From assembly GCF_024125425.1 (NCBI RefSeq), contig NZ_JAMXWN010000002.1, positions 124,001-188,000 on the forward strand: 64,000 bases of DNA. The letters run 5' to 3'. Shown piece by piece: positions 1 to 64,000 of this stretch. Within the stretch, counting starts at the first letter, position 1; the number at the start of each line of letters is the position of its first letter. Below the pieces are notes generated by a model that saw only the letters and a program-made list of their open reading frames with translations, was not told where the DNA came from and ran no database searches. The translations under genes were made by a program, and so were the position numbers. The DNA comes from Sporolactobacillus kofuensis. Its GTDB lineage: Bacteria; Bacillota; Bacilli; Bacillales; Sporolactobacillaceae.

Positions 1-178
1 AACCCGAACCCAATCGGTGAATAACCGAACCCAATTTGAGTGAACCCGAACCGAAGACCTGAAGTCGAACACAATCTAGGTGAAACCGAGCCTAATCTGA
101 GAGAACCCGAACCCAATTTGAGAGAAACCGAACCCAATTTGAGAGAACCCGAACCCAAGAAAATGAATTGAACCTACT
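1..178. repeat. 21-bp tandem repeat array 1
   Basis: Degenerate direct repeats whose core is CGAACC(C/T)AA, followed by about 12 variable purine-rich bases. The core's CG falls at positions 5, 26, 47, 66, 87, 108, 129, 150 and about 170, so the step is 21 bp except for one of 19 bp. The array reaches the window edge and may continue upstream. The same family recurs at 44678-44966. No gene is visible in it. It lies about 130 bases upstream of the hydantoinase-type gene pair. Function is unknown. The period equals two helical turns, so a protein-binding array is possible, but that is inference. Confidence 0.85.
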
Positions 179-310
179 AAACTAAAAATCAATCATTCTA
201 AGTAAGCATTAAGACTTTTGATCCAACAGTGAGCAGGTATCCAATCGCTTCAACTTTTTAATAATTGCAGATAATCAAAAAGACGAGTTGTGGATGGGGG
301 CTGAAGCTAT

Positions 311-2398
311 ATGAAACTTATTGGAGTAGACATTGGCGGTACGTTTACAGATGTGATCTATACGGATACGGATACCGGTGTTTCGCGCATTCATAAGACG
401 CCGACGACCACACAAGATCCCTCAATTGGTATGGTGAATGGGATTGCGGAGATTTGTACCCGCTATGGCATTGATCGGGAGAGTGTGGATCACGTGTTTC
501 ATGGAACGACAATTGCGACCAATGCCGCACTGGAACATAAAGGTGCGAAAACTGGTTTGATTACGACAAAGGGTTATCGGGATATTCTGCAGATTGGTCG
601 GCACCAGCGCCCGGAAAATTACTCGATTGCCCAGGAAATTCCGTGGCAGGACCGCACCATGGTTGAACGACGCTACCGTCAGACGGTTTCTGAACGGATC
701 GGCGTCCTTGATGGAAAAGCTTATGAAAAAGTTCCGCTTGATGAAGATGCGGTTGTTAAAATATTGGATGGCTTTAAGGCAGAAGGTGTGGAATCGGTCG
801 TTGTCGGCTTTCTTTTTTCCTATTTAGATCCTTCACATGAAGAACGTGTCAAAGCAATCATTCATGAAAAATTCCCCGAGTTTTATGTGACCACTTCAGC
901 GAACATTTCCCCGCAGTTTCGTGAATTTGAACGTTTTGCTACAGCGAGTATGAATGGTTTTGTTGGCCCTAAAATGAAGGGCTATATTGAAAGCTTGGAG
1001 ACGAGGCTTCGTGAAGCCGGTGTGGCCTGTGATCTCTTGATTATGACCTCAAACGGTGGGGTCGCTAATTCTGAGACAATTGCTGAAAAACCGGTAATGA
1101 CGCTTCTATCCGGTCCGGCGGCTGGAGTGCTTGGTGGGCAGTGGGCAGGAAAGTTATCGAATCATCAACGGCTAATCACGTTTGATGTTGGTGGAACCAG
1201 TGCGGATATTGGGATTGTGACGGAGCACGGATTTTCGGAATCATCGGCTGGTGATACCGAAATTGCCGGGTATCCCGTTCAGGTGCCGATGATTGATATC
1301 TATACCATTGGTGCAGGCGGCGGCAGTGTCGCCTATGTGGATGCTGGTGGTGCTTTCAGAGTAGGACCTGAAAGTGCCGGTTCCTATCCTGGGCCAGCAT
1401 GCTACGGACGCGGCGGCGAATTGCCAACGGTAACCGATGCGACATTGGTGCTTGGACGGCTTGATCCTGATCACTTCTTGGATGGTGAGATGGAAATCTA
1501 TCCGGAGAAAGCTGTGCAGGCCGTGCAAAAGTTGGCAGATGAACTAGGGCTGGGACTTTATGAAACAGCAGAGGGTATTCTGACGATTGTGAACAACAAT
1601 ATGGCCAATGCGATTCGTTCGCGAACGATTCAAAAGGGCTTTGATCCGCGTGCGTTCAGTCTGGCTGCGTTAGGAGGTGGCGGTCCGATGTGTTCAATTG
1701 AAGTTGCGGAAATTCTCGATATTCCTGAAGTTGTTATTCCTCCTTATCCGGGCATCACCTCGGCAACCGGACTGCTCACGACCGATCTGAAATACGACGC
1801 TGTACAAACGATTTTCATGTCCAGTGACAAAGTGGATCTGGATTATATCAATCAGCGCTTCACAAATCTTGAGGCTGATATAACGGCTCAATTGGAAGAA
1901 GCGGGCTTTGAATCTGAACAAATTTCGCTTCTGCGCTTCTTTGATTGCCGCTATGACGGGCAAGGCTATGAACTGCGGATTCCGGTTGAACCAGGGATTA
2001 TCGACGAACAAAACGTGATGGACATTTGGAATACATTTCACACCGTTCATAAACGGGAATACGGCCACTCATTCTTTAACAATCCGATCGAAATTGTGAA
2101 CATGCGTGTGACCGGTGTCGGTGAAATGCCGAAAATTGGTGATCCTGATTTTGCTGAGGGCAGTCATTCACTCGAAGAAGCACTCGTCACTGGCGCACCG
2201 GCATGGTTCCGATCCGATGGTGAATTGAAGACGTTCGATACACCACACTACATGAAAAGTAAATTACCGATCGGCGAGGAAATCGCTGGTCCATGTATTA
2301 TTCTTCAGAAGGATACAACATCAGTGATCCCTCCTGATTGTGTAGCAACCATGCTGGCGAACGGAAGCATCATCGTAAAAATAGGAGGCGAGGCGTAA
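311..2398 (+). CDS. Hydantoinase/oxoprolinase family protein, HyuA-type subunit
   Basis: Protein of 695 residues, the usual length for the HyuA/AcxA family. It has ATPase-fold phosphate loops: GVDIGGTFTD at the N-terminus and FDVGGTSADIG near residue 300, followed by a glycine-rich GAGGGS segment and SAGSYPGPACYGRGG. These fit the N-terminal oxoprolinase domain followed by the hydantoinase A domain. The family performs ATP-dependent opening of cyclic amides (N-methylhydantoin, 5-oxoproline) or carboxylation of ketones, and the substrate cannot be told from sequence. The start is ATG with GATGGGGG about 10 bases upstream. The stop overlaps the next gene's ATG by one base (TAATG), so the two are translationally coupled. 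The downstream permease and dipeptidase suggest a nitrogen or peptide scavenging role. Confidence 0.88.
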   Translation: MKLIGVDIGGTFTDVIYTDTDTGVSRIHKTPTTTQDPSIGMVNGIAEICTRYGIDRESVDHVFHGTTIATNAALEHKGAKTGLITTKGYRDILQIGRHQRPENYSIAQEIPWQDRTMVERRYRQTVSERIGVLDGKAYEKVPLDEDAVVKILDGFKAEGVESVVVGFLFSYLDPSHEERVKAIIHEKFPEFYVTTSANISPQFREFERFATASMNGFVGPKMKGYIESLETRLREAGVACDLLIMTSNGGVANSETIAEKPVMTLLSGPAAGVLGGQWAGKLSNHQRLITFDVGGTSADIGIVTEHGFSESSAGDTEIAGYPVQVPMIDIYTIGAGGGSVAYVDAGGAFRVGPESAGSYPGPACYGRGGELPTVTDATLVLGRLDPDHFLDGEMEIYPEKAVQAVQKLADELGLGLYETAEGILTIVNNNMANAIRSRTIQKGFDPRAFSLAALGGGGPMCSIEVAEILDIPEVVIPPYPGITSATGLLTTDLKYDAVQTIFMSSDKVDLDYINQRFTNLEADITAQLEEAGFESEQISLLRFFDCRYDGQGYELRIPVEPGIIDEQNVMDIWNTFHTVHKREYGHSFFNNPIEIVNMRVTGVGEMPKIGDPDFAEGSHSLEEALVTGAPAWFRSDGELKTFDTPHYMKSKLPIGEEIAGPCIILQKDTTSVIPPDCVATMLANGSIIVKIGGEA

Positions 2399-4167
2399 TG
2401 GTAGAGACAAAGAAAGGAATCGATCCGATTACTGCTCAAGTTCTAAGCGGTGCGCTGAAAAATATCGCGATTGAAATGGGCCATAAGCTTGCGCGTATGT
2501 CTTATTCGAGTATCATTCGTGAATCGAATGACTTCGGCTGTGCGTTGCTCGATGAAAATGGACAGCAGCTCTGTGAGTCGGTGAATAGCACTCCGCTGCA
2601 ATCTGGGCCTATTCCAGGCTATCTTCGTGGGATTCGAGAAATCATGGCGGAGCGCGGGTACGATTTTAAACCTGGCGATGTCATTCTACACAACTCGTCT
2701 TTTTACGGTGCGACACATCAACCGGACTGTGGCTTTTTCGTTCCGGTCTATTATAAAGGTGAATTGATTGGTTTTTCGTGTTCTACTGCGCATCAACTAG
2801 ATTTGGGGGCACTCTCGCCGGGATCGATCGGAATTATTGATGCGGTGGATTGTTTTGCGGAAGGACTTCAATTTAAAGCGATAAAGGTTTATGAAGAAGG
2901 CAAGCCTGTCGATATGGTGTGGCGGCTGATTCGCGATAATGTGCGTGCGACCGATATGGTCGTTGGCGATATGGAAGCACAAATCGCGACGTGTAACATA
3001 GGTGCGCAGCGGTATTTGGAGTTGGTCGAGAAATACGGTCTTGAAACCGTACGTGCGGCGCGTGACTACTTAATGGATTATTCCGAACGTATTTTGCGTC
3101 ATGAAATCTCGAAAATACCGGATGGTACCTATCATTCGGCTGGATATATTGATGGTTATTTGGATAGTCAGGATCCGAAACGAAAAGATTTGAAATTGAA
3201 TGTTAACCTTACTGTTAAGGGGGATGACATGATTGTTGATTTAACCGGAACTTCCGATCAAGTCGACGATCGGCCGATTAATATGCCTTTTCTGGGGACC
3301 ACGGATATGGCAGTCTATTTAACGATCCGGACTATTTTGCTTGATTCGAAGAAGTTTGGCTACATTCCTCAGAATGCCGGATTAATGAAACCGATCAAGA
3401 TTGTCGCTCCGGAGGGTACCTTGGTGAACCCCACTTATCCTGCGCCGACGATTTCACGATTTTGTCCTGGAAACGCACTTGCGGATACGATTATGCACGC
3501 ATTAGGTCAGGCGGTTCCTGATCAAATTTGTGCAGGGATTGGCAACCTGTATATGGTTGCTTACAGCGGGATGATCGATAAAAAATATTGGGTATACATG
3601 GACATTATGGCGGGCAGTTCCGGTGGTCGTTATGGAAAAGACGGGATGGACGCAATTGATGTCCTGTACGCAAATACACGAAATAATCCTATTGAAGATA
3701 TTGAGTCTCACCATCCGCTCAGTGTGACCAGATATGAGTTTCCCAATCATGCTGCGGCATCAGGCAAATACCGAGGCGGAGTCGGACCAATCCGCGCTAT
3801 TGAATTTACCAATGAGGGCGGTTTTTCGGTCGAAGGCGAAGGTCAAAAGTATGCACCTTGGGGCTTTGATGGTGGCTACGATGGCACCCCGAGCCAACTC
3901 ATTTTTACGGATCGTGAGGGTAAAGAAACGTCATTACCTTCGAAAGTTCCGTATAAGAAAACGCATGCTGGTGAAACATTGCGCATTGTGGGGCCATGCG
4001 GTGGTGGCTACGGCGATCCTTATGAACGTGATCCGGAAGCAGTGCTCGCTGATGTACGTGATGATTATCTTTCCGTTGAACGTGCGAAATCCGATTACGG
4101 TGTTGTCATTGCCGATGATCAAATCGTATGGGAAAAAACTGAACGATTGCGGAGTCTGCATGAATAA
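2398..4167 (+). CDS. Hydantoinase B/oxoprolinase family protein, HyuB-type subunit
   Basis: Protein of 589 residues from the ATG that shares its A with the stop of the preceding gene. A ribosome site AGGAGG lies about 10 bases upstream. The frame is open further up, but those starts lack a site. It aligns by pattern with hydantoinase B/acetone carboxylase alpha subunits, with segments such as SSIIRESNDFGCALLDE, NSSFYGATHQPD and the C-terminal GGCGPCGGGYGDP-like glycine-rich tail (here VGPCGGGYGDPYERD). The family partners HyuA in an ATP-dependent cyclic amide hydrolase or ketone carboxylase. The substrate is not determinable. About 110 bases follow before the permease gene, with a hairpin between, so the pair could be a two-gene operon. 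Confidence 0.88.
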   Translation: MVETKKGIDPITAQVLSGALKNIAIEMGHKLARMSYSSIIRESNDFGCALLDENGQQLCESVNSTPLQSGPIPGYLRGIREIMAERGYDFKPGDVILHNSSFYGATHQPDCGFFVPVYYKGELIGFSCSTAHQLDLGALSPGSIGIIDAVDCFAEGLQFKAIKVYEEGKPVDMVWRLIRDNVRATDMVVGDMEAQIATCNIGAQRYLELVEKYGLETVRAARDYLMDYSERILRHEISKIPDGTYHSAGYIDGYLDSQDPKRKDLKLNVNLTVKGDDMIVDLTGTSDQVDDRPINMPFLGTTDMAVYLTIRTILLDSKKFGYIPQNAGLMKPIKIVAPEGTLVNPTYPAPTISRFCPGNALADTIMHALGQAVPDQICAGIGNLYMVAYSGMIDKKYWVYMDIMAGSSGGRYGKDGMDAIDVLYANTRNNPIEDIESHHPLSVTRYEFPNHAAASGKYRGGVGPIRAIEFTNEGGFSVEGEGQKYAPWGFDGGYDGTPSQLIFTDREGKETSLPSKVPYKKTHAGETLRIVGPCGGGYGDPYERDPEAVLADVRDDYLSVERAKSDYGVVIADDQIVWEKTERLRSLHE

Positions 4168-4210
4168 GAATGTGACTTTTATATGATGTATTGATGTGGG
4201 GGGCCTTTGG

Positions 4211-4255
4211 CAGTACGTTGTTTTGCAACACGTACTGTTGAAGATCCTCTTTTTC
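4211..4255 (+). terminator. Possible terminator hairpin after the hyuAB-like pair
   Basis: Inverted repeat CAGTACG-TTG / CAA-CACGTACTG with a short TTTTG loop. The T-rich stretch (CTCTTTTTC) begins about 13 bases beyond the stem, so termination efficiency is doubtful. Confidence 0.4.
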
Positions 4256-4306
4256 TATTTATTCTCCTGAGATTGTAAGATAATGAGCGTAGAGGAGGGG
4301 GCGTTA

Positions 4307-5248
4307 TTGGGTTTTTCAAGAACATTTCTAGCCTATCTTTCAGCGATATTATTTTCAGTGATTATTGGTCTTTCGTTCATGTTTGTTAAACTGAGTATTA
4401 CTTATGCGGATCCGCTCGATGTTCTTGCCGATCGATTTTCGATCGCCTTCGTGTTCGCGATGGTTGTTCTTGTGGTTCGGCGAATAAAGTTAACGCTTCA
4501 TTGGCGAGATATTGGGGTGCTCTTACCTCTTGCACTGCTTAATCCTTGTCTCTACTTTTTGACCCAAGCATTGGGACTTGTCTTTCTTCCAGCTTCGGAA
4601 GCAGGAATCATTCAAGCGATGCTACCTGTGTTCACACTCATTTTGGCTGCTCTTTTTCTTCGTGAGCGAACAAATGGCATGCAAAAAGCAGCGACAGCCG
4701 TATCTGTCCTTGGGGTTGTACTCATTTTCGTCATGAACGGTGTGCATTTTCAACGTGCGAAATGGATCGGGATGAGCGTACTGTTCATCAGTACATTCAC
4801 GTACGCAGGTTATAATGTGCGTGCACGAACCATGGCGCAAAAGTTTCGGATGGTGGACATGACTTATTTAATGATCTTTGGCGGCTTTCTTTCCTTTAAT
4901 GGACTTGCGATTGGAAATCATCTCATCCACGGCAACCTTTCTGATCTTTTTGTTCCGTTTACAGATCCGATCGCTCTTATTTCTATTTTATATCTAGGCA
5001 TCATGGCTTCATTTACGACCTTTTTTCTGTCCAATTTTGCTCTATCAGAATTAGAAGCTTCCAAATTTGGCGTATTCACGAATCTGACAACAATCATTTC
5101 GATTTTTTCCGGTGTACTTTTTCTGCATGAGCACTTATTCTACTATCACTATATTGGTGCGTTGATGGTGGTCCTCGGAGTGGTGGGTGTTAACAAATTT
5201 CATTTACGTGAAAACACGCATCCTATGATCGAAAAGAAAAATGAGTAG
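4307..5248 (+). CDS. DMT superfamily (EamA-type) transporter
   Basis: Integral membrane protein of about 313 residues with some ten hydrophobic segments arranged as two EamA repeats (roughly residues 8-145 and 150-300). The first repeat ends in LFLRERTN and the second in the typical VLFLHEHLFYYHYIGALMV, the conserved E at the end of TM4/TM9. Such proteins export or import small metabolites, and the substrate is unknown. I prefer the TTG at 4307 because AGAGGAGGGGG sits directly upstream of it (4291-4301). An in-frame ATG at 4283 has no ribosome site and would place that site inside the coding region. Lies between the hydantoinase pair and a dipeptidase, so it may carry a related amino-acid product. 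Confidence 0.85.
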   Translation: MGFSRTFLAYLSAILFSVIIGLSFMFVKLSITYADPLDVLADRFSIAFVFAMVVLVVRRIKLTLHWRDIGVLLPLALLNPCLYFLTQALGLVFLPASEAGIIQAMLPVFTLILAALFLRERTNGMQKAATAVSVLGVVLIFVMNGVHFQRAKWIGMSVLFISTFTYAGYNVRARTMAQKFRMVDMTYLMIFGGFLSFNGLAIGNHLIHGNLSDLFVPFTDPIALISILYLGIMASFTTFFLSNFALSELEASKFGVFTNLTTIISIFSGVLFLHEHLFYYHYIGALMVVLGVVGVNKFHLRENTHPMIEKKNE

Positions 5249-5322
5249 ATTATTTCTCTGCTCGAATGGCTGAGCAGTGCTAAAATAGATCTATACGATG
5301 ACACAAATAAAGGGATGGCATA

Positions 5323-6750
5323 ATGCAACTAAAGAATTCACACAAAGCCTGCACGACGGTGTTAGTCGGCAAAGGCGCAACCATTGATGGTTCAACGATG
5401 ATTGCTCGGAATGGGGACAGCTACGAGGTGCTTGTTCCGAAGAAAGTGACGGTGCATCCTCATCAGATGCTCGACAAAGATGAAGTGTATGTATCGCCAA
5501 ACAATCGCTTCACGATCACTTTGCCGAAGGAACGGTATCGCTATACGGCGATTCCGGACCGGGAGGATCGCTATGTCACGTTTGAAGACGCAGGAATTAA
5601 TGAAAAAAATGTCGGGATGAGCGCAACGGAAAGTATCTACGGTAACCCGCGCGTCTTGGGGTACGATCCGCTCGTTGAAAACGGTATTGCTGAAGATTGC
5701 ATGGTTACGGTTGTGCTTCCGTACATAAATTCGGCACGGGATGGTGTGCGTCGACTTGGTGAAATCGTTGAGACTTATGGCGCGGCAGAATCTAACGGTG
5801 TCTTGTTCTCGGATAAAGACGAAGTTTGGTATATGGAAATTGCGACCGGGCATCAATGGGTTGCGCAACGTATTCCCGATGATTCCTATGCAGTCGTTGC
5901 AAACCAGACAGCAATTCAAGAAATCGACCCAGATGATCAAGATAATTTTATGTTGGCTTCACATTTGATGGAATTTATCAATAAGTATCACTTGAATACC
6001 GGATTTGACACGATCAACTTCCGTTCTATTTTCGGGACACAGACAGTATTCGATCATCATTACAATACGCCGCGCGTCTGGTACGGACAGAAATACTTGA
6101 ATCCGGAATGCGAACAGGATCCGATGTCGAATGACCTGCCGTTTCTGCGCAAAGCGAATCGTAAAATTGGTGTGGAGGACATTGCCTATATTCTGGACTC
6201 CCACTATCAGGAGACTGTTTACGATCCGCTCGGTGGCGGGAGCGAAGCAGAGCGAACAATGTTCCGGGCAATTTCGCTGAACCGGACACAGGATTCGCAT
6301 ATTTTGCAGATCCGTCCGGATGTTCCAGATGCGCTGGCAGGTGTTCAATGGGTATCGCTAGCCGGTACCTTCAGTCCTTATGTTCCGTTCTATACGAACA
6401 TCACATCCGTACCGGAAGCCTATGAAGTCACGCCGCTTAAATTGGATCTTTCATCCGCTTATTGGCTTTATAAAACAATCCCTGTGATTGTCGAACCGCA
6501 TTATACGACGTTCTTGAAGCAGGTCCTCGATTATAAAGGCCATCTGCACAGCCAATTCTTAGGCAAGATTGCCCAGACTGATGAAGCAGCATTAAGTACA
6601 GATTCGGAAAAAATTGCTGAACTGTTAACAGAAGCGAGCAAACAGAATGCTGAATTGGCGCTTGAACAAACACGTGAATTACTTAAGAATTTAACGACAC
6701 AATCTATGTCTTTATCAAAACTGACATTTAACATGGATAAAAATCTATAA
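5323..6750 (+). CDS. C69 family dipeptidase (PepD/dipeptidase A type)
   Basis: 475 residues, the normal size for peptidase family C69, which hydrolyses dipeptides with an N-terminal nucleophile cysteine. The N-terminus HKACTTVLVGKGATIDGS carries the expected Cys (residue 10) followed by TT and a DGST(M/I)IARN motif. This is the Ntn-hydrolase signature after a short propeptide. Further family features are WYMEIATGHQWVAQRIPDD and PYINSARDG. The start is ATG with AAAGGGATGG just upstream. No signal peptide is seen, so it is cytosolic. It could process dipeptides brought in by the POT transporter encoded next, although a strong terminator separates the two genes. Confidence 0.9.
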   Translation: MQLKNSHKACTTVLVGKGATIDGSTMIARNGDSYEVLVPKKVTVHPHQMLDKDEVYVSPNNRFTITLPKERYRYTAIPDREDRYVTFEDAGINEKNVGMSATESIYGNPRVLGYDPLVENGIAEDCMVTVVLPYINSARDGVRRLGEIVETYGAAESNGVLFSDKDEVWYMEIATGHQWVAQRIPDDSYAVVANQTAIQEIDPDDQDNFMLASHLMEFINKYHLNTGFDTINFRSIFGTQTVFDHHYNTPRVWYGQKYLNPECEQDPMSNDLPFLRKANRKIGVEDIAYILDSHYQETVYDPLGGGSEAERTMFRAISLNRTQDSHILQIRPDVPDALAGVQWVSLAGTFSPYVPFYTNITSVPEAYEVTPLKLDLSSAYWLYKTIPVIVEPHYTTFLKQVLDYKGHLHSQFLGKIAQTDEAALSTDSEKIAELLTEASKQNAELALEQTRELLKNLTTQSMSLSKLTFNMDKNL

Positions 6751-6774
6751 GTTAGACTTATTGAAAGTATTAAA

Positions 6775-6822
6775 GAACCCGATCAGATGCGTGAAGCACG
6801 TAAATCTGATCGGGTTTTCTTT
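6775..6822 (+). terminator. Rho-independent terminator after the dipeptidase gene
   Basis: A 13-bp stem (AACCCGATCAGAT, 6776-6788, pairing with ATCTGATCGGGTT, 6804-6816) with a 15-base loop, followed by TTTTCTTT. Confidence 0.85.
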
Positions 6823-6877
6823 GCAAGTAAAGAAAGTAACTGTTTTTAAAGCAAGAGGTTATGAACCAAATGCGTCG

Positions 6878-6996
6878 GTGCGAGACTTCTGCGGGACCAT
6901 TCCAGATGATACGAGCCAAGTGAGACACCGCAGATTGCTGGTTGTTTGAGGAGGCTCACAGATCGCTCGCGGCTGTCCTAGCAGATGCGAGCAACC
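6878..6996. repeat. Dispersed Bacillaceae-type intergenic repeat, copy 1
   Basis: Non-coding element with landmarks GTGCGAGAC, CTGCGGGA, GTGAGACACCGCAG and GAGGAGGCTCAC, followed by GCTCGCGG and a short palindromic tail. The same landmarks occur in reverse orientation at 27964-28072, and head fragments occur at 32124-32141 and 55318-55360. It resembles the imperfect inverted, GAGGAGGCTC-containing repeats common between Bacillaceae genes. It fills most of the otherwise empty 6823-7207 gap. Confidence 0.6.
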
Positions 6997-7207
6997 GGAA
7001 CATTATCAAAACCTGGCATGGCTTAAGTACTTTTTATCTGGGAAACCTAGTGACTGTGCATCGTGCTCTGCTATTTCTTTCCTTTGATTATTGTTGGTGC
7101 ATTGTGTAAAATGGAACGTTGTTGTGTTCGATACATTAATTTCTCTTTTTCAGAAGAATGGATTCTCTTTTGAAAAATCACAATTAAGATAAGGAGTTTC
7201 AGACATC

Positions 7208-8701
7208 ATGAGCACCAATAGCGGGTTTGCAAAAGTCTCGAAACGATCATCACAAGGGACATTTTTGGGTCATCCTAAAGGGTTGTTTACACTGTTTTTT
7301 ACGGAGTTATGGGAGCGGTTTTCCTATTATGGAATGCGCGCGATTCTTCTCTATTATATGTATGATCAGATCCGGAACGGCGGATTAGGCTTATCGATGG
7401 GTGTTGCCGCATCCTTAATGAGTATCTATGGAGCACTCGTATTTATGTCGGGGATTGCAGGCGGCTGGATGGCCGATCGTATCTTCGGATTACGTCGAAC
7501 GATTCTCTTTGGCGGTGTGTTAATCATGCTTGGTCATATTGTTCTGTCGATTCCAGCAGGGGTACCTGCACTCTTTGTATCGATGGCATTAATTATCATA
7601 GGAACCGGTTTGCTGAAGCCAACAATTGCGACCACAGTCGGAACATTATATGCACCGGGTGATCTGCGCCGTGATTCAGGATTTAGTATTTATTATACAG
7701 GGATTAATTTGGGTGCGTTTCTGGCACCCTATGTGGTTGGAACGCTGGGCCAAAACTATAATTATCACTTAGGTTTCAGTTGTGCTGCAATTGGTATGGC
7801 CATTGGCTTGCTCATCTTTGTTATCAATAGCCGGAAAAATGAAAGATTGACAGGCGGCGGTCCAGTTAATCCTCTTAATGATCTTGAGAAAAAGAGAATG
7901 GGCATTTGGCTGATTGTCTTTGTTCTGGCTATTCTGACGCTGGTGATCCTGAGCATTGCACATTGGCTTACGGTGCCGCGCTTTGTCTCAGGCATTACGC
8001 TGCTTGGCATTATCCTACCGATTTGTTATTTTACGATGATGATCCGGAGTGCTAAGACAAAACCGGAGGAGCGACTGCGCGTCTATGCATATATTCCGCT
8101 CTTTATTGCATCCATTTTCTTCTGGATGATTCAAGAGCAAGGTGCCGTTATCTTAGCAACCTTTGCGGACACACGAACGGATTTGTCACTTGGGCACTTT
8201 ACGATTCCATCTTCTTGGATCCAATCGCTGAATCCGGTCTTTATTATCCTCTTTGCTCCAATTTTTTCTTACTTATGGATGAAGTTAGGAAAGAAGCAAC
8301 CATCAACTTCGAAAAAGTTTGCGATGGGCTTGTTCTTTGCTGCTGTCTCTTTCTTAATCATGGCGCTGCCTGGATTCTTGTTCGGCACATCGGTTAAGGT
8401 GAGCGTACTGTGGCTCGTTGTAAGTTTCTTGCTGGTCGTTTTTGGCGAATTGTGCCTGTCACCAATCGGGCTGTCCGTGACTACAAAACTTGCGCCTAAA
8501 GCGTTCGCTGCCCAAACGATGAGTTTGTGGCTGCTTTCCGATGCCACCGCACAGGCGATTAATGCGAAAGTTGTGCCGCTCTACAACAGCCATACAGAAG
8601 TCACGTATTTCACGGTGATGGGGAGTACTGTCCTGGTCATCAGTATGGTGTTATTTCTAACGGCGCCAATCTTTCAACAAATGATGAAGGATGTTGAATA
8701 A
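7208..8701 (+). CDS. POT/PTR2 family proton-dependent di/tripeptide transporter
   Basis: 497 residues with about 14 hydrophobic segments. The N-terminal signature FTELWERFSYYGMRAILLYY contains the ExxERFxYYG motif that couples protons to peptide uptake. GGWMADRIFG after TM2 and the FSIYYTGINLGAFLAP segment match the PTR2 signatures. The length equals typical DtpT proteins. It imports di- and tripeptides at the plasma membrane. The ATG start has AAGGAG about 10 bases upstream. It is monocistronic, with a terminator behind it. The neighbouring C69 dipeptidase gives a plausible functional partner. Confidence 0.92.
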   Translation: MSTNSGFAKVSKRSSQGTFLGHPKGLFTLFFTELWERFSYYGMRAILLYYMYDQIRNGGLGLSMGVAASLMSIYGALVFMSGIAGGWMADRIFGLRRTILFGGVLIMLGHIVLSIPAGVPALFVSMALIIIGTGLLKPTIATTVGTLYAPGDLRRDSGFSIYYTGINLGAFLAPYVVGTLGQNYNYHLGFSCAAIGMAIGLLIFVINSRKNERLTGGGPVNPLNDLEKKRMGIWLIVFVLAILTLVILSIAHWLTVPRFVSGITLLGIILPICYFTMMIRSAKTKPEERLRVYAYIPLFIASIFFWMIQEQGAVILATFADTRTDLSLGHFTIPSSWIQSLNPVFIILFAPIFSYLWMKLGKKQPSTSKKFAMGLFFAAVSFLIMALPGFLFGTSVKVSVLWLVVSFLLVVFGELCLSPIGLSVTTKLAPKAFAAQTMSLWLLSDATAQAINAKVVPLYNSHTEVTYFTVMGSTVLVISMVLFLTAPIFQQMMKDVE

Positions 8702-9023
8702 CGGTTCGTACTCATCGTTTCACGTGATTGCATCAAACGGATGATTCGCCTAATCTCCATGATTAGGCGGATTTTTTTATGCCATCACAGAAAGCGTTTG
8801 CTATGCGCAAGCAAAAATAATAGAGAACCGTGATCTCAGTTTGTTAGTAACTTTAAGCATCAAATCATTAATCATAGATAGACGCTTTCTATCCAATGTG
8901 AGAAAATTACAAGAGTATTATTTGTCGAAACAAACGGATTTACTGAACATGTGGTCGAACTGTTATTCTAGTATTTTCTGATTTACTTATTTTTGCCATT
9001 AGGAAGGAGATTAAGAGATACAT
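8702..9023. other. Intergenic region between the POT transporter and autolysin genes
   Basis: Apart from the terminator at 8747-8778 I see no gene or clear operator. The region is AT-rich and includes GTTATTCTAG and TTTCTGATTTAC stretches that could hold the autolysin promoter, but no convincing -35/-10 pair stands out. Confidence 0.4.
8747..8778 (+). terminator. Rho-independent terminator after the POT transporter gene
   Basis: A 9-bp stem CGCCTAATC / GATTAGGCG with a five-base loop TCCAT, followed by GGATTTTTTT. Confidence 0.9.
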
Positions 9024-10625
9024 ATGCAAAAGTTTATGATCGGGATCTTTGCGTTCGTGTTGATCCTTGCATCTTTTGGTTTGCCAACAGCAGATCGGGC
9101 AAATGCAAGCTCCACTTATTATGCGTATGTCAAATCCTATACGCTGAAAGTTCGTGACAAGGCGAGTACGAAGTATCGAACGCTACGCACGTTAACAATG
9201 GGAAATAAGGTCAAGGTCACTCGAAATGTTGGTGCTTTTTCCAAAGTCACTTACGGAAGAACGACTGGCTATGTTCAAGCAAAAAATTTAAGTCGCACGA
9301 AATTTCGTTCGTACACTGCCTTTGTCAAATCGTACACATTGAAGATGCGGAGCAACGCGAGCACGCATTATTCGGTGAAAAAAACTTTAGCAATGGGCAA
9401 TCAAGTCACAGTGATCGGCAAAGGAAACAAATATGCACTAGTAAGTTTCGGTAGTCTTAAAGGCTATGTGCAAAACGCCTATTTGTTGACAACACCATTT
9501 CCCTCTTACACAGTTTATGTCACTTCGCCCACACTTAAGTTGCGTGATCATGCGAGCACACATTATCATGTGCTTCGGACCATGCAGTTTCGGGATCAGG
9601 TGACGGTTACCGGAAAAGGCGTAAAGTATGCACAAGTCAACGCGAATGGAATAATCGGCTATGTTCAGGCGAAGTATCTTGGCACAACCCCACCACCTAC
9701 GCTTGGATATATGACAACCCAGTACCCGTATTCACTGAGTGATGCGGTGAATAAACAATTGAAGACGTTGCGTCTGACCGATGCGACGTACAGTTTGTTT
9801 GTTCCGAAAAATAATCTTACCTATAACGGAATCCAATGGGAAGCGAATACGGCAACTAATGTTTGGGGTGGTCCGGATAACCAATCATGGGTGGTTACTC
9901 AGATAGCGAAGGGAAAAGTGGTTCAATTGGTTCGGTCACTGGACAATAGTGACTGGGATCAAGTCGGCTTCAAAACGGGGTGGGTCAATGCATCTCCTGC
10001 AGATGTTCAGTACAATCTGGATCCGAATAACTTTCAAAATGGATCTGCTGAATCTTATCAGTTTCTGGATCTATCGGTGCCCACTGCTGTTAATCCGGAT
10101 GAGGTTAATAATAAACTTTTAAAAGGCAGAGGGATTCTCGCAGGGAAAGCAGCGACTTTCATTCAAGCAGCCAACCAGCAGCATATTAACGAAATCTATT
10201 TAATTGTCCATGCATTACTCGAAACAGGAAACGGATCTTCACCGTTGGCAACTGGGTATTCAGTTTCCAGTGTGAATGGGCAGCCAGTTGATCAAAAAGT
10301 CGTCTACAATATGTACGGCATTGGCGCAGTTGATTCAGATCCTAACGAAAAGGGTGCTGAGTTTGCGTATCAGCAAGGTTGGTTTACCCCCGAAGCGGCA
10401 ATTATCGGCGGCGCTCAATTTATCGCTAGCAATTATATCAACAGCTCTGTCTATCATCAGAATACATTGTATAAAATGCGCTGGAACCCAGCGAATACCG
10501 GCGCTGCTGCGCATCAATATGCAACCGATATTGGTTGGGCAGTTAAGCAGGCGCGCATGCTGAAAGACTATTACAATCTGCTCTCTACCTATTCTTTGAA
10601 GTTCGATATACCGAAATACAGATAA
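9024..10625 (+). CDS. Secreted SH3b-repeat endo-beta-N-acetylglucosaminidase (autolysin)
   Basis: 533 residues. Residues 1-28 form a signal peptide (hydrophobic core, then RANA). Three bacterial SH3 repeats follow, at about 34-98, 100-162 and 165-225. Each starts with (Y/F)V(K/T)S-TLK(V/M/L)R and contains an (A)ST-Y segment and a GYVQAK-type end; these usually bind wall peptide. After a spacer, residues 340-530 match the glucosaminidase (LytD/LytG-like) domain: ALLETGNGSSPLATG with the catalytic-type Glu, then NMYGIGAVDSDP and AIIGGAQFIASNYI. It probably cuts the peptidoglycan glycan strand outside the cell. The ATG has AGGAAGGAG about 14 bases upstream, a somewhat long spacing. Confidence 0.9.
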   Translation: MQKFMIGIFAFVLILASFGLPTADRANASSTYYAYVKSYTLKVRDKASTKYRTLRTLTMGNKVKVTRNVGAFSKVTYGRTTGYVQAKNLSRTKFRSYTAFVKSYTLKMRSNASTHYSVKKTLAMGNQVTVIGKGNKYALVSFGSLKGYVQNAYLLTTPFPSYTVYVTSPTLKLRDHASTHYHVLRTMQFRDQVTVTGKGVKYAQVNANGIIGYVQAKYLGTTPPPTLGYMTTQYPYSLSDAVNKQLKTLRLTDATYSLFVPKNNLTYNGIQWEANTATNVWGGPDNQSWVVTQIAKGKVVQLVRSLDNSDWDQVGFKTGWVNASPADVQYNLDPNNFQNGSAESYQFLDLSVPTAVNPDEVNNKLLKGRGILAGKAATFIQAANQQHINEIYLIVHALLETGNGSSPLATGYSVSSVNGQPVDQKVVYNMYGIGAVDSDPNEKGAEFAYQQGWFTPEAAIIGGAQFIASNYINSSVYHQNTLYKMRWNPANTGAAAHQYATDIGWAVKQARMLKDYYNLLSTYSLKFDIPKYR

Positions 10626-10667
10626 TTAAAACATAGTCAACGAAAAATATGTTTGTGGGTCAAAAAC

Positions 10668-10705
10668 AAGAGGCACCTTTGCTGTGTGACGCAAAGGTGC
10701 CTCTT
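10668..10705. terminator. Terminator shared by autolysin gene and rib operon
   Basis: A perfect 15-bp stem (AAGAGGCACCTTTGC / GCAAAGGTGCCTCTT) with an 8-base loop lies between two convergent genes. On the minus strand it is followed by GTTTTTG, so it chiefly serves the rib operon. On the plus strand the tail is weaker (ACTCGTTT). Confidence 0.85.
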
Positions 10706-10722
10706 ACTCGTTTATTCTTCAA

Positions 10723-11190
10723 TTAGTCCATCATACGGTTAAGGTTTGCCATCTCAATTCCGGATACTGCGGCATCCCATCCTTTATTTCCGGCTTTCGT
10801 ACCGGCACGTTCAACTGCTTGTTCAATATTTTCTGTCGTGACGATGCCAAAAGCGACTGGGACGCCTGTTTCTAGTCCGATGTGTGCAACACCTTTCGAT
10901 ACCTCGTTACATACATAGTCATAGTGCGAAGTAGCACCGCGAATCACAGCGCCAAGTGTCAGAATTGTATCGTAGCGACCGCTTGCAGCCATTTTCTTTG
11001 CAATGAGCGGGATTTCAAAAGCGCCGGGAACCCAGGCAATATCAATCGCTTCTTCGTCAACGCCATGACGGATCAATGCATCTTGCGCTCCTGATAAGAG
11101 TTTACTGGTGATGAATTCGTTAAAACGACTGACAACAATGCCAACTTTTAACCCCTGACCGATTAGTTTTCCTTCAAATATTTTACCCAT
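10723..11190 (-). CDS. ribH: 6,7-dimethyl-8-ribityllumazine synthase
   Basis: 155 residues, the usual length. It condenses 5-amino-6-ribitylamino-uracil with 3,4-dihydroxybutanone 4-phosphate to form lumazine, the penultimate step to riboflavin. Visible motifs are [16 protein letters not shown] and [15 protein letters not shown], where the conserved His of the active site sits. It is the last gene of the operon, 32 bases after ribBA, with AGGAGG upstream of the ATG. It is controlled by the upstream FMN riboswitch. Confidence 0.97.
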
Positions 11191-11222
11191 TTTTATTCCT
11201 CCTGATAGTCATAGGTTGGTGT

Positions 11223-12410
11223 TCACAGATGGAGCAAGTGTCCCATTTTTTCTGCTTTTGTCTGCATATACTTTTGATTATCTTGGTTCAGTGGCAGCTC
11301 AAGTGGGATCCGTTCATGAATGGAGAGACCATATTCTTCTAGAGCTGAAATTTTCAAAGGGTTATTGGTTAAGAGCTGTACGTGTTTAATTCCTAAATCA
11401 TTTAAAATCTGTGCAGCTGTATGATAGTCTCTTAGGTCTGCCGGAAAGCCAAGTTCCTCATTGGCCTCAACAGTATCTCTTCCGGCTTCTTGTAATTTGT
11501 ACGCCTTCAATTTGTTAATAAGCCCGATTCCACGGCCTTCTTGCCGTAAATAGATCACGACGCCTGAACCGTGCTTTTCAATCATCTCTAGAGCAGCGTG
11601 AAGCTGGGGCCCGCAGTCACAACGCTTCGAGCCAAAGACGTCGCCGGTCAAGCACTCCGAGTGAAGGCGTACAAGCGTAGGCTGATCTCCGCCAACTTTG
11701 CCTTTGACAAGGGCAACGGTTTCTTTATCGTCAAAGGGACTTGTATAGCCGATCGCGGTAAAATCGCCAAATGCGGTGGGTAAACGGGTCGACACAATTC
11801 TCTTGATCTCATGTTGTTGGCGGTAAGCGATTAAGTCCTTCACGGTAATCATTTTCAAATCGAAAGTCTTTGCCATTTCTTTGAGTTCCGGAAACCGTGC
11901 CATTTGGCCGTCAGCACGAATAATTTCACAAATGACGCCTGCCGGTCGAGCACCGGCAAGTTTTGCCAAATCAACGGCTGCTTCCGTATGCCCATCTCGT
12001 TCAAGCACACCACCGTTTTTGGCAATGAGCGGGAATACATGTCCGGGACGATGGAAGTCAGAAGGTAACGTACCCTCAGCAGAAATGGCCCGAATTGTCT
12101 TTGCACGTTCAAATGCACTGATCCCGGTTGTTGTGTCTTTATGATCAACACTGATTGTAAATGCAGTACCATGTTGATCGGTGTTTTTTTCAACCATAGG
12201 AGTGAATGCAAGTGATTTGGCCAATGACTGGCTTATCGGTACACAGAGTAACCCCTTGCCCTGTGTAATCATGAAATTAATGGTCTCAGGGGTTACTTTT
12301 TCTGCTAGAGCAATCAAGTCTCCTTCATTCTCGCGATGCTCATCATCACAAACAATCACGAGTTTTCCTGCCTTGAGGTCTTCAATGGCTTCATCAATTG
12401 ATGCAAGCAT
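11223..12410 (-). CDS. ribBA: Bifunctional 3,4-dihydroxybutanone-4-phosphate synthase / GTP cyclohydrolase II
   Basis: 395 residues. The N-terminal half (about 1-200) is RibB, with [12 protein letters not shown] (metal-binding acidic loop), [18 protein letters not shown] and the [11 protein letters not shown] segment. The C-terminal half (about 205-395) is RibA, with the zinc cysteines in [17 protein letters not shown] and the [11 protein letters not shown] motif. The protein supplies both starting branches of riboflavin synthesis from ribulose 5-phosphate and GTP. It starts at ATG with GGAGGAAG upstream, 70 bases after ribE. Both halves look intact. Confidence 0.97.
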
Positions 12411-12480
12411 TTATCTTCCTCCATTCAATTTTCTGGTTGCATTGTTCCGTGTTTCTTTGTTTTTGCGAGTTAAGGTTCAA

Positions 12481-13134
12481 CTAGGAAATAAATCCATTTT
12501 CCCAAAGTGTTTGGTATGTCAATGGTCCACCTGAAACGGAAGTATGTTCCATTTTTTGTTCTTTTTGGCTATATTTTTGCAGAATATCCGTTTCGATATT
12601 GACCTCATCTCCGATCCTTTTGTTCCCCAGTATTGTTTGAGCATTAGTATGGGGGATGAGCGATAGGGTAAATGACTGTACATCAACGTAAAAAACAGTC
12701 AGACTCGTTCCATCGACAGCAACAGATCCTTTTTTTACAAGGGTGTTGCATAGTTCAGGTGATGCTTGGATGTTCAGGTAACGTGCATTTCCTTTTGGAT
12801 GAATCGAGACAATCCGTCCAGTTCCATCCACATGACCGGTCATGAAATGTCCGCCGTATCGACCATCGGCGCGCATTGCTCGTTCCAGATTCAGAGCATC
12901 TCCTGTTCTTAGGTTCTTTAATGTTGTTGCGTGTATTGTCTCAGGCATGATATCTGCCGAAAATGAAGTTGACGATAAATCTGTGACTGTGACACAAATT
13001 CCATTGATCGCGATACTGTCTCCAATCTGCGTCTCGTCGAGAACTTTTTGACCATGGACAGTAAGACGTATTTGATCTCGGCGCTTCTTAATGGAAATAA
13101 TTTTGCCGATTTCTTCAACGATACCGGTAAACAG
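12481..13134 (-). CDS. ribE: Riboflavin synthase alpha chain with CTG start
   Basis: Dismutates two lumazines to riboflavin. Read from the CTG at 13134-13132 the product is 217 residues, normal for the family. Its N-terminus reads (M)FTGIVEEIGKI, the almost invariant opening of riboflavin synthase. The first in-frame ATG (12948) would delete the first 62 residues, most of the first lumazine-binding barrel, and so cannot be the start. A ribosome site AGAAGGTGA overlaps the ribD stop, 6 bases before the CTG, so translation is coupled. The repeated GHVDGTG and NLERAMR motifs of the two barrels are present. The non-canonical CTG is either genuine rare initiation or a sequence error of ATG. Confidence 0.9.
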   Translation of the reverse strand: MFTGIVEEIGKIISIKKRRDQIRLTVHGQKVLDETQIGDSIAINGICVTVTDLSSTSFSADIMPETIHATTLKNLRTGDALNLERAMRADGRYGGHFMTGHVDGTGRIVSIHPKGNARYLNIQASPELCNTLVKKGSVAVDGTSLTVFYVDVQSFTLSLIPHTNAQTILGNKRIGDEVNIETDILQKYSQKEQKMEHTSVSGGPLTYQTLWENGFIS

Positions 13135-13140
13135 GGTGGA

Positions 13141-14235
13141 TCACCTTCTTTTCGGAGTCAAAATGATCTTAAGATCGTCTTCGATGCGTTCAACATGAGT
13201 TAGGGTCATCTGTTCTACATCTGCAAGTTTCGGAATGCCTTGGCCACCTATTGCAGGTGTTGCGTCCCGTCCGCCAATCAGTTTGGGGGCGAGATAGGTA
13301 ATCACTTGTTGATAAGCACTTGCCGTAAGGAAACTTCCATGAATCGTTGCTCCACCTTCAACAAGCAGCGCCGTGATTTTCTGTTCGCCTAGATAGCGCA
13401 GGACATCTTTAATCATGATCTGTTCTGAGGGCATAGAGATGATCCTGACCTGCCTGCTTTGCATACGCTGCTTCTTGTCGGCATTAATCTTGCTACCTGT
13501 GATGATCCATGTCGGTGCCAGTTGATCGGTGATCAGCTGCGCATCTTCTGGAATACGTAAATGCGTATCCAAAACGATTCGAAGAGGATTGCCCTCGCCA
13601 CCATCCGTATGGGTCGTTAGGTTTGGGTCGTCCGCGAGTACGGTCTTGATGCCAACAAGAATGGCATCATGCGTCTTGCGAAGCTGATATCCGTCCAGAC
13701 GGGAGCCATCACTCGTTATCCATTGGCTTTCTCCAGCGGCTGTTGCTGTTTTGCCATCAAGACTGCATGCAATTTTGAGCGTAACAAATGGCAAGCCGGT
13801 TTTTATATAGTGAAAAAAGAAAGGATTCAATTGATCTGCTTCCTCTTTTAATAGGCCAGTCTCGACGATGATTCCTGCCTGGCGCATTTTAGCGATGCCC
13901 CGACCAGACACTAGCGGATTTGGATCACTGGAGGCAATGACCACCTTTTTCAACTTTTTCTTGATGATGAGATCGGCACACGGCGGCGTTTTTCCAAAAT
14001 GTGAACAAGGTTCTAGCGTTACATAGAGTGTTCCGCCCTCGGCACGATCTCCCGCCATCTGAAGTGCATGGACCTCGGCATGCGCTTCTCCCGCCTTAAG
14101 ATGGGCACCGACACCAACGATCTCACCGTGATTGAGAACGACCGCGCCAACAGCAGGGTTAGGACTTGTTTGACCCACCGTTGCTCTCGCTAAATCAAGG
14201 GCCAATTTCATATACTGTTCATCCAATGAAGACAC
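13141..14235 (-). CDS. ribD: Bifunctional diaminohydroxyphosphoribosylaminopyrimidine deaminase / uracil reductase
   Basis: 364 residues. The N-terminal deaminase domain (about 1-145) carries the zinc motif HAEVHAL and PCSHFGKTPPCADL. The C-terminal NADPH reductase domain (about 147-360) has TLKIACSLDGKTA, VGIKTVLADDPNLT and LLVEGGATIHG. It performs steps two and three of riboflavin synthesis. It is the first gene of the operon, downstream of the FMN riboswitch and its terminator. The ribosome site GAAGGTG is 8-10 bases from the ATG. The stop TGA is six bases before the CTG of ribE. Confidence 0.97.
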   Translation of the reverse strand: MSSLDEQYMKLALDLARATVGQTSPNPAVGAVVLNHGEIVGVGAHLKAGEAHAEVHALQMAGDRAEGGTLYVTLEPCSHFGKTPPCADLIIKKKLKKVVIASSDPNPLVSGRGIAKMRQAGIIVETGLLKEEADQLNPFFFHYIKTGLPFVTLKIACSLDGKTATAAGESQWITSDGSRLDGYQLRKTHDAILVGIKTVLADDPNLTTHTDGGEGNPLRIVLDTHLRIPEDAQLITDQLAPTWIITGSKINADKKQRMQSRQVRIISMPSEQIMIKDVLRYLGEQKITALLVEGGATIHGSFLTASAYQQVITYLAPKLIGGRDATPAIGGQGIPKLADVEQMTLTHVERIEDDLKIILTPKRR

Positions 14236-14264
14236 CTTCTTTGAAAACTATTTATTGCACATGA

Positions 14265-14293
14265 AAAAGCCCTGGAGGTAAATCCCCAGGGCA
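14265..14293 (-). terminator. Riboswitch-controlled intrinsic terminator upstream of ribD
   Basis: On the minus strand a GCCCTGG / CCAGGGC hairpin is followed by TTTTT and lies between the FMN aptamer and ribD. This is the expression platform position, so FMN binding should favour this terminator and stop rib transcription. The stem and T-run are visible directly; the control mechanism is known for the family. Confidence 0.8.
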
Positions 14294-14436
14294 TGATGAC
14301 AGAATGAAGAAACGTCCATTGAACTTAACGCTAGAGTCCGTACAAAAATTGATGTACACAAAGAACACGATGAGCAATACCAATTTAAAAAATCTCTGTG
14401 TTGACACGTGTAGCGTGGTTCATTGAGCATTATCTA

Positions 14437-14580
14437 ATCCTTCTCCCATCCAGACTTTACTGTCGGCTTCAGTTTCTCACTGAATCAGCCACTGCAAAAA
14501 CGAAGCAGCGGGTCGCGGGCTTAGACTAATTCGCTCAGTCATCACCGCCGGTTGGGAATTTCACCCGACCCCGAAGGAAC
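14437..14580 (-). promoter_or_regulatory. FMN riboswitch (RFN element)
   Basis: Read on the minus strand the region contains the conserved RFN landmarks in order: TTCGGGGTCGGGTGAAATTC, CCAACCGGCGGTGATGAC, a GC-rich variable arm (AGCCCGCGACCCGCTGC), GAAACTGAAGCCGACAGT and AAAGTCTGGATGGGAGAAGG. It binds flavin mononucleotide and controls the downstream ribD-ribE-ribBA-ribH operon. Confidence 0.97.
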
Positions 14581-14730
14581 ATAGACTATTCAATTGCCTT
14601 GATCATAACATGATTGCTTCAAGTTTGCTAGTCCCACTCGCGCAGTATAAGTTAGATTCCTTTTTTGAACAGCTCCATTTTTTTCATGCAAGTGTATCTC
14701 AAACTGCTTAATAATGCGGTGCATTCCAAA

Positions 14731-14845
14731 ATTTAGTGTGTTAGTTGGGCGATCAGTGTGTTAAAAATTCGCTCGTTCTTTGTTTAGTGTGCCGGACATC
14801 TTACAAAAATTGGATTAGTGTTTTAAAATTCATTATTTAGTGATC
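14731..14845 (+). promoter_or_regulatory. Phased AGTG(TG) motifs upstream of the fructan hydrolase gene
   Basis: Five copies of a (T/A)TTAGTG(TG)-like word occur with the AGTG core at 14735, 14755, 14786, 14817 and 14839, giving steps of 20, 31, 31 and 22 bases. These are close to whole helical turns (2, 3, 3, 2), as expected for repeated sites of one DNA-binding protein. They lie about 280 to 390 bases upstream of the GH32 gene in the long 14581-15120 gap. Their role is inferred only from spacing. Confidence 0.35.
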
Positions 14846-15088
14846 GAAATAGTTATCGGCTAATCTGTCGTCCTTAGCTTTTTTCCCAATTTAGCAGGTT
14901 TCTGAGCAATTAAATTTGTTGACACACAAATTGGAACGAAAGTTGCTTGAACTAACTTGTAGAATTCCAGCGAGGGGAGCAAGGACGTATAGAAAGCTGG
15001 GATCTGCGAAAACTAATGACTTCTTTCACTAGTCGTTCGTGATCGGTTGAGTTTGTAGACAGATCGATCAATAGCTTATTCATTTTAA

Positions 15089-15104
15089 TGTAAGCGTTTT
15101 TACA
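15089..15104 (+). promoter_or_regulatory. cre-like operator in front of the fructan hydrolase gene
   Basis: TGTAAGCGTTTTTACA, with inverted TGTAA/TTACA arms and the AAGCG centre of LacI/CcpA-type boxes, lies just upstream of the ribosome site AAAGGAGG. It has one base too many between the arms and one mismatch to the usual cre. Its position between promoter and start fits repression in the presence of preferred sugar. Confidence 0.55.
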
Positions 15105-15120
15105 AAAAGGAGGATTTTAC

Positions 15121-17112
15121 GTGAATAAAAAAATTATTAAAATCTGTGTCGCACTCATTGTGATTATCGGCATCACATTACCAAATCTTCCCTCCCAGGC
15201 AAAAGCGGAAGGTTCTTCTTATCAGGAAGCTTACCGGGATCAGTATCATTATTCTGCGCAACAAAATTGGTTGAATGACCCGAATGGATTGATCAAGTAT
15301 GACGGTGTCTACCATATGTTTTATCAATATAATCCGAACGGCAATGAATGGGGCAATATGTCTTGGGGCCACGCAACGAGTACGGATCTGGTGCATTGGA
15401 AGGAACAGGATGTTGCGATTCCGGAAAGTGATGACAATGCATGGGTTGATTTCTGGATGAAGACGAAGGACGATGCGAAGCCGGTTCATTACATTGGGCG
15501 ACCAACAACCAACTGGGACGTATGGAACCCGAACGGAAAACGGTATATCTTCAGCGGATCTGTAATTCTAGATAAAGACAACGTTGCAGGATTTGGGAAG
15601 AATACGTTGATTGCTTACTATACAAGTACCTATCAGGTTGCCGTTAGGGGCGATGATTATAGTAACGATCCTTGGGGAAATCTCTTAGGGATTCGTGAAG
15701 TTCAGGAACAGAACATGGCATACAGCACGGATGGGGGAAAAACGTTCATAAAATATAATCACCAAAATCCCGTTATCCCCGTAACTCAAGTGCCGACGGG
15801 AGACACCGGAAACTTCCGTGATCCGAAAGTGGTTTATGATGAGGCGAATAAAGAATGGGTGATGCCGCTTGTGTCCGGACAGGAAGTCGATATCTTTACT
15901 TCGACCAATTTAAAAGATTGGACGTACCAGTCGGCAATTCAGCGGGAACATGACGTCGGTAACGGAGTTTGGGAGTGTCCCGAATTAATTCCTATGAAGG
16001 TAAAGGGAACGAATCAGACGAAGTGGGTTCTTTCCCTAAGCGTGCAGCAAGGTGCTCCTGCAGGCGGTTCGGGGATGCAGTATTTTATCGGTGATTTTGA
16101 TGGAAAGAAGTTTATTCCGGAAACCAATGAGACGATAAAGAATCCCCAATGGCTGGACTATGGTGAAGATTTCTATGCGGGTGTGACGTTTGGCGAAACG
16201 CCAGGACGTACGATTATGTTGGGCTGGATGTCCAATTGGAATTACGTCGGTGAACAGAAAACGTCACCATGGCATGGTGAAATGACATTGCCGCGTGAAT
16301 TGACTCTTGTTCAGAATGGGGAAAAGGGTTATGTCTTGAAACAGACTCCGGTCAAAGAAGTCAATAAACTGAGTCAAGGAACTGTGCGACTCGGTGATCG
16401 AAAAATAAATGCAGTGGCTAAACTCGATAAGACGTCGCCGATTACGGAGTTCTCAGGTACACAATATAAGGTGAGTGCTCACTTCTCCTGGAAAAACAAT
16501 CAGAAACCGAATCGCCTTGGGTTTAAACTCAGAGAATCTGAAGATGGTTCAAAATTTATTGAAGTGGGCTATGATCCGCGGAATCAGTTGGTGTATATTG
16601 ACCGGACGACAGACGGGGAAAACATCCCTCGGAAAAACAGCCAAGTGAAATTAAATGGCGATCCAACGTCAGTGAAACTGACCGCTTATGTGGATGCATC
16701 CTCGATTGAAGTGTTTGTTAACGATGGCGAAAAAGTTTTGACGCAGGTTGCCTACCCGAATCCTGAACATCCGCTCGATACGAAGAAGTTATCCTTCTTT
16801 GCCGGAAGTGGGAAAGTGAAGATCACCAATGCGATTGGATCACATTTTAAAAGCATCTGGGGCAACAATCCGACGATAATGGGTCCCAGCTACAAGGCAC
16901 TAGACTATGGTTCACCCTTTAATGCATTAGACGGCATTCAAGCGCAAGATCCCAAAGATGGTGATCTAACATCAGCTATGAAGGTATCGGGGGATAACAT
17001 AAACACGAAAAAACCGGGCATTTATCGTGTAAACTATTCCGTTTCTAATGCTGCGGGAGTAACGGCACTGCACAAACTGACCGTTCTGGTCAAGCAGCGG
17101 GACAAAAAGTAA
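15121..17112 (+). CDS. Secreted GH32 fructan hydrolase (levanase type) with C-terminal Ig-like domain
   Basis: 663 residues starting at GTG, with AAAGGAGG 7 bases before it. Residues 1-29 are a signal peptide ending QAKA. The GH32 five-blade catalytic domain carries the nucleophile in QNWLNDPNG (Asp53), the transition-state Asp in NFRDPKVVYD (Asp234) and the acid/base Glu in WECPEL (Glu285). A beta-sandwich follows to about residue 580. Residues about 590-660 look like a bacterial Ig-like (DUF5011-type) domain (DPKDGDLTSAMKVSG...KPGIYRVNYSVSNAAG). It releases fructose from levan, inulin or sucrose outside the cell. Whether it is exo or endo, and levan- or inulin-preferring, cannot be told. 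It is probably under catabolite control through the adjacent cre-like site. Confidence 0.9.
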   Translation: MNKKIIKICVALIVIIGITLPNLPSQAKAEGSSYQEAYRDQYHYSAQQNWLNDPNGLIKYDGVYHMFYQYNPNGNEWGNMSWGHATSTDLVHWKEQDVAIPESDDNAWVDFWMKTKDDAKPVHYIGRPTTNWDVWNPNGKRYIFSGSVILDKDNVAGFGKNTLIAYYTSTYQVAVRGDDYSNDPWGNLLGIREVQEQNMAYSTDGGKTFIKYNHQNPVIPVTQVPTGDTGNFRDPKVVYDEANKEWVMPLVSGQEVDIFTSTNLKDWTYQSAIQREHDVGNGVWECPELIPMKVKGTNQTKWVLSLSVQQGAPAGGSGMQYFIGDFDGKKFIPETNETIKNPQWLDYGEDFYAGVTFGETPGRTIMLGWMSNWNYVGEQKTSPWHGEMTLPRELTLVQNGEKGYVLKQTPVKEVNKLSQGTVRLGDRKINAVAKLDKTSPITEFSGTQYKVSAHFSWKNNQKPNRLGFKLRESEDGSKFIEVGYDPRNQLVYIDRTTDGENIPRKNSQVKLNGDPTSVKLTAYVDASSIEVFVNDGEKVLTQVAYPNPEHPLDTKKLSFFAGSGKVKITNAIGSHFKSIWGNNPTIMGPSYKALDYGSPFNALDGIQAQDPKDGDLTSAMKVSGDNINTKKPGIYRVNYSVSNAAGVTALHKLTVLVKQRDKK

Positions 17113-17130
17113 GCGTTATGGGCATAGATT

Positions 17131-17166
17131 GGCCGCAACTTCTAAGCGTTGTGGCCATTTTTATTT
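17131..17166 (+). terminator. Terminator after the fructan hydrolase gene
   Basis: Stem GGCCGCAAC (17131-17139) with GTTGTGGCC (17148-17156), one G-T pair, 8-base loop, followed by ATTTTTATTT. Confidence 0.85.
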
Positions 17167-17243
17167 ACATACTTTTTGATACGCTCTGTGCGATCATGAA
17201 TCCAGAAAAATATTTGTCCTAAGTTACTTTACTAGAATAAAGA

Positions 17244-17273
17244 GGATCAAGCTGATAGGCAACAGCTTGATCC
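17244..17273 (-). terminator. Terminator hairpin after the lactaldehyde reductase gene
   Basis: A perfect 11-bp stem GGATCAAGCTG / CAGCTTGATCC with an 8-base loop. On the minus strand it is followed by TCTTTATTCT. It lies about 50 bases beyond the end of fucO. Confidence 0.65.
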
Positions 17274-17322
17274 TTAATTAGAATCTGATCACTCAATTAC
17301 TCAGTTAAGATCAACTTTAAAC

Positions 17323-18474
17323 TTATAATAACGATTGATAAAGTTCAATAATTTCTTCTCGATTCGTGTCTCGAGGATTTCCTCCTGTACATACATCTGC
17401 CCGTGCATCTTTTGCAATCGATGGCAGATCTTCTTTTTTAACCCCTAGTTCTGTAATGTTTTGAGGGATCCCCACGTCTTTACCGAGTTGTTTTACAGCT
17501 GCAATGGCCGCATCGCGCACCGCATCCAGTGATAAGCTATCGGCATTTTTTACACCCATTACTCTTGCGATGTCGCGATATTTTTCTCCGGTAAATGCTT
17601 TATTGTATTCCATAATTGTTGGTAAAAGGGATGCACATGCTACACCATGGGGAACGTTATACCATGCACTTAATGGATGCGCCATCCCGTGAACGAGACC
17701 CAGACCAACATTGGAGAAACCCATGCCTGCTATATATTGTCCTAAAGCCATTGCCTCTCGACCTGATTGATCGCCACGTACTGATGCTCTTAAGGAATGG
17801 CTGATTATTTCAATTGCTTTGAGATGCATCATGTCGGTAAGCGCCCAAGCACCTTTCGTAATATAGCCTTCGATTGCATGGGTTAGGGCATCCATTCCTG
17901 TTGCTGCACATAACGACTTCGGCATACCCATCATCAGGTCGCTGTCGACAAAAGAGGCGATTGGAATATCATGTTGGTCAACACAAACAAATTTACGGTT
18001 ATGTTCTTTATCCGTAATCACGTAATTGATCGTTACTTCTGCAGCTGTGCCAGATGTCGTAGGAACGGCTAGAATAGGGGCACTCGGATTCTTAGTTCCT
18101 GGTTCACCCTCTAAGCTTACGATGTCTTCATGTTCAGGGTTTGTAATGATTATTCCAATCGCTTTAGCGGTATCAATGGATGAACCACCACCAATGGCAA
18201 GAATATAATCTGCATTCGCTTTTTTATAGGCCGCTAGTCCTTCACGCACAACTTCCAACGTCGGGTTGGGTATAATTCCATCGAAAACCTCGTATTCATT
18301 ATGGTTTTGGTCCAATAAATCCATAACTTTTGTCGCTACATTGAATTTGATTAAGTCTTTGTCCGTTACGATCAGCGCTTTTTTAAATCCACGATTTTTT
18401 ACTTCAGCTACAATTTTGCCGATAGAGCCTTTGCCGAAATAAGATGTTTCATTTAAAATCATTCTGTTCACCAT
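17323..18474 (-). CDS. fucO: Lactaldehyde reductase (iron-dependent 1,2-propanediol oxidoreductase)
   Basis: 383 residues, the same length as E. coli FucO and strongly similar along its whole length, from NRMILNET at the start to VCTGGNPR near the end. It reduces L-lactaldehyde, released by rhamnulose-1-phosphate aldolase, to 1,2-propanediol with NADH. It is an iron-containing group III alcohol dehydrogenase, with iron ligands in GMDALTHAIEGY and VHGMAHPLSAWYNVPHG and the nucleotide loop GGGSSIDTAKA. The ATG has GGAGGGT just upstream. It is divergent from rhaBMAD but within the same cluster, so the rhamnose role is well supported. The cre-like box at 18657 suggests catabolite repression. Confidence 0.95.
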   Translation of the reverse strand: MVNRMILNETSYFGKGSIGKIVAEVKNRGFKKALIVTDKDLIKFNVATKVMDLLDQNHNEYEVFDGIIPNPTLEVVREGLAAYKKANADYILAIGGGSSIDTAKAIGIIITNPEHEDIVSLEGEPGTKNPSAPILAVPTTSGTAAEVTINYVITDKEHNRKFVCVDQHDIPIASFVDSDLMMGMPKSLCAATGMDALTHAIEGYITKGAWALTDMMHLKAIEIISHSLRASVRGDQSGREAMALGQYIAGMGFSNVGLGLVHGMAHPLSAWYNVPHGVACASLLPTIMEYNKAFTGEKYRDIARVMGVKNADSLSLDAVRDAAIAAVKQLGKDVGIPQNITELGVKKEDLPSIAKDARADVCTGGNPRDTNREEIIELYQSLL

Positions 18475-18559
18475 AGTAAACCCTCCTTGTGAATTAATTC
18501 ACATAAATTTCTATGAAAAGACTTCTGTTTTTAGGGAAAAGTCTAACCCTCAAGTTCCT

Positions 18560-18590
18560 CCTCAATCATGAAAATAGTGCATGATTGAGG
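18560..18590. repeat. Perfect inverted repeat in the fucO leader
   Basis: An 11-bp perfect inverted repeat, CCTCAATCATG / CATGATTGAGG, with a 9-base loop, between the cre-like box and fucO. It has no T-run on either side, so an operator or a transcript-stabilising hairpin is more likely than a terminator. Confidence 0.5.
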
Positions 18591-18656
18591 AATAGATTGA
18601 AAACGAGCATTTACATTTTAAAGCGCTACATGATTAATAGTTCTAGAAAACTTATA

Positions 18657-18670
18657 AGAAAGCGTTTTCT
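18657..18670 (-). promoter_or_regulatory. cre-like palindrome upstream of fucO
   Basis: AGAAAGCGTTTTCT is a symmetric box with the AANCGNTT centre of CcpA sites; only the two outermost bases differ from the consensus. It lies about 185 bases upstream of the fucO start and just beyond the end of the regulator gene. Confidence 0.5.
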
Positions 18671-18739
18671 TTAGCTACCAATATAGCACGTTGTTTTTAG
18701 AAAAACAATGTAATTTTTTTATTAGTATCCTTTTGATTC

Positions 18740-19729
18740 TCATAAGCCTTGCTTTGTTCTCTCTTCACTAGGTAATCGATTAAATGCTTTTTTGTATGCT
18801 TCATAGAAATAGGTCTTATTTGTAAAACCGACATCTTGAGCAATGGCACTAATCGTTTGATTTGTTGTGTCAAGTAAAAGGCGGGCACGGTAAAGACGTT
18901 GTTTCGTAACGAGCTGTGTGAAGGTGAGCCCAGTCTTCTCTTTGACAACATTACTCAAGTAATTTTTGTTGTAGCCTAATTGATTGGCTGCTTTGGACAA
19001 AGTGACATCACGATAATTTTCTTCAATCAATCGCAGAATAGAGATGATTTTTGTGTTGCTTGGATAGGGTTCCTTAAAATCAGAAAAAGTGTAATTGCGT
19101 ACCAGTTCAGTAAAAAGGATCGGTAAATAAAGTCCGACGAGTTCACTGGAATAATCCTTGGACAAAAAGTACTCGATGATCATTTGCTTCATAATGTTCT
19201 GGATGTGATTGACATCGCTGACATGAAAAAGAATATAATCTCTAACATTATTAACGCCTGTAATCGAATTCAATAGAAAGTCAAAGAGAAGGCTTCTGCT
19301 TTGTTTCACGCTGTTTAGCCACTGAATACTTATGCTGTTATTTCTGAAAAGCATATTGATGAGAATATCCTCTTCCCCGAGCGCTTTAATTTCATGACTA
19401 CTTCCTGCATCCATCAGTAGCAGTTCTCCTTGCCTGAGTGTTACCGGATAGCCATCGACAAATTGCTCACATGACCCAGAATACATGTAATTAATTTCAA
19501 AAAATTGATGGGAGTGTAAAGGATAGTCGGCAAAACGATCATGCTTGCTCATATAGATCTCTTTATTTTGGAAAAAGTACTTGTCGAGCAGTTTCACCTT
19601 TCCATCAGCGGTACTGGTTGTGTAATTTGGGATGTCTTGGAGATGGGTTCCTTTTACCTTCTGTTCTTTTTCAATCGAAGTAAGCTGAAATAATTTTTCT
19701 CTTAGTTGATCAATAGGTGAATCGATCAT
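18740..19729 (-). CDS. AraC-family transcriptional regulator, probable rhamnose regulator
   Basis: 329 residues. A cupin-like sensing domain (about 55-150; HSHQFFEINYMYSGSCEQF and LRQGELLLMDAGSSHEI) is followed by a linker and two AraC helix-turn-helix units at about 225-322 (LSKAANQLGYNKNYLSNVVKEKTG and ISAIAQDVGFTNKTYFYEAYKKAFN). It probably senses L-rhamnose or a derivative and controls the divergent rhaB operon and/or fucO. Its location between them is the only evidence for the ligand. The ATG has AGGAGTG about 8 bases upstream. The promoter region contains two cre-like boxes. Confidence 0.9.
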   Translation of the reverse strand: MIDSPIDQLREKLFQLTSIEKEQKVKGTHLQDIPNYTTSTADGKVKLLDKYFFQNKEIYMSKHDRFADYPLHSHQFFEINYMYSGSCEQFVDGYPVTLRQGELLLMDAGSSHEIKALGEEDILINMLFRNNSISIQWLNSVKQSRSLLFDFLLNSITGVNNVRDYILFHVSDVNHIQNIMKQMIIEYFLSKDYSSELVGLYLPILFTELVRNYTFSDFKEPYPSNTKIISILRLIEENYRDVTLSKAANQLGYNKNYLSNVVKEKTGLTFTQLVTKQRLYRARLLLDTTNQTISAIAQDVGFTNKTYFYEAYKKAFNRLPSEERTKQGL

Positions 19730-19789
19730 TTGCTCACTCCTGTTCTATTGATACGATTATTCTTATCTGCTAATAGTGTAACATATTTA

Positions 19790-19823
19790 TGAAAACGATT
19801 GAATTAATTGGTAAACGCTTACT
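19790..19823. promoter_or_regulatory. Two cre-like boxes in the regulator/rhaB divergent region
   Basis: TGAAAACGATTGAA (19790-19803) and GGTAAACGCTTACT (19810-19823). Each departs from the 14-base cre consensus at two positions, and their starts are 20 bases apart, so they lie on the same helix face. They sit just upstream of the AraC-type regulator gene. Confidence 0.45.
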
Positions 19824-19849
19824 CGAAATATGTTAGTGGCAAGATAAAA

Positions 19850-20057
19850 TGGAAAAATTTAAGCCAAATAACAGGACAGAAAAGCTGGAAGGCAACGATT
19901 TCTGTTCATTAGAATACTATCTTGATCCCGGATTGATTGTCGCTGGTGCTAGTGGGTTAAGCTACTTGCAGGATTCCTGATAACTGGAATTGTCATAGGT
20001 GCAGCTGTTTGGCATCCCCGTGGAAAGTCACTGACCCAAATTTCTGAAGAACGATAG
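19850..20057 (+). pseudogene. Possible frameshifted remnant of a membrane permease C-terminus
   Basis: One frame reads a short peptide from the ATG at about 19850 that ends LIVAGASGLSYLQDS. A shift near 19965 gives LAGFLITGIVIGAAVWHPRG followed by KSLTQISEER and a stop at 20055-20057. Joined, the two parts make a hydrophobic helix with a charged tail like the last transmembrane segment and tail of sugar permeases. No 5' part of such a gene is visible. Its place before rhaB makes a decayed sugar transporter tempting, but the evidence is only these roughly 45 residues. Confidence 0.3.
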
Positions 20058-20157
20058 AGTGGTCGTGCAAGTCTCTGATCGAAAAAACTGTAAAAATGAT
20101 ACTAAAATATAGATTATCTGATATTGATGAAGGCTTTAAAGAGGCTTTTAATATAAT

Positions 20158-20171
20158 TGTAAGCGCTTAAT
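20158..20171 (+). promoter_or_regulatory. cre-like box upstream of rhaB
   Basis: TGTAAGCGCTTAAT matches the cre consensus except for the last two bases. It lies about 30 bases before the rhaB start, a position suited to blocking transcription of the rhaBMAD operon. Confidence 0.5.
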
Positions 20172-20201
20172 GAATACGATCAATTGAAGGGAGGGATCAC
20201 T

Positions 20202-21677
20202 ATGACCGCGCATATCGCAATTGATATTGGTGCTTCCAGTGGTCGGCTAATACTCGGATTGCTGAGTGAAGATAAGAAATTGGTTATTCGTGAAATTCAT
20301 CGATTTAAAAATGGTTTTGTTCGAAATGAAGGTCATGATCATTGGCGGATTGATGACATTATCAACAATGTCCTGATTGGATTGGAAAAAGCCAAAAAGT
20401 GTGGTGTGGATGCGTGCACAGTTGGCATTGATACATGGGCAGTGGACTATTGTTTGATTGACAAAGACGGGAACAAAATTCAGGATCCAATCAGTTATCG
20501 CGATGCCCGAACAGAAGGTGCAATCAATCAGCTGACAAGTGATTTGTCACGGTCGGACATTTATAAGAAAACGGGTATTCAGTTTCTTGAACTGAACACA
20601 CTGTACCAACTGTATTGTGAAGATATGGATGCACTTGAGCGAACGGATAAAATCCTCATGGTTCCGGATTATATTGGCTATCGATTGACAGGGAAAATGG
20701 TTGCTGAAGTGACTAATGCGTCCACAACACAAATGCTTAATTTTCGCCAACGTTTATTTGATTCTGATTTGTTAAAGAAGGTAAATGTGAAAGACAGCCA
20801 GTTTCCTAAGCTTGTTGAGCCAGGTACAGTGCTTGGTGAGATCAAGGAGGAATGGCGGAATCACTATGACTTGCCGGAAAAATGCAAGATTATTACCGTA
20901 GCCACACATGATACAGCATCTGCAGTTGTAGGAACACCTGGAAGGGGTCATCATTGGGCTTTCCTCAGCAGTGGCACGTGGTCGCTTCTTGGAATGGAAC
21001 GCAATGTTCCGGTTGTTAGTGATGAAGCGTTTAATGAAAACTATACGAACGAATGGGGCGCTTTTGGTACCTATAGATTTTTAAAAAATATTATGGGCCT
21101 TTGGCTGATCCAAGAAATTGCTCGCAGTCAGGATTATCGGCATCATTTTTCTGAGATGGCGGAAATGGCTTCAGACGTTACACCGTTTCAGCAATACATT
21201 AATATCAATGATCAATCTTTTACAAATCCCGGTAATATGATCCAAGCGATTCAAAACTATTGTAAGAAGAAAAAACAAAAAGTACCCATGACAACCGGAG
21301 AACTCACGCGCTGTATCTATGATAATTTGGCGCTATGCTATGCGTCAGAGATTAAGAAACTCGCACAAATTACAAATCATCCGATAAACGCTCTCTATAT
21401 CGTTGGTGGTGGAAGTAATATCGACTTATTGAATCAATTAACGGCCAATCTTTCCGGTATTCCCGTCTACGCGGGTCTGTCTGAAGCAACTGCAATTGGT
21501 AATCTGATGGTGCAGATGATTGCTGAGGGAGACATTGACGATGTGCATAAAGCCCGTGAAATCATTGGTGAATCCTTCCCAATTCAGGTTTATCATCCGG
21601 AACAAAATCCTAAGTGGGAAAAAGTGCTGGCAGACTATCAGTCCTTTCTAAATGATGAAGCAAAGGAGATCATTTAA
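20202..21677 (+). CDS. rhaB: L-rhamnulokinase
   Basis: 491 residues, FGGY carbohydrate kinase family. It phosphorylates L-rhamnulose to L-rhamnulose 1-phosphate with ATP. Visible motifs are the N-terminal phosphate loop [43 protein letters not shown] and the C-terminal [16 protein letters not shown]. The start chosen is ATG 20202, directly after GAAGGGAGGG. An upstream in-frame TTG (20184) would put the ribosome site inside the gene. It is the first gene of a plus-strand rhaB-rhaM-rhaA-rhaD operon with short gaps, downstream of a cre-like box. Confidence 0.95.
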
Positions 21678-21993
21678 CAGGACTCGATTAGGTTCAGTGA
21701 TGTATTTAAAGAAGGAGTACTATGATGACTATCAAAAACGTCATGCTGAATTGTGGCCGGAAATGAAAAAAGAATTGAAGAACCATGGTGCTCAGAATTA
21801 CTCGATCTTTCTCAATGAAAAAACCGGTCAATTGTTCGCCTATGTTGAAGTCGATGATCCTGAAGTTTATGGGAAAATGGGAGAAACAGAGATTTGTAAG
21901 AAATGGTGGGCGTATATGGAGCCGTTGATGGAAACGAATCCGGATAACAGCCCTGTTCATCTTGATCTTAAAGAAGTCTTTTACTTAGCGTAA
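21652..21993 (+). CDS. rhaM: L-rhamnose mutarotase with anomalous start
   Basis: Interconverts the anomers of L-rhamnose. The conserved body is clear: [58 protein letters not shown]. Family members are 104 residues and begin M-(I)RK-(A/S)-VM. Here that position is an AGG codon (21679-21681), which would give exactly 104 residues and lies 12 bases after a good ribosome site AAAGGAG (21661-21667). The only upstream ATGs are at 21652/21655 inside rhaB without a ribosome site. The next downstream are GTG 21697 and ATG 21700, which cut into the first beta strand. I list the longest ATG frame. A mutated or misread start is possible. Confidence 0.85.
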
Positions 21994-22028
21994 CTTTGAA
22001 CGAGAAAACGCACTTGGGGGGAAACGAT

Positions 22029-23291
22029 ATGGTTAGCGAAACATTTGTAAAGAAGAACTATGAACTGGCAAAAGAACGCTATGCTGCTATTGGTGTCGAT
22101 ACAGAACATGTTTTGGATGCACTACAGAAAATCAAAGTTTCCATTCACTGCTGGCAAGGCGATGATGTACTCGGCTTTATGAATCCTGGGCAAGAACTAA
22201 CTGGTGGCATTTCAGTAAGTGGAAATTATCCCGGTCGAGCGACGACTCCATCACAATTGAGAGCAGATTTGGATGAAGCACTTCGCCTGATCCCTGGAAA
22301 ACATAAAGTGAATCTCCACTCCATCTATGTTGATACGGATGAAAAGGTTGATCTCGATAGCATTGAACCGCGTCACTATGCTTCATGGGTGCAATGGGCG
22401 AAAGAAAAGGGGTTGGGCTTAGATTTTAACCCAACACTATTCTCTCATCCAATGTTTGAGAGCGGATTCAGTCTGAGTAGTACTGATAAAAACATTCGTG
22501 ATTTTTGGATTGAACACTGTAAGCGTTGCCGCAAAATCTCTGCCTATTTCGGGGAAGAGTTAGGGCAGCAAAGTGTTGATAACATTTGGATCCCAGACGG
22601 ATTTAAAGATAATCCAATTGATAAGATTTCTCCACGTGAACGACTGATGGAAGCACTGGATGAAATTCTTAAAGAAAAAATTGATACGAACTACACGATT
22701 GAAGCTGTTGAAGGTAAACTTTTCGGAACCGGAGTGGAATCTTACACAGTTGGCTCACATGAATTCTATATGCTCTATGCATTAACAAGAGATATCCTGT
22801 GGACCATCGATGCCGGACATTTCCACCCTACTGAAGATATTTCTGATAAGTTCAGTTCCTACTTGCTCTTTGGCAAAGGCCTGATGCTTCACGTTAGCCG
22901 TCCTGTACGCTGGGACAGCGACCATGTAGTTATTATGGATGACGCATTGATTCGGATTGCACGTTCTTTGGTTCGTGACAATCTATTAGATCGGACAAAT
23001 ATCGGACTTGATTTCTTTGATGCAACAATTAATCGCGTGGCTGCTTGGGTGATCGGAACTCGAAATACGTTGAAGGCGCTGCTAATGGCGATGCTCGCTC
23101 CGATTGATGCATTGAAGGATGCGGAGAATCAGCATAATTTTACAAAGCGTCTTGCATTAACTGAGGAATTAAAGTCCTATCCATTCGGTGCCGTATGGGA
23201 TTACTACTGTCTGAAAAACAATGTACCGGTTGGTGAAGATTGGATTAAAGAAGTCGACCACTTTGAAAAGAGCATTTTGATCACTCGATAA
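22029..23291 (+). CDS. rhaA: L-rhamnose isomerase
   Basis: 420 residues, the normal family length. It isomerises L-rhamnose to L-rhamnulose, with metal-dependent catalysis in a TIM barrel. Characteristic segments are KVSIHCWQGDDVLGF, GNYPGRATTPSQLRADLDEA, GLDFNPTLFSHP, IPDGFKDNP and DAGHFHPTE, with HVSRPVRWDSDHVV near the C-terminal end. The start is the ATG at 22029 after GGGGGGAAA; an in-frame TTG at 21996 precedes that site. It lies in the operon 35 bases after rhaM. Confidence 0.97.
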   Translation: MVSETFVKKNYELAKERYAAIGVDTEHVLDALQKIKVSIHCWQGDDVLGFMNPGQELTGGISVSGNYPGRATTPSQLRADLDEALRLIPGKHKVNLHSIYVDTDEKVDLDSIEPRHYASWVQWAKEKGLGLDFNPTLFSHPMFESGFSLSSTDKNIRDFWIEHCKRCRKISAYFGEELGQQSVDNIWIPDGFKDNPIDKISPRERLMEALDEILKEKIDTNYTIEAVEGKLFGTGVESYTVGSHEFYMLYALTRDILWTIDAGHFHPTEDISDKFSSYLLFGKGLMLHVSRPVRWDSDHVVIMDDALIRIARSLVRDNLLDRTNIGLDFFDATINRVAAWVIGTRNTLKALLMAMLAPIDALKDAENQHNFTKRLALTEELKSYPFGAVWDYYCLKNNVPVGEDWIKEVDHFEKSILITR

Positions 23292-23322
23292 ACAAGGACA
23301 ATGACGCACTGGGGGCATTCTA

Positions 23323-24141
23323 ATGACAAAATTTGTAGATTCCATTTTCGTGAAGAAAATGTGCAAGGTAACAGCGAACATGTATCGCCTTGGATGGGAT
23401 GAGCGTAATGGCGGAAATATTAGTTATCGATTAACGGAAGATGATGTTCACGGCTTTGAAGATAATCAAGAAGTGAAACGGACGTTATCGGTTGATTTTG
23501 ATTGTACGCAACTCACCGGAGCTTATTTTCTCGTTACTGGAACAGGAAAATATTTCAGTGACATTAGTGATGAACCGGAACGGGATTTGGGTCTTGTTCG
23601 GATTGAACCATCAGGCGACGTTAGTTTGCTTTGGGGATATAATGATGGAGGGAATCCGACAAGTGAATTTCCTTCACACTTGATGAGTCATCTTGAACGA
23701 ATGAAGCATGATAAAGAGCAGCGTGTCATCATGCACTGTCACCCAACACATTTTATCGGTATGACCTTTACTCATGATCTTGATGAGAAGGCACTTACCA
23801 AAACACTTTGGAAAATGCAGAGTGAATCGCTGGTTGTTTTTCCTGATGGAGTAGGCGTTATTCCATGGATGGTACCGGGAACAAGCCTGATTGGTGAAGC
23901 GACTGCGTCGAAAATGGCTGAATTTCATCTTGTTACCTGGCCTCATCATGGTATTTTCGCGGCGGGTACGAGTATTGAGGAAACGTTTGGTCTTATTGAA
24001 ACCGTTGAAAAAGCGGCGCAAATCTGGACGGTTGTTCAGGCACAAGGCGGTGCCATCAAGCAGGAAATTACAGATCAGGAATTACAGGATTTAGCGGATC
24101 GGTTCCATGTGATCGCCAGACCTGGTTATCTTGATCTTTGA
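23323..24141 (+). CDS. rhaD: L-rhamnulose-1-phosphate aldolase
   Basis: 272 residues, a class II zinc aldolase of the AraD/FucA/RhaD fold. It splits L-rhamnulose 1-phosphate into dihydroxyacetone phosphate and L-lactaldehyde. The zinc histidines are visible in VIMHCHPTHFIG and VTWPHHGIFAAG. The N-terminal NMYRLGWDERNGGNISYRL is typical of RhaD. It is the last gene of the operon, followed by a strong terminator. The lactaldehyde goes to FucO, encoded at 17.3 kb. Confidence 0.96.
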   Translation: MTKFVDSIFVKKMCKVTANMYRLGWDERNGGNISYRLTEDDVHGFEDNQEVKRTLSVDFDCTQLTGAYFLVTGTGKYFSDISDEPERDLGLVRIEPSGDVSLLWGYNDGGNPTSEFPSHLMSHLERMKHDKEQRVIMHCHPTHFIGMTFTHDLDEKALTKTLWKMQSESLVVFPDGVGVIPWMVPGTSLIGEATASKMAEFHLVTWPHHGIFAAGTSIEETFGLIETVEKAAQIWTVVQAQGGAIKQEITDQELQDLADRFHVIARPGYLDL

Positions 24142-24164
24142 TTAGAAAAACAAGTAGAATAGAC

Positions 24165-24196
24165 GGGTGTCCGGCGTAAACCGGCACCCTTTTTTT
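24165..24196 (+). terminator. Terminator of the rhaBMAD operon
   Basis: Stem GGGTG(T)CCGG / CCGGCACCC with a 6-base loop and one bulged T, followed by a run of seven T. Confidence 0.88.
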
Positions 24197-24252
24197 ACAC
24201 AAGGAGCATGACTTATTAAAGAGAAAAGTTAGAGGGGAAGAAGTGGCTGATC

Positions 24253-25146
24253 ATGCGTATTTTCGTTGACGTTATTTTACCTGTTTTTTTCATTTTCCTC
24301 AGTGGCTTTATTCTGCAGAGAATTTTCAAGCTGGATATCAAGCCTATTTCGACACTTGCTGTCTATCTATTGGTGCCGTTTCTTGTTTTTGATACGTTCT
24401 ACACCACACCGCTTAATATGAGTTTCTTCTATATTGTGATCACGTCAACGATTATTATGGTGCTCTTAATCATCATTGGTGTTGTTGTGTGTAAATGTCT
24501 GCATTACAGCAAAAGTGATATGAATGCCTTTCTGCTCTCTACTATTTTTCCAAACAGCGGTAATTATGGTGTGCCGATCATCCTCTTCGCCTTTGGAACG
24601 CAAGGGGTGGCGTATGCGATGCCGCTCATGATTTTTCATACGCTTTTAATGGGATTCGTCGGGATCTACATTGCCGCAAATGGGCAAGGCGGTGCGAAAA
24701 GGGCCATTCAGACCGTACTCAAGCAGCCGATGAATTACGTGATTCTCCCTGCAATGCTCTTACAGAAATTCCAGTTTCATATTCCGGTAAATTTCTTGAA
24801 AAGTATTGATCTGATTAGTAACACGACGATTCCGATTATCATGGTTATATTAGGAATGCAGCTGGCCAATGTAACGGTCACGAACATGAATTGGGGACGG
24901 ATTAGCTGGGCAACATGCATTCGTTTGATTGTATCACCTGTGATTGCCTATAGTGTCTGTCTACTCTTTCCGATTGATCCGTTGCTTAGAAATGTTATTG
25001 TGGTCATGGCCGCCATGCCAAGTGCTGCGAATACGACCCTCTATGCGATTCAATTCAACGCTAAGCCACAATTTGTTTCAAGCTGTACATTGATTACAAC
25101 GGTGATCAGTGCATTATCGCTGGATCTTCTTTTAACATTTTTTTGA
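24253..25146 (+). CDS. AEC family permease (auxin efflux carrier type)
   Basis: 297 residues with eight to ten hydrophobic segments in two halves. The PNSGNYGVPII segment in the first half and AAMPSAANTTLYAIQFN in the second are the conserved breaks of the AEC family. Members carry organic acids (malate, lactate) or are of unknown substrate. The ATG at 24253 has GAGGGGAAG 11-19 bases upstream. It stands outside the rhamnose operon, behind its terminator. A role in exporting a fermentation product of rhamnose is possible but unsupported. Confidence 0.85.
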   Translation: MRIFVDVILPVFFIFLSGFILQRIFKLDIKPISTLAVYLLVPFLVFDTFYTTPLNMSFFYIVITSTIIMVLLIIIGVVVCKCLHYSKSDMNAFLLSTIFPNSGNYGVPIILFAFGTQGVAYAMPLMIFHTLLMGFVGIYIAANGQGGAKRAIQTVLKQPMNYVILPAMLLQKFQFHIPVNFLKSIDLISNTTIPIIMVILGMQLANVTVTNMNWGRISWATCIRLIVSPVIAYSVCLLFPIDPLLRNVIVVMAAMPSAANTTLYAIQFNAKPQFVSSCTLITTVISALSLDLLLTFF

Positions 25147-25225
25147 TAAGATTGATGTTTTTGGCTCATCATAGATTGAGAAAACAACTCGTGTAATCAA
25201 ATTTGCTCTAGGAGATGTGTTCAAA

Positions 25226-25423
25226 ATGACTAATGATGAGATCATGACCGAACTTGGATCAGAAGCAGTGCTTAATTATGAACGAATTACGACTCTGTTT
25301 TACCTTTTGATGGAAAAAGGAGTCATTACAGAGAAAGAATTTGATGAGAAATTCAAAAAAGTCCACGAACATTTTGATGATCATCTCAAAGGGATATTTG
25401 GCGAAGAAATTGAAATCAAATAA
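25226..25423 (+). CDS. Small acidic hypothetical protein
   Basis: 65 residues from ATG 25226. The site AGGAG (25210-25214) favours this start over the in-frame GTG at 25217. The protein is mainly helical and charged, with no signal or membrane segment; the pattern NYERITTLFYLLMEKGVI followed by a lysine/glutamate-rich tail (EKEFDEKFKKV) suggests a short helical bundle or partner-binding protein. I do not recognise a family. It stands alone between the AEC permease and the HAD phosphatase genes. Confidence 0.65.
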   Translation: MTNDEIMTELGSEAVLNYERITTLFYLLMEKGVITEKEFDEKFKKVHEHFDDHLKGIFGEEIEIK

Positions 25424-25790
25424 TTGATTTCGATGTTCTCGATTTATGGGCCTGGGTATGGATGCAGGTTGTTTTTGGGATTCTTGGAGATTATGGGATG
25501 CCCCAAAAAATAACCTACTGAATTACCTATTTCTTTCGAATCGTATAGTATAGTAAGGTTAACAGATTTTATTTATTTTAACCTGATGATCATAGATTAT
25601 TGGTACCGTGGTTAGGAAAACGATAACCAAAAGCGAATTCACAATGAAGTGAGTCATTAAAAGAAAGAATTGAACAAATTTATTTCAGGAATAAGACAAG
25701 TCCCAAGGAAACGATCAGCCTTCAGTCTGAAAATATGACGATGTGCTTGACGTTTGTGGCGAGGAATTTAATACATAGAGGTTCTTGGCG
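25424..25790. other. Intergenic region between the small protein gene and the HAD gene
   Basis: Contains the inverted repeat at 25466-25516. The remainder is AT-rich with no gene visible. A -10-like TATAGTATAG stretch (25546-25555) might belong to a promoter, but no -35 can be assigned with confidence. Confidence 0.4.
25466..25516. repeat. Long imperfect inverted repeat
   Basis: AGGTTGTTTTTGGG (25466-25479) pairs with CCCCAAAAAATAACCT (25501-25516) around a loop of about 21 bases. It could terminate the small gene upstream on the plus strand, but no T-run follows. Function is uncertain. Confidence 0.4.
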
Positions 25791-26429
25791 ATGATAAAAG
25801 CAATACTCTTTGATTTTGATGGTACATTAGTAGATTCTAAGCAAGCATTTCTTTCAGCTTATAATCAGATGGCAGCGCATCACCATTTTCATAATTTAAC
25901 ATTGGAATCGTTTGATCGGCTAAGAAGATGTACGATGAAAGAACGCTGTGCAGCACTGAGCATCCCCATGCATAAACTTCCATTTTTGATTGGTGAGCTT
26001 ACCCGTCTTTATCGGCAATCATTAATGCAGATTCATCTCATGGACGGGGTCATGGATATGATTAATCAGCTTAGCAAGTCGGGCTTTGATTTAGCAATTA
26101 TTTCCTCGAATGAAGAAAAAAATATACGTATGTTCCTTCAAAGTCATGAGACGGATTGCATTTCAACGATTATGTGCTCGAGGAAGTTGTTTGCAAAGGA
26201 TCGATTAATGCGCAAATATCTGAAAAAACATCAATTAAAAGCCGAAGAAGCACTCTATATCGGTGATGAAGAGCGGGACATTCGAGCAAGTCGGAAATCT
26301 GGAATTTCGGTCATTTGGGCAAAGTGGGGCTTTGACAGTATTGAAAATGTCCGTGACGCAAAACCGGACTATATTGCGGATCACCCGAATGATGTCATGC
26401 AAATTGTACAATCGCTGCAGAGTGATTGA
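25791..26429 (+). CDS. HAD superfamily hydrolase, phosphoglycolate phosphatase-like
   Basis: 212 residues, HAD subfamily IA with a helical cap after motif I. Motif I LFDFDGTLVDS holds the nucleophile Asp. Motif II is IISSNEEKN, motif III lies around the lysine of SRKLFAKDRL, and motif IV is YIGDEERDIRAS. It dephosphorylates a small phosphorylated metabolite; the specific substrate is not predictable. The ATG at 25791 has AGAGG about 9 bases upstream, preferred over an in-frame TTG at 25785. No operon partner. Confidence 0.85.
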   Translation: MIKAILFDFDGTLVDSKQAFLSAYNQMAAHHHFHNLTLESFDRLRRCTMKERCAALSIPMHKLPFLIGELTRLYRQSLMQIHLMDGVMDMINQLSKSGFDLAIISSNEEKNIRMFLQSHETDCISTIMCSRKLFAKDRLMRKYLKKHQLKAEEALYIGDEERDIRASRKSGISVIWAKWGFDSIENVRDAKPDYIADHPNDVMQIVQSLQSD

Positions 26430-26721
26430 AAAAGCGTGGCGCCACTGATTTCTTAATGTTGGACGATGAGTGAAAAGATTTTTAAAGTAATGGCCAAAAG
26501 GACCATGTTATTCTTGAGCTTAGGATCTGTTTTGTGCAATTGCACAATAATTTTTATTCGCATGGCTATTGTTATATGTTCAGGATGAATTACTATGAAA
26601 GTAATTTCAATGGCCGTGGCAAGAAGAAGTGGCCTTTTTAATGATGCCCTTGGATTCCCAGATTTTTAATAAAAAAACTAATGGATATCCATCCAATGTA
26701 GTAAAGAACAAGGAGGAGTAT

Positions 26722-27867
26722 ATGGAAAACTTTTTTTATAATAACCCGGTGCCGATTGACTTTGGTTTTGGCAAGTTAAGCCGGTTACCCGAACTATTGA
26801 AGCAATTGAATTTGAAGCGAGGGCTGCTGATTAGTGCGCCTTCAATGGTACGTGCAGGTGTTGCCAAACGCATAGTGGAACAATCAGAGGGACGATTAAT
26901 TGGCGTTTTTTCTGATATTCAACCGAATCCTACGGTATTGAATACAGATCAATGTGCAGCGATTTTGCGCGATAATCATTGTGCGTTTGCTATTGCGCTT
27001 GGCGGAGGGAGTGTCATGGATTGCGCAAAAGCGGCATGCTTTGTCGCAGGCACACCGTATAGTGCGGCTGAATTTCTATCTGGAAATCAACAGATCGATC
27101 ATGCAGGAATTCCTTTGATTGCTGTACCAACAACTTCCGGAACGGCGAGTGAAGTGACAACCGCATCCGTATTGACCGACACGGAACGCGGCGTAAAAGC
27201 ATTGCTTGCTAGTCGTTATCTATACCCAATCTATGCATTGGTTGATCCTGAACTGACTCTGTCTTGTCCGGCACAGGTCACTGCTGCGAGTGGCCTTGAT
27301 GTATTAGCCCATGCGCTTGAGGCTTATTATGGAAAGAAGCATCAACCGCTTACGGATCTTGCTGCAGAACGTGCAGCATCACTCGTTTTCCATTATCTTC
27401 CGCAGGCATACCAAGAACCAGGGGATAAAGAAGCACGGTCAAAAATGGGCGAGGCCTCTGTTACCGCAGGGTTGGCATTTAATCTCACCCAAACGGCTGC
27501 TGCACATGCATGTTCCTATCCACTTACTCAGGATTATGGGATTACGCATGGTGAAGCATGTGCATTCACACTACCTTCGTTTTGGCGGATGAATAGCTCG
27601 GAAGGAGCTGAAGCCGGTCGATTACAAGCGTTCAGTAAACGGCTTGGATTTCGAGATGCTGCAGATCTTGCTGATCGCATCGACGAAATGAAAAAGATGA
27701 TGCAGCTGCGGATGACGCTTGAAGACGCCGGCATTTCGCGTGAAGGATTGGATGAACTGGTGAGCAAGAGCTTTGCACCCAACATGCAAAATAATCCGGT
27801 GGAAATCACAAAAGAACGGCTGAAAATGATTTACGAACACTTGTCCACTCAAATGATTAATAAGTAA
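26722..27867 (+). CDS. Iron-containing alcohol dehydrogenase family protein
   Basis: 381 residues from the ATG after AAGGAGGAG. The longer open frame upstream has no ribosome site. The nucleotide loop GGGSVMDCAKA and PTTSGTASEVT are typical of group III alcohol dehydrogenases. Metal ligands are visible in GLDVLAHALEAYYG and in the two histidine segments AAAHACSYPLTQDYGITHGEA. It probably reduces an aldehyde or oxidises an alcohol with NAD(P)H. It is clearly different from FucO in the same window, with low overall likeness, and could belong to the phosphonoacetaldehyde-reductase-like branch. Substrate unknown. Monocistronic, with a strong terminator. Confidence 0.87.
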   Translation: MENFFYNNPVPIDFGFGKLSRLPELLKQLNLKRGLLISAPSMVRAGVAKRIVEQSEGRLIGVFSDIQPNPTVLNTDQCAAILRDNHCAFAIALGGGSVMDCAKAACFVAGTPYSAAEFLSGNQQIDHAGIPLIAVPTTSGTASEVTTASVLTDTERGVKALLASRYLYPIYALVDPELTLSCPAQVTAASGLDVLAHALEAYYGKKHQPLTDLAAERAASLVFHYLPQAYQEPGDKEARSKMGEASVTAGLAFNLTQTAAAHACSYPLTQDYGITHGEACAFTLPSFWRMNSSEGAEAGRLQAFSKRLGFRDAADLADRIDEMKKMMQLRMTLEDAGISREGLDELVSKSFAPNMQNNPVEITKERLKMIYEHLSTQMINK

Positions 27868-27882
27868 ATATCTATTAATAAT

Positions 27883-27920
27883 AAACCATTGAGCTGGCGC
27901 TTTGCCCAGCTCAATGGTTT
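27883..27920 (+). terminator. Terminator after the iron alcohol dehydrogenase gene
   Basis: A 15-bp perfect stem AAACCATTGAGCTGG / CCAGCTCAATGGTTT with an 8-base loop. The tail on the plus strand is short (TTTTATGG). Confidence 0.8.
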
Positions 27921-27963
27921 TATGGATTTTAACGAAATAAGAAAAGCCGAGCCAAAAGCGCCC

Positions 27964-28072
27964 GATCCTTGATCTAGCATCGAATTTGCTTTGATTGCTC
28001 GCTTGCCGGGGCGCACCGCGAGCCTCCTCGAACAGGCAAAAGCCTGCGAGGTCTCACTGGTATCTCACATCT
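27964..28072. repeat. Dispersed Bacillaceae-type intergenic repeat, copy 2 (reverse orientation)
   Basis: Read on the minus strand it has GTGAGACCTCGCAGGC, GAGGAGGCTCGCGG and GCAAGCGAGCAATC, the same order of landmarks as the copy at 6878-6996. It sits between two convergent genes, in the only non-terminator part of this gap. Confidence 0.6.
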
Positions 28073-28094
28073 CCGCTATATTTTTTTCTAATAA

Positions 28095-28137
28095 GAAGAA
28101 GCTATCTCAGCCGTTTAACTGATGAGATAGCTTCTTC
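28095..28137. terminator. Hairpin between convergent genes, probable terminator of the LCP gene
   Basis: A 15-bp perfect stem GAAGAAGCTATCTCA / TGAGATAGCTTCTTC with a 13-base loop, 13 bases beyond the LCP gene stop. The T-rich tail on the minus strand is modest (TTCTTATT). Confidence 0.6.
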
Positions 28138-28149
28138 ACTTCTGAATAC

Positions 28150-29178
28150 TTAATTTGAGAAGTATTTCTTGATCGTGCTTTGAAGTTGATTTTGATCGAG
28201 AATGACTTGGCTGTTATTTGCTTTGAGCAGATCGTCATACATTGTTGCCCCGCGTCCTTTAACTTGACGATATTTGATCTGTTGTTCCGGATGGAAATCA
28301 CCCTTAACGCCTAAGCCCATGCTGACCATATCTCCGGTTGACATGTTGGTTGCAACCAGGAATTTAGATAATGAACGTGACAGTGCAGGAAAACGTGTGA
28401 CATTCGAAGGCTGCATCATCTTCTTGGCAATGCCTATTAACGCAGCCTCTTGAAGCTGCTGGCGGCCATAGTCTGTCCCGGGAAGTGAATAACGTTCATG
28501 AGTAAGCTCCGCAACCATCTCTCCATTTACTTCATGAACGCCTGGAGCGAAAGTCTTCCCTTGATTCCTTTTATACCAAGCGTGTGTCAATGTGACTTTG
28601 AACGGAAGATTCATTTGAATGCCGCCGATCGCATCAACCATATCTTTCAAGCCCCAATAGTTTGTTTCTGCATAATAATGAATCGGCACACCGGTCAAGT
28701 TGGATACGGCTGTTACCGCATCGACGATTCCTTGTTTCGTTCCTTTTTTTACCTGTGAAATGTATTGAACACTTGTGAGCTTCGTATGTCCATAGCCGGC
28801 CATGGAAACACGCGTGTCTCGAGGAATACTGAGCATGTTATACGTATGATTATTCAGATCGGCATGAATCAAGACCATCGAATCCGTATGGCTTGCCGTG
28901 TCGCCTTTTCGTGCATCTGAACCGATCAGCAGCACATTAAATACACCGGCTTTTTCTTTATAGTTCTGTACGTTACTGTTTGTTCCCGAAGCACCGACAG
29001 CTTTCAAATTGTTGAAATGGGCCGTTGGCTTCAGTTTCTGATAAGCAAAAAAGCCAAGTGCTGTGCCGCCGACAAGAAGAATTGCCAGTGTTAACAAAAA
29101 AATTCGGAGCACCCGATGCTTTTTTCTCGTTTTTCTAAAGTCGCTTCTTGACTGGACAGGATCTAATTTCTTAGCCAT
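28150..29178 (-). CDS. LCP (LytR-CpsA-Psr) family wall polymer transferase
   Basis: 342 residues from the ATG preceded by AAAGGAGA; an upstream ATG at 29262 has no ribosome site. A basic N-terminus is followed by one membrane helix (about 23-45), so the enzyme domain lies outside the cell. LCP motifs are LIGSDARKG, HTDSMVLIHADL, SIPRDTRV and ERYSLPGTDYGRQQ, including the conserved Arg and Asp residues that hold the polyprenyl pyrophosphate and Mg. Such enzymes attach teichoic or teichuronic acids, or capsules, to peptidoglycan. The teichuronic-type operon in this window offers a possible substrate, though 16 kb away. Confidence 0.92.
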   Translation of the reverse strand: MAKKLDPVQSRSDFRKTRKKHRVLRIFLLTLAILLVGGTALGFFAYQKLKPTAHFNNLKAVGASGTNSNVQNYKEKAGVFNVLLIGSDARKGDTASHTDSMVLIHADLNNHTYNMLSIPRDTRVSMAGYGHTKLTSVQYISQVKKGTKQGIVDAVTAVSNLTGVPIHYYAETNYWGLKDMVDAIGGIQMNLPFKVTLTHAWYKRNQGKTFAPGVHEVNGEMVAELTHERYSLPGTDYGRQQLQEAALIGIAKKMMQPSNVTRFPALSRSLSKFLVATNMSTGDMVSMGLGVKGDFHPEQQIKYRQVKGRGATMYDDLLKANNSQVILDQNQLQSTIKKYFSN

Positions 29179-29472
29179 GATTTTCTCCTTTTTACTGCGC
29201 AGTGCGTATGAATGTGAATGTGAAGTAGGAAAGCCATCGTTCCAACGTCCGATTTTTTCCAATTCCTTTCAATCAGTATAGCAAAAATTTCGATATAATG
29301 TTCCAAAATATGACGGAAACTATTTGTTTATTTTGAGCCTTTAGATGAAGAGCGGGTGTCTCGCTCAGAACTACAAGGGAATGAGGATGCACATCATCAT
29401 GGTATTGAAAAACATAATGAATTAGGCAATACCATATAATGTTTCAAGATCATAATTAAGGAGGTTGAATCC

Positions 29473-29847
29473 ATGGAACTTGTTCAAACATCGGACGTGC
29501 TTGAACTTGTGCACGAAAATGGAAATTGGTTACTGAATCGCGAATTAGGGTTCTCCCCGGTTCAGATGGTAGCGGCATCTGCTGCGGCATGCAGTACCTA
29601 TGTCTTTGAGAGTATGTTGGACGAGAGAGGGATTCCTTATGAAATAAAAAAAGTGCTGTTCGAGTATCAACTCGACGTATACTACCCCAATCCCGTGTCA
29701 AAGATTGATGTCCAATTTTATATTAAATCGAACTTAAATGATCGAGAAGAAATTGAACATGTTTTCTTTCAGATTGCAGAAAACTGTCAAGTGATTCAAA
29801 CGTTACATCCACGTGTTAAGGTCAATGCATCAATTTATTATCTTTGA
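29473..29847 (+). CDS. OsmC family protein
   Basis: 124 residues, a short OsmC/Ohr-fold protein. Family features are GFSPVQMVAASAAACSTYVF, with the first conserved Cys at the start of the central helix, and IAENCQVIQTLHP, with the second Cys. Two such cysteines in OsmC/Ohr proteins reduce organic or fatty peroxides. This short, YhfA-like branch is less well understood, so the peroxidase role is uncertain. The ATG has AAGGAGG about 8 bases upstream. Confidence 0.8.
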   Translation: MELVQTSDVLELVHENGNWLLNRELGFSPVQMVAASAAACSTYVFESMLDERGIPYEIKKVLFEYQLDVYYPNPVSKIDVQFYIKSNLNDREEIEHVFFQIAENCQVIQTLHPRVKVNASIYYL

Positions 29848-29953
29848 TTGGCTATTGACTGGGCAGTGTTGGGTTTCATGATGATTTCATAGAAGATAGA
29901 ATTCCTTTGATTGTTAACTTTTTCACAGTTAATTTTTCCATGCTCGTTACTCA

Positions 29954-29978
29954 CAAAGTCTACTTCTTATTCCGATAA
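29954..29978 (+). promoter_or_regulatory. SigD-like promoter before the chemoreceptor gene
   Basis: CAAA (29954-29957), 13 bases, then TCCGATAA (29971-29978), close to the flagellar/chemotaxis sigma-D consensus TAAA-N13-15-GCCGATAT. It lies about 40 bases upstream of a methyl-accepting protein, a typical SigD target. Confidence 0.45.
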
Positions 29979-30015
29979 ATAGAAAAGAGCGAATAGAAGG
30001 GGTTTGTGTCAAATA

Positions 30016-32025
30016 ATGCCGAATAAGAAAAAGTATAATCCGATGAACTTATTGAAATTGAATTTAAGGAAAACACTGATCATAGGCGCAGTCTTCTTCA
30101 CGATCATCCCATCTGTGATCGTTGGTGTATTTTCTTATTTTAATGCAAAACAAGCTGTTACCGAACAAATGGAAAACAGCGCAAAAAACAGTGTCACGTT
30201 GTTGAATCAGAATATAACACAGATGATTAATAAGGAAAAAACGCGGGTTGATTATTTATCGAGCCATATCTCAGGTGCAGAGATGACTGGAGCAATAAAA
30301 AATGAAATGATGGATCGACTACTGTCTCAGCAACAATCGGATAACGGACTCGCACAAGTGTATGCAGCGAACAAAAAGGGCAATTTTATCTACACTCCAC
30401 AATCTTTAGTAGAACCAAAAGGATATAATCCTACGCTTCGTCCTTGGTATCAAGCAGCGATGAAAAAACCCTATCGAATGATCGTTAATGAACCCTATAA
30501 CTCAGAATTAGTTCAAGATTATGTGGTGTCTTTATCAGAGACGACAAGTGATGGAAAAGGTGTGGTCGGCCTTGATTTGAAACTGGATGATATTCAAAAA
30601 ATGTCTGATGCGGTTAATGTGGGGAAGAAAGGCTATGCGTTTATTATGAGCAAAAAAGGTTATATTGTTGCTCATCCGGATTTGAGACCTGGGGTAAAGG
30701 CGCCTGATCTGAAACTATTAGCCCAAACGAAAAAAAGTGATCATGGGGCATTTGATACGGTGTACAAAGGTATGCCAAAGCGGGACATCTTCATGACAAA
30801 TAAAGAAACCGGTTGGATTATCGTTGGCTCACTTCTGCATAGCGAAGTTGCGGATCATACGAATGGTATTCTTTTTCGATCGATCCTAGTTGGCGTCATC
30901 ACTGCACTAATCGGTGTTATCATTTCCATATGCGCTGTCTTCTTCATCATTCGACCGATTAAGAATCTTATCGATGTCTCGAAAAAAGTTGCCGACAAAG
31001 ATCTAACCGCACATGCGCAAAGTGATGGATTCGACGAGTTCAAACAACTTGGTCAAGGATTTAATCACATGATTGATTCTTTAGGCGAAGTGTTGACACA
31101 TGTGGATGACAAAGCGGCTGCTGTTGCCGCATCTTCGGAAGAATTAACGGCATCAACTGAAGAGAGTAAGGCAACCTCTGATGAAGTTGCGCGTTCAATT
31201 CAGGAAATTGCAACGGACGCGCAGAAGCAAAACCATAAAGTCGAATCGTCCAGAACAAATGTTGAAGCGATCTATAAGGAAATTGAAAACATTTCAGAAA
31301 AAGCGACAAACTTGCATGATAAATCAAGTGCTGCAATCGCTACAGTAGTTGATGGGAAGCACTCATTAACACAAATGACCGAACAAATTAAAATGATTCG
31401 TTCAACAAATACCGAGGTTATGCGTTCGTTGAATGAATTGGTTGAAAAAATGAAGTTGATTCAATATACCAACAATCTCATCAATGATATCGCAGCACAG
31501 ACACACTTATTATCATTAAATGCTGCTATTGAAGCGGCTCGAGCAGGAGAGCACGGCAAAGGATTCAGTGTGGTCGCGGAAGAAATTCAGAAGTTGGCGA
31601 ATCAATCGTCCGAATCAACCAAGAAGATCGCTGATATAGAGCATTCCATCTCAGAAAAAGTTTCGGGACTTGTTCAATCGATGGAAAGTGGCACTGAGCA
31701 AGTAGATAAAGGCATTAAAGTTGCCGATGAAGCAACACGCTCATTTAACAATATTGAAGAGACTGTTGCTTCAGTTTCCGCAGCGTCTGACGATGTGACA
31801 CATTCAGTGAAGACGATTTTTGGAGAGACTGGTGAAATCGTAAGGCGCATTGCAGATATTGCACAATTTGCTGAAAATACGAGCAGCCTGACAGAAAATG
31901 TGTCCGCAGCAGCTGAAGAACAATCCGCATCCATGGAAGAAATTGCAAACAATGCAACAAACCTTTCAACATTAGCAGATGAATTACGGCAAATTGTGAC
32001 CCGTTTTACATTAAATAAAAAGTAA
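30016..32025 (+). CDS. Methyl-accepting chemotaxis protein with extracellular Cache domain
   Basis: 669 residues from ATG 30016 (GAAGGGG upstream; an in-frame TTG at 30004 is too close to that site). Membrane helix 1 is at about 18-40 and helix 2 at about 290-312. Between them is a double-Cache ligand-binding domain with the LRPWYQAAM motif typical of sensors for amino acids or other small ligands. A HAMP linker (about 312-365) leads to the coiled-coil signalling domain, whose tip is [20 protein letters not shown] followed by [11 protein letters not shown]. It signals to CheA/CheW at the pole. The ligand is unknown. The SigD-like promoter implies a motile organism. Confidence 0.94.
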
Positions 32026-32045
32026 TGAACGCTATTGATCCCACT

Positions 32046-32077
32046 CAGTCTTCCTTAATTGGAAGGCTGTTTTTTTA
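32046..32077 (+). terminator. Terminator after the chemoreceptor gene
   Basis: A 9-bp stem CAGTCTTCC / GGAAGGCTG (one G-T pair) with loop TTAATT, followed by seven T. Confidence 0.9.
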
Positions 32078-32123
32078 TACAATAGGAAGTAAAAAATTAT
32101 TGCATAAAAAATGCAACGAAAAT

Positions 32124-32141
32124 GTGAGACGCCTGCGGGAT
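32124..32141. repeat. Head fragment of the dispersed intergenic repeat
   Basis: GTGAGACGCCTGCGGGAT matches the first 18 or so bases of the repeat at 6878. The rest of the element is missing. Confidence 0.35.
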
Positions 32142-32259
32142 TGATTGTTGTGTGAAAAATTGACAATTTCCGGGGAAATAAGTGTCATTTGATCGTTCTC
32201 TGAATGCCCCTGCATAATTCTATTAAGGAGGTCATAAATACTATTTTTTTCTAATATCT

Positions 32260-32814
32260 CTATCTTTGAAAATGATTTTTGAGGACATGCTGTGTTTGCC
32301 GCTTCCATCGACGAACGGTTTGTTGTGAAACACGATGCATTGCAGCAATCTGTTGGATCGAGTAACCATGAATGATGTGCATGCGGTAAAAGGTGTATTG
32401 GTTTTCTGTAAATGAAGGGAAAAAAGGTGGAACATGAGGTGTTGGATGATAAGAAATGTGTTTGCGGCGAATCTTGTACGGACTCTGCGTTTCTTGAACG
32501 AGGTCGCAATAGGAGGTCGCTAACTTTTTCTTTACATAGTGTTTAAGCTGTTCTCTCATGCGCTGACGAAGCAAATTGAAAAAGTAACGTTCAGAAGTGA
32601 TCCCCTTTGGCACTTGAGTAGGGTCAAAGATTTGATCTACCTCCCTGATTATTCTTTGACATTCAAGGATCAATTCGTGGGTGACTCGTTCATGCAGCAG
32701 AAATGCGTATTTCTTTGTCAATGACCGGATGAGTGGTTGACACGTTCTCAGCAAATGGTCGAAGGCTTGTTTCGAATTCGAAATGTCTGGTCTCAAGTGT
32801 TGGGAATAGGTCAT
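32260..32814 (-). CDS. Orphan sigma-70-like factor / HTH regulator
   Basis: 184 residues. Residues about 17-100 resemble sigma region 2: a helical stretch with FDHLLRTCQPLIRSL and an acidic/aromatic section, then FFNLLRQRMREQLKHYVKKK. Residues about 140-180 form a helix-turn-helix like region 4.2: HGYSIQQIAAMHRVSQQTVR followed by RWK. A proline/histidine-rich linker joins them (YHPTPHVPPFFPS). This two-part plan and length fit minor sigma factors (ComX/SigH/ECF style), but the similarity is weak and no anti-sigma gene is adjacent. It could also be a phage-type late-gene activator (ArpU/RinA style). Confidence 0.55.
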   Translation of the reverse strand: MTYSQHLRPDISNSKQAFDHLLRTCQPLIRSLTKKYAFLLHERVTHELILECQRIIREVDQIFDPTQVPKGITSERYFFNLLRQRMREQLKHYVKKKLATSYCDLVQETQSPYKIRRKHISYHPTPHVPPFFPSFTENQYTFYRMHIIHGYSIQQIAAMHRVSQQTVRRWKRQTQHVLKNHFQR

Positions 32815-33016
32815 GGATCAATATCCTCTCAATAAATTTTTGAAGTGTATGTTAGGGGGATCTTGGGTGGATAGAACTGGGCTATTAAGACTATCTAGTC
32901 ACTACTATACAGAAAAATTGAACAAAATGGTGAAATCATTTTCAAAAATCAGTTATTAATTCTGCCGATTTTGTGAACATAATGAATCATCAATGAAAAT
33001 CAATAATAGAGAAAAG

Positions 33017-33039
33017 AGATTGCAGCATTCCTGCAATCT
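33017..33039 (-). terminator. Terminator of the SorC-type regulator gene
   Basis: Stem AGATTGCAG / CTGCAATCT with a 5-base loop. On the minus strand it is followed by CTTTTCTCTATT, about 20 bases after the gene end. Confidence 0.65.
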
Positions 33040-33059
33040 ATCTTTTATCTATTTTCAGG

Positions 33060-34013
33060 TTAATTTGCAGCTAATAATTCATGTGCAGTGTCTGCAGTGG
33101 TGATGAGTGTATTCAGATGTCCGCCATGTAACGCGCCAAGGATTCCAGGTACTTTCGCCTTTGACTCTGCTATTCCGATCGAATAGCGTGTCTTTTTTAA
33201 GCAATCCAGCGGCATTGAAAGTGTTCGTTCTGTAAGATGAGTACGAACCACATGACCTTTGATATCGTAGAAACGAGAGCAGATATCGCCTGCGACTTGT
33301 TCATTTTTGAGCTTCTCGACGGCACTTTCTCCGTAGAATGCATGCCAAGTCGATTGGCCGGTGCTATTTATTGACCCAATACCAAACAATGCAATGCTTA
33401 CTTTATCCCACATTTGAGCAATCTCTTTATAATAATGTGAATGGATAAAATCATCGCGTGTTGAGGGGCGTTCAACGATTGCTGGCACGTCAATCATTAA
33501 CGATTTCCCTTTAAGTTTTTCTGCTGTCTGGAAACAAATCGTGTTCACATGGTAGCGACTCTCAAGCTTTCCTGCTGGACCACCGACCATCGGCACACAA
33601 AAAATATTTTTCCATCGTTCGGTTGGCTCAAGAGCTTCTACGACCGAAGCCATACTGCTGCCCCACGAGCACCCGATGACATCATTATCCTCGAGTATTG
33701 TGTTCAATAATTGCGCTGTGGCTTGGCCAATAGCTGTTCGTTTCACCTGTTCCGATTGTTCTTGTTCTACCGTAACAACGATCGCTTTTTTTAATTGAAA
33801 ACGATTCTCCAGTTGTTCTGCAAGTGAAAGATCCTTCAAATCATAGTTAATGGTTATCTTAACAATACCTTCCTCACGAATCTTTTTAAGAATCCGGCTG
33901 ATCGAGGTTCGATTAATGCCTGTTTTTTGGGCAATTTCATTTTGTGTCATATTTTGTTCGTAATAAAATTGTGCGATCTGAATGTATTTTTTCTTTAACT
34001 CCTGATTATCCAT
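33060..34013 (-). CDS. SorC/DeoR-type sugar-binding transcriptional regulator
   Basis: 317 residues. An N-terminal helix-turn-helix (about 18-45: MTQNEIAQKTGINRTSISRI) is followed by a sugar-phosphate-binding domain from about 60 (DVIGCSWGSSMASVVEAL, VPMVGGPAG, GIGSINSTG, ALHGGHLNTLITT). SorC-family repressors respond to phosphorylated sugars and commonly regulate the neighbouring sugar genes. The nearby Rpe and phosphatase genes at 34.3-35.9 kb may be its targets, but no operator was identified. Confidence 0.9.
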   Translation of the reverse strand: MDNQELKKKYIQIAQFYYEQNMTQNEIAQKTGINRTSISRILKKIREEGIVKITINYDLKDLSLAEQLENRFQLKKAIVVTVEQEQSEQVKRTAIGQATAQLLNTILEDNDVIGCSWGSSMASVVEALEPTERWKNIFCVPMVGGPAGKLESRYHVNTICFQTAEKLKGKSLMIDVPAIVERPSTRDDFIHSHYYKEIAQMWDKVSIALFGIGSINSTGQSTWHAFYGESAVEKLKNEQVAGDICSRFYDIKGHVVRTHLTERTLSMPLDCLKKTRYSIGIAESKAKVPGILGALHGGHLNTLITTADTAHELLAAN

Positions 34014-34203
34014 AGAAACACCTCACGATATGCACAAATGATCAGCAATTAAAAATATGTGCAGGTTCTTATTGCCATTATATTTCTGAACGAAGCAATT
34101 GTAAAATTAAAATGAAAACGCTCGTATTGTTCCAATCAAGCTCGTCGAAGAATATGTTCCTGAACATGCAGAAACTATTTATTAGAACATAAACAATATG
34201 TGA

Positions 34204-34243
34204 AGAACCGTGATTCGCTGTCCTTACAGCAGACCACGGTTCT
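34204..34243 (-). terminator. Hairpin downstream of the phosphatase gene
   Basis: Stem AGAACCGTG / CACGGTTCT with an inner GCTGT / ACAGC stem. No strong T-run follows on the minus strand. It lies between the phosphoglycerate-mutase-like gene and the SorC-type regulator gene. Confidence 0.45.
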
Positions 34244-34353
34244 ATGATTTTGAATGAATTCAGGGGTTATAACTGCGACGCTATGCCAGTAAAAGTTCTA
34301 TTTCCAAGCGAGTTAGGAGAAACAAAGCAGATCACTCGTCGAATCGAGAAAGG

Positions 34354-35004
34354 TTAAAAATGTTCGACTTCGCCGATGTATTTTACCGTGAATGTTCCTT
34401 GATCGTAGACAATCTTTGTGACACTGGTGTTTGGAATGTAGGTGGCGTGATAGTCTTGACCATGCAGAACGCAAAGCACGCAATCGATAAAAAGACAATG
34501 GCTGACAAGCAAAAGATTTGAAGCGTTTGATGTGCGAATCATTTGGAGTACTCGATTAACGCGTTCTGTTGCATCTTCAAAGCTTTCAGCCAGATCAACT
34601 GTATCAATAGCTTTTATTGTTGCAAGTATTTTCATTTTGTTTTCATCAGAGGATGCATCGCGGACAACCAAACCATTTGATACTTGACTTGCTTCCGCCC
34701 ACATGGTTTCACTTAAACCGCCTTCGAACGATCCAAAAGATACTTCGCGCAGATCGGTCACTTCCATAATTGGCGTGTCGGGATCATTGGAATGATCGAT
34801 GATCCGTTTCGTTGTTTGTCTCGCACGGCCAAGGTCACTTGTATAAGCAACGTCAAAACGAATATTTTGTTCCTTAAATAGGGTCCCTAATTGATCAGCA
34901 GCAGTTTCACCCAACTGAGTTAAAGGAGAATCAGAAATGCCCTGAACTCTTCCTAACTTATTAAATAGTGTCTGGCCGTGTCTGACAAAATAAATCGTCT
35001 TCAT
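34354..35004 (-). CDS. Histidine phosphatase family protein (phosphoglycerate mutase-like)
   Basis: 216 residues. The RHG signature in YFVRHGQTLFNKLGRVQG supplies the phospho-accepting His. The second His follows in LLLVSHCLFIDCVL, and SFGSFEGGL holds the conserved Glu. It is a cofactor-independent-looking small acid phosphatase of the GpmB/PhoE kind rather than the glycolytic enzyme. The substrate is unknown, but the divergent rpe gene suggests a sugar phosphate. The ATG has AAAGGAGGGA upstream, and a cre-like box lies 19-32 bases before the ATG. Confidence 0.88.
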   Translation of the reverse strand: MKTIYFVRHGQTLFNKLGRVQGISDSPLTQLGETAADQLGTLFKEQNIRFDVAYTSDLGRARQTTKRIIDHSNDPDTPIMEVTDLREVSFGSFEGGLSETMWAEASQVSNGLVVRDASSDENKMKILATIKAIDTVDLAESFEDATERVNRVLQMIRTSNASNLLLVSHCLFIDCVLCVLHGQDYHATYIPNTSVTKIVYDQGTFTVKYIGEVEHF

Positions 35005-35022
35005 AAAGTTTCCCTCCTTTTA

Positions 35023-35036
35023 TGTAAGCGATTACT
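35023..35036 (-). promoter_or_regulatory. cre-like box at the phosphatase promoter
   Basis: TGTAAGCGATTACT matches the cre consensus with only the last base different. It lies upstream of the minus-strand phosphatase gene. Confidence 0.55.
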
Positions 35037-35185
35037 AGAGAAAGAATAATGGGTTACAAAGCATCCACTCATTAGAATAATGGAATAGGGTTAATTATGC
35101 AAAACAGATGTACTGTTGCACCGAAATTCACGTTCTTGTTCTTTGACATGAGAAATATGAAGTCGTAGTATAAACTATATTGATT

Positions 35186-35199
35186 AGAAATCGCTTACA
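35186..35199 (+). promoter_or_regulatory. cre-like box at the rpe promoter
   Basis: AGAAATCGCTTACA; its complement TGTAAGCGATTTCT differs from the cre consensus only at the end and is nearly identical to the box at 35023. It lies about 24 bases upstream of the rpe-like start. Confidence 0.55.
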
Positions 35200-35222
35200 A
35201 TAGTGGGAGGGGAAACCGTTCG

Positions 35223-35876
35223 ATGAAAATTCTACCGTCAATTCTATCCGCCAACTTTGCGCGTTTAGCGGAGGATGTCCAAGATATCGCAAAAGATGTT
35301 GACATGATTCATGTTGACGTGATGGATGGCCATTTTGTTCCAAATATTACGATGGGTGCCAACGTTGTCCAAGCATTGAAAAAAGAGACAACGGTTGCTC
35401 AGGATGTTCACTTAATGGTGGAAGAGCCGATCGATCTGTTGCCCTCTTTCTTAGAGGCTGGAGCAGATATGATATCGGTTCACATTGAAGCCTGCAAACA
35501 TCTGCATCGAGCGATTCAAATCATCAAGGATGGCGGTGCAAAGGCGGGTGTTGTTCTTAATCCATCAACCCCGGTTTCCTCCTTAGCATCCATTATTAAA
35601 GATATTGATTATGTACTCATTATGACTGTCGATCCCGGCTTCGGTGGGCAGAGCTTTATCTATTCGATGATTGATAAAATAAAGGCTGTACATGACATGA
35701 TCCTGTCTATGAACCTGTCTGTGGAAATTGAAGTTGACGGCGGTATTAATCCAGAGACACTTCCACTTTGTCTGCAAGCCGGTGCGTCTTTATTTGTTGC
35801 CGGGTCGGCAGTATTTAACTGTAGTGACAGACATCAGGCGATCCAAGATCTGATTCAAAGTAGCCAAACAGAATAA
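35223..35876 (+). CDS. rpe: Ribulose-phosphate 3-epimerase family protein
   Basis: 217 residues, the standard TIM-barrel length. Motifs are MIHVDVMDGHFVPNITMG, DVHLMVEEP, DPGFGGQSFI and VDGGINPET, with the metal-binding His and Asp residues. It interconverts D-ribulose 5-phosphate and D-xylulose 5-phosphate. A sister activity, D-allulose-6-phosphate epimerase, is not excluded. Its placement opposite a phosphatase with matching cre-like boxes, rather than next to ribosome-maturation genes (rsgA, prkC), suggests this may be an accessory, sugar-specific copy. The ATG has GGGAGGGG upstream. Confidence 0.88.
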   Translation: MKILPSILSANFARLAEDVQDIAKDVDMIHVDVMDGHFVPNITMGANVVQALKKETTVAQDVHLMVEEPIDLLPSFLEAGADMISVHIEACKHLHRAIQIIKDGGAKAGVVLNPSTPVSSLASIIKDIDYVLIMTVDPGFGGQSFIYSMIDKIKAVHDMILSMNLSVEIEVDGGINPETLPLCLQAGASLFVAGSAVFNCSDRHQAIQDLIQSSQTE

Positions 35877-35924
35877 GTATCTCGCATTTTGAAATTCTAT
35901 AGTTGACAAAAAAGATGGAACGGG

Positions 35925-35973
35925 AACGTGGATTTAGTTAACCGATCAAGGTTGGCAAAGCCACGTTTTTTTT
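35925..35973 (+). terminator. Terminator after the rpe-like gene
   Basis: Outer stem AACGTGG / CCACGTT with an inner AACC-GATCAA-GGTT hairpin, followed by a run of eight T. Confidence 0.8.
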
Positions 35974-35988
35974 GCTGTTTCCATCTGA

Positions 35989-36159
35989 AAATATATTGAC
36001 TTATCTTTTCAAAAGCAAGAAAATAAGTTCAATAAACAAATGATTCTTGTGATGGATGAATGTGGTACATCAGAAGCAACGATTTACAGTTGTTTGAGTA
36101 AGATGAATGGAATATCAGTTAGGATTGCCAATAAAGGTGCAATTTTTATCCGGAAATGA
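35989..36159 (+). pseudogene. Possible remnant encoding an HTH-like peptide
   Basis: An open stretch ending at TGA 36157-36159 reads through the ATG at 36040 and gives about 39 residues including DECGTSEATIYSCLSKMNG, which resembles the recognition part of a small helix-turn-helix protein. No ribosome site or upstream domain is seen. It could be a decayed regulator or transposase fragment, or chance. It fills part of the 35974-36253 gap. Confidence 0.25.
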
Positions 36160-36253
36160 TAAGTGATTGTTTTACACCATTGACGTGTATATGAAAGTTG
36201 ACTATATTGAACTTTAATATGAATGATAGAAAGTTTATGAGAGGAGCAGGACA

Positions 36254-36997
36254 GTGTCTAAACCGATCATCGGAATCACGAGTGGTTTTGTAAAACTTAC
36301 CGCTTTTTCAAAAGGTGACTATTGCCATCGAGATTATATCACATCATTGATGAAAGCTGGTGCGGTCCCCGTGATCCTGCCGATTGTCCCAGGTCCGTGT
36401 GTCGATCAGTATATTGAGTCGTTCGATGGTTTTGTCCTCAGTGGTGGCTGCGATGTTAATCCGAAATTCTTTGATCAAGATCCAGCATTGAACTGCGGTG
36501 AGTTTGACACGGATCGTGACGAGGCTGAATTCCAATTATTGCGTGGATCAATGAAAGCGGGTAAGCCGGTATTCGGTATTTGCCGCGGACTGCAAGTGAT
36601 CAATGTGGCATTGGGCGGTACACTGATTCAGGATATTCCAAGCGAAGTGGATCATCCTATTCAGCATGATCAGAAAGTGTCACGCAAACAAGGAAGCCAC
36701 CGGATCAGCATTCATTCTGATACAGAATTATATAAGTTGCTGAGCAGTCAAGACTCGATGATGGTGAATAGCCTCCATCATCAATCGATTGATCGGCTAG
36801 GTGATGGTTTGCACACAGCTGCATATTCTTCTGATGGAGTTATTGAAGCTGTGGATTTGGTGGATGATGGATTGGTGATGGGTGTACAATGGCACCCGGA
36901 ATCGATGACTGTTGGTGGGGATCAGCGAATGCTTGATCTTTTCAAGTTTTTTGTGAATACCTGTTCAAGAAAGAAACAGGCAAATCTTGAAGTGTAA
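36254..36997 (+). CDS. Class I glutamine amidotransferase-like, gamma-glutamyl hydrolase (PuuD type)
   Basis: 247 residues starting at GTG with GAGAGGAGCAGG upstream. The peptidase C26 fold shows the nucleophile Cys in GICRGLQVINVALGG, a substrate loop (MVNSLHHQSIDRLG) and the His-Glu pair in VQWHPES. Such enzymes hydrolyse gamma-glutamyl amides, for example gamma-glutamyl-GABA in putrescine breakdown. Other family members act on different gamma-glutamyl amides. A succinate-semialdehyde dehydrogenase gene lies 3 kb downstream, which would fit GABA use, but no gamma-glutamylputrescine synthetase is present here. Confidence 0.87.
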   Translation: MSKPIIGITSGFVKLTAFSKGDYCHRDYITSLMKAGAVPVILPIVPGPCVDQYIESFDGFVLSGGCDVNPKFFDQDPALNCGEFDTDRDEAEFQLLRGSMKAGKPVFGICRGLQVINVALGGTLIQDIPSEVDHPIQHDQKVSRKQGSHRISIHSDTELYKLLSSQDSMMVNSLHHQSIDRLGDGLHTAAYSSDGVIEAVDLVDDGLVMGVQWHPESMTVGGDQRMLDLFKFFVNTCSRKKQANLEV

Positions 36998-37045
36998 TTA
37001 CATTTTTTGATAAGACACTATGTATCATTCTCTTTCGGGAAAAAT

Positions 37046-37084
37046 AAAACAGGAACCTTTCACAACGTGAAGATTCCTGTTTTT
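37046..37084. terminator. Bidirectional terminator between convergent genes
   Basis: A 10-bp stem AAAACAGGAA / TTCCTGTTTT with a hairpin-capped loop, followed by T on the plus strand and by TTTTATTTTTCC on the minus strand. Confidence 0.85.
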
Positions 37085-37136
37085 GAATTTTGGTCGAGTT
37101 TTACGCGTTTCTCCCGAATCGTTCATTACTGGATGA

Positions 37137-38276
37137 TTAATCGATGTTCTGGTTCAGTTTCTCAAAAGTTTTGAGCACAGCAGTGGATAAAATGAGCACC
37201 CCGTTATACAGCGCGTCATGATTAAACGTCATATATGGATGATGAAGACCAGGCAACAAATGACAACCAAGTCCAAGCATTGTTGACTTAAGATTTGTGT
37301 TGCGAATGGCATATTGGTGGAAGTCATCACCACCGCTGGAACTCGAGGCAGGGTCGAAATGATCTTCGCCTAAAACGTCTTTAATAGCCTCGCCCATTAT
37401 TGCTATTGCCTCAGGTGCTGAGACCGCTGCAGGACTGCCATGTGATCCATCTAAAGTAATGCGGACATCATAGCTCTCAGCAACACCTTTGATAATTTGC
37501 GCAATTTTCTCTTTAAGTGTGTGCATCACTTCATTAGATTGTGCACGGATATCTAGACTGAATTCAGCACGACCAGGAATGATATTTGTTGCGGAACCTG
37601 CATGCAAGTTGGTCATCTTTACGGAACTTGGAATCATTGGATTGACATGGAGATGTCCCAGTGCGCTTACAATTGATGCTGCAACTTCAATGGCGTTGGT
37701 GCCAAGATGCGGGCGTGCGCCATGTGCGTCCTCACCCTCGATTACTCCGCGAATCGTTGCACAAGCACCATGAAGAATCGCAGGTCGGGCGCGCCCGTCT
37801 TTGGTTTCTTCAACCGGCCGAAGGTGGATGCCGTACAAGTAGTCGGCATCGTCAAGTACACCACGTTTGCTCAACTCCAGCGCACCTTGACCGATTTCTT
37901 CAGCTGGCTGAAAGACAAGTCGGAGCGTACCATGAAAGGTTTTGCTCTTATTCTTTAACAGCATGGCAACACCAAGAACGATCGCCATATGCGCATCATG
38001 ACCACAAGAATGATTGGCCTGCAAGTTACCGTGTACTTCTTGCCACAGTGCATCCATGTCTGCACGCAAAGCGACCACTGGCTTTCCAGTCCCGATTTCT
38101 CCAATCACCCCAGGACAATCTTCAAATGTTCGTGTCCGAAAGCCAAGACTCTTTAGTTGTTCGTTAATGAATCTGGTGGTTGCAAACTCCTTCATGCTGA
38201 CTTCTGCATGCGTATGTAAGTGGTTGAAAAATGCCATCACTTTTGATTCGATTTGCTCATTAATTTCTAAGTCCAT
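37137..38276 (-). CDS. M20 family amidohydrolase (N-acyl amino acid hydrolase type)
   Basis: 379 residues. The M20D family is seen in ALRADMDALWQ, NHSCGHDAHMAIVLG and FQPAEEIGQGA, which hold the metal-binding Asp, Cys/His and Glu, and in a dimerisation domain from about residue 180. Typical substrates are N-acyl or N-acetyl amino acids, including hippurate-like amides and indole acetyl conjugates; the actual substrate is unknown. The ATG has AAAGGACT about 8-10 bases upstream. It is divergent from the hydroxyacid dehydrogenase gene. Confidence 0.9.
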   Translation of the reverse strand: MDLEINEQIESKVMAFFNHLHTHAEVSMKEFATTRFINEQLKSLGFRTRTFEDCPGVIGEIGTGKPVVALRADMDALWQEVHGNLQANHSCGHDAHMAIVLGVAMLLKNKSKTFHGTLRLVFQPAEEIGQGALELSKRGVLDDADYLYGIHLRPVEETKDGRARPAILHGACATIRGVIEGEDAHGARPHLGTNAIEVAASIVSALGHLHVNPMIPSSVKMTNLHAGSATNIIPGRAEFSLDIRAQSNEVMHTLKEKIAQIIKGVAESYDVRITLDGSHGSPAAVSAPEAIAIMGEAIKDVLGEDHFDPASSSSGGDDFHQYAIRNTNLKSTMLGLGCHLLPGLHHPYMTFNHDALYNGVLILSTAVLKTFEKLNQNID

Positions 38277-38503
38277 TAAAAGAGTCCTTTCTTTCTAAAT
38301 ATTCATATTTTTATTGTTCTTCATAATTTAGCATGATGCTTTTATTTTTTCAACGGACGAACGATACATATTAATTTTTTCTAATTAGGGAGTCATTTGC
38401 TTAGGAACAAACCATTGCATTTGGTATATTAATAATTGAATGCAAAATAAGCGCCGAAAATAATAAAAGCACTCTATAAAATCATTGAGGGAGGGGATTA
38501 GCC

Positions 38504-39475
38504 ATGCGTATCCTTTTCTGTGTTGGGAAATCTTATGTGCCTGTTTACCAAAGCATGGTGGAACATCTTGAAGCCATGGGGGCGCATGTCCAATGCTTAA
38601 TGTTTGACCAAGCATTGGATAAAGAGCTGATTAAAAAATCAATTGAAGATGCGCAAGTGTATATAACAGCAATTGCGCCTTGCGATAAAGAAGTGATGGA
38701 TGCCGCCCCTCAATTGAACTATGTGTTAAAAACGGGAACCGGACTTGATAATGTCGATTTGGATTATGCGAAAGAAAAGGGCATCTTGGTCAGCAATGCA
38801 CCCGGAGAGAATGCAACCTCAGTCGCTGAACTCGCGTTTGGTCAAATGATCAGCTTATCTAGGATGATCCCGATGCTGGATCGAAAAACCAAAAGTGGCG
38901 ATTGGCCAAGGGGAGAAAGTCACGAGTTATCCGGGAAAACTGTGGGCATTATTGGGTTTGGCGCAATTGGTAAAAAGATTGCTCGATTTGCCGGTGCATT
39001 TGAAATGAAGATTATTGCTTATGGAAACTATCAGGATGTTGAGGCAGCTGGGCGTCTTGGTGCACGATTTGTTGCATTTAATCAGCTGCTTACGGAAGCT
39101 GATTACATTGTAATCAGTACAGCATTGACCGCGTCGAATTATCATCTTATTGATCAGCAGGCGATTGATCTCATGAAATCGACGGCATTCTTGGTGAATA
39201 TTTCAAGAGGCGCATTGATTGATGAACCCATACTTTTTAAGGCATTACGTGAGAACAGAATTGCCGGCGCAGCACTTGATGTATTTGAAACCGAACCGCC
39301 CGAATCGGTTCCTGATTTGGACCATTTGATTGTTTCTCCGCATATTGGTGGAACAACGCGTGAGAGTATTGCGCGCGTGGCGCAAGTCACAGTAGACAAC
39401 ATTAGCAAGTTCATGCGCAACGAAATGCCGGATTTCTTGGCGAACCAGACTGCTTTTGGCAAAACGGATAACTAA
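38504..39475 (+). CDS. D-2-hydroxyacid dehydrogenase family protein
   Basis: 323 residues. The NAD-binding loop is in GKTVGIIGFGAIGKKIARF, and the catalytic Arg, Glu and His are in NISRGALIDEPIL, DVFETEPPE and VSPHIGGTT. The N-terminal half is shaped like phosphoglycerate dehydrogenase (VLKTGTGLDNVDLDYAKEKG). It reduces a 2-keto acid to the D-hydroxy acid or the reverse. Without a C-terminal ACT domain it is not a typical serine-pathway SerA, so a lactate/glycerate/glyoxylate-type role is more likely. The ATG has GAGGGAGGGG upstream. Confidence 0.88.
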   Translation: MRILFCVGKSYVPVYQSMVEHLEAMGAHVQCLMFDQALDKELIKKSIEDAQVYITAIAPCDKEVMDAAPQLNYVLKTGTGLDNVDLDYAKEKGILVSNAPGENATSVAELAFGQMISLSRMIPMLDRKTKSGDWPRGESHELSGKTVGIIGFGAIGKKIARFAGAFEMKIIAYGNYQDVEAAGRLGARFVAFNQLLTEADYIVISTALTASNYHLIDQQAIDLMKSTAFLVNISRGALIDEPILFKALRENRIAGAALDVFETEPPESVPDLDHLIVSPHIGGTTRESIARVAQVTVDNISKFMRNEMPDFLANQTAFGKTDN

Positions 39476-39536
39476 ATAAACTTTTGAGTATTTAGATGGC
39501 GAGTTATCGAAGGTGCTCATTGATCTAGATAAGAGA

Positions 39537-39577
39537 GAAAACACCGAAGGGACGAGCCGTTCGGTGTTTTCTTCTTT
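39537..39577 (+). terminator. Terminator after the hydroxyacid dehydrogenase gene
   Basis: A 12-bp perfect stem GAAAACACCGAA / TTCGGTGTTTTC with an 11-base loop, followed by TTCTTTTTT. Confidence 0.9.
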
Positions 39578-39709
39578 TTTCAGTTAAGGTCGGGCGGATT
39601 CCATCTGTTATTTGGGTGGAAAGTATACATAAGATCAGGTATGCTTGATCTATAATTACATAAATCAATAGATTCCAAGAATTCAAGATACTTGTGGGGT
39701 GGATGCAGA

Positions 39710-41179
39710 ATGGGAGAATTCGATGCTTTTATAGAGAACGCACCGAAACAATTATTTATCGGCGGCGAGTGGATTGATGCCGAGAGCGGCGAACGTGATG
39801 AGATCATCAATCCAGCAACAGGAGCAGTAATCGCAACGGTTGCTCGAGGTGGTGCTGTTGATACTGAGAAGGCGATTGAAGCCGCACAGAAAGCCTTCCC
39901 GGTGTGGTCATCGATGCCTGTAGATGATCGATCAAGAATTATGCGCAAGATTGCTGATCTCATTGTTACACATGCCGATGAGTTAGCAGCGATTATGACC
40001 GTGGAACAAGGCAAGCCGCTTGCCCAGGCGAAAGGAGAAGTGCTTGGCGGAGCAGAAAGTGTGCGCTGGTACGCAGAGGAAATGAGGCGTATTTATGGCG
40101 AAACCATTCCGGGACCTAATGGTCATCTCTTCCTTGTACAGAAAGAACCATTAGGTGTCGTTGGTGCGATTACGCCATGGAACTTTCCTTCATCAATGAT
40201 CACGCGTAAAATTTCACCGGCGCTTGCAGGTGGAAATACGATTGTGCTTAAACCTTCACCGGAAACGCCGCTCTCGGCAACGGCTTTAATGGCACTATTC
40301 CAAGAAGCCGGTGTTCCTGATGGAACAGTGAACTTAGTAATGGGTGATGCACCGGCAATTGGTAAAACACTGACCTCCAGTAATCGTGTACGCAAAATTA
40401 CTTTTACAGGTTCGACTGCTGTGGGTAAGTTGCTGTTTGAACAGTCTGCAGAAACGTTGAAGAAAGTGTCGCTCGAGCTTGGCGGTCATGCGCCATTCAT
40501 TGTTTTTGAAGATGCACCGATCGATAAAGTCGTTCGTGATCTGGTTACCGCCAAATTCCGCAATAACGGACAGGTCTGCACGTCGCCAAACCGGATTTTC
40601 GTTCAAGAATCGATTCTGGATGCCTTTACGGAGAAGCTCGTCGCAGCTGTGAAACAGGTGAAGGTCGGCAACGGCTTGAAAGAAGGTGTTGATGCCGGTC
40701 CACTGATTCGTGAAGACGCGATTGGAAAAATTCAGCACCAAATCACAGATAGTGTGGAGAAAGGTGCTGTTCTGGCTACAGGCGGTCAACGATTAACCGA
40801 AGGCGAGTACCGTAACGGCTATTTCTTTGCTCCAACTGTTCTTACCGGTGTCACCGACAAAATGGACATTTTCTATCAAGAAACCTTTGGACCGGTCATC
40901 CCGGTGATTGCTTTTTCCGATACTGATGAGGTTATTCGCATGGCTAACGATACCAACTATGGACTCGCCAGCTACTTCTATACCTTAGATCTAAAAACGA
41001 TTGCCAAGGTCAGTCAAGGTTTGCAATACGGCATGGTTGGCGTCAACAGCAACACGGTTGCCTTCACCCAAACACCATTCGGCGGAGTGAAACATTCAGG
41101 CTTCGGCAGAGAAAACGGACACCAAGGTATTGATGACTACGTGAATGTGAAATTTGTGAACTTAAACTACGGAATATGA
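39710..41179 (+). CDS. gabD: NAD(P)-dependent succinate-semialdehyde dehydrogenase
   Basis: 489 residues from ATG 39710, with GGGGTGG 8 bases before it. An in-frame TTG (39692) lacks a site. The aldehyde dehydrogenase motifs are PWNFPSSMI, LKPSPETPLSA, FTGSTAVGK, SLELGGHAPF (catalytic Glu) and NNGQVCTSPNR (catalytic Cys). The family pattern points to succinate semialdehyde to succinate, the last step of GABA use, though other semialdehydes are possible. It stands alone. The gamma-glutamyl hydrolase gene 2.7 kb upstream could belong to the same pathway. Confidence 0.9.
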   Translation: MGEFDAFIENAPKQLFIGGEWIDAESGERDEIINPATGAVIATVARGGAVDTEKAIEAAQKAFPVWSSMPVDDRSRIMRKIADLIVTHADELAAIMTVEQGKPLAQAKGEVLGGAESVRWYAEEMRRIYGETIPGPNGHLFLVQKEPLGVVGAITPWNFPSSMITRKISPALAGGNTIVLKPSPETPLSATALMALFQEAGVPDGTVNLVMGDAPAIGKTLTSSNRVRKITFTGSTAVGKLLFEQSAETLKKVSLELGGHAPFIVFEDAPIDKVVRDLVTAKFRNNGQVCTSPNRIFVQESILDAFTEKLVAAVKQVKVGNGLKEGVDAGPLIREDAIGKIQHQITDSVEKGAVLATGGQRLTEGEYRNGYFFAPTVLTGVTDKMDIFYQETFGPVIPVIAFSDTDEVIRMANDTNYGLASYFYTLDLKTIAKVSQGLQYGMVGVNSNTVAFTQTPFGGVKHSGFGRENGHQGIDDYVNVKFVNLNYGI

Positions 41180-41204
41180 TTCATTGAAATCATTTTTTTG
41201 AATG

Positions 41205-41243
41205 AACACCCTCGGACTTCGACACATGGAGACCGGGGGTGTT
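41205..41243 (+). terminator. Terminator between convergent gabD and glycosyltransferase genes
   Basis: An 11-bp stem AACACCCTCGG / CCGGGGGTGTT with one G-T pair and a 17-base loop. The T-tail is weak on the plus strand (TGTGT). Confidence 0.6.
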
Positions 41244-41279
41244 TGTGTCTATGAATCCACACATCACGTGGATGACTGC

Positions 41280-42524
41280 TTATTGGTCGACATGTCTTTT
41301 TCGATTTTCATGGCGTATAGAGCGGGGATCAGCATCTGGCCGATTTAATTTCATCATCATTTCTTCCATATATCCTTCAGGTTGAAAGCGGCGCAGCGCC
41401 GTTTCGCGTGCATGCCTACCAATCCGCATGCGTAGCTTTGGATTTGCAGCACATGTCAAAATTATTTTGGCCAGTTGATCATTGAGCCGTTGATTACGTT
41501 TCACAATGATGCCTGCATTGGAACCAATCAGCTCGGGGATGGCACCGCTATCTGTTGTGATGACGGTTTTACCAAGCGCCATGGCTTCAGCGATTGTTAA
41601 GCCGAATGCTTCGTTACAAATTGAAGGAAGTGCAATCATATCTGCCTCAGAGAGGTAATTCGGTAACTGATCATGGGGGATGTAGTTAAGATGTGAAAAT
41701 GTGCCACTAGGAAGTCGGTCGAGAGCACTCATAATGTGCAGTTGATCATCATCGTTTGTAAAACTGCCAATCAGGACAAGAAATAAATGGTTATTTTTTT
41801 GTAACGCCTGCGTAAAAGCTTGAATCAGGTTCAGCACGCCTTTATCGATTCTCAGACGACCAAAATAAAGCACGATCTGTTTCTCACTCATGACTCCGCA
41901 TTGTTTTCTCAGTAGATCATGAGCATAATTTCTCTTAAGACGAAAGAATTCGGGTGCAATACGATTATAAAGAACATGTGCTTTAGTGTGATCATGAACA
42001 TTTTTCGCTGCTCCACGGACTTGGTGATTAATAAAGTCGCTGACTGAAAGAATGCAGTCACACTGACGAATGACTGAAGCAGCGTAGTAACATTGCTGGT
42101 TCAATGTGTCATTGTGCAAGTGCAATGCGATCTGTGCCGCGCTGCCCAGATGCTTACGCAATGGTGGAATAAAAAGCGGTCGATTTTCAACGACAATCCA
42201 ATCATACCGCCTGTGCTTTAGTTTGCGGATTGTTTGTGTTAAGAACGTGTGGGTATAGAACGGAAGATGTGTTTTAAAGCAAAAGCGATTGATGAAATTA
42301 CGCAAGGTTTGCCAAGTATCTGTTGGTGCCATGTATATGCATTGAGTATGCTGCAAGGAGCGACTAGCACGTTTGGCTTTGTTGTTCTCAATCGAGTACA
42401 CATCAATCGACGCTTTGTGATCCATTTCATTATCGCGGATTAATAAGTCAACCAATGTCTCGACGGCGCCGCCTTGAACGGCCGGAATCGGTCGTTTCTC
42501 CGTACAAATGATTGCAATCTTCAC
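41280..42524 (-). CDS. GT4 family glycosyltransferase (CotSA-like)
   Basis: 414 residues with two Rossmann halves. The N-terminus, MKIAIICTEKRPIPAVQGGA, resembles CotSA-type transferases. The C-terminal half has GRLRIDKGVLNLIQAF and the E-x7-E nucleotide-sugar motif in NEAFGLTIAEAMALGKTVITT. It transfers a sugar to a membrane-linked glycan. The start is a GTG immediately after the TAA of the flippase gene, so the two are translationally coupled. The pair would make or extend a surface glycan separate from the tua-type operon. Confidence 0.88.
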   Translation of the reverse strand: MKIAIICTEKRPIPAVQGGAVETLVDLLIRDNEMDHKASIDVYSIENNKAKRASRSLQHTQCIYMAPTDTWQTLRNFINRFCFKTHLPFYTHTFLTQTIRKLKHRRYDWIVVENRPLFIPPLRKHLGSAAQIALHLHNDTLNQQCYYAASVIRQCDCILSVSDFINHQVRGAAKNVHDHTKAHVLYNRIAPEFFRLKRNYAHDLLRKQCGVMSEKQIVLYFGRLRIDKGVLNLIQAFTQALQKNNHLFLVLIGSFTNDDDQLHIMSALDRLPSGTFSHLNYIPHDQLPNYLSEADMIALPSICNEAFGLTIAEAMALGKTVITTDSGAIPELIGSNAGIIVKRNQRLNDQLAKIILTCAANPKLRMRIGRHARETALRRFQPEGYMEEMMMKLNRPDADPRSIRHENRKRHVDQ

Positions 42525-43943
42525 TTAGATTCCCCCATTATTCGTGAACACACCTTTTTTCCAAAGCAGCCAGAGCTGACGTAAGGTGCTTTGCTGGACA
42601 ATAAGTATCAAGGCGATTAAGCATATGTTGATGAGTAGCATATTGGAAAGTGGGAAGAGATTCACAAATGCACCGACAATGAGTAATAACAAAACAGCAT
42701 AATGCTTCAATACGGGTATTTTCTGCCAATATCTTCCGGAAAAATAGGTTCTTGCGATGAAAAAGAAGATATAAGCGATCGCGGTGGCAATTGCTGCACC
42801 CGCCGCACCAAACGGTGGAACGAGAAGAATGTCAAGAACAACTGCAGGAATCAACGCAAACAATCCGACCCATATGCTTAAATAGCTTTTCTTTGTGAAT
42901 ACAATCCCCAAACATGTCGTTTCACTGACGGTGTAAATTAAAGGCTGGAGGCAAAGAAAGCCGACAAGAAATTGTGCTTGACCGTATTGCTCAGATAAGA
43001 GAATGATGATGCTGTTTTTAAATAAGAAGATTCCAGCAGCGATCAGAGACATCATAAGAAGAAGACTGTCACTGACTTTTTTAAAATAATCAATTGATCG
43101 TCCCTCTGAGTACCAACGATATGCAGTGGGAATCCAGAAGCTGGTGAAGCTCGTTTGAATGACAGACAGAACGGCAGCTATTTTCAAGGTTGCGGAGAAA
43201 ATACCGATCTGATCAAAATCACTCCACAAACGGAGTGCTAGCCGATCCATGCCATTAAGCAGACTAGAGAGTGAGGTCGCGATGACAATGGGCAAACCGA
43301 ATTTGGTTAAGGCTACAAGCAATGTCTTATCGAGATGGAAATCTTTCATCCTCAGCAAGTTCCTGTAACGCCAGAATAAGTAAAGATCTCCGCTAATTTG
43401 ACCCAGCACGGCAGAATAAACAACGGCTAGAAAATCCCGACGGATGAAAAAAATGAAGAATAACGTAAGCAGCAAGACGGCCAATTTTACAAGAATAGTT
43501 TGCAGCGAATATTCGAACGCTTTTTCGCGCATTCGTATGGAGAGCAAGAGAAAACGCTCTAGCACCATGAAAATGGTCATAATCCCAAAGAGTATTGTCG
43601 GGAGAATATAATGCTGGCTTCCGAACAGTACTTTGGAAAATAGGGTCGGTACGAGTAGCGTCGCGATCAGAACAATCATTGCCAGTGCCAAAGGCAGCAA
43701 CAACGCATTTTGAAACAACTGAGTTTTATCGGAAGCAGGGTGATATTCGCGTGTATAGGCTTGATCGATCCCAAGAAAGAGAAATGTTCCAACCATTGCT
43801 TGAAAAAGTAAGAACATGCTTGCTTTTCCATATTCGGCAGGATTAATAAAATAGGTGGTCACAGGAATCGTGATAAAGGAAATCATCGCGCCAATGACCG
43901 GCCCCATCGAAAAGCCAATTAACTTTTTGATCAATGTGTTCAT
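42525..43943 (-). CDS. Polysaccharide flippase (Wzx/TuaB-like), minus-strand copy
   Basis: 472 residues with 12-14 membrane helices (MATE/MOP superfamily). The N-terminus reads KLIGFSMGPVIGAMISFITI, then PAEYGKASMF and LGIDQAYTREY. This is nearly the same pattern as the plus-strand flippase at 47746 (KRLLAFSIGPAGGAMVALIT, PAEFGKASMF, LGIDQAYTREF). It moves lipid-linked oligosaccharide units across the membrane. The ribosome site is AGGTGG upstream of ATG 43943. The two copies show that this region carries two related surface-glycan export units. Confidence 0.88.
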   Translation of the reverse strand: MNTLIKKLIGFSMGPVIGAMISFITIPVTTYFINPAEYGKASMFLLFQAMVGTFLFLGIDQAYTREYHPASDKTQLFQNALLLPLALAMIVLIATLLVPTLFSKVLFGSQHYILPTILFGIMTIFMVLERFLLLSIRMREKAFEYSLQTILVKLAVLLLTLFFIFFIRRDFLAVVYSAVLGQISGDLYLFWRYRNLLRMKDFHLDKTLLVALTKFGLPIVIATSLSSLLNGMDRLALRLWSDFDQIGIFSATLKIAAVLSVIQTSFTSFWIPTAYRWYSEGRSIDYFKKVSDSLLLMMSLIAAGIFLFKNSIIILLSEQYGQAQFLVGFLCLQPLIYTVSETTCLGIVFTKKSYLSIWVGLFALIPAVVLDILLVPPFGAAGAAIATAIAYIFFFIARTYFSGRYWQKIPVLKHYAVLLLLIVGAFVNLFPLSNMLLINICLIALILIVQQSTLRQLWLLWKKGVFTNNGGI

Positions 43944-44257
43944 GCGTCCACCTACAGCAAGAATTAAAACTTCTCTTTCATTTTGCCGTCAATTGACATT
44001 TTCCATACGGATAAAAATGTGAATCCATGAAAAAGGATTTGGGAGGGAATAATAAATCGTGAAAGGTTTTTTGCTTTATCTTCCAGGACGTATATTATAG
44101 AGTAGAAAGAACCTCTTCTTAGTTGTTTGTCTAAAGAAAAGTATCCGAAAGCAGAGGGTACAAGCTGTAGCGACATTAATTTTTTGGACTTTTTGCTTAT
44201 AGGACAACATGATCGGGAGAAAATAACAAAAATAACGAATGATAAGGAGGGGTAGAG
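43944..44257. other. Divergent intergenic region with no visible gene
   Basis: Holds the promoters of the minus-strand flippase gene and the plus-strand small gene. I see no clear operator. The long minus-strand open frame here (43964-44299) lacks a ribosome site and coding character. Confidence 0.4.
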
Positions 44258-44527
44258 ATGAATCGATACGCGATTTATGAAGAATATAACGGTAGGCAAA
44301 GGATGCCTGTTGATATTAAGTTACCAAAGAAAATTGTTGAAGCAGCATCGATTCGTGATGCGGTTAACGCGTTTTCACTCCGTCATAATTTAGAAATTAC
44401 GCATTTCGAGGAGCTGCCGGAAGACGACATGCGCGTGTATTTCGAAAGAAGCAACATCATTGGGCAAAGTAGCTCATTCATTTATTACATTCGGATGCTG
44501 AAGTACGGTGAGCTGATTGAACCTTAA
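44258..44527 (+). CDS. Small hypothetical protein
   Basis: 89 residues with a strong ribosome site AAGGAGGGG before the ATG and a good terminator behind, so it is a real gene. There is no signal peptide or membrane helix. The sequence is mixed and compact, for example VEAASIRDAVNAFSLRHNLE and EELPEDDMRVYFERSN; a small alpha/beta fold is likely. I do not recognise a family. It sits alone between the two surface-glycan units and next to the second 21-bp array. Confidence 0.75.
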   Translation: MNRYAIYEEYNGRQRMPVDIKLPKKIVEAASIRDAVNAFSLRHNLEITHFEELPEDDMRVYFERSNIIGQSSSFIYYIRMLKYGELIEP

Positions 44528-44567
44528 CCTCCATTTTTCACAACTGTGAGAAATGGAGGCTTTTTTT
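44528..44567 (+). terminator. Terminator after the small hypothetical gene
   Basis: A 14-bp stem CCTCCATTTTTCAC / GTGAGAAATGGAGG with loop AACT, followed by CTTTTTTT. Confidence 0.92.
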
Positions 44568-44677
44568 CGTAAAAAAGCAAACAACGCTCAATCCCCCTGT
44601 CAGGTAACCGTTTTATCTGAGTTGATTGATTTAGGAAATCATTCATTCACATAAATTAATTTACATTCCCATATGGA

Positions 44678-44966
44678 CGAACCTAAGAAGGAGAAAACCG
44701 AACCTAACGCGAGAAAAACCGAACCCAATCGATGGAAAATCGAACCCAAGAGAAGAGGTCGAACCTAAGAAAGAGAAAACCGAACCTAACGAGGGGAAAA
44801 CCGAACCCAATCGATGGAAAATCGAACCCAATCAGAAGGAAATCGAACCTAAGAGAATAGATCGAACCTAAGAGGGAGAAAACCGAACCTAACGCGAGAA
44901 AAACCGAACCCAATCGATGGAAAATCGAACCCAATTAGAGTGAAATAGAACATAAGACCGGGAAAG
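44678..44966. repeat. 21-bp tandem repeat array 2 with higher-order units
   Basis: Fourteen copies of a 21-bp unit with core CGAACC(C/T)AA; the core starts are 44678, 44699, 44720, 44741, 44760, 44781, 44802, 44823, 44844, 44863, 44884, 44905, 44926 and 44947. Steps are 21 bp except two of 19 bp. Unit types recur in a fixed order: A (CGAACCTAAG), then B (CGAACCTAACG), then C (CGAACCCAATCGATGG), and this A-B-C block appears three times, from 44678, 44760 and 44863. It is the same family as the array at 1-178. It lies about 170-450 bases upstream of the tuaD-type gene. Function is unknown. Confidence 0.92.
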
Positions 44967-45132
44967 TTGATCGTACGATGGTAGGTGCCAACCAATCAGA
45001 AAAAAATTAACGTAATCTATGTGGTTTCTTAATATTCGCTTTACGTACAGGCCGGATAATGAAAACAATGCATGAAAGGTCTTGTCCAGGGATATTTTAG
45101 TGATTATAGAGGAAGAATGTGAGGGGACGTAA

Positions 45133-46452
45133 ATGAAGATCGCAGTGATTGGTACTGGTTATGTGGGATTGGTTACTGGGGTTGCGCTGGCTGAAATCGG
45201 TCATGATGTTACTTGTATCGATGTTGATCGTAATAAAATCGCGGAATTAAACCAAGGCATTCCGACTATCTATGAGCCTGGACTTGGTGAAATGATGCTA
45301 AGAAATCAAAATGCGAATCGTTTATTCTTCACAGATCAACATGCAAAAGGGCTCGATGGTGTGGAGGTAATTTATATCGCAGTGGGTACACCACAGCGTG
45401 CAGATGGTTCAGCAAATCTTCAATACGTTGAACAGGCGGCACGCGATATTGCTGAAACTCTTCGTGATTCTGTAATTGTTGTGATAAAAAGTACTGTTCC
45501 GGTTGGCACGAATCATCATATCAAGGAAATCATTAATGCAAATGTTGCACCGGGAATACGGGTGCGGATTGCATCGAATCCAGAGTTTTTGCGAGAAGGT
45601 TCCGCCTTACGTGATACTTTTAAAGGGGACCGCATTGTCGTAGGTACAGAGGATCCGGAAACCGGCAATATTCTTGAGCAGGTTTATAAACCGTTTGGTA
45701 TTCCTATTGTGAAGACTGACATTTCCAGCAGTGAAATGATTAAATATGCTTCCAATGCTTTTTTGGCAACGAAGATTAGTTTTATCAATGAAATTGCCAA
45801 TCTCTGTGAAAAACTCGGGGCGGATGTGGAGGAGGTCGCTAAGGGTATGGGCCTTGATCACCGCATTGGCACTGCTTTTCTGAAGGCGGGCATTGGTTAC
45901 GGTGGTTCGTGTTTTCCTAAAGATACCAACGCATTGGTTCAACTTGCAGGCAATCATCATCATGATTTCAACTTATTGAAGTCTGTGATTGAAGTGAATA
46001 ATCATCAACAGCGGATGCTTATTGAAAAATTGATCACTCGGTTTGAATCACTTGCAGGAAAACGCGTTGCTGTACTTGGGCTTGCTTTCAAGCCGAATAC
46101 GGATGATTTGCGTGAGTCTCCTGCACTCGTCATCATTCCAAAACTTGTTGACTTGGGTGCCGATGTGATTTGCTATGATCCAATTGCGGCCAATCAGGGC
46201 ACACGTTGGATTAGTGCGCCGGCTGTCTATACAAAAAATATTTTAAAGGCATTAAGTGGGGCCGACTGTGCCATCATTATCACAGATTGGCCGGACATTA
46301 AGCGAATGGAACCAGACACCTATGCACGGTTAATGGCAAGCCCGATTGTATTCGATGGTCGGAATTGCTACAGTATTTCAGATGTTAAGCAAGCACAAAT
46401 TGAATATTATTCGGTTGGGCGGCCAAGCGTGATTCCGGAGACGATCCATTGA
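45133..46452 (+). CDS. tuaD: UDP-glucose 6-dehydrogenase
   Basis: 439 residues. It oxidises UDP-glucose to UDP-glucuronate with two NAD. The NAD loop is GTGYVGLVTGVALAEIGH, and the catalytic Cys lies in GIGYGGSCFPKDTNAL. The central helix with EMIKYASNAFLATKISF is also typical. UDP-glucuronate is the acidic precursor for teichuronic acid. I use the tuaD symbol because the following genes match tuaA-H, although the order differs from B. subtilis. The ATG has GAGGGGACG upstream. This gene opens the operon, downstream of the repeat array. Confidence 0.93.
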   Translation: MKIAVIGTGYVGLVTGVALAEIGHDVTCIDVDRNKIAELNQGIPTIYEPGLGEMMLRNQNANRLFFTDQHAKGLDGVEVIYIAVGTPQRADGSANLQYVEQAARDIAETLRDSVIVVIKSTVPVGTNHHIKEIINANVAPGIRVRIASNPEFLREGSALRDTFKGDRIVVGTEDPETGNILEQVYKPFGIPIVKTDISSSEMIKYASNAFLATKISFINEIANLCEKLGADVEEVAKGMGLDHRIGTAFLKAGIGYGGSCFPKDTNALVQLAGNHHHDFNLLKSVIEVNNHQQRMLIEKLITRFESLAGKRVAVLGLAFKPNTDDLRESPALVIIPKLVDLGADVICYDPIAANQGTRWISAPAVYTKNILKALSGADCAIIITDWPDIKRMEPDTYARLMASPIVFDGRNCYSISDVKQAQIEYYSVGRPSVIPETIH

Positions 46453-46516
46453 TCGATGCCGTTAGAGGAGCGCAATCAATGCCCTGTCTCGATGTGATCA
46501 ATAATGGAGAAAATCT

Positions 46517-47749
46517 ATGAATATTCTGTTCGTTGTGGGTGAATTTCCCAAGCTTTCTCAAACTTTCATTTTGAATCAAATAACCGGTATGATCGATGCT
46601 GGGCACGACGTCATGATCTTGGCGAAAAAAAGCGGTGAGGGACACAAGGTCCATCCGGATGTTCTGCGTTATGAACTACTGAATCGTGTGATCTATTATG
46701 GCGATTCAGCTACAGAAACCCGTTTGCAAAAGGGGTTATCTTTTGCCAAAGCCTTAGGTTCGCATCTCATCGCACGGTGTTTAAAAAGAAGATATAAAGG
46801 TGCAGTACCGTTACGAATCTTGCTGCGTCATCCCAACCTGATTTTACTGATTCGAAAACTCAATCAGGTCGATTTATCTGAACGCACAATTATTATGGCA
46901 CACTTTGGGCCAAATGGTATCTTGGCACAAAAATGCATTGAGGTTGGCTTGTTGCGGGGCCAACTTTTTACTGCTTTCCATGGATATGACATGCTTCGCT
47001 ACGTGAAACAAAAGGGAGCGGGGGCTTATCGTGATTTGTTTCACTCAACGGCAGTCATTCTTCCGATCAGCAATTATTGGCGCAGGCGTTGTCTTGAGCT
47101 TGGTGCTGATCCCTCACGAACTGTTGTGCATCATATGGGCATCGATTTGCTTCGGTTCGATCGTCATCCTTCGGAACCTAGAAAACCGATAACTGTGGTC
47201 TCAGCAGCTAGACTTGTTGAAAAAAAAGGGCTGGACTATGCCATTGAAGCAATTGGACTTTTGGTTAAGAAAGGATATTCTCTTCAGTATTTTATTGCCG
47301 GCGATGGTCCGCTGAAGGACGAGCTACAAACGTTGATCGAAAGAAAGAAACTCAATCGTTACGTGCAGCTGCTTGGTTGGCAAACGCAGGATGAGTGGAT
47401 TGCACGGATGAAAAATGCCCAAATTGTTCTCGCACCAAGTATTACGGCTTCTGATGGTGATATGGAGGGTATTCCCGTCCAGCTTATGGAAGCGATGGCG
47501 ATGTGTAAGGTGGTTGTTTCCACGGAGCATAGTGGTATTCCTGAACTGATAAAAAGTAAACAAAATGGTTATTTGGTTGCAGAAAAGGATACCACTGCTT
47601 TGGCCGAAACCTTGGCGCAGATCATCCAATCTCCTGAATCGTGGCGTATGATTACGCAAAATGCACATGAAATGATTCATGAACAATTCAATATTCATAA
47701 GCTGAATAAGCAACTGATTCAACTTTTTGATGAAAAGAGGATCCCATGA
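46517..47749 (+). CDS. tuaC: GT4 family glycosyltransferase (TuaC-like)
   Basis: 410 residues, two Rossmann domains. The C-terminal half has SAARLVEKKGLDYAIEAIGL and the EGIPVQLMEAMAMCKVVVST E-x7-E motif of retaining GT4 enzymes. The N-terminus FVVGEFPKLSQTFILNQI is of the colanic/exopolysaccharide type. It probably adds a sugar to the lipid-linked teichuronic repeat unit. The stop overlaps the flippase start by four bases (ATGA). The exact tuaC assignment rests on operon content and family, so it is tentative. Confidence 0.8.
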   Translation: MNILFVVGEFPKLSQTFILNQITGMIDAGHDVMILAKKSGEGHKVHPDVLRYELLNRVIYYGDSATETRLQKGLSFAKALGSHLIARCLKRRYKGAVPLRILLRHPNLILLIRKLNQVDLSERTIIMAHFGPNGILAQKCIEVGLLRGQLFTAFHGYDMLRYVKQKGAGAYRDLFHSTAVILPISNYWRRRCLELGADPSRTVVHHMGIDLLRFDRHPSEPRKPITVVSAARLVEKKGLDYAIEAIGLLVKKGYSLQYFIAGDGPLKDELQTLIERKKLNRYVQLLGWQTQDEWIARMKNAQIVLAPSITASDGDMEGIPVQLMEAMAMCKVVVSTEHSGIPELIKSKQNGYLVAEKDTTALAETLAQIIQSPESWRMITQNAHEMIHEQFNIHKLNKQLIQLFDEKRIP

Positions 47750-49176
47750 AGGCATTTATCAAGCGACTGCTTGCTTTTTCGATTGGACCTGCCGGCGGCG
47801 CAATGGTTGCATTGATCACAATTCCGGTTACGACACATTTTGTCTCGCCTGCAGAATTTGGAAAGGCGAGCATGTTTGCGCTTGTTTTAACGATACTTTC
47901 GACTTTTCAATATCTCGGCATTGATCAAGCCTATACGCGTGAATTTAATGAGGTTAAGGATCGCCATTCCCTTTTTTTGCATGCGCTGATTTTGCCGCTT
48001 CTGTTCTCCTTAGTTCTTCTCTTCATGATTATGCTCAATCTTAAAATGACCTCTCTATTCTTATTTGGTGAAAATGATCAGTTCGTAGCTTCTGTATTGC
48101 TTGGGATTCTGCTCATTTTCACCACTTTTGAACGGTTTATTTTGCTGTCGCTTCGAATGGAAGAAAAGGCACTAACTTATTCTTTGTTTACCATTTTAAT
48201 CAAGCTTGCAATCTTAGCAGCAACATTATGCTTCGTATTGATGATACGAAGAGATTTTCTAGCTGTCGTCTACTCTGCGGCGCTTGGACAAATGCTCGGC
48301 GACAGTTATTTGATGATTCGTCACCGTTCTTATTTTGTCATGCGCGGATTTCGCTTTGATCGCGCACTATTCATACGTATGGTGCGCTTCGGTCTGCCGC
48401 TTGTGGTCGCTGCATCTGCTTCTACGTTGCTTAATTCGGCAGGACGGCTTGCGCTCAGAAGTTGGGGGAGTTTCTACGCGATCGGTATGTTTACGGCTGC
48501 TATGAAAATTGCTGCGATTCTGGCGGTTGTTCAATCCAGTTTTACGAGCTTTTGGGTACCAACTGCATATCGGTGGTATAGCGAAAAGCAGCCGATTCAA
48601 TATTTTCAAAAAGTCAGTGATAGTGTACTCCTTCTAATGTCTGTACTTTACTTTGGCATTCTCTTTTTTAAAGATCAGCTGATGCTCCTCTTATCTCCAC
48701 AATATATCCCTGCTGCGGGATTGCTTGGTTTACTCTGCCTTCAACCCGTGCTTTACACGATCAGCGAAACCACGACTTTAGGCATTGTTTTTTCACGAAA
48801 AAGCTATTTGAGTATCTGGGTCAGTATCTTGTCACTGATCCCTTGTCTGTTCCTGAATGTGCTCATCGTGCCTCGCTATGGTGCGATTGGTGCCGGTTTG
48901 GCCACTGGCATATCTTACGTTCTGTTCTTTATGAGCAGAAGTTATTTTTCCTCGAAAAATTGGAAGGGATTCCCACTTACGAAACATTATTTAGTCATTC
49001 TTGTGCTTCTTTCTGCCGGAATTCTTAACATCTTTCATTTTCCTTTCATGGTCTGGGCTAATTTGGGCATGCTTTTATTAGTGATGTTCATTCAGACACG
49101 CTCAATCAAGATCCTTTATCAAAGTGGACGTAAAACCAAACGGACAGACGGGCGTTCATCTGCATTTTTCTCATAA
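47746..49176 (+). CDS. tuaB: Polysaccharide flippase (TuaB-like)
   Basis: 476 residues, close in size to B. subtilis TuaB, with 12-14 membrane helices of the MOP/Wzx type. It starts at an ATG that overlaps the preceding glycosyltransferase stop by four bases. It would flip the lipid-linked teichuronic repeat unit outward. It is a clear paralogue of the minus-strand protein at 42525-43943, with matching residues at the N-terminus and in the middle (MRRDFLAVVYSA here, FIRRDFLAVVYSA there). Confidence 0.87.
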   Translation: MKAFIKRLLAFSIGPAGGAMVALITIPVTTHFVSPAEFGKASMFALVLTILSTFQYLGIDQAYTREFNEVKDRHSLFLHALILPLLFSLVLLFMIMLNLKMTSLFLFGENDQFVASVLLGILLIFTTFERFILLSLRMEEKALTYSLFTILIKLAILAATLCFVLMIRRDFLAVVYSAALGQMLGDSYLMIRHRSYFVMRGFRFDRALFIRMVRFGLPLVVAASASTLLNSAGRLALRSWGSFYAIGMFTAAMKIAAILAVVQSSFTSFWVPTAYRWYSEKQPIQYFQKVSDSVLLLMSVLYFGILFFKDQLMLLLSPQYIPAAGLLGLLCLQPVLYTISETTTLGIVFSRKSYLSIWVSILSLIPCLFLNVLIVPRYGAIGAGLATGISYVLFFMSRSYFSSKNWKGFPLTKHYLVILVLLSAGILNIFHFPFMVWANLGMLLLVMFIQTRSIKILYQSGRKTKRTDGRSSAFFS

Positions 49177-49330
49177 CTCTGTGTGGATCATCTTGCTCTA
49201 TTTTTCCATATGCTGGTTTACCGGGTTTACACAACCTTAAAAAAACCACCATATTAACTACATAAACGTTCTCTATAATTGAAACAAGTTCAGAAGAGCA
49301 AGCAAGAGGTGAACTGGAGAGGTGTTTCAT

Positions 49331-49990
49331 GTGAAGGCGGAAAAAGAAATAGAGGCTTGCAGCAGTTATACGGTGATGAAACCGCAGCCGGTTGCCCTCC
49401 CCCATGGGGTGAATACGTATCTATGGGTCAAACGAGGCATTGATCTGGTGTTTGGCTTGGTAGGAATGGTGTTATCGGCACCAGTCATTCTCTTTTTTTC
49501 AATCCTTATTGTTCTCGAGACACCGGGGTCACCGTTTTATCATCAAGAACGTGTGGGCAAGGCTGGAAAGGCATTTCGACTCGTCAAGCTACGATCAATG
49601 AGGAAAGATGCAGAGCATGCAGGTGCAAAATGGGCGGAAGCTAATGATCCACGTGTGACACGTGTTGGTCGTTTCATTCGCAAAACACGTATTGATGAGC
49701 TTCCTCAATTTCTGTCTGTTGTAAAGGGCGATATGTCTATAATCGGTCCAAGACCTGAACGTCCAATGTTCACTGAAAAATTTGAGCGTGAGATTCCAGG
49801 GTTTAAGAATCGATTGCTAGTCAAGCCTGGATTGACCGGGCTTGCACAAGTAAGCGGGGGGTATGACTTATCGCCTAAAGAGAAACTTGTCCATGATCTG
49901 AATTATGTTCGTCACCTATCACCATCTCTGGAACTAACGATTATAGTACGCACGATTAAGGTGCTGTTTACTGGAGAAGGCGCTCGATAA
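49331..49990 (+). CDS. tuaA: Undecaprenyl-phosphate sugar phosphotransferase (TuaA-like)
   Basis: 219 residues from GTG 49331, 8 bases after GGAGAGG. The frame is open a little upstream, without a better site. Bacterial sugar transferase family: a membrane helix (KRGIDLVFGLVGMVLSAPVI), then the active-site region FRLVKLRSMRKDAE, RVGRFIRKTRIDELPQF, MSIIGPRPERP and GLTGLAQVSG. It starts glycan synthesis by placing a sugar phosphate on undecaprenyl phosphate at the inner membrane face. The gene lies after a 154-base gap with a TATAAT-like box at 49274, so a second promoter is possible. Confidence 0.88.
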   Translation: MKAEKEIEACSSYTVMKPQPVALPHGVNTYLWVKRGIDLVFGLVGMVLSAPVILFFSILIVLETPGSPFYHQERVGKAGKAFRLVKLRSMRKDAEHAGAKWAEANDPRVTRVGRFIRKTRIDELPQFLSVVKGDMSIIGPRPERPMFTEKFEREIPGFKNRLLVKPGLTGLAQVSGGYDLSPKEKLVHDLNYVRHLSPSLELTIIVRTIKVLFTGEGAR

Positions 49991-50027
49991 ACACATCAAA
50001 GAACGCAAAAAATCAGGAGGGATTTCC

Positions 50028-50963
50028 GTGGAGAAAGTGCTCGTTACCGGGGGAGCCGGATTTATTGGTTCACATGTTGTTGAAACCTTGCTGAGAAAAG
50101 GCTATACGGTTGCCGTGATGGACAACTTTTCAACCGGGCATCAGGAGAATATTGCCGATTTACCGATTGATTTATATATCTGTGATGTTGCAGATCCGGC
50201 AGCGATTAATGTTATTCAATCGATTCATCCGGATTACATCATTCATTTGGCTGCACAAATAAGTGTCTCTAACTCCGTGGCAGATCCGCTCTTTGATCAA
50301 CGAACGAACGTTACCGGTTCGTTAAATGTAATGAACGGGGCACGACTTGCGTCAGTGAAGAAAATTGTGTTTGCTTCGTCCGCTGCGGTTTATGGAAATC
50401 CGATTGAAATTCCGGTAACGACAAAGCATCCGACCCATCCGGAATCTCCATACGGACTGACAAAGCTCACTGTTGAACACTACCTGAATCTGTTTGAGAA
50501 GTTCTATCAGTTGCCATACAGTATTCTTCGCTTCAGCAATGTGTACGGGCCGCGTCAGGATGCTGAGGGAGAAGGTGGGGTTGTCTCGATTTTCTCCGAC
50601 CGTATCCAAAAAGGAACTCCGCCAATGATTTATGGCGACGGTGATCAGACGCGTGACTTTATTTTCGTCAAAGATGTGGCAGCTGCTGTGGTTGCTTCGA
50701 TTGCTGTTAAAGAAAGCCTATGTGTCAATGTCTCGTCGCAGACAGCGATTAGCATTAAGGACCTTTTCCAAGTGATGAAGGAAGTTTCCGGGTCGGATTT
50801 GGATGTCTATTATGGTCCAAAACGAAACGGCGATATCCGACATAGCATGCTCTCGAATCAACTGGCGAGAGAGCTGCTTGGTTGGAAGCCTGAAGTTTCG
50901 TTGTCTGATGGTTTGCGGATGACCCTGCGCGCATTAAAGCGTAAGAAAAAAGCGGCTGTTTAA
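50028..50963 (+). CDS. NAD-dependent UDP-sugar 4-epimerase family protein
   Basis: 311 residues from GTG with AGGAGGGA upstream. Short-chain extended family: NAD loop VTGGAGFIGSHVVE, catalytic YxxxK in SPYGLTKLTVEHYL, SSAAVYGNP, and RFSNVYGPRQD. It probably interconverts UDP-Glc/UDP-Gal or UDP-GlcNAc/UDP-GalNAc. In a teichuronic pathway a UDP-GalNAc supply would make sense; B. subtilis uses a separately encoded epimerase for this. The sugar cannot be read from sequence. Confidence 0.85.
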   Translation: MEKVLVTGGAGFIGSHVVETLLRKGYTVAVMDNFSTGHQENIADLPIDLYICDVADPAAINVIQSIHPDYIIHLAAQISVSNSVADPLFDQRTNVTGSLNVMNGARLASVKKIVFASSAAVYGNPIEIPVTTKHPTHPESPYGLTKLTVEHYLNLFEKFYQLPYSILRFSNVYGPRQDAEGEGGVVSIFSDRIQKGTPPMIYGDGDQTRDFIFVKDVAAAVVASIAVKESLCVNVSSQTAISIKDLFQVMKEVSGSDLDVYYGPKRNGDIRHSMLSNQLARELLGWKPEVSLSDGLRMTLRALKRKKKAAV

Positions 50964-50984
50964 GCACGAAATTGGAGGCAAAAC

Positions 50985-52484
50985 ATGACCGCAACGTTAT
51001 GGACTTTGAATCGACAACAGATGGATCGTCGATCTGTTCTTTATACAAGCATGATGATCAGTCTGTTTACTGCTGGGTTGATCGGCATCTATTGGATGAG
51101 CAATCTTTGGTTGCAATGGGCTCTGCTTATGGGCTGGACATGGCTAGTGATCCTTGCTGCACTCTTAAGCAAAGAATGGTTGACGTTGCCTGTTTTTCAT
51201 TTAAGTCTAATGTATGTGCTGATTGGGTCCACTTTTCTAAATCAAGCACTGCTCAGTATTTCAGTCGGTTTCTTCACCATTTTTATCTATCGGGTATTCT
51301 TGATCGGCTGTTTCGTTCTTTTTCTAATACGCGCCGTTCACTCTGGAGGCTTTTCTAAGGAATGGCAGAGGATGCCGATTAAAGGCTCGATCTACTTTCT
51401 GATGATATGGCTTGCTTATGGAGCGGTATCACTTATTTGGTCTTGGTCTGTAGTCGAAGGCTTGAACTATTGGTTTCTGTTTGGCATAGGTATTCTTTTT
51501 CTCTTAATGGCGGTTTTTACGTTTACACAAGTCGATCATTTGCTGATGGTTCATAAGATCTGGTTACTGATGAGCACCTTATTACTCTTGCTTGGCTTAA
51601 TCAATCATTTCGGGCAAATCCAATTGCCGACCTCGACACTTTATGGAGGACCGACCTACAAACAAGCGTATCCAACGGCTGTGTTCACTAACCAAAACGA
51701 TTTTGCAACCTTGCTGGCGATCTCTTGCTTCTTTTATTTAGCTGCATGCAGGTATGCAAAGAAAAGATGGCAATACGCGATGCACTTGGCGCTGGCTGGT
51801 TGCTCGGTCTGGCTTATTTACTTGACTGAATCACGGGCGAGTCTTCTTGGTATTGCAGCAGGAATCGTCTTTTATTTCTTCTTACTACTTCCGAAAGTGT
51901 ATAAAAAAGGTGCACTTATTGGTGGTGCTTGCATCGGCGCTTGTGGTCTACTGTTTCTTTCTGCAAAGCTGCTTGCCAAGTTGCAAGGATTATTCCCAGG
52001 TAAAATGGTTTATTCAGTAAATGATACGCCGAGTTCTAATGCGGTACGTGTCCACCTGCTTCAGAGTGGTTGGCAATATCTGACGGACAGCTTCGGCGTA
52101 GGTGTCGGGGCAGGCAACTTGCCGGTCTATCTTAAATACCGGCCTTTGTTAAACACCAATCATATTTTTGAAATTCATAACTGGCTTGCCGAAATTACCG
52201 GAAATTTTGGTTTATTGTTTGGGGCTGGGTATTTAGCGATGTATTGCGCACTTTTTATCTCCTTATATAAAAGTTATGGAAGAGCATTGGATGAAAAAAC
52301 AAAGCTTCTTCTTGAAACCTGTATGACAGCACAAATTGCCCTTTTAGTGTCGAGCATTAGCCCAAGTTCAGTTAGCAATTTATATTTTCATTGGGTTTTT
52401 CTAGGATTTGTACTGTGCACCGTCTCGGTACTTGGTGGCACGCGACAGGAAATTGTACAGTCAGGAGTGGCTAGAGCGAAGTGA
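50985..52484 (+). CDS. tuaE: O-antigen polymerase/ligase family protein (TuaE-like)
   Basis: 499 residues with about 11-12 membrane helices and an extracellular loop around residues 330-400, the Wzy/WaaL arrangement. B. subtilis TuaE is of similar length and operon place. It would polymerise the flipped repeat units. The ATG has TTGGAGGC upstream. The stop overlaps the next gene's GTG by four bases. The gene order with tuaF, tuaG and tuaH behind it is the strongest support for the name. Confidence 0.82.
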   Translation: MTATLWTLNRQQMDRRSVLYTSMMISLFTAGLIGIYWMSNLWLQWALLMGWTWLVILAALLSKEWLTLPVFHLSLMYVLIGSTFLNQALLSISVGFFTIFIYRVFLIGCFVLFLIRAVHSGGFSKEWQRMPIKGSIYFLMIWLAYGAVSLIWSWSVVEGLNYWFLFGIGILFLLMAVFTFTQVDHLLMVHKIWLLMSTLLLLLGLINHFGQIQLPTSTLYGGPTYKQAYPTAVFTNQNDFATLLAISCFFYLAACRYAKKRWQYAMHLALAGCSVWLIYLTESRASLLGIAAGIVFYFFLLLPKVYKKGALIGGACIGACGLLFLSAKLLAKLQGLFPGKMVYSVNDTPSSNAVRVHLLQSGWQYLTDSFGVGVGAGNLPVYLKYRPLLNTNHIFEIHNWLAEITGNFGLLFGAGYLAMYCALFISLYKSYGRALDEKTKLLLETCMTAQIALLVSSISPSSVSNLYFHWVFLGFVLCTVSVLGGTRQEIVQSGVARAK

Positions 52485-53164
52485 ATGTATTGAATCGTGT
52501 GTTTACAAGACTAAAAAAATATCTATGGGTGGTCTTGGCGTTACCCGTTTTGCTTGGCGTGCTCGGATGGTTGATCCCGGTCGGGAAAATGCCTTCTGAA
52601 TACGATGCGCAAGCGACGATCCAGTTGGGAGACTATGAAAATAATCAGTATAACGATCCGCAACAGGTGATTCTGCTTTTATCTAATCTGTCTTTCTATG
52701 AACAAAATAGTCATGCGTTGGGGACTGACGAGGCAAAGACATTTATGACCCGGATTAATGTCAGTGAGATGCCCAATCATTTGATCCAAATCAGTTATCG
52801 CGCCCAGAAAGCCAATGATGCTATTGATGGTGTGCATCAGATTACGAATGCCTTTCTCAAAATGGACTCGAAACACTTTGACGAGAAGGAAAAGGTCATT
52901 GATCAAACGATTCATGCTATGAAAACAATGAACCCAGAACAAGGGGAAACGGTGAATCGTGAACGTTTTCTTTACAAGCTTCAGAACGAAAAATTGAAAA
53001 TGCGGCCGGCACAACTGCTACAAGCTGCAAAACAAGGGAGCAATTCAGGTGTAACGACCTTGTCCTCAAAGAAACGGGCGGTTTTAGGCATCATGCTTGG
53101 GATCACGCTTGTTCTTATCGCTGCAGCTTTACCGGAATTTGTACGAAAAAGAGAAGACGTGTAG
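52481..53164 (+). CDS. tuaF: Chain-length/transport-associated membrane protein (TuaF-like)
   Basis: 227 residues, almost the size of B. subtilis TuaF. It has one helix near the N-terminus (about 13-33: YLWVVLALPVLLGVLGWLIP), an extracellular helical region of about 150 residues, and a second helix near the C-terminus (about 200-218), the Wzz-like arrangement. It starts at GTG overlapping the tuaE stop. It probably controls chain length or the assembly complex. The function is inferred from topology and context only. Confidence 0.75.
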   Translation: MNVLNRVFTRLKKYLWVVLALPVLLGVLGWLIPVGKMPSEYDAQATIQLGDYENNQYNDPQQVILLLSNLSFYEQNSHALGTDEAKTFMTRINVSEMPNHLIQISYRAQKANDAIDGVHQITNAFLKMDSKHFDEKEKVIDQTIHAMKTMNPEQGETVNRERFLYKLQNEKLKMRPAQLLQAAKQGSNSGVTTLSSKKRAVLGIMLGITLVLIAAALPEFVRKREDV

Positions 53165-53176
53165 GAGGTGGCTTCC

Positions 53177-53956
53177 ATGGCTATCGAACAAACTCTAATT
53201 TCGGTTATTACCCCCACTTACTGTTCGGAAAAGACAATCATGCAAACGATTCAATCGGTATGTGAACAAACCTACCCCTACTGGGAAATGATTATTGTTG
53301 ACGATGCATCAACGGACCAGACACAGGCACTACTTACTGAAGCTGCGAAAGCGGACAGTCGGATTCACCCTGTTTTTCTTGAAGAAAATCATGGTGCAGC
53401 ATATGCCCGGAATACGGCCCTTGATCAAGCACAAGGTCGATATATCGCTTTTCTTGATAGTGATGATTGTTGGAAACCGAATAAGCTTGAAGTACAGCTC
53501 CGCTTTATGGAGATCCATCGCTATGCGTTTACATTTACGAGCTATGAGTTAATGGATGCGGAGGGCCATCTGTTGGATCAAATCATTTCTGCACCGGCTC
53601 GGGTGACTTATAAACGGATGTTGAAAAATACGATCGTCGGATGCCTAACCGTGATGATCGACAGAGCACAGACTGGCCCTTTTCACATGCCGGATCTGCG
53701 TGCACGCCAGGACTTGGCTACTTGGCTTTCTTTGTTAAAAAAAGGAACAGTGGCTTATGGATTAGATGAACCCTTGGCGGAGTATCGTATTAGCGGAAAG
53801 TCATCGCTATCGGGGAATAAGTGGAGAGCGGCACAGAAGACTTGGTATGTGTATCGTAGCGTCGAACGATTGCCGTTTCTGGCTTCATGTTGGTATTTCT
53901 GTAATTACGCTGCGAACGCATGCATCAAACGCTTTATGAACGGCAGTTTTTCGTGA
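53177..53956 (+). CDS. tuaG: GT2 family glycosyltransferase (TuaG-like)
   Basis: 259 residues from ATG 53177, 8 bases after AGGAGG. The GT-A fold shows SVITPTYCSEKTI, IIVDDASTDQT and the DSDD metal motif in FLDSDDCWKP. The string GCLTVMIDRAQTGPFHMPDL followed by ARQDLATWLSLLKKG closely matches B. subtilis TuaG. It adds a sugar to the teichuronic unit. It lies 12 bases after tuaF. Confidence 0.9.
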   Translation: MAIEQTLISVITPTYCSEKTIMQTIQSVCEQTYPYWEMIIVDDASTDQTQALLTEAAKADSRIHPVFLEENHGAAYARNTALDQAQGRYIAFLDSDDCWKPNKLEVQLRFMEIHRYAFTFTSYELMDAEGHLLDQIISAPARVTYKRMLKNTIVGCLTVMIDRAQTGPFHMPDLRARQDLATWLSLLKKGTVAYGLDEPLAEYRISGKSSLSGNKWRAAQKTWYVYRSVERLPFLASCWYFCNYAANACIKRFMNGSFS

Positions 53957-53970
53957 AAGGAAGGACTCTT

Positions 53971-55131
53971 TTGAAGACGATTCATGTTGTAGTTGGTGCG
54001 GGTTTGTGGGAACAGGATGGTCTGCGCTATCGCCGTCACAGGCTTGCAGATTTTTTAGCTGCGCAACCAAATACGCGTCAAGTATTCTGGATCTGCCCTA
54101 CGCCGCATCATGGTTCCATCACCAATGTCGGTGAGCAAGGATTGATCGAGCAGTGGCCGGTGCAAGATCTGCTTCCTCAGAAAACGTTTCGCTTCGGTCG
54201 CTACCTCTCATTTTTTCATAAATGGCAATTGACTCAATTGATTCACCATCTTGAGAGATTCGCAAGTCATGAGCCTATTTATTTATGGTATACATTTCCG
54301 GGCTTTCCAATACTCAGCCAACTTTTCCCATGGGATAAAGTCATTTATGATTGCAGTGATCTTTGGACAGCATCAATTGGTGGCAAGCGTTCGTTAATTA
54401 CGCGTATGAGAAGTCATATCATTAGCCAAGCGGAACAGCGCATCATTGATCGTGCCGATTTGATTTTCTGCACATCGGACTATTTGCATCAACAAACAGT
54501 GCTCAAACTACCTGAACTAAAAAGAAATCGAGTGATCACCTTAGAGAATGGTGTTGATTATACACTTTTTTCAAAACCCGTGGATCGGTCGAAGCGATAT
54601 TCTGTGGCGGAAGGAAAATTGGTTCTTGGCTATATTGGCGGCATTAAACCGAAACTTCATTTTGCACTACTGAATAAATTAGCTGAAAAGAAACCGGATT
54701 GGCAACTTTTACTTGTGGGTCCGGATGGAACAAACGGTGATCCGGAATTTGCACGCTTGATCAAGCGGGACAATGTGGATTGGATTGCCGGTGTACCACC
54801 TTATGAAGTCCCACATTATATGCAGCTCATCGCTATTGGACTTATGCCGTACAAATCATCTCCATACAATCATGCAGTTTTTCCATTAAAATTATTTGAA
54901 TTCCTTGCAGCAGGAAAGCCAGCTATCGGTATTCATTTGCCGTCTACGAAAAAATATGAACAACAAGGCTGCTATCAATGCGTTGAACGTGAAGACGTAA
55001 ACCAGTTGATTAAGGTCTGTGAGCAAATGGCAGTTACTATAGAGCAACCGGAAGCAGTGGAAAAAAGGAAAGTATTGGCACAATCAAAGGATTGGTCGAA
55101 AATTTTCGATACGATGCTTAGCTATTTATGA
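53971..55131 (+). CDS. tuaH: Glycosyltransferase (TuaH-like)
   Basis: 386 residues starting at TTG 53971, with AAAGGAAGG 8 bases before it. An ATG at 53920 inside tuaG has no site. The N-terminus (M)KTIHVVVGAGLWEQDGLRYRRHRLADFLA resembles TuaH. The C-terminal half has IGGIKPKLHFALLNKL and LKLFEFLAAGKPAIG, as in GT4-like enzymes. The adjacent Rossmann segment YDCSDLWTASIGGKR is typical for this branch. It is the last gene of the operon, followed by a hairpin at 55174-55208. Confidence 0.85.
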   Translation: MKTIHVVVGAGLWEQDGLRYRRHRLADFLAAQPNTRQVFWICPTPHHGSITNVGEQGLIEQWPVQDLLPQKTFRFGRYLSFFHKWQLTQLIHHLERFASHEPIYLWYTFPGFPILSQLFPWDKVIYDCSDLWTASIGGKRSLITRMRSHIISQAEQRIIDRADLIFCTSDYLHQQTVLKLPELKRNRVITLENGVDYTLFSKPVDRSKRYSVAEGKLVLGYIGGIKPKLHFALLNKLAEKKPDWQLLLVGPDGTNGDPEFARLIKRDNVDWIAGVPPYEVPHYMQLIAIGLMPYKSSPYNHAVFPLKLFEFLAAGKPAIGIHLPSTKKYEQQGCYQCVEREDVNQLIKVCEQMAVTIEQPEAVEKRKVLAQSKDWSKIFDTMLSYL

Positions 55132-55173
55132 ACGGTACGAAAGAACATGATTATAATGATTTATTGAAGCCTT

Positions 55174-55208
55174 ACGGCGTTTCTCGGCACGATCGTGAGA
55201 CGCTTTTT
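55174..55208 (+). terminator. Probable terminator of the surface-glycan operon
   Basis: Imperfect hairpin: ACGGCGT...ACGC arms around the palindromic CACGATCGTG, followed by TTTTTG. It lies about 40 bases after the tuaH stop. Confidence 0.5.
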
Positions 55209-55317
55209 GTTTGTGCAAAACGTTTCTCTAGGGATCACGTACTTAAAGATTTAACGGGTTGAGCATGACTTGGTTAACAACGAATGATTTTTTTATTGGA
55301 GGTTTAAGTAAGGCGTG

Positions 55318-55360
55318 GTGCGAGACGCCTGTGGCAAGTGGGCACTGAAAGCACCAAACA
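55318..55360. repeat. Head fragment of the dispersed intergenic repeat
   Basis: GTGCGAGACGCCTGTGGC matches the beginning of the repeat at 6878. The remainder diverges. Confidence 0.35.
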
Positions 55361-55508
55361 AGAAAAACGTAACGTATACCACCTTTTTTTAATGATTCGC
55401 AATCAACACAAACGTGTTTTATAATATAAGAAAGAATAAAATTTTCAGCAGAGCGCATCGATCGTTTTCTTACCTAAAAAATGCATGATCAATTATTCAA
55501 TGAATAGC

Positions 55509-55536
55509 TTGACTTAGTTGGACTTCTCTATATAAT
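55509..55536 (+). promoter_or_regulatory. Sigma-A-type promoter of the polyamine operon
   Basis: TTGACT (55509-55514), 16 bases, TATAAT (55531-55536). It lies about 150 bases upstream of the first polyamine gene, so the transcript would have a leader of about 150 bases. Confidence 0.6.
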
Positions 55537-55693
55537 TGAAATTGAATTTTTATCGGAGAATAACGAAGGGATACGTGTACGCTTTGTATCTATTCGTTTG
55601 TAAGCATCACGCAATTCTTTGTATTTCCTCTTTTGAACGTGACACATCTGTCATTGGATCCTGAAATAACTGGGAAAGGCTGTGAGGATAGGG

Positions 55694-56488
55694 TTGGAAA
55701 ATAAGCTGAAATTGTACGGCTTTAACAACCTCACGAAGTCACTAAGCTTTAACATTTATGATGTTTGTTATGCGAAAAGTGAACGTGAGCAACGAGATTA
55801 CATTACTTACATTGACGAGCAGTACAATTCAGAGCGACTGACCCATATTCTTTGCCGAGTGACGGAAATGATCGGTGCCCATGTCCTCAACATAAGTAAG
55901 CAGGACTATGATCCTCAGGGTGCCAGTGTTACCATTCTCATCGCTGAGCAAGAATTTCCAAAAGATAAAATTGATCGTTCGTGCAATCTTGGACAGTACT
56001 CAGATACGGTCGTCGGACATCTGGATAAAAGTCATGTAACCGTGCATACGTATCCGGAATTTCACCCAGGGAACGCTATCGCAACATTTCGCGTTGATAT
56101 CGATGTCGCAACCTGTGGAGAAATTTCACCTTTGAATACATTAAATTATTTGATTGGGAGTTTTGATTCGGATATCATCACAGCCGATTATCGTGTGCGT
56201 GGATTTACACGTGACGTTAATGGGAAGAAACTATTTATGGATCATCCGATGACCTCAATACAGAATTATATTGATAATGAGACCCTTGACAAATATGATG
56301 CCGTGGACATTAATGTGTACCAGGCAAATCTCTTTCATACCAAACTGCTGATTAAAGAGCCGGAACTGCAAAATTATCTGTTTAATCGTGATGTTCTTGA
56401 GATTCCTCCAAAGGAGCGCTTGAAGATCAGCAACAACCTCCGTAAAGAAATGATTGAGATTTTCAGCGGAGCCAATATATTTGATTAG
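55694..56488 (+). CDS. speD: S-adenosylmethionine decarboxylase, class 1A
   Basis: 264 residues, exactly the E. coli SpeD length, from TTG 55694 with GAGGATAGGG before it (an in-frame GTG lies at 55682). Its N-terminus KLKLYGFNNLTKSLSFNIYD is almost that of E. coli. The pro-enzyme cleaves itself at LDKSHVTVHTYPE to make the pyruvoyl group from Ser113. It makes decarboxylated AdoMet, the aminopropyl donor for SpeE. This long class 1A form is proteobacterial in style; many Bacilli carry the short class 1B form, so transfer is possible. It is the first gene of a five-gene operon. Confidence 0.95.
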   Translation: MENKLKLYGFNNLTKSLSFNIYDVCYAKSEREQRDYITYIDEQYNSERLTHILCRVTEMIGAHVLNISKQDYDPQGASVTILIAEQEFPKDKIDRSCNLGQYSDTVVGHLDKSHVTVHTYPEFHPGNAIATFRVDIDVATCGEISPLNTLNYLIGSFDSDIITADYRVRGFTRDVNGKKLFMDHPMTSIQNYIDNETLDKYDAVDINVYQANLFHTKLLIKEPELQNYLFNRDVLEIPPKERLKISNNLRKEMIEIFSGANIFD

Positions 56489-56501
56489 TGGAGCAGAGAA
56501 A

Positions 56502-57950
56502 ATGACACATTTATCACAAGAACGTGCGCCGGTACTGGAGGCGCTGAATCGTTATAAATCTATGCGTGTTGTGCCTTTTGATGTGCCGGGGCATAAACGA
56601 GGGAAAGGCAATCGGGAACTGACCGAATTTCTTGGAGAAAAATGCCTGACGGTGGACGTTAATTCAATGAAGCCGCTCGATAACCTCTGTCATCCGGTTT
56701 CTGTGATTAAGGAAGCAGAAGAACTGGCTGCCGATGCGTTCGGTGCGAAGCACGCGTTCTTCATGGTTAATGGAACGACCTCGGCTGTTCAAAGCATGGT
56801 GATGAGCGCCTGCAAACGAGGCGAGAAGATTATCATGCCACGCAATGTGCACCGCAGTGCAATCAATGCACTGATTCTAAGTGGAGCGATCCCGGTCTAT
56901 GTAAATCCTGGGGTGAATAAGGAATTAGGCATTTCGCTGGGCATGTCGGTAGCGGATGTCGAACAAGCGATTCTTGAGAATCCGGATGCCAAAGCGGTCT
57001 TGGTCAATAACCCGACTTACTATGGCATATGTTCTAATCTGAAGGCGATCACGGATCTCGCTCATAAGCACAACATGCTGGTGCTTGTTGATGAAGCCCA
57101 TGGCACACATTTTTATTTTGGCGAGGGCCTTCCGCCTTCTGCAATGTCTGTTGGTGCAGATATGGCGGCGGTTAGCATGCATAAGTCAGGTGGATCGCTA
57201 ACCCAAAGCTCATTGCTTCTCGTGAACGGATTAAGCGAAGGCTATGTCCGCCAGATCATTAACTTGACGCAGACAACAAGCGGCTCCTATCTGCTTATTT
57301 CGTCACTTGATATTTCGCGAAGAAATCTTGCCCTTAGAGGTCGAGATATTTTTGATAAAGTTAGCAAGATGGCTGACTATGCACGTGACGAGATCAATCA
57401 AATTGGTGGATATTATGCCTATTCTCGTGAGTTGATTAATGGTGATTCGATATTTGATTTCGATCGCACCAAACTTTCCGTGTTGACCTTAGATGTCGGT
57501 CTTGCCGGTATTGAAGTGTATGATATTCTACGTGATGACTATGACATTCAAATTGAGTTTGGCGATATCGGTAACATCCTTGCCTATCTTTCAATCGGTG
57601 ACCGAATTCTTGATCTTGAGCGGCTTGTCTCTGCATTATCGGAAATCAAACGTCGTTATGCGAAGGACCGAACGGGCATGTTGAGTCAGGAGTATATCCG
57701 ACCTCAAGTTGTGCTTGGCCCTCAGGAGGCCTTTTACGCGGAATGTGAATCCACTCCGCTTGAACAAAGCCTTGGTCGCATTTGCGGTGAGTTCGTCATG
57801 TGCTATCCACCGGGCATTCCGATTCTCGCACCTGGTGAAAAAGTGACCGCTGAAGTATTGGAATATATTCAATACGCGAAGGAAAAAGGTTGTTTTATGA
57901 CAGGTACTCAGGACAGTCAAGTGAACCGAATACAGACCGTGAAGGAGTGA
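56502..57950 (+). CDS. Fold-I Orn/Lys/Arg decarboxylase (SpeA/Cad-like)
   Basis: 482 residues from ATG 56502, 13 bases after speD. It is a short fold-I PLP decarboxylase. Motifs are VPFDVPGHKRGKG, MVNGTTSAVQSMV, NPTYYGICSNL, VDEAHGTHFYF, and the PLP lysine in SMHKSGGSLTQ (about Lys228). The class includes arginine, lysine and ornithine decarboxylases, and this one lies near the Bacillus SpeA type. The product would be agmatine, cadaverine or putrescine. No agmatinase gene lies in this operon, which would be needed if the product were agmatine and putrescine the acceptor. Confidence 0.88.
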   Translation: MTHLSQERAPVLEALNRYKSMRVVPFDVPGHKRGKGNRELTEFLGEKCLTVDVNSMKPLDNLCHPVSVIKEAEELAADAFGAKHAFFMVNGTTSAVQSMVMSACKRGEKIIMPRNVHRSAINALILSGAIPVYVNPGVNKELGISLGMSVADVEQAILENPDAKAVLVNNPTYYGICSNLKAITDLAHKHNMLVLVDEAHGTHFYFGEGLPPSAMSVGADMAAVSMHKSGGSLTQSSLLLVNGLSEGYVRQIINLTQTTSGSYLLISSLDISRRNLALRGRDIFDKVSKMADYARDEINQIGGYYAYSRELINGDSIFDFDRTKLSVLTLDVGLAGIEVYDILRDDYDIQIEFGDIGNILAYLSIGDRILDLERLVSALSEIKRRYAKDRTGMLSQEYIRPQVVLGPQEAFYAECESTPLEQSLGRICGEFVMCYPPGIPILAPGEKVTAEVLEYIQYAKEKGCFMTGTQDSQVNRIQTVKE

Positions 57951-57955
57951 TCGGA

Positions 57956-58807
57956 TTGGAATTATGGTTTACAGAGCAACATACAGACAATGTCACGTTC
58001 TCTATTAAAGTGGATCGCCAAGTCTACAGCGGTCAGAGCGAATTTCAACGCATCGATCTGTTTGACTCGCTTGAGTTCGGACGCTTTCTTACGCTTGATG
58101 GCTACATGATGCTGACGGAGAAAGATGAATTCATCTATCATGAGATGATTGTTCATGTCCCGATGAACGTTCTTCCTGACGTGAAGAACGTATTGGTGAT
58201 CGGCGGCGGAGATGGCGGAGCAGTTCGTGAGCTCGTTCGTTATCCAAGCATCGAAAAAATCGATTTGGTTGAGATTGACGCAAAGGTCATTGAGGTTTGC
58301 AAAAAGTATCTGCCGCAAACGGCATGCAAGCTGGATGATCCGAGGGTGTCGATTCATTATGCCGATGGGTTGAAGTTTGTCCGTTCAAAGAAAAATGAAT
58401 ACGATTTGATCATTGTCGATTCAACGGATCCATTTGGCCCGGGCGAAGGTCTGTTTACGAAGGAATTCTATGGAAACTGCTTTAAGGCACTGACAGAAAA
58501 AGGTGCGATGGTGAATCAGCATGAAAGTCCATTCTACCCTAAGGACGCCGTTGCGATGCAGCGTGCCCATAAGCGGATCATTGATTCCTTTCCAATCAGC
58601 AGGGTCTACCAGGCGCATATCCCGACCTATCCTTCCGGTCATTGGTTGTTTGGTTTCGCCTCAAAGAACTATCACCCGATAGAGAATTTTGACGCAGTTG
58701 CCTGGAAAAAACGTGAACTGAAAACGAACTATTATAATGACAAAATCCATGTGGGTGCATTTGCATTACCGAATTATGTGAAGGAATTACTTGAAGAAGT
58801 GGAATAA
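57956..58807 (+). CDS. speE: Polyamine aminopropyltransferase (spermidine synthase family)
   Basis: 283 residues starting at TTG 57956, 8 bases after AAGGAG, just past the previous stop. The start ELWFTEQ matches the usual SpeE beginning. The AdoMet-type fold has VLVIGGGDGGAVRELVRYPS, LVEIDAKVIEV and the catalytic Asp region IIVDSTDPFGPG, with IPTYPSGHW near the C-terminus. It transfers an aminopropyl group from decarboxylated AdoMet to a diamine or polyamine. Acceptor preference (putrescine, cadaverine, agmatine, spermidine) is not readable here. Confidence 0.93.
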   Translation: MELWFTEQHTDNVTFSIKVDRQVYSGQSEFQRIDLFDSLEFGRFLTLDGYMMLTEKDEFIYHEMIVHVPMNVLPDVKNVLVIGGGDGGAVRELVRYPSIEKIDLVEIDAKVIEVCKKYLPQTACKLDDPRVSIHYADGLKFVRSKKNEYDLIIVDSTDPFGPGEGLFTKEFYGNCFKALTEKGAMVNQHESPFYPKDAVAMQRAHKRIIDSFPISRVYQAHIPTYPSGHWLFGFASKNYHPIENFDAVAWKKRELKTNYYNDKIHVGAFALPNYVKELLEEVE

Positions 58808-58872
58808 GGGCTTGATGCTAAAGTTAGTTAGAAGACGGATGGACAGGCTAAAAATTAAGGAGGCGTTTTAAC

Positions 58873-60072
58873 TTGGGTAAAGCATTGATTATTGGCGCTG
58901 GCGGAGTCGCAAGCGTAGTGGTACATAAATGTTGTCAGAATCCGGACGTATTTGAGGAAATTTGTATTGCCAGCCGTACGGTTTCAAAATGTGATGCATT
59001 GAAGGCAAAGCTTGACGGAGGGAAAACAAAGATCACAACGGCACAAGTGAATGCCGACAACGTACCGGAACTGATTGCACTGATTGAAAAAGTGAAACCG
59101 GACATCGTGATTAATGTTGCGCTTCCTTATCAAGATTTAACGATCATGGATGCGTGTCTCGCAACGAAAGTCGACTATGTCGACACGGCAAACTATGAAC
59201 CTGAAGACACAGCAAAATTTGAATACAAATGGCAATGGGCGTACCGTGAACGTTTTAAAGAAGCAGGAATCACTGCTTTGCTCGGTAGCGGGTTCGACCC
59301 AGGGGTTACAAGTGTGTTCTCTGCTTATGCCCAAAAGCATTATTTTGATGAAATCCACTCGATTGATATTCTTGATGCGAATGCGGGGGACCACGGCTAT
59401 CCATTCGCAACGAACTTTAATCCGGAAATTAATATTCGTGAAGTGACCGCGAACGGAAGTTATTTTGACAACGGAAAGTTTATTGAAACGGAGCCGATGT
59501 CAATCAAGCGTGTCTACGATTTCCCACAAATCGGACCAAAAGACATTTACCTGCTTCATCATGAAGAAATGGAATCGCTCGCGCTGAACATTAAGGGCAT
59601 TAAGAAAATCCGTTTCTGGATGACGTTCTCACAGAATTATCTCACGCACCTTAAAGTTCTTGAGAATGTCGGCATGACGTCCATTGAACCGATTGAGTTC
59701 GAAGGCAAGCAAATTGTGCCGTTGCAATTTCTTAAGGCTGTGCTGCCGGATCCATCGTCACTTGGCCCGCGGACAAAGGGTAAAACCAATATCGGCTGCA
59801 TTTTCCAAGGGGTTAAAGACGGCAAGCCACTGACCTATTATGTCTATAATGTCTGCGATCACCAGGAATGCTATAAAGAAGTCGGCTCACAAGCGATTTC
59901 GTATACGACCGGTGTTCCGGCAATGATAGGCGCATCAATGGTTATGACCGGAAAGTGGAAACGTCCGGGCGTCTTTAATATCGAAGAATTTGATCCGGAT
60001 CCATTCATGGATGCATTAAATAAATTCGGTTTGCCATGGCATGAAGATTTTGCCCCGGCACTGATTGACTAA
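58873..60072 (+). CDS. Carboxynorspermidine/carboxyspermidine dehydrogenase
   Basis: 399 residues starting at TTG with AAGGAGGCG upstream. Saccharopine dehydrogenase-like fold: NAD(P) loop LIIGAGGVASVVVHKC, then VDTANYEPED, LLGSGFDPGVTSVF, and the C-terminal YVYNVCDHQECYKEVGSQA typical of carboxyspermidine dehydrogenase. It joins aspartate semialdehyde to a diamine by reductive amination (putrescine gives carboxyspermidine, diaminopropane gives carboxynorspermidine). It lies in the same operon as speD and speE. Confidence 0.92.
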   Translation: MGKALIIGAGGVASVVVHKCCQNPDVFEEICIASRTVSKCDALKAKLDGGKTKITTAQVNADNVPELIALIEKVKPDIVINVALPYQDLTIMDACLATKVDYVDTANYEPEDTAKFEYKWQWAYRERFKEAGITALLGSGFDPGVTSVFSAYAQKHYFDEIHSIDILDANAGDHGYPFATNFNPEINIREVTANGSYFDNGKFIETEPMSIKRVYDFPQIGPKDIYLLHHEEMESLALNIKGIKKIRFWMTFSQNYLTHLKVLENVGMTSIEPIEFEGKQIVPLQFLKAVLPDPSSLGPRTKGKTNIGCIFQGVKDGKPLTYYVYNVCDHQECYKEVGSQAISYTTGVPAMIGASMVMTGKWKRPGVFNIEEFDPDPFMDALNKFGLPWHEDFAPALID

Positions 60073-60083
60073 GGAGTTCGTGA

Positions 60084-61220
60084 ATGAATATTGATTTTAC
60101 AAAAGCACCGTCGCCGAGCTATCTCATTGATGAACGGCTGCTTGTGAAAAATTTGGAGATTCTAAAACAACTTCAAGAACGTACCGGATGCAAGATTCTT
60201 CTTGCACAAAAAGCGTTCTCGATGTTCGCGTATTATCCGCTAATTGGGGAGTATTTAAGCGGAGTCGCTTCCAGTTCATTGTATGAAGCGCGTCTTGGGC
60301 GTGAAGAAATGAACAAAGAAGTGCATATCTACTCTCCTGCCTATGATGATAAAGACTTTGCAGAGATCCTTGAGGTCAGCGACCATGTTGTCTTCAATTC
60401 ATTCGGTCAGTGGGCAAAGTTCAAAGAGCAGGTGAAAAATGCACCGAGACATATTGAATGCGGGATGCGCGTGAATCCGGAATATTCGGAAGTTGAAACA
60501 GGGCTTTACGACCCGTGTGCACCTTATTCACGTATGGGTGTGACCGAAGCCAATTTCGATCCTGAGGCATTGGACGGTTTGGACGGTTTGCATTTTCATA
60601 CGTTATGTGAGCAAAATTCCGATGCACTCGAACATACATTGGCTGTCGTCGAGCGTAAGTTTGGCAACTATCTTAAAGGGATGAAATGGATCAACTTTGG
60701 TGGCGGTCATCACATCACACGTCAGGACTATGATCTTGACCGCCTTGCGCAATGTATTACAGCGATCAAAGAGAAGTACGACCTCGAGGTTTACCTCGAG
60801 CCGGGTGAAGCTGTGGCACTGAATACCGGCTATCTTGTCACAACTGTTCTTGATGTCTTTGAGAATGGGATGCCAATTGCCATTCTCGACACATCCGCAA
60901 CCTGTCATATGCCTGATGTACTTGAGATGCCGTATCGACCGGAGATCATTAATGCTGGGAAGCCTGGAGAACAGGCACATACTTATAGGTTAGGCGGACC
61001 AACATGCCTTTCCGGTGATGTGATCGGGGATTATTCCTTTGATCAGCCGCTACAGGTCGGTGATCGATTGGTGTTCTGTGATATGGCCATCTATTCAATG
61101 GTTAAAAATAACACGTTCAATGGCATCGCACTGCCTGCAATTGCTTCTTATAATGAGGAAGACGGCATTCGCGTGATCAAAGAATTTAGCTATGATGATT
61201 TCAGATCACGGTTGTCATAA
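60084..61220 (+). CDS. nspC: Carboxynorspermidine/carboxyspermidine decarboxylase
   Basis: 378 residues, an alanine-racemase-fold PLP decarboxylase. The PLP lysine is in ILLAQKAFSMF (Lys43), a histidine in GLHFHTLCEQN, the phosphate-binding glycines in WINFGGGHHITR, and the dimer-partner Cys in GGPTCLSGDVIGDYSF. It removes the carboxyl group from carboxyspermidine or carboxynorspermidine. It starts 11 bases after the dehydrogenase gene (AAGGAG upstream) and ends the operon at a strong terminator. Confidence 0.94.
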   Translation: MNIDFTKAPSPSYLIDERLLVKNLEILKQLQERTGCKILLAQKAFSMFAYYPLIGEYLSGVASSSLYEARLGREEMNKEVHIYSPAYDDKDFAEILEVSDHVVFNSFGQWAKFKEQVKNAPRHIECGMRVNPEYSEVETGLYDPCAPYSRMGVTEANFDPEALDGLDGLHFHTLCEQNSDALEHTLAVVERKFGNYLKGMKWINFGGGHHITRQDYDLDRLAQCITAIKEKYDLEVYLEPGEAVALNTGYLVTTVLDVFENGMPIAILDTSATCHMPDVLEMPYRPEIINAGKPGEQAHTYRLGGPTCLSGDVIGDYSFDQPLQVGDRLVFCDMAIYSMVKNNTFNGIALPAIASYNEEDGIRVIKEFSYDDFRSRLS

Positions 61221-61246
61221 TGGTCATCCAACAAGAGTATAACTAT

Positions 61247-61288
61247 AAATCCCTGAGTTGACGATGAAAATCAACTCAGGGATTTTTT
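61247..61288. terminator. Terminator of the polyamine operon
   Basis: A 15-bp perfect stem AAATCCCTGAGTTGA / TCAACTCAGGGATTT with a 9-base loop, followed by TTTCTT. It lies between convergent transcripts. Confidence 0.92.
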
Positions 61289-61320
61289 CTTGATTACTAA
61301 TTATTTTGTTACGGCTTTAA

Positions 61321-63561
61321 TTAATTATTACGCCGCATCTGTTCATTACTTGATCGTTGGACTGTTTTATCGGATGCTTGTTGCACTTGCTGCTGTTTTC
61401 GACGGTTCACATCGATTCCGGCACGATCCATACTGAGTGAAACGTAACCATACCAGATCAGCATCAGAACGGGAAGAACGAACAGCATCTGATAAGCAAA
61501 ACTGCTAAGATAAGGACCATTTTTTGTTTCATAAACCATGAATTGGAGATCTTTCTTTTGGTCCTTCAAACCCTTTTGTATGAGACGACCTTCAGAATAA
61601 AGATCACGTTGCTCATAGCCTTTTCCGCTTATATTGAATGTAATGGCGGAATGCGCGTCGCCCCTTACTTTAGAGATCGTAATGATTTCTTCATCGCCTT
61701 TTACCAAAGGCTTATGATTCATCTTTAAAGTTAACATCTTTTTCGACTTAGAAATAAGAGCATCTTTTGAATAAAAGATCTTTCCTGTATGCAGGTTGCC
61801 AACGGTAATGTGATAGGTCCCTGCGCCTTTTACTGTGCGAATACCGATGTCCACGCGATTATATGCTCCGGTGGCGCGAAAAGTCTGAGCGATCGCATGA
61901 CGGTTATCAACGAGGACACCTTTCTTGCCAACTTTATAGTGCTGATCAACAATGTAACTTCGTTGAGGCGACTTGGCCTGTGTATAGGCGGTGAATCCTG
62001 CTTGAGCGCAAAGGAAGACTGCGGCAAGTAGGCTGCCTGTGAGTACAAGCCGGAGTCCTTTGCCCACACGCTGAACACGTGTCTTTTCCGCATTTTCCAT
62101 ACTTAATAAGTGGACAAGCTCTCTAAATCCGAATATGCTGCCGAGCAGAATGAATGGTGTATAGAGCATGCTATAGCGCGGCTCTGCCTCCCACACGAAC
62201 ACATAGAAGATAAAATTCCCGAACAGGCAAATTTGGATCAAAAGATTGAGATCTGCCTTTCTCGTTCTGAAGTAGCGCAGTACGGAAAGGATCAAGAGTA
62301 AAATGTTTACGATATAAAACACTTGGATCATAAAAAGAGTCAATTGATTTTTATGATTAAAGAGATACTGGTACGCTTTGGTAGGATGATTGGACAAATG
62401 GGTGTACCAATAATAGCCATGCGCACCGGTTCCCCACGTTCTCGCTGTCTTTATCCCCCAAAGGCGAACCAATCCTTGCCATCCATAGTGACTTACTTGT
62501 TGCTCGATCCGAAGTGCTGCTGCGTGTTTTTTCGCTGCCTGGTCCGGCTGTTGTCGTGTCAACTCATAATCATGACGATTGTAGCCACCGTCTTGAGAGA
62601 CGCCGAGCATGATCCAGTTAAGTGTGGGCATGGACAACGAAGGATCTTGGGTATAGCCAAAATGACGTTCGACACCCTGGGAAGCTAAGCTAATCGAACT
62701 GATCAAAATACCAATAATGGCGAGGTTGATCAATGTCTTTTTCCAGTTCAGAACAAGGAACATATAGATGACGAGCGCCGGCAGAAATAAAATCAGATTT
62801 GGCCGGATTAGATCGCCAATGCCTAGAGCAATCCCAAGCAAAAAAATGTATCGAATTTTCATCGAACGACTGTACAGATCCCAAAGATAGAGCAGCAGAA
62901 CCGGAAAGGCAATGGCAGCAGTATCTGTGTAAAAGTACATGGTGTAAAAGAATAACGGCAGACATGTGAGCGCGATCAATAGAAATAGACATGCTGTCCG
63001 TGCATCAAAAAACGTGCGTATAAGCTTCCATGATAGGAAAATGCCGACGAACAAGATCAGCGCACAGAAACTCCGATCAATGATCATATAATTCGTTACA
63101 TGCATGAGATCAAAAATACGATAAAGAACGTAACGCAACAGGGTGATCGGGATGTTATTCGGATACACCTTAAAATAAATACTGTCGGATGCATGTCCAT
63201 GCGCGAGAAGATATAAGGCTTCTGCGTAGGTATGTCCGCCATCAATGGCCGGGGGAATGATCGAATTAAAGACGGTGATCAATGTTCCCTCAATCAGTAG
63301 CATGATTGCAAAGAGGCCGGTTGAAAGTTTATTGATGACATGGTCGGAGAATCTTCCGAGCCATCGATAACAGGAAATCAGAAACAAGAGCACAATCATT
63401 GCAAACAGTGCAAGAGCAAGTGCTGTTGTCATAAGACCCTGGGTATGATGAAAGATTAATGGATACAGGAAACTGATCACGAGTACAGCGAGAAAGCATG
63501 CTACAAATGCAATGCTAAACAGAGTAATCAGGCTTTTTTTCATTGTTAAAATAGAAGTCAC
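61321..63561 (-). CDS. Membrane glycosyltransferase-like protein (GT39/GT-C type)
   Basis: 746 residues. It has about 11-13 membrane helices, an extracellular beta-rich part at about 560-700, a helix near 710 and a polar tail rich in Gln/Arg. The first loop contains PPAIDGGHTYAEALYLL, and a later loop NWIMLGVSQDGGYNRHDYEL. These fit GT-C enzymes that use polyprenyl-phosphate sugars as donors. It decorates a surface polymer outside the membrane. The neighbouring GtrB-like gene would supply the lipid-linked sugar. The start is uncertain: GTG 63561 (weak site) or ATG 63543. Confidence 0.8.
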   Translation of the reverse strand: MTSILTMKKSLITLFSIAFVACFLAVLVISFLYPLIFHHTQGLMTTALALALFAMIVLLFLISCYRWLGRFSDHVINKLSTGLFAIMLLIEGTLITVFNSIIPPAIDGGHTYAEALYLLAHGHASDSIYFKVYPNNIPITLLRYVLYRIFDLMHVTNYMIIDRSFCALILFVGIFLSWKLIRTFFDARTACLFLLIALTCLPLFFYTMYFYTDTAAIAFPVLLLYLWDLYSRSMKIRYIFLLGIALGIGDLIRPNLILFLPALVIYMFLVLNWKKTLINLAIIGILISSISLASQGVERHFGYTQDPSLSMPTLNWIMLGVSQDGGYNRHDYELTRQQPDQAAKKHAAALRIEQQVSHYGWQGLVRLWGIKTARTWGTGAHGYYWYTHLSNHPTKAYQYLFNHKNQLTLFMIQVFYIVNILLLILSVLRYFRTRKADLNLLIQICLFGNFIFYVFVWEAEPRYSMLYTPFILLGSIFGFRELVHLLSMENAEKTRVQRVGKGLRLVLTGSLLAAVFLCAQAGFTAYTQAKSPQRSYIVDQHYKVGKKGVLVDNRHAIAQTFRATGAYNRVDIGIRTVKGAGTYHITVGNLHTGKIFYSKDALISKSKKMLTLKMNHKPLVKGDEEIITISKVRGDAHSAITFNISGKGYEQRDLYSEGRLIQKGLKDQKKDLQFMVYETKNGPYLSSFAYQMLFVLPVLMLIWYGYVSLSMDRAGIDVNRRKQQQVQQASDKTVQRSSNEQMRRNN

Positions 63562-63621
63562 ATCCTATTCATACGGGGTATCGATAGCACGATAACTCCG
63601 ACAATAATGCTCAGATTTCTC

Positions 63622-64000
63622 TTAGAGCGCTTGTTTCTCAAAACGGTTGTTTTTTGATGCTACTAATTGCTTTTCAATGATGTAGCGTGGGCGGTGTTTG
63701 GTTTCTTTAAAGATCTTCCCAATATATTCACCAATGACACCGATCGCTGTAAGCTGTATACCGCCGAGCAACCAAATTGAGAGGATCATGGATGTCCATC
63801 CGGTAACGACATGACCAAGAAAATGTTGAATCAATGCGTACACACCAATCAGAAAACCAATGCCGACGATCGATGCCCCCAAATAGGTGACGATCCGGAT
63901 CGGTGCGATCGAAAATGAAGTAATTCCATCAACAGCGAAATTCAACATTTTCTTAAGAGGGTATTTTGACTCACCGGCAAAACGTTCTGCTCGATTGTAG
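63622..64000 (-). CDS. GtrB-like polyprenyl-phosphate glycosyltransferase (C-terminal part, cut by window edge)
   Basis: Only the C-terminal part lies in the window. It reads RAERFAGESKYPLKKMLNFA, then the two membrane helices typical of DPM1/GtrB proteins (about IVTYLGASIVGIGFLIGVYA and MILSIWLLGGIQLTAIGVIG) and ends GEYIGKIFKETKHRPRYIIE plus a short tail. These GT2 proteins make undecaprenyl-phosphate glucose or a similar sugar. The catalytic domain lies beyond position 64000. The frame continues to the edge. It precedes the GT39-type gene on the same strand by 60 bases, so they likely form one operon. Confidence 0.85.
   Translation of the reverse strand, partial: YNRAERFAGESKYPLKKMLNFAVDGITSFSIAPIRIVTYLGASIVGIGFLIGVYALIQHFLGHVVTGWTSMILSIWLLGGIQLTAIGVIGEYIGKIFKETKHRPRYIIEKQLVASKNNRFEKQAL

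Follow-up and report, generated by a model that had tools for sequence, protein, structure and literature searches.

Other bacteria have already been described in which both polyamine-lengthening chemistries occur in one operon. A hybrid ASA and dcAdoMet spermine pathway was published by Li et al. (2025, JBC; PMC11999265) for C. leptum, Deferribacter desulfuricans, Leptotrichia buccalis and Haliangium ochraceum, spermine synthases being found in the last two species also. The passages of that paper on Sporomusa ovata, which has both routes, report spermidine and no detectable spermine. The proposed scheme rests on homologs of AdoMet decarboxylase, aminopropyltransferase, CASDH and CASDC within one genome, joined in C. 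leptum and D. desulfuricans by an arginine decarboxylase; it runs via N1-aminopropylagmatine, and a ureohydrolase is required to turn this into spermidine. The N1-aminopropylagmatine output of the C. leptum CASDH/CASDC pair was about 150-fold higher than that of the A. tumefaciens pair (PMC11999265), and relatives can thus use agmatine without the need of putrescine; the purified C. leptum CASDH takes putrescine as a substrate (PMC10413350). The Streptococcus pneumoniae locus, in the portions of PMC5872165 and PMC10413350 that describe it, comprises casdh (lys9), nspC, a spermidine synthase gene and aguA-aguB, and the decarboxylase of this locus acts on arginine (PMC7531197).

The operon examined here, from a spore-forming lactic acid bacterium of the genus Sporolactobacillus, has the enzyme set of the published hybrid pathway, and its decarboxylase is most likely of the arginine type; it differs in that no agmatinase gene is present in the operon and an AguA-AguB pair is encoded elsewhere in the genome. 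The pneumococcal genes named above also occur in the Sporolactobacillus genome, although in S. pneumoniae aguA-aguB lies inside the locus. Pneumococcal-like loci in our survey (L099–L101) are unlike the present one in that no speD was found, and the AguA of L099 is canonical (481 bits), in contrast to the divergent AguA of the genus. A six-gene operon, speD-speA-speE-speB-casdh-nspC, occurs in this exact order in 42 of the 154 loci examined, mostly Bacillota; it shares the five genes and their order with Sporolactobacillus, with protein identities over the 42 loci that go as low as 47% (nspC) and as high as 88% (casdh), and differs by the speB placed between speE and casdh. Clostridium beijerinckii HUN142 and Sporobacter termitidis (L150, L161) have the same five genes without speB, and AguA elsewhere in the genome, but in the CASDH tree they are placed outside the Sporolactobacillus clade. 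On balance, the Sporolactobacillus operon seems to be a hybrid polyamine biosynthesis operon of the kind known in other Bacillota, in a form without the agmatinase gene, in which AguA and AguB would supply putrescine. In the literature searched (mostly titles, abstract starts and passages, with few subscription journals), no earlier report of this operon was found, nor, judged by titles and abstract starts, any work on Sporolactobacillus polyamine biochemistry.

Organization and conservation of the operon

The window, a 64,000-nucleotide stretch of Sporolactobacillus kofuensis DNA, carries speD, a speA-type decarboxylase gene, speE, casdh and nspC, all co-directional, up to position 61220 (Table 1). 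The start of speD is placed at the TTG with GAGGATAGGG just upstream, an in-frame GTG being present also at 55682; with the TTG start, the intergenic gaps are 13, 5, 65 and 11 bases. The initial annotation had described both aminopropyl routes within a single compact run of five genes, with short gaps and one terminator, and this description is borne out by the family matches of speD, speE, casdh and nspC, by the gaps and by the downstream hairpin, which was missed in a consensus scan limited to loops of 3–8 because its loop is 9. The promoter match is weak on its own, since the region contains 19 promoter-like sites versus 13.4 in shuffles; its two boxes were both seen in 11 of 14 aligned upstream regions of the genus. 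Between 55100 and 61400, no known RNA or riboswitch was matched in Rfam at the gathering threshold. The same five genes, which the annotation had proposed to seek in relatives, are found in the same order in all 15 Sporolactobacillus genomes, and the arrangement is therefore not due to chance; in one of these genomes (G010), speE is broken, being split over two frames.

Table 1. Features of the operon and its flanking signals in the window
Feature	Position	Strand	Evidence
Sigma-70-like promoter, TTGACT-16-TATAAT	55509..55536	+	11/12 consensus matches
speD, S-adenosylmethionine decarboxylase, E. coli type	55694..56488	+	TIGR03331 428 bits (cut-off 256); PF02675
speA-type "ancestral" AAT-fold basic amino acid decarboxylase	56502..57950	+	PF01276 (OKR_DC family) 238 bits; C-terminal domain PF03711
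speE, aminopropyltransferase	57956..58807	+	PRK00811 395 bits (cut-off 260); TIGR00417 330 bits (cut-off 250)
casdh, carboxyspermidine dehydrogenase family	58873..60072	+	PF03435, PF16653
nspC, carboxy(nor)spermidine decarboxylase family	60084..61220	+	TIGR01047 519.5 bits (cut-off 409); PDB 9eaf, E 4e-162
Intrinsic terminator, 15-pair stem followed by T's	61247..61285	+	−21.9 kcal/mol, z −5.9, 0/200 shuffles as low

The speD product, the sole PF02675 match in the genome, contains LDKSHVTVHTYPE, which would correspond to the Lys-Ser processing site of E. coli SpeD. The best NCBIfam matches of the decarboxylase are of the lysine (94 and 80 bits), arginine (80) and ornithine (78) types, all far under cut-off. 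A second copy of its gene lies on another contig (C9) beside an ORF named by eye as thymidylate kinase-like, which is the arrangement of yaaO. CASDH has PDB relatives 4rl6, 4ina, 8deb and 8h4z at E of about 1e-161 or lower, and its best NCBIfam match is NF043000, "carboxynorspermidine synthase", with 433 bits, under the cut-off of 800. The His-Glu-Glu triad and Glu188 of the BfCASDH active site (PMC10413350) are matched in the alignment by H230-E231-E232 and E190, and Thr146 stands where BfCASDH has Ser144.

Absence of the agmatinase gene from the operon, and an AguA-AguB pair elsewhere

The space between speE and casdh is 65 bases in the window and is free of speB; in the 60 speB-carrying loci its median is 914. 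Searches for a remnant by tblastn with three SpeB proteins gave chance-level matches only in the speE-casdh gap of 14 of the 15 genus genomes (best E 0.21), and none at E 1e-3 in all the fetched stretches of the genus. In a quick CASDH tree, Sporolactobacillus forms one starred clade (97), which joins the speB-carrying loci L036, L142 and L154 at a fork of 91, not starred; this adjacency makes loss of the agmatinase gene in the ancestor of the genus the simplest reading.

The initial annotation had noted that the operon is devoid of agmatinase and agmatine deiminase genes, and so it is; an adjoining aguA-aguB pair is found away from it in 15 of 15 genus genomes (contig C34 in the window genome). 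AguB scores 473.9 bits with TIGR03381, over the N-carbamoylputrescine amidase cut-off of 410. The AguA, in which GGNxHCxTQQ is conserved, reaches 354.9 bits with TIGR03380, under the agmatine deiminase equivalog cut-off of 382, as are those of two other genus genomes tested (356 and 321 bits), and the genus AguA is without two segments found in operon-borne AguAs. The AguA-AguB route probably stands in for the operon agmatinase.

The sole PF00491 match in the window genome is an arginase-like protein (C34:38096) with a weak 38 bits (Pfam cut-off 22); all 15 genomes of the genus have a homolog (48–64% identity in the other 14). As an agmatinase it was rejected, its TIGR01230 score being 31 bits versus a cut-off of 174, although it might have some ureohydrolase role. 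With this match and an operon free of agmatinase, no ureohydrolase for converting N1-aminopropylagmatine to spermidine was identified in the genome. One other genus genome (G011) has a further PF00491 match, stronger at 161 bits; it lies outside the operon stretch, in an open frame of 395 residues that is extended at length on its N-terminal side.

Distribution of speB and AguA among related loci

The 154 neighbourhoods comprise 74 centred on nspC matches (23 genomes of other genera out of 150 of the order, and 51 out of 398 of the phylum) and the best 80 of at least 588 confirmed pattern-scan loci. The two routes had been regarded in the initial annotation as normally alternatives; their combination is published (PMC11999265), and speD, speE, casdh and nspC occur jointly in 53 of the 154. 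Seventy neighbourhoods in which the stretch seen did not contain speE and casdh in the same direction were left out, and the remaining 84, with the two genes co-directional, divide into 60 with speB, nine with aguA-aguB, none with both and 15 with neither, one of these 15 being a member of the genus. In 59 of the 60, speB sits between speE and casdh, the exception being L142, where speB follows speE in the same orientation but outside the speE-casdh interval.

Genome-wide, AguA was detected in 9/9 genomes of the agu type, 13/15 of the "neither" type and 1/60 of the speB type (a weak match, 83 bits), that is, in 22 of 24 genomes without a locus speB, so that speB in the locus and AguA are almost mutually exclusive; for L212, AguA was seen as two fragments, each on a different contig. 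The two "neither" genomes that lack AguA (G113, G259) have PF00491 matches elsewhere (290 and 267 bits), candidate agmatinases only, because this family covers arginases as well as agmatinases. A guanidine-removing gene (speB, AguA or PF00491) is hence present in all 84 genomes. Gene absences are weaker in many survey genomes because these are metagenome bins; the same species may appear under two names, identical CASDHs being seen only in L140 and L025. The loci are not independent, the CASDH tree needing at least nine switches of which only three are forced by starred branches, and a Fisher p of 7e-17, which ignores relatedness, is not counted as evidence.

The near-exclusive distribution, with two exceptions that carry an arginase/agmatinase-family gene, indicates that agmatine is very probably the amine from which the pathway starts; it would most simply be converted to putrescine by AguA/AguB, and the guanidine-removing genes in 84/84 genomes make arginine the most likely substrate of the operon decarboxylase. 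The identity of the diamine, described as open in the initial annotation, can be narrowed down with genes from elsewhere in the genome, and the suggested cadaverine analogue loses ground, as genes of this kind fit arginine to agmatine and speak against lysine/cadaverine or ornithine.

Proposed pathway and alternative readings

In the pathway that families and relatives suggest for every reaction, SpeA would convert arginine to agmatine, AguA and AguB would take agmatine to putrescine, and CASDH and NspC would transfer an aminopropyl group from aspartate semialdehyde onto putrescine to give spermidine; AdoMet-dependent aminopropylation by SpeD and SpeE could also yield spermidine, part of which SpeE may extend to spermine. 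That Sporolactobacillus forms a tetraamine by a hybrid route is plausible, and the idea is not new, hybrid pathways having been published in 2025 (PMC11999265). The sequential use of both routes put forward in the initial annotation agrees with what is proposed for C. leptum and D. desulfuricans, whereas the S. ovata enzyme, with no detectable spermine, is a case against it in the same source. As a whole, the annotation is partly supported.

SpeE contains the motifs GGGDGG and VEID, and its GGGDGG and the Glu of VEID fit spermine and spermidine synthases alike. Its closest solved structures, 1inl and 1iy9, which we take to be the T. maritima and B. subtilis enzymes, are both spermidine synthases; GGGDGG and the Glu of the window protein recur in 1inl, and the enzyme of T. 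maritima is listed without spermine formation. These likenesses, together with the S. ovata SpeE, which comes from a genome with both routes and gave spermidine without detectable spermine (PMC11999265), are consistent with simple redundancy, in which SpeE would be a spermidine synthase and both routes would lead to spermidine without any tetraamine, perhaps used under differing supplies of AdoMet and aspartate semialdehyde. We regard redundancy as possible but not probable, given the spermine synthases of four other two-route species (PMC11999265) and the Asp, Gly and Glu of SpeE, the pattern given for spermine synthases in PMC11107197 when the Glu of VEID is taken as motif 3, a mapping made in the present analysis, although the same motifs do not set spermidine synthases apart. 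Thermospermine, another product mentioned in the annotation, is unlikely because Asp rather than Glu stands at motif 2 of SpeE (PMC11107197, which gives two exceptions).

Free putrescine would be dispensable if CASDH-NspC, and SpeE, made N1-aminopropylagmatine and AguA and AguB then stripped its guanidino group to leave spermidine. Much N1-aminopropylagmatine was formed by the CASDH pairs of C. leptum, D. desulfuricans and H. thermophila; among 18 bacterial spermidine synthases that were tested, 17 were able to make it (PMC11999265 and PMC11107197). The window CASDH is 69–88% identical to 11 CASDHs of speB-carrying loci (alignment A1), and the sub-threshold score and missing segments of the genus AguA point the same way. 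We nevertheless consider this order of reactions unlikely, as AguB exceeds the amidase cut-off (474 versus 410 bits), and neither an aminopropylagmatine deiminase nor the term carbamoylspermidine was met in the literature searched. No CASDH or SpeE residue among those listed in an independent-pair scan (L148 and L078 dropped before the count) is claimed to track the agmatinase or deiminase state, including any tie to AguA, the scan being without power with only three (CASDH) and four (SpeE) pairs on starred branches. A scheme with agmatine as the substrate of both routes, in which the divergent AguA and AguB accept N1-aminopropylagmatine instead of, or besides, agmatine and spermidine arises via N-carbamoyl-spermidine, appears quite doubtful; no report of such a deiminase/amidase route was found in the literature searched (mostly titles, abstract starts and passages; few subscription journals).

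A decarboxylase acting on lysine or ornithine, so that the operon would yield aminopropylcadaverine or ornithine-derived spermidine, is highly improbable: the Leptospirillum enzyme of the ancestral form beside speD and speE is a lysine decarboxylase (PMC8503589) and the top NCBIfam matches here are of the lysine type, but such an operon would not need the guanidine-removing genes present in 84/84 genomes, and the pneumococcal enzyme from a related locus uses arginine (PMC7531197).

The apparent replacement of the agmatinase by AguA-AguB offers a natural test of whether CASDH and SpeE work on putrescine or AguA has a wider substrate range, and the near-exclusive pattern of speB and AguA provides a simple indicator of which amine comes first in many Bacillota of gut and soil.

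The operon and its enzymes

The five genes form a single compact run closed by one terminator, as the initial annotation had claimed, with gaps of 13, 5, 65 and 11 bases in gene order. For speD, a start at TTG 55694, behind GAGGATAGGG, is more likely than the GTG at 55682. Both promoter boxes are seen in 11 of 14 aligned upstream regions of the genus, one of the other three (L020) ending at a contig border; such promoter-like sites are not rarer in the scan than by chance. The flanking genes, matching the teichuronic acid type glycosyltransferase TuaH (5′) and a PMT-type membrane protein (3′, opposite strand), do not look like part of the polyamine pathway.

Features of the polyamine operon in the window
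Feature	Position	Strand	Evidence
Five-gene run: speD, speA-type decarboxylase, speE, casdh, nspC	55694-61220	+	ORFs and family matches
Promoter-like TTGACT-16-TATAAT	55509-55536		consensus scan
Terminator hairpin, 15 pairs, end of run	61247-61285		-21.9 kcal/mol, z -5.9

The search in related genomes that had been proposed found the five-gene run, nspC included, with its order kept in all 15 genomes of the genus. In G010, a single-contig genome with the rest of the operon complete, speE (L029, 5977-6824) is split into two overlapping parts that are read in separate frames, through either a frameshift or an error in sequencing; this leaves 14 of the 15 runs looking intact.

SpeD, SpeE and NspC pass the curated NCBIfam cut-offs. 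The carboxyspermidine dehydrogenase (CASDH) falls below that of the carboxynorspermidine synthase equivalog (433 bits, cut-off 800); it matches four solved structures with E values of ~1e-161 or lower, including 8deb, a named carboxyspermidine dehydrogenase, and in the alignment its H230-E231-E232 and E190 fall on the His-Glu-Glu triad and an active-site Glu reported for Bacteroides fragilis CASDH (PMC10413350). The decarboxylase is of the short 'ancestral' AAT-fold type; lysine decarboxylase ranks first among its NCBIfam matches, all of them far under cut-off, and NCBIfam is therefore silent on its substrate. A second gene of this family in the 2.96 Mb genome adjoins an ORF, named by eye, resembling thymidylate kinase, the arrangement of yaaO (PMC8503589).

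The presence of both aminopropyl routes in one operon is supported, but the combination is not new: two routes in one genome, used for spermine, were published in 2025 by authors who state that they had noted such genomes earlier (PMC11999265).

An operon without agmatinase

The comparison covered 154 stretches. Of these, 74 surround nspC matches in other genera, 23 of which came from 150 genomes of the order and 51 from 398 of the phylum; the other 80 are the best of 588 casdh loci confirmed in one pattern scan. Within this set casdh-nspC alone was visible in 46 stretches. Among orders of three or more genes speD-speA-speE-speB-casdh-nspC was the most frequent (42), and the order of the window occurred in seven, one of them from a member of the genus, Sporolactobacillus putidus JCM 15325 (L140); given these counts, the operon in the window corresponds to this common six-gene form without its agmatinase gene. 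The absence of that gene, as annotated, holds, the speE-casdh gap being 65 bases without speB. This gap spans 28 to 309 bases in 14 of the 15 genus genomes, none of these 14 with a recognisable speB remnant in it, and its median is 914 bases in 60 speB-carrying loci. The SpeB of one such locus (L036) scores 268 bits with TIGR01230, over the agmatinase cut-off of 174. In G007 the gap (L026, 9512-9820) holds nine exact copies of a 21-base unit, GTGGCTGGTAAAACGGCGAAA.

Co-directional speE and casdh were found in 84 of the 154 stretches (again including the best 80 of 588 casdh loci), which are not independent observations. Sixty carry speB, with the gene placed between speE and casdh in 59; nine carry aguA-aguB, none carries both, and 15, including S. 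putidus, carry neither. Genome-wide, AguA was present in 1/60 of the speB type (a weak 83-bit match), 9/9 of the agu type and 13/15 of the 'neither' type. The two 'neither' genomes lacking it (L058, L064) have PF00491 elsewhere, at 290 and 267 bits; among the other 12 searched only L078 does (225 bits), S. putidus (L140) reaches 24 bits only, and the nine agu-type genomes gave no match. On these counts, a guanidine-removing gene of some kind exists in all 84 genomes, and the speB and AguA kinds nearly exclude each other. The diamine, left open by the initial annotation for want of an agmatinase or agmatine deiminase gene in the operon, is to that extent constrained: the agmatinase is indeed missing there, but an adjacent aguA-aguB pair lies elsewhere in all 15 genus genomes.

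In the literature searched, outside which lie most subscription journals, no earlier report was found of the agmatinase-less form with AguA-AguB elsewhere, nor of the near-exclusive pattern. The published pneumococcal parallel differs in having aguA-aguB inside the locus (PMC5872165, PMC10413350).

The AguA-AguB pair

On contig C34 of the window genome two genes lie side by side, one for a homolog of agmatine deiminase (PF04371, 409 bits) and one for an N-carbamoylputrescine amidase above cut-off (TIGR03381, 474 bits). The AguA is divergent (TIGR03380, 355 bits against a cut-off of 382; 356 and 321 in two other genus members); five AguAs encoded within operons of other bacteria score 399 to 569. 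Its GGNxHCxTQQ stretch near the C-terminus is retained, but two segments present in operon-borne AguAs and in 1vkp, a plant enzyme, are missing. The divergent type recurs in Desulfosporosinus sp. SbF1 (349 bits; L171, 6299-8362), ~5 kb downstream of casdh, with AguA 65% and AguB 78% identical to the Sporolactobacillus type; the intervening ORFs resemble, by eye, ilvB and ilvN, and nspC was not found in the fetched stretch.

The same contig of the window genome encodes an arginase-family protein (L002, 1390-2235), far below the agmatinase cut-off (31 bits against 174), with homologs in all 15 genus genomes. Only G011 among the 15 genus genomes has an arginase-domain match as strong as 161 bits, in a 395-residue open frame (L111) with a long N-terminal extension, which we take to resemble arginases acting on peptides.

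History of the CASDH

In a quickly built tree of 98 CASDH rows, its root not inferred, the state (speB, agu or neither) changes at least nine times, of which starred branches force only three. The genus forms one starred clade, the CASDHs of G006 and S. putidus L140 being identical, beside the speB-carrying L036, L142 and L154; the fork that joins them has a value of 91 and no star. Because of this position a single speB loss in the genus ancestor is the simplest reading. A further starred clade of 17 rows (L085, L092, L096, L099-L101, L106, L107, L209, L211, L212, L214-L219; ~419 residues) mixes speB and aguA-aguB genomes; its three aligned members (L085, L099, L106) share with PDB 4rl6 an insert of 19 residues that follows the NYEPED stretch.

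Proposed pathway

The Clostridium leptum CASDH pair gave abundant N1-aminopropylagmatine, and in the scheme put forward for that species the guanidino group comes off once the aminopropyl group has been added (PMC11999265); the purified enzyme also accepts putrescine (PMC10413350). In a lineage where AguA-AguB appear to have taken over from agmatinase, either putrescine would serve as the CASDH substrate or AguA would act on N1-aminopropylagmatine. That the genus has a divergent AguA may hint at a widened substrate range. With just three or four independent pairs on starred branches no CASDH or SpeE residues tied to the agmatinase-AguA change were found.

SpeE fits the spermine synthase pattern of PMC11107197, which disfavours a thermospermine synthase but, according to that paper, does not tell spermidine synthases apart; the spermidine synthase 1inl carries the same pattern letters. 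A possible spermine step is suggested by analogy: spermine was the product of aminopropyltransferases taken from four species that have both routes, and the Sporomusa ovata enzyme yielded spermidine, with spermine not detectable (PMC11999265).

Most likely, SpeA would convert arginine to agmatine, AguA and AguB would yield putrescine, and spermidine would be formed from it by CASDH and NspC with aspartate semialdehyde, by SpeD and SpeE, or both; SpeE may possibly then extend spermidine to spermine.
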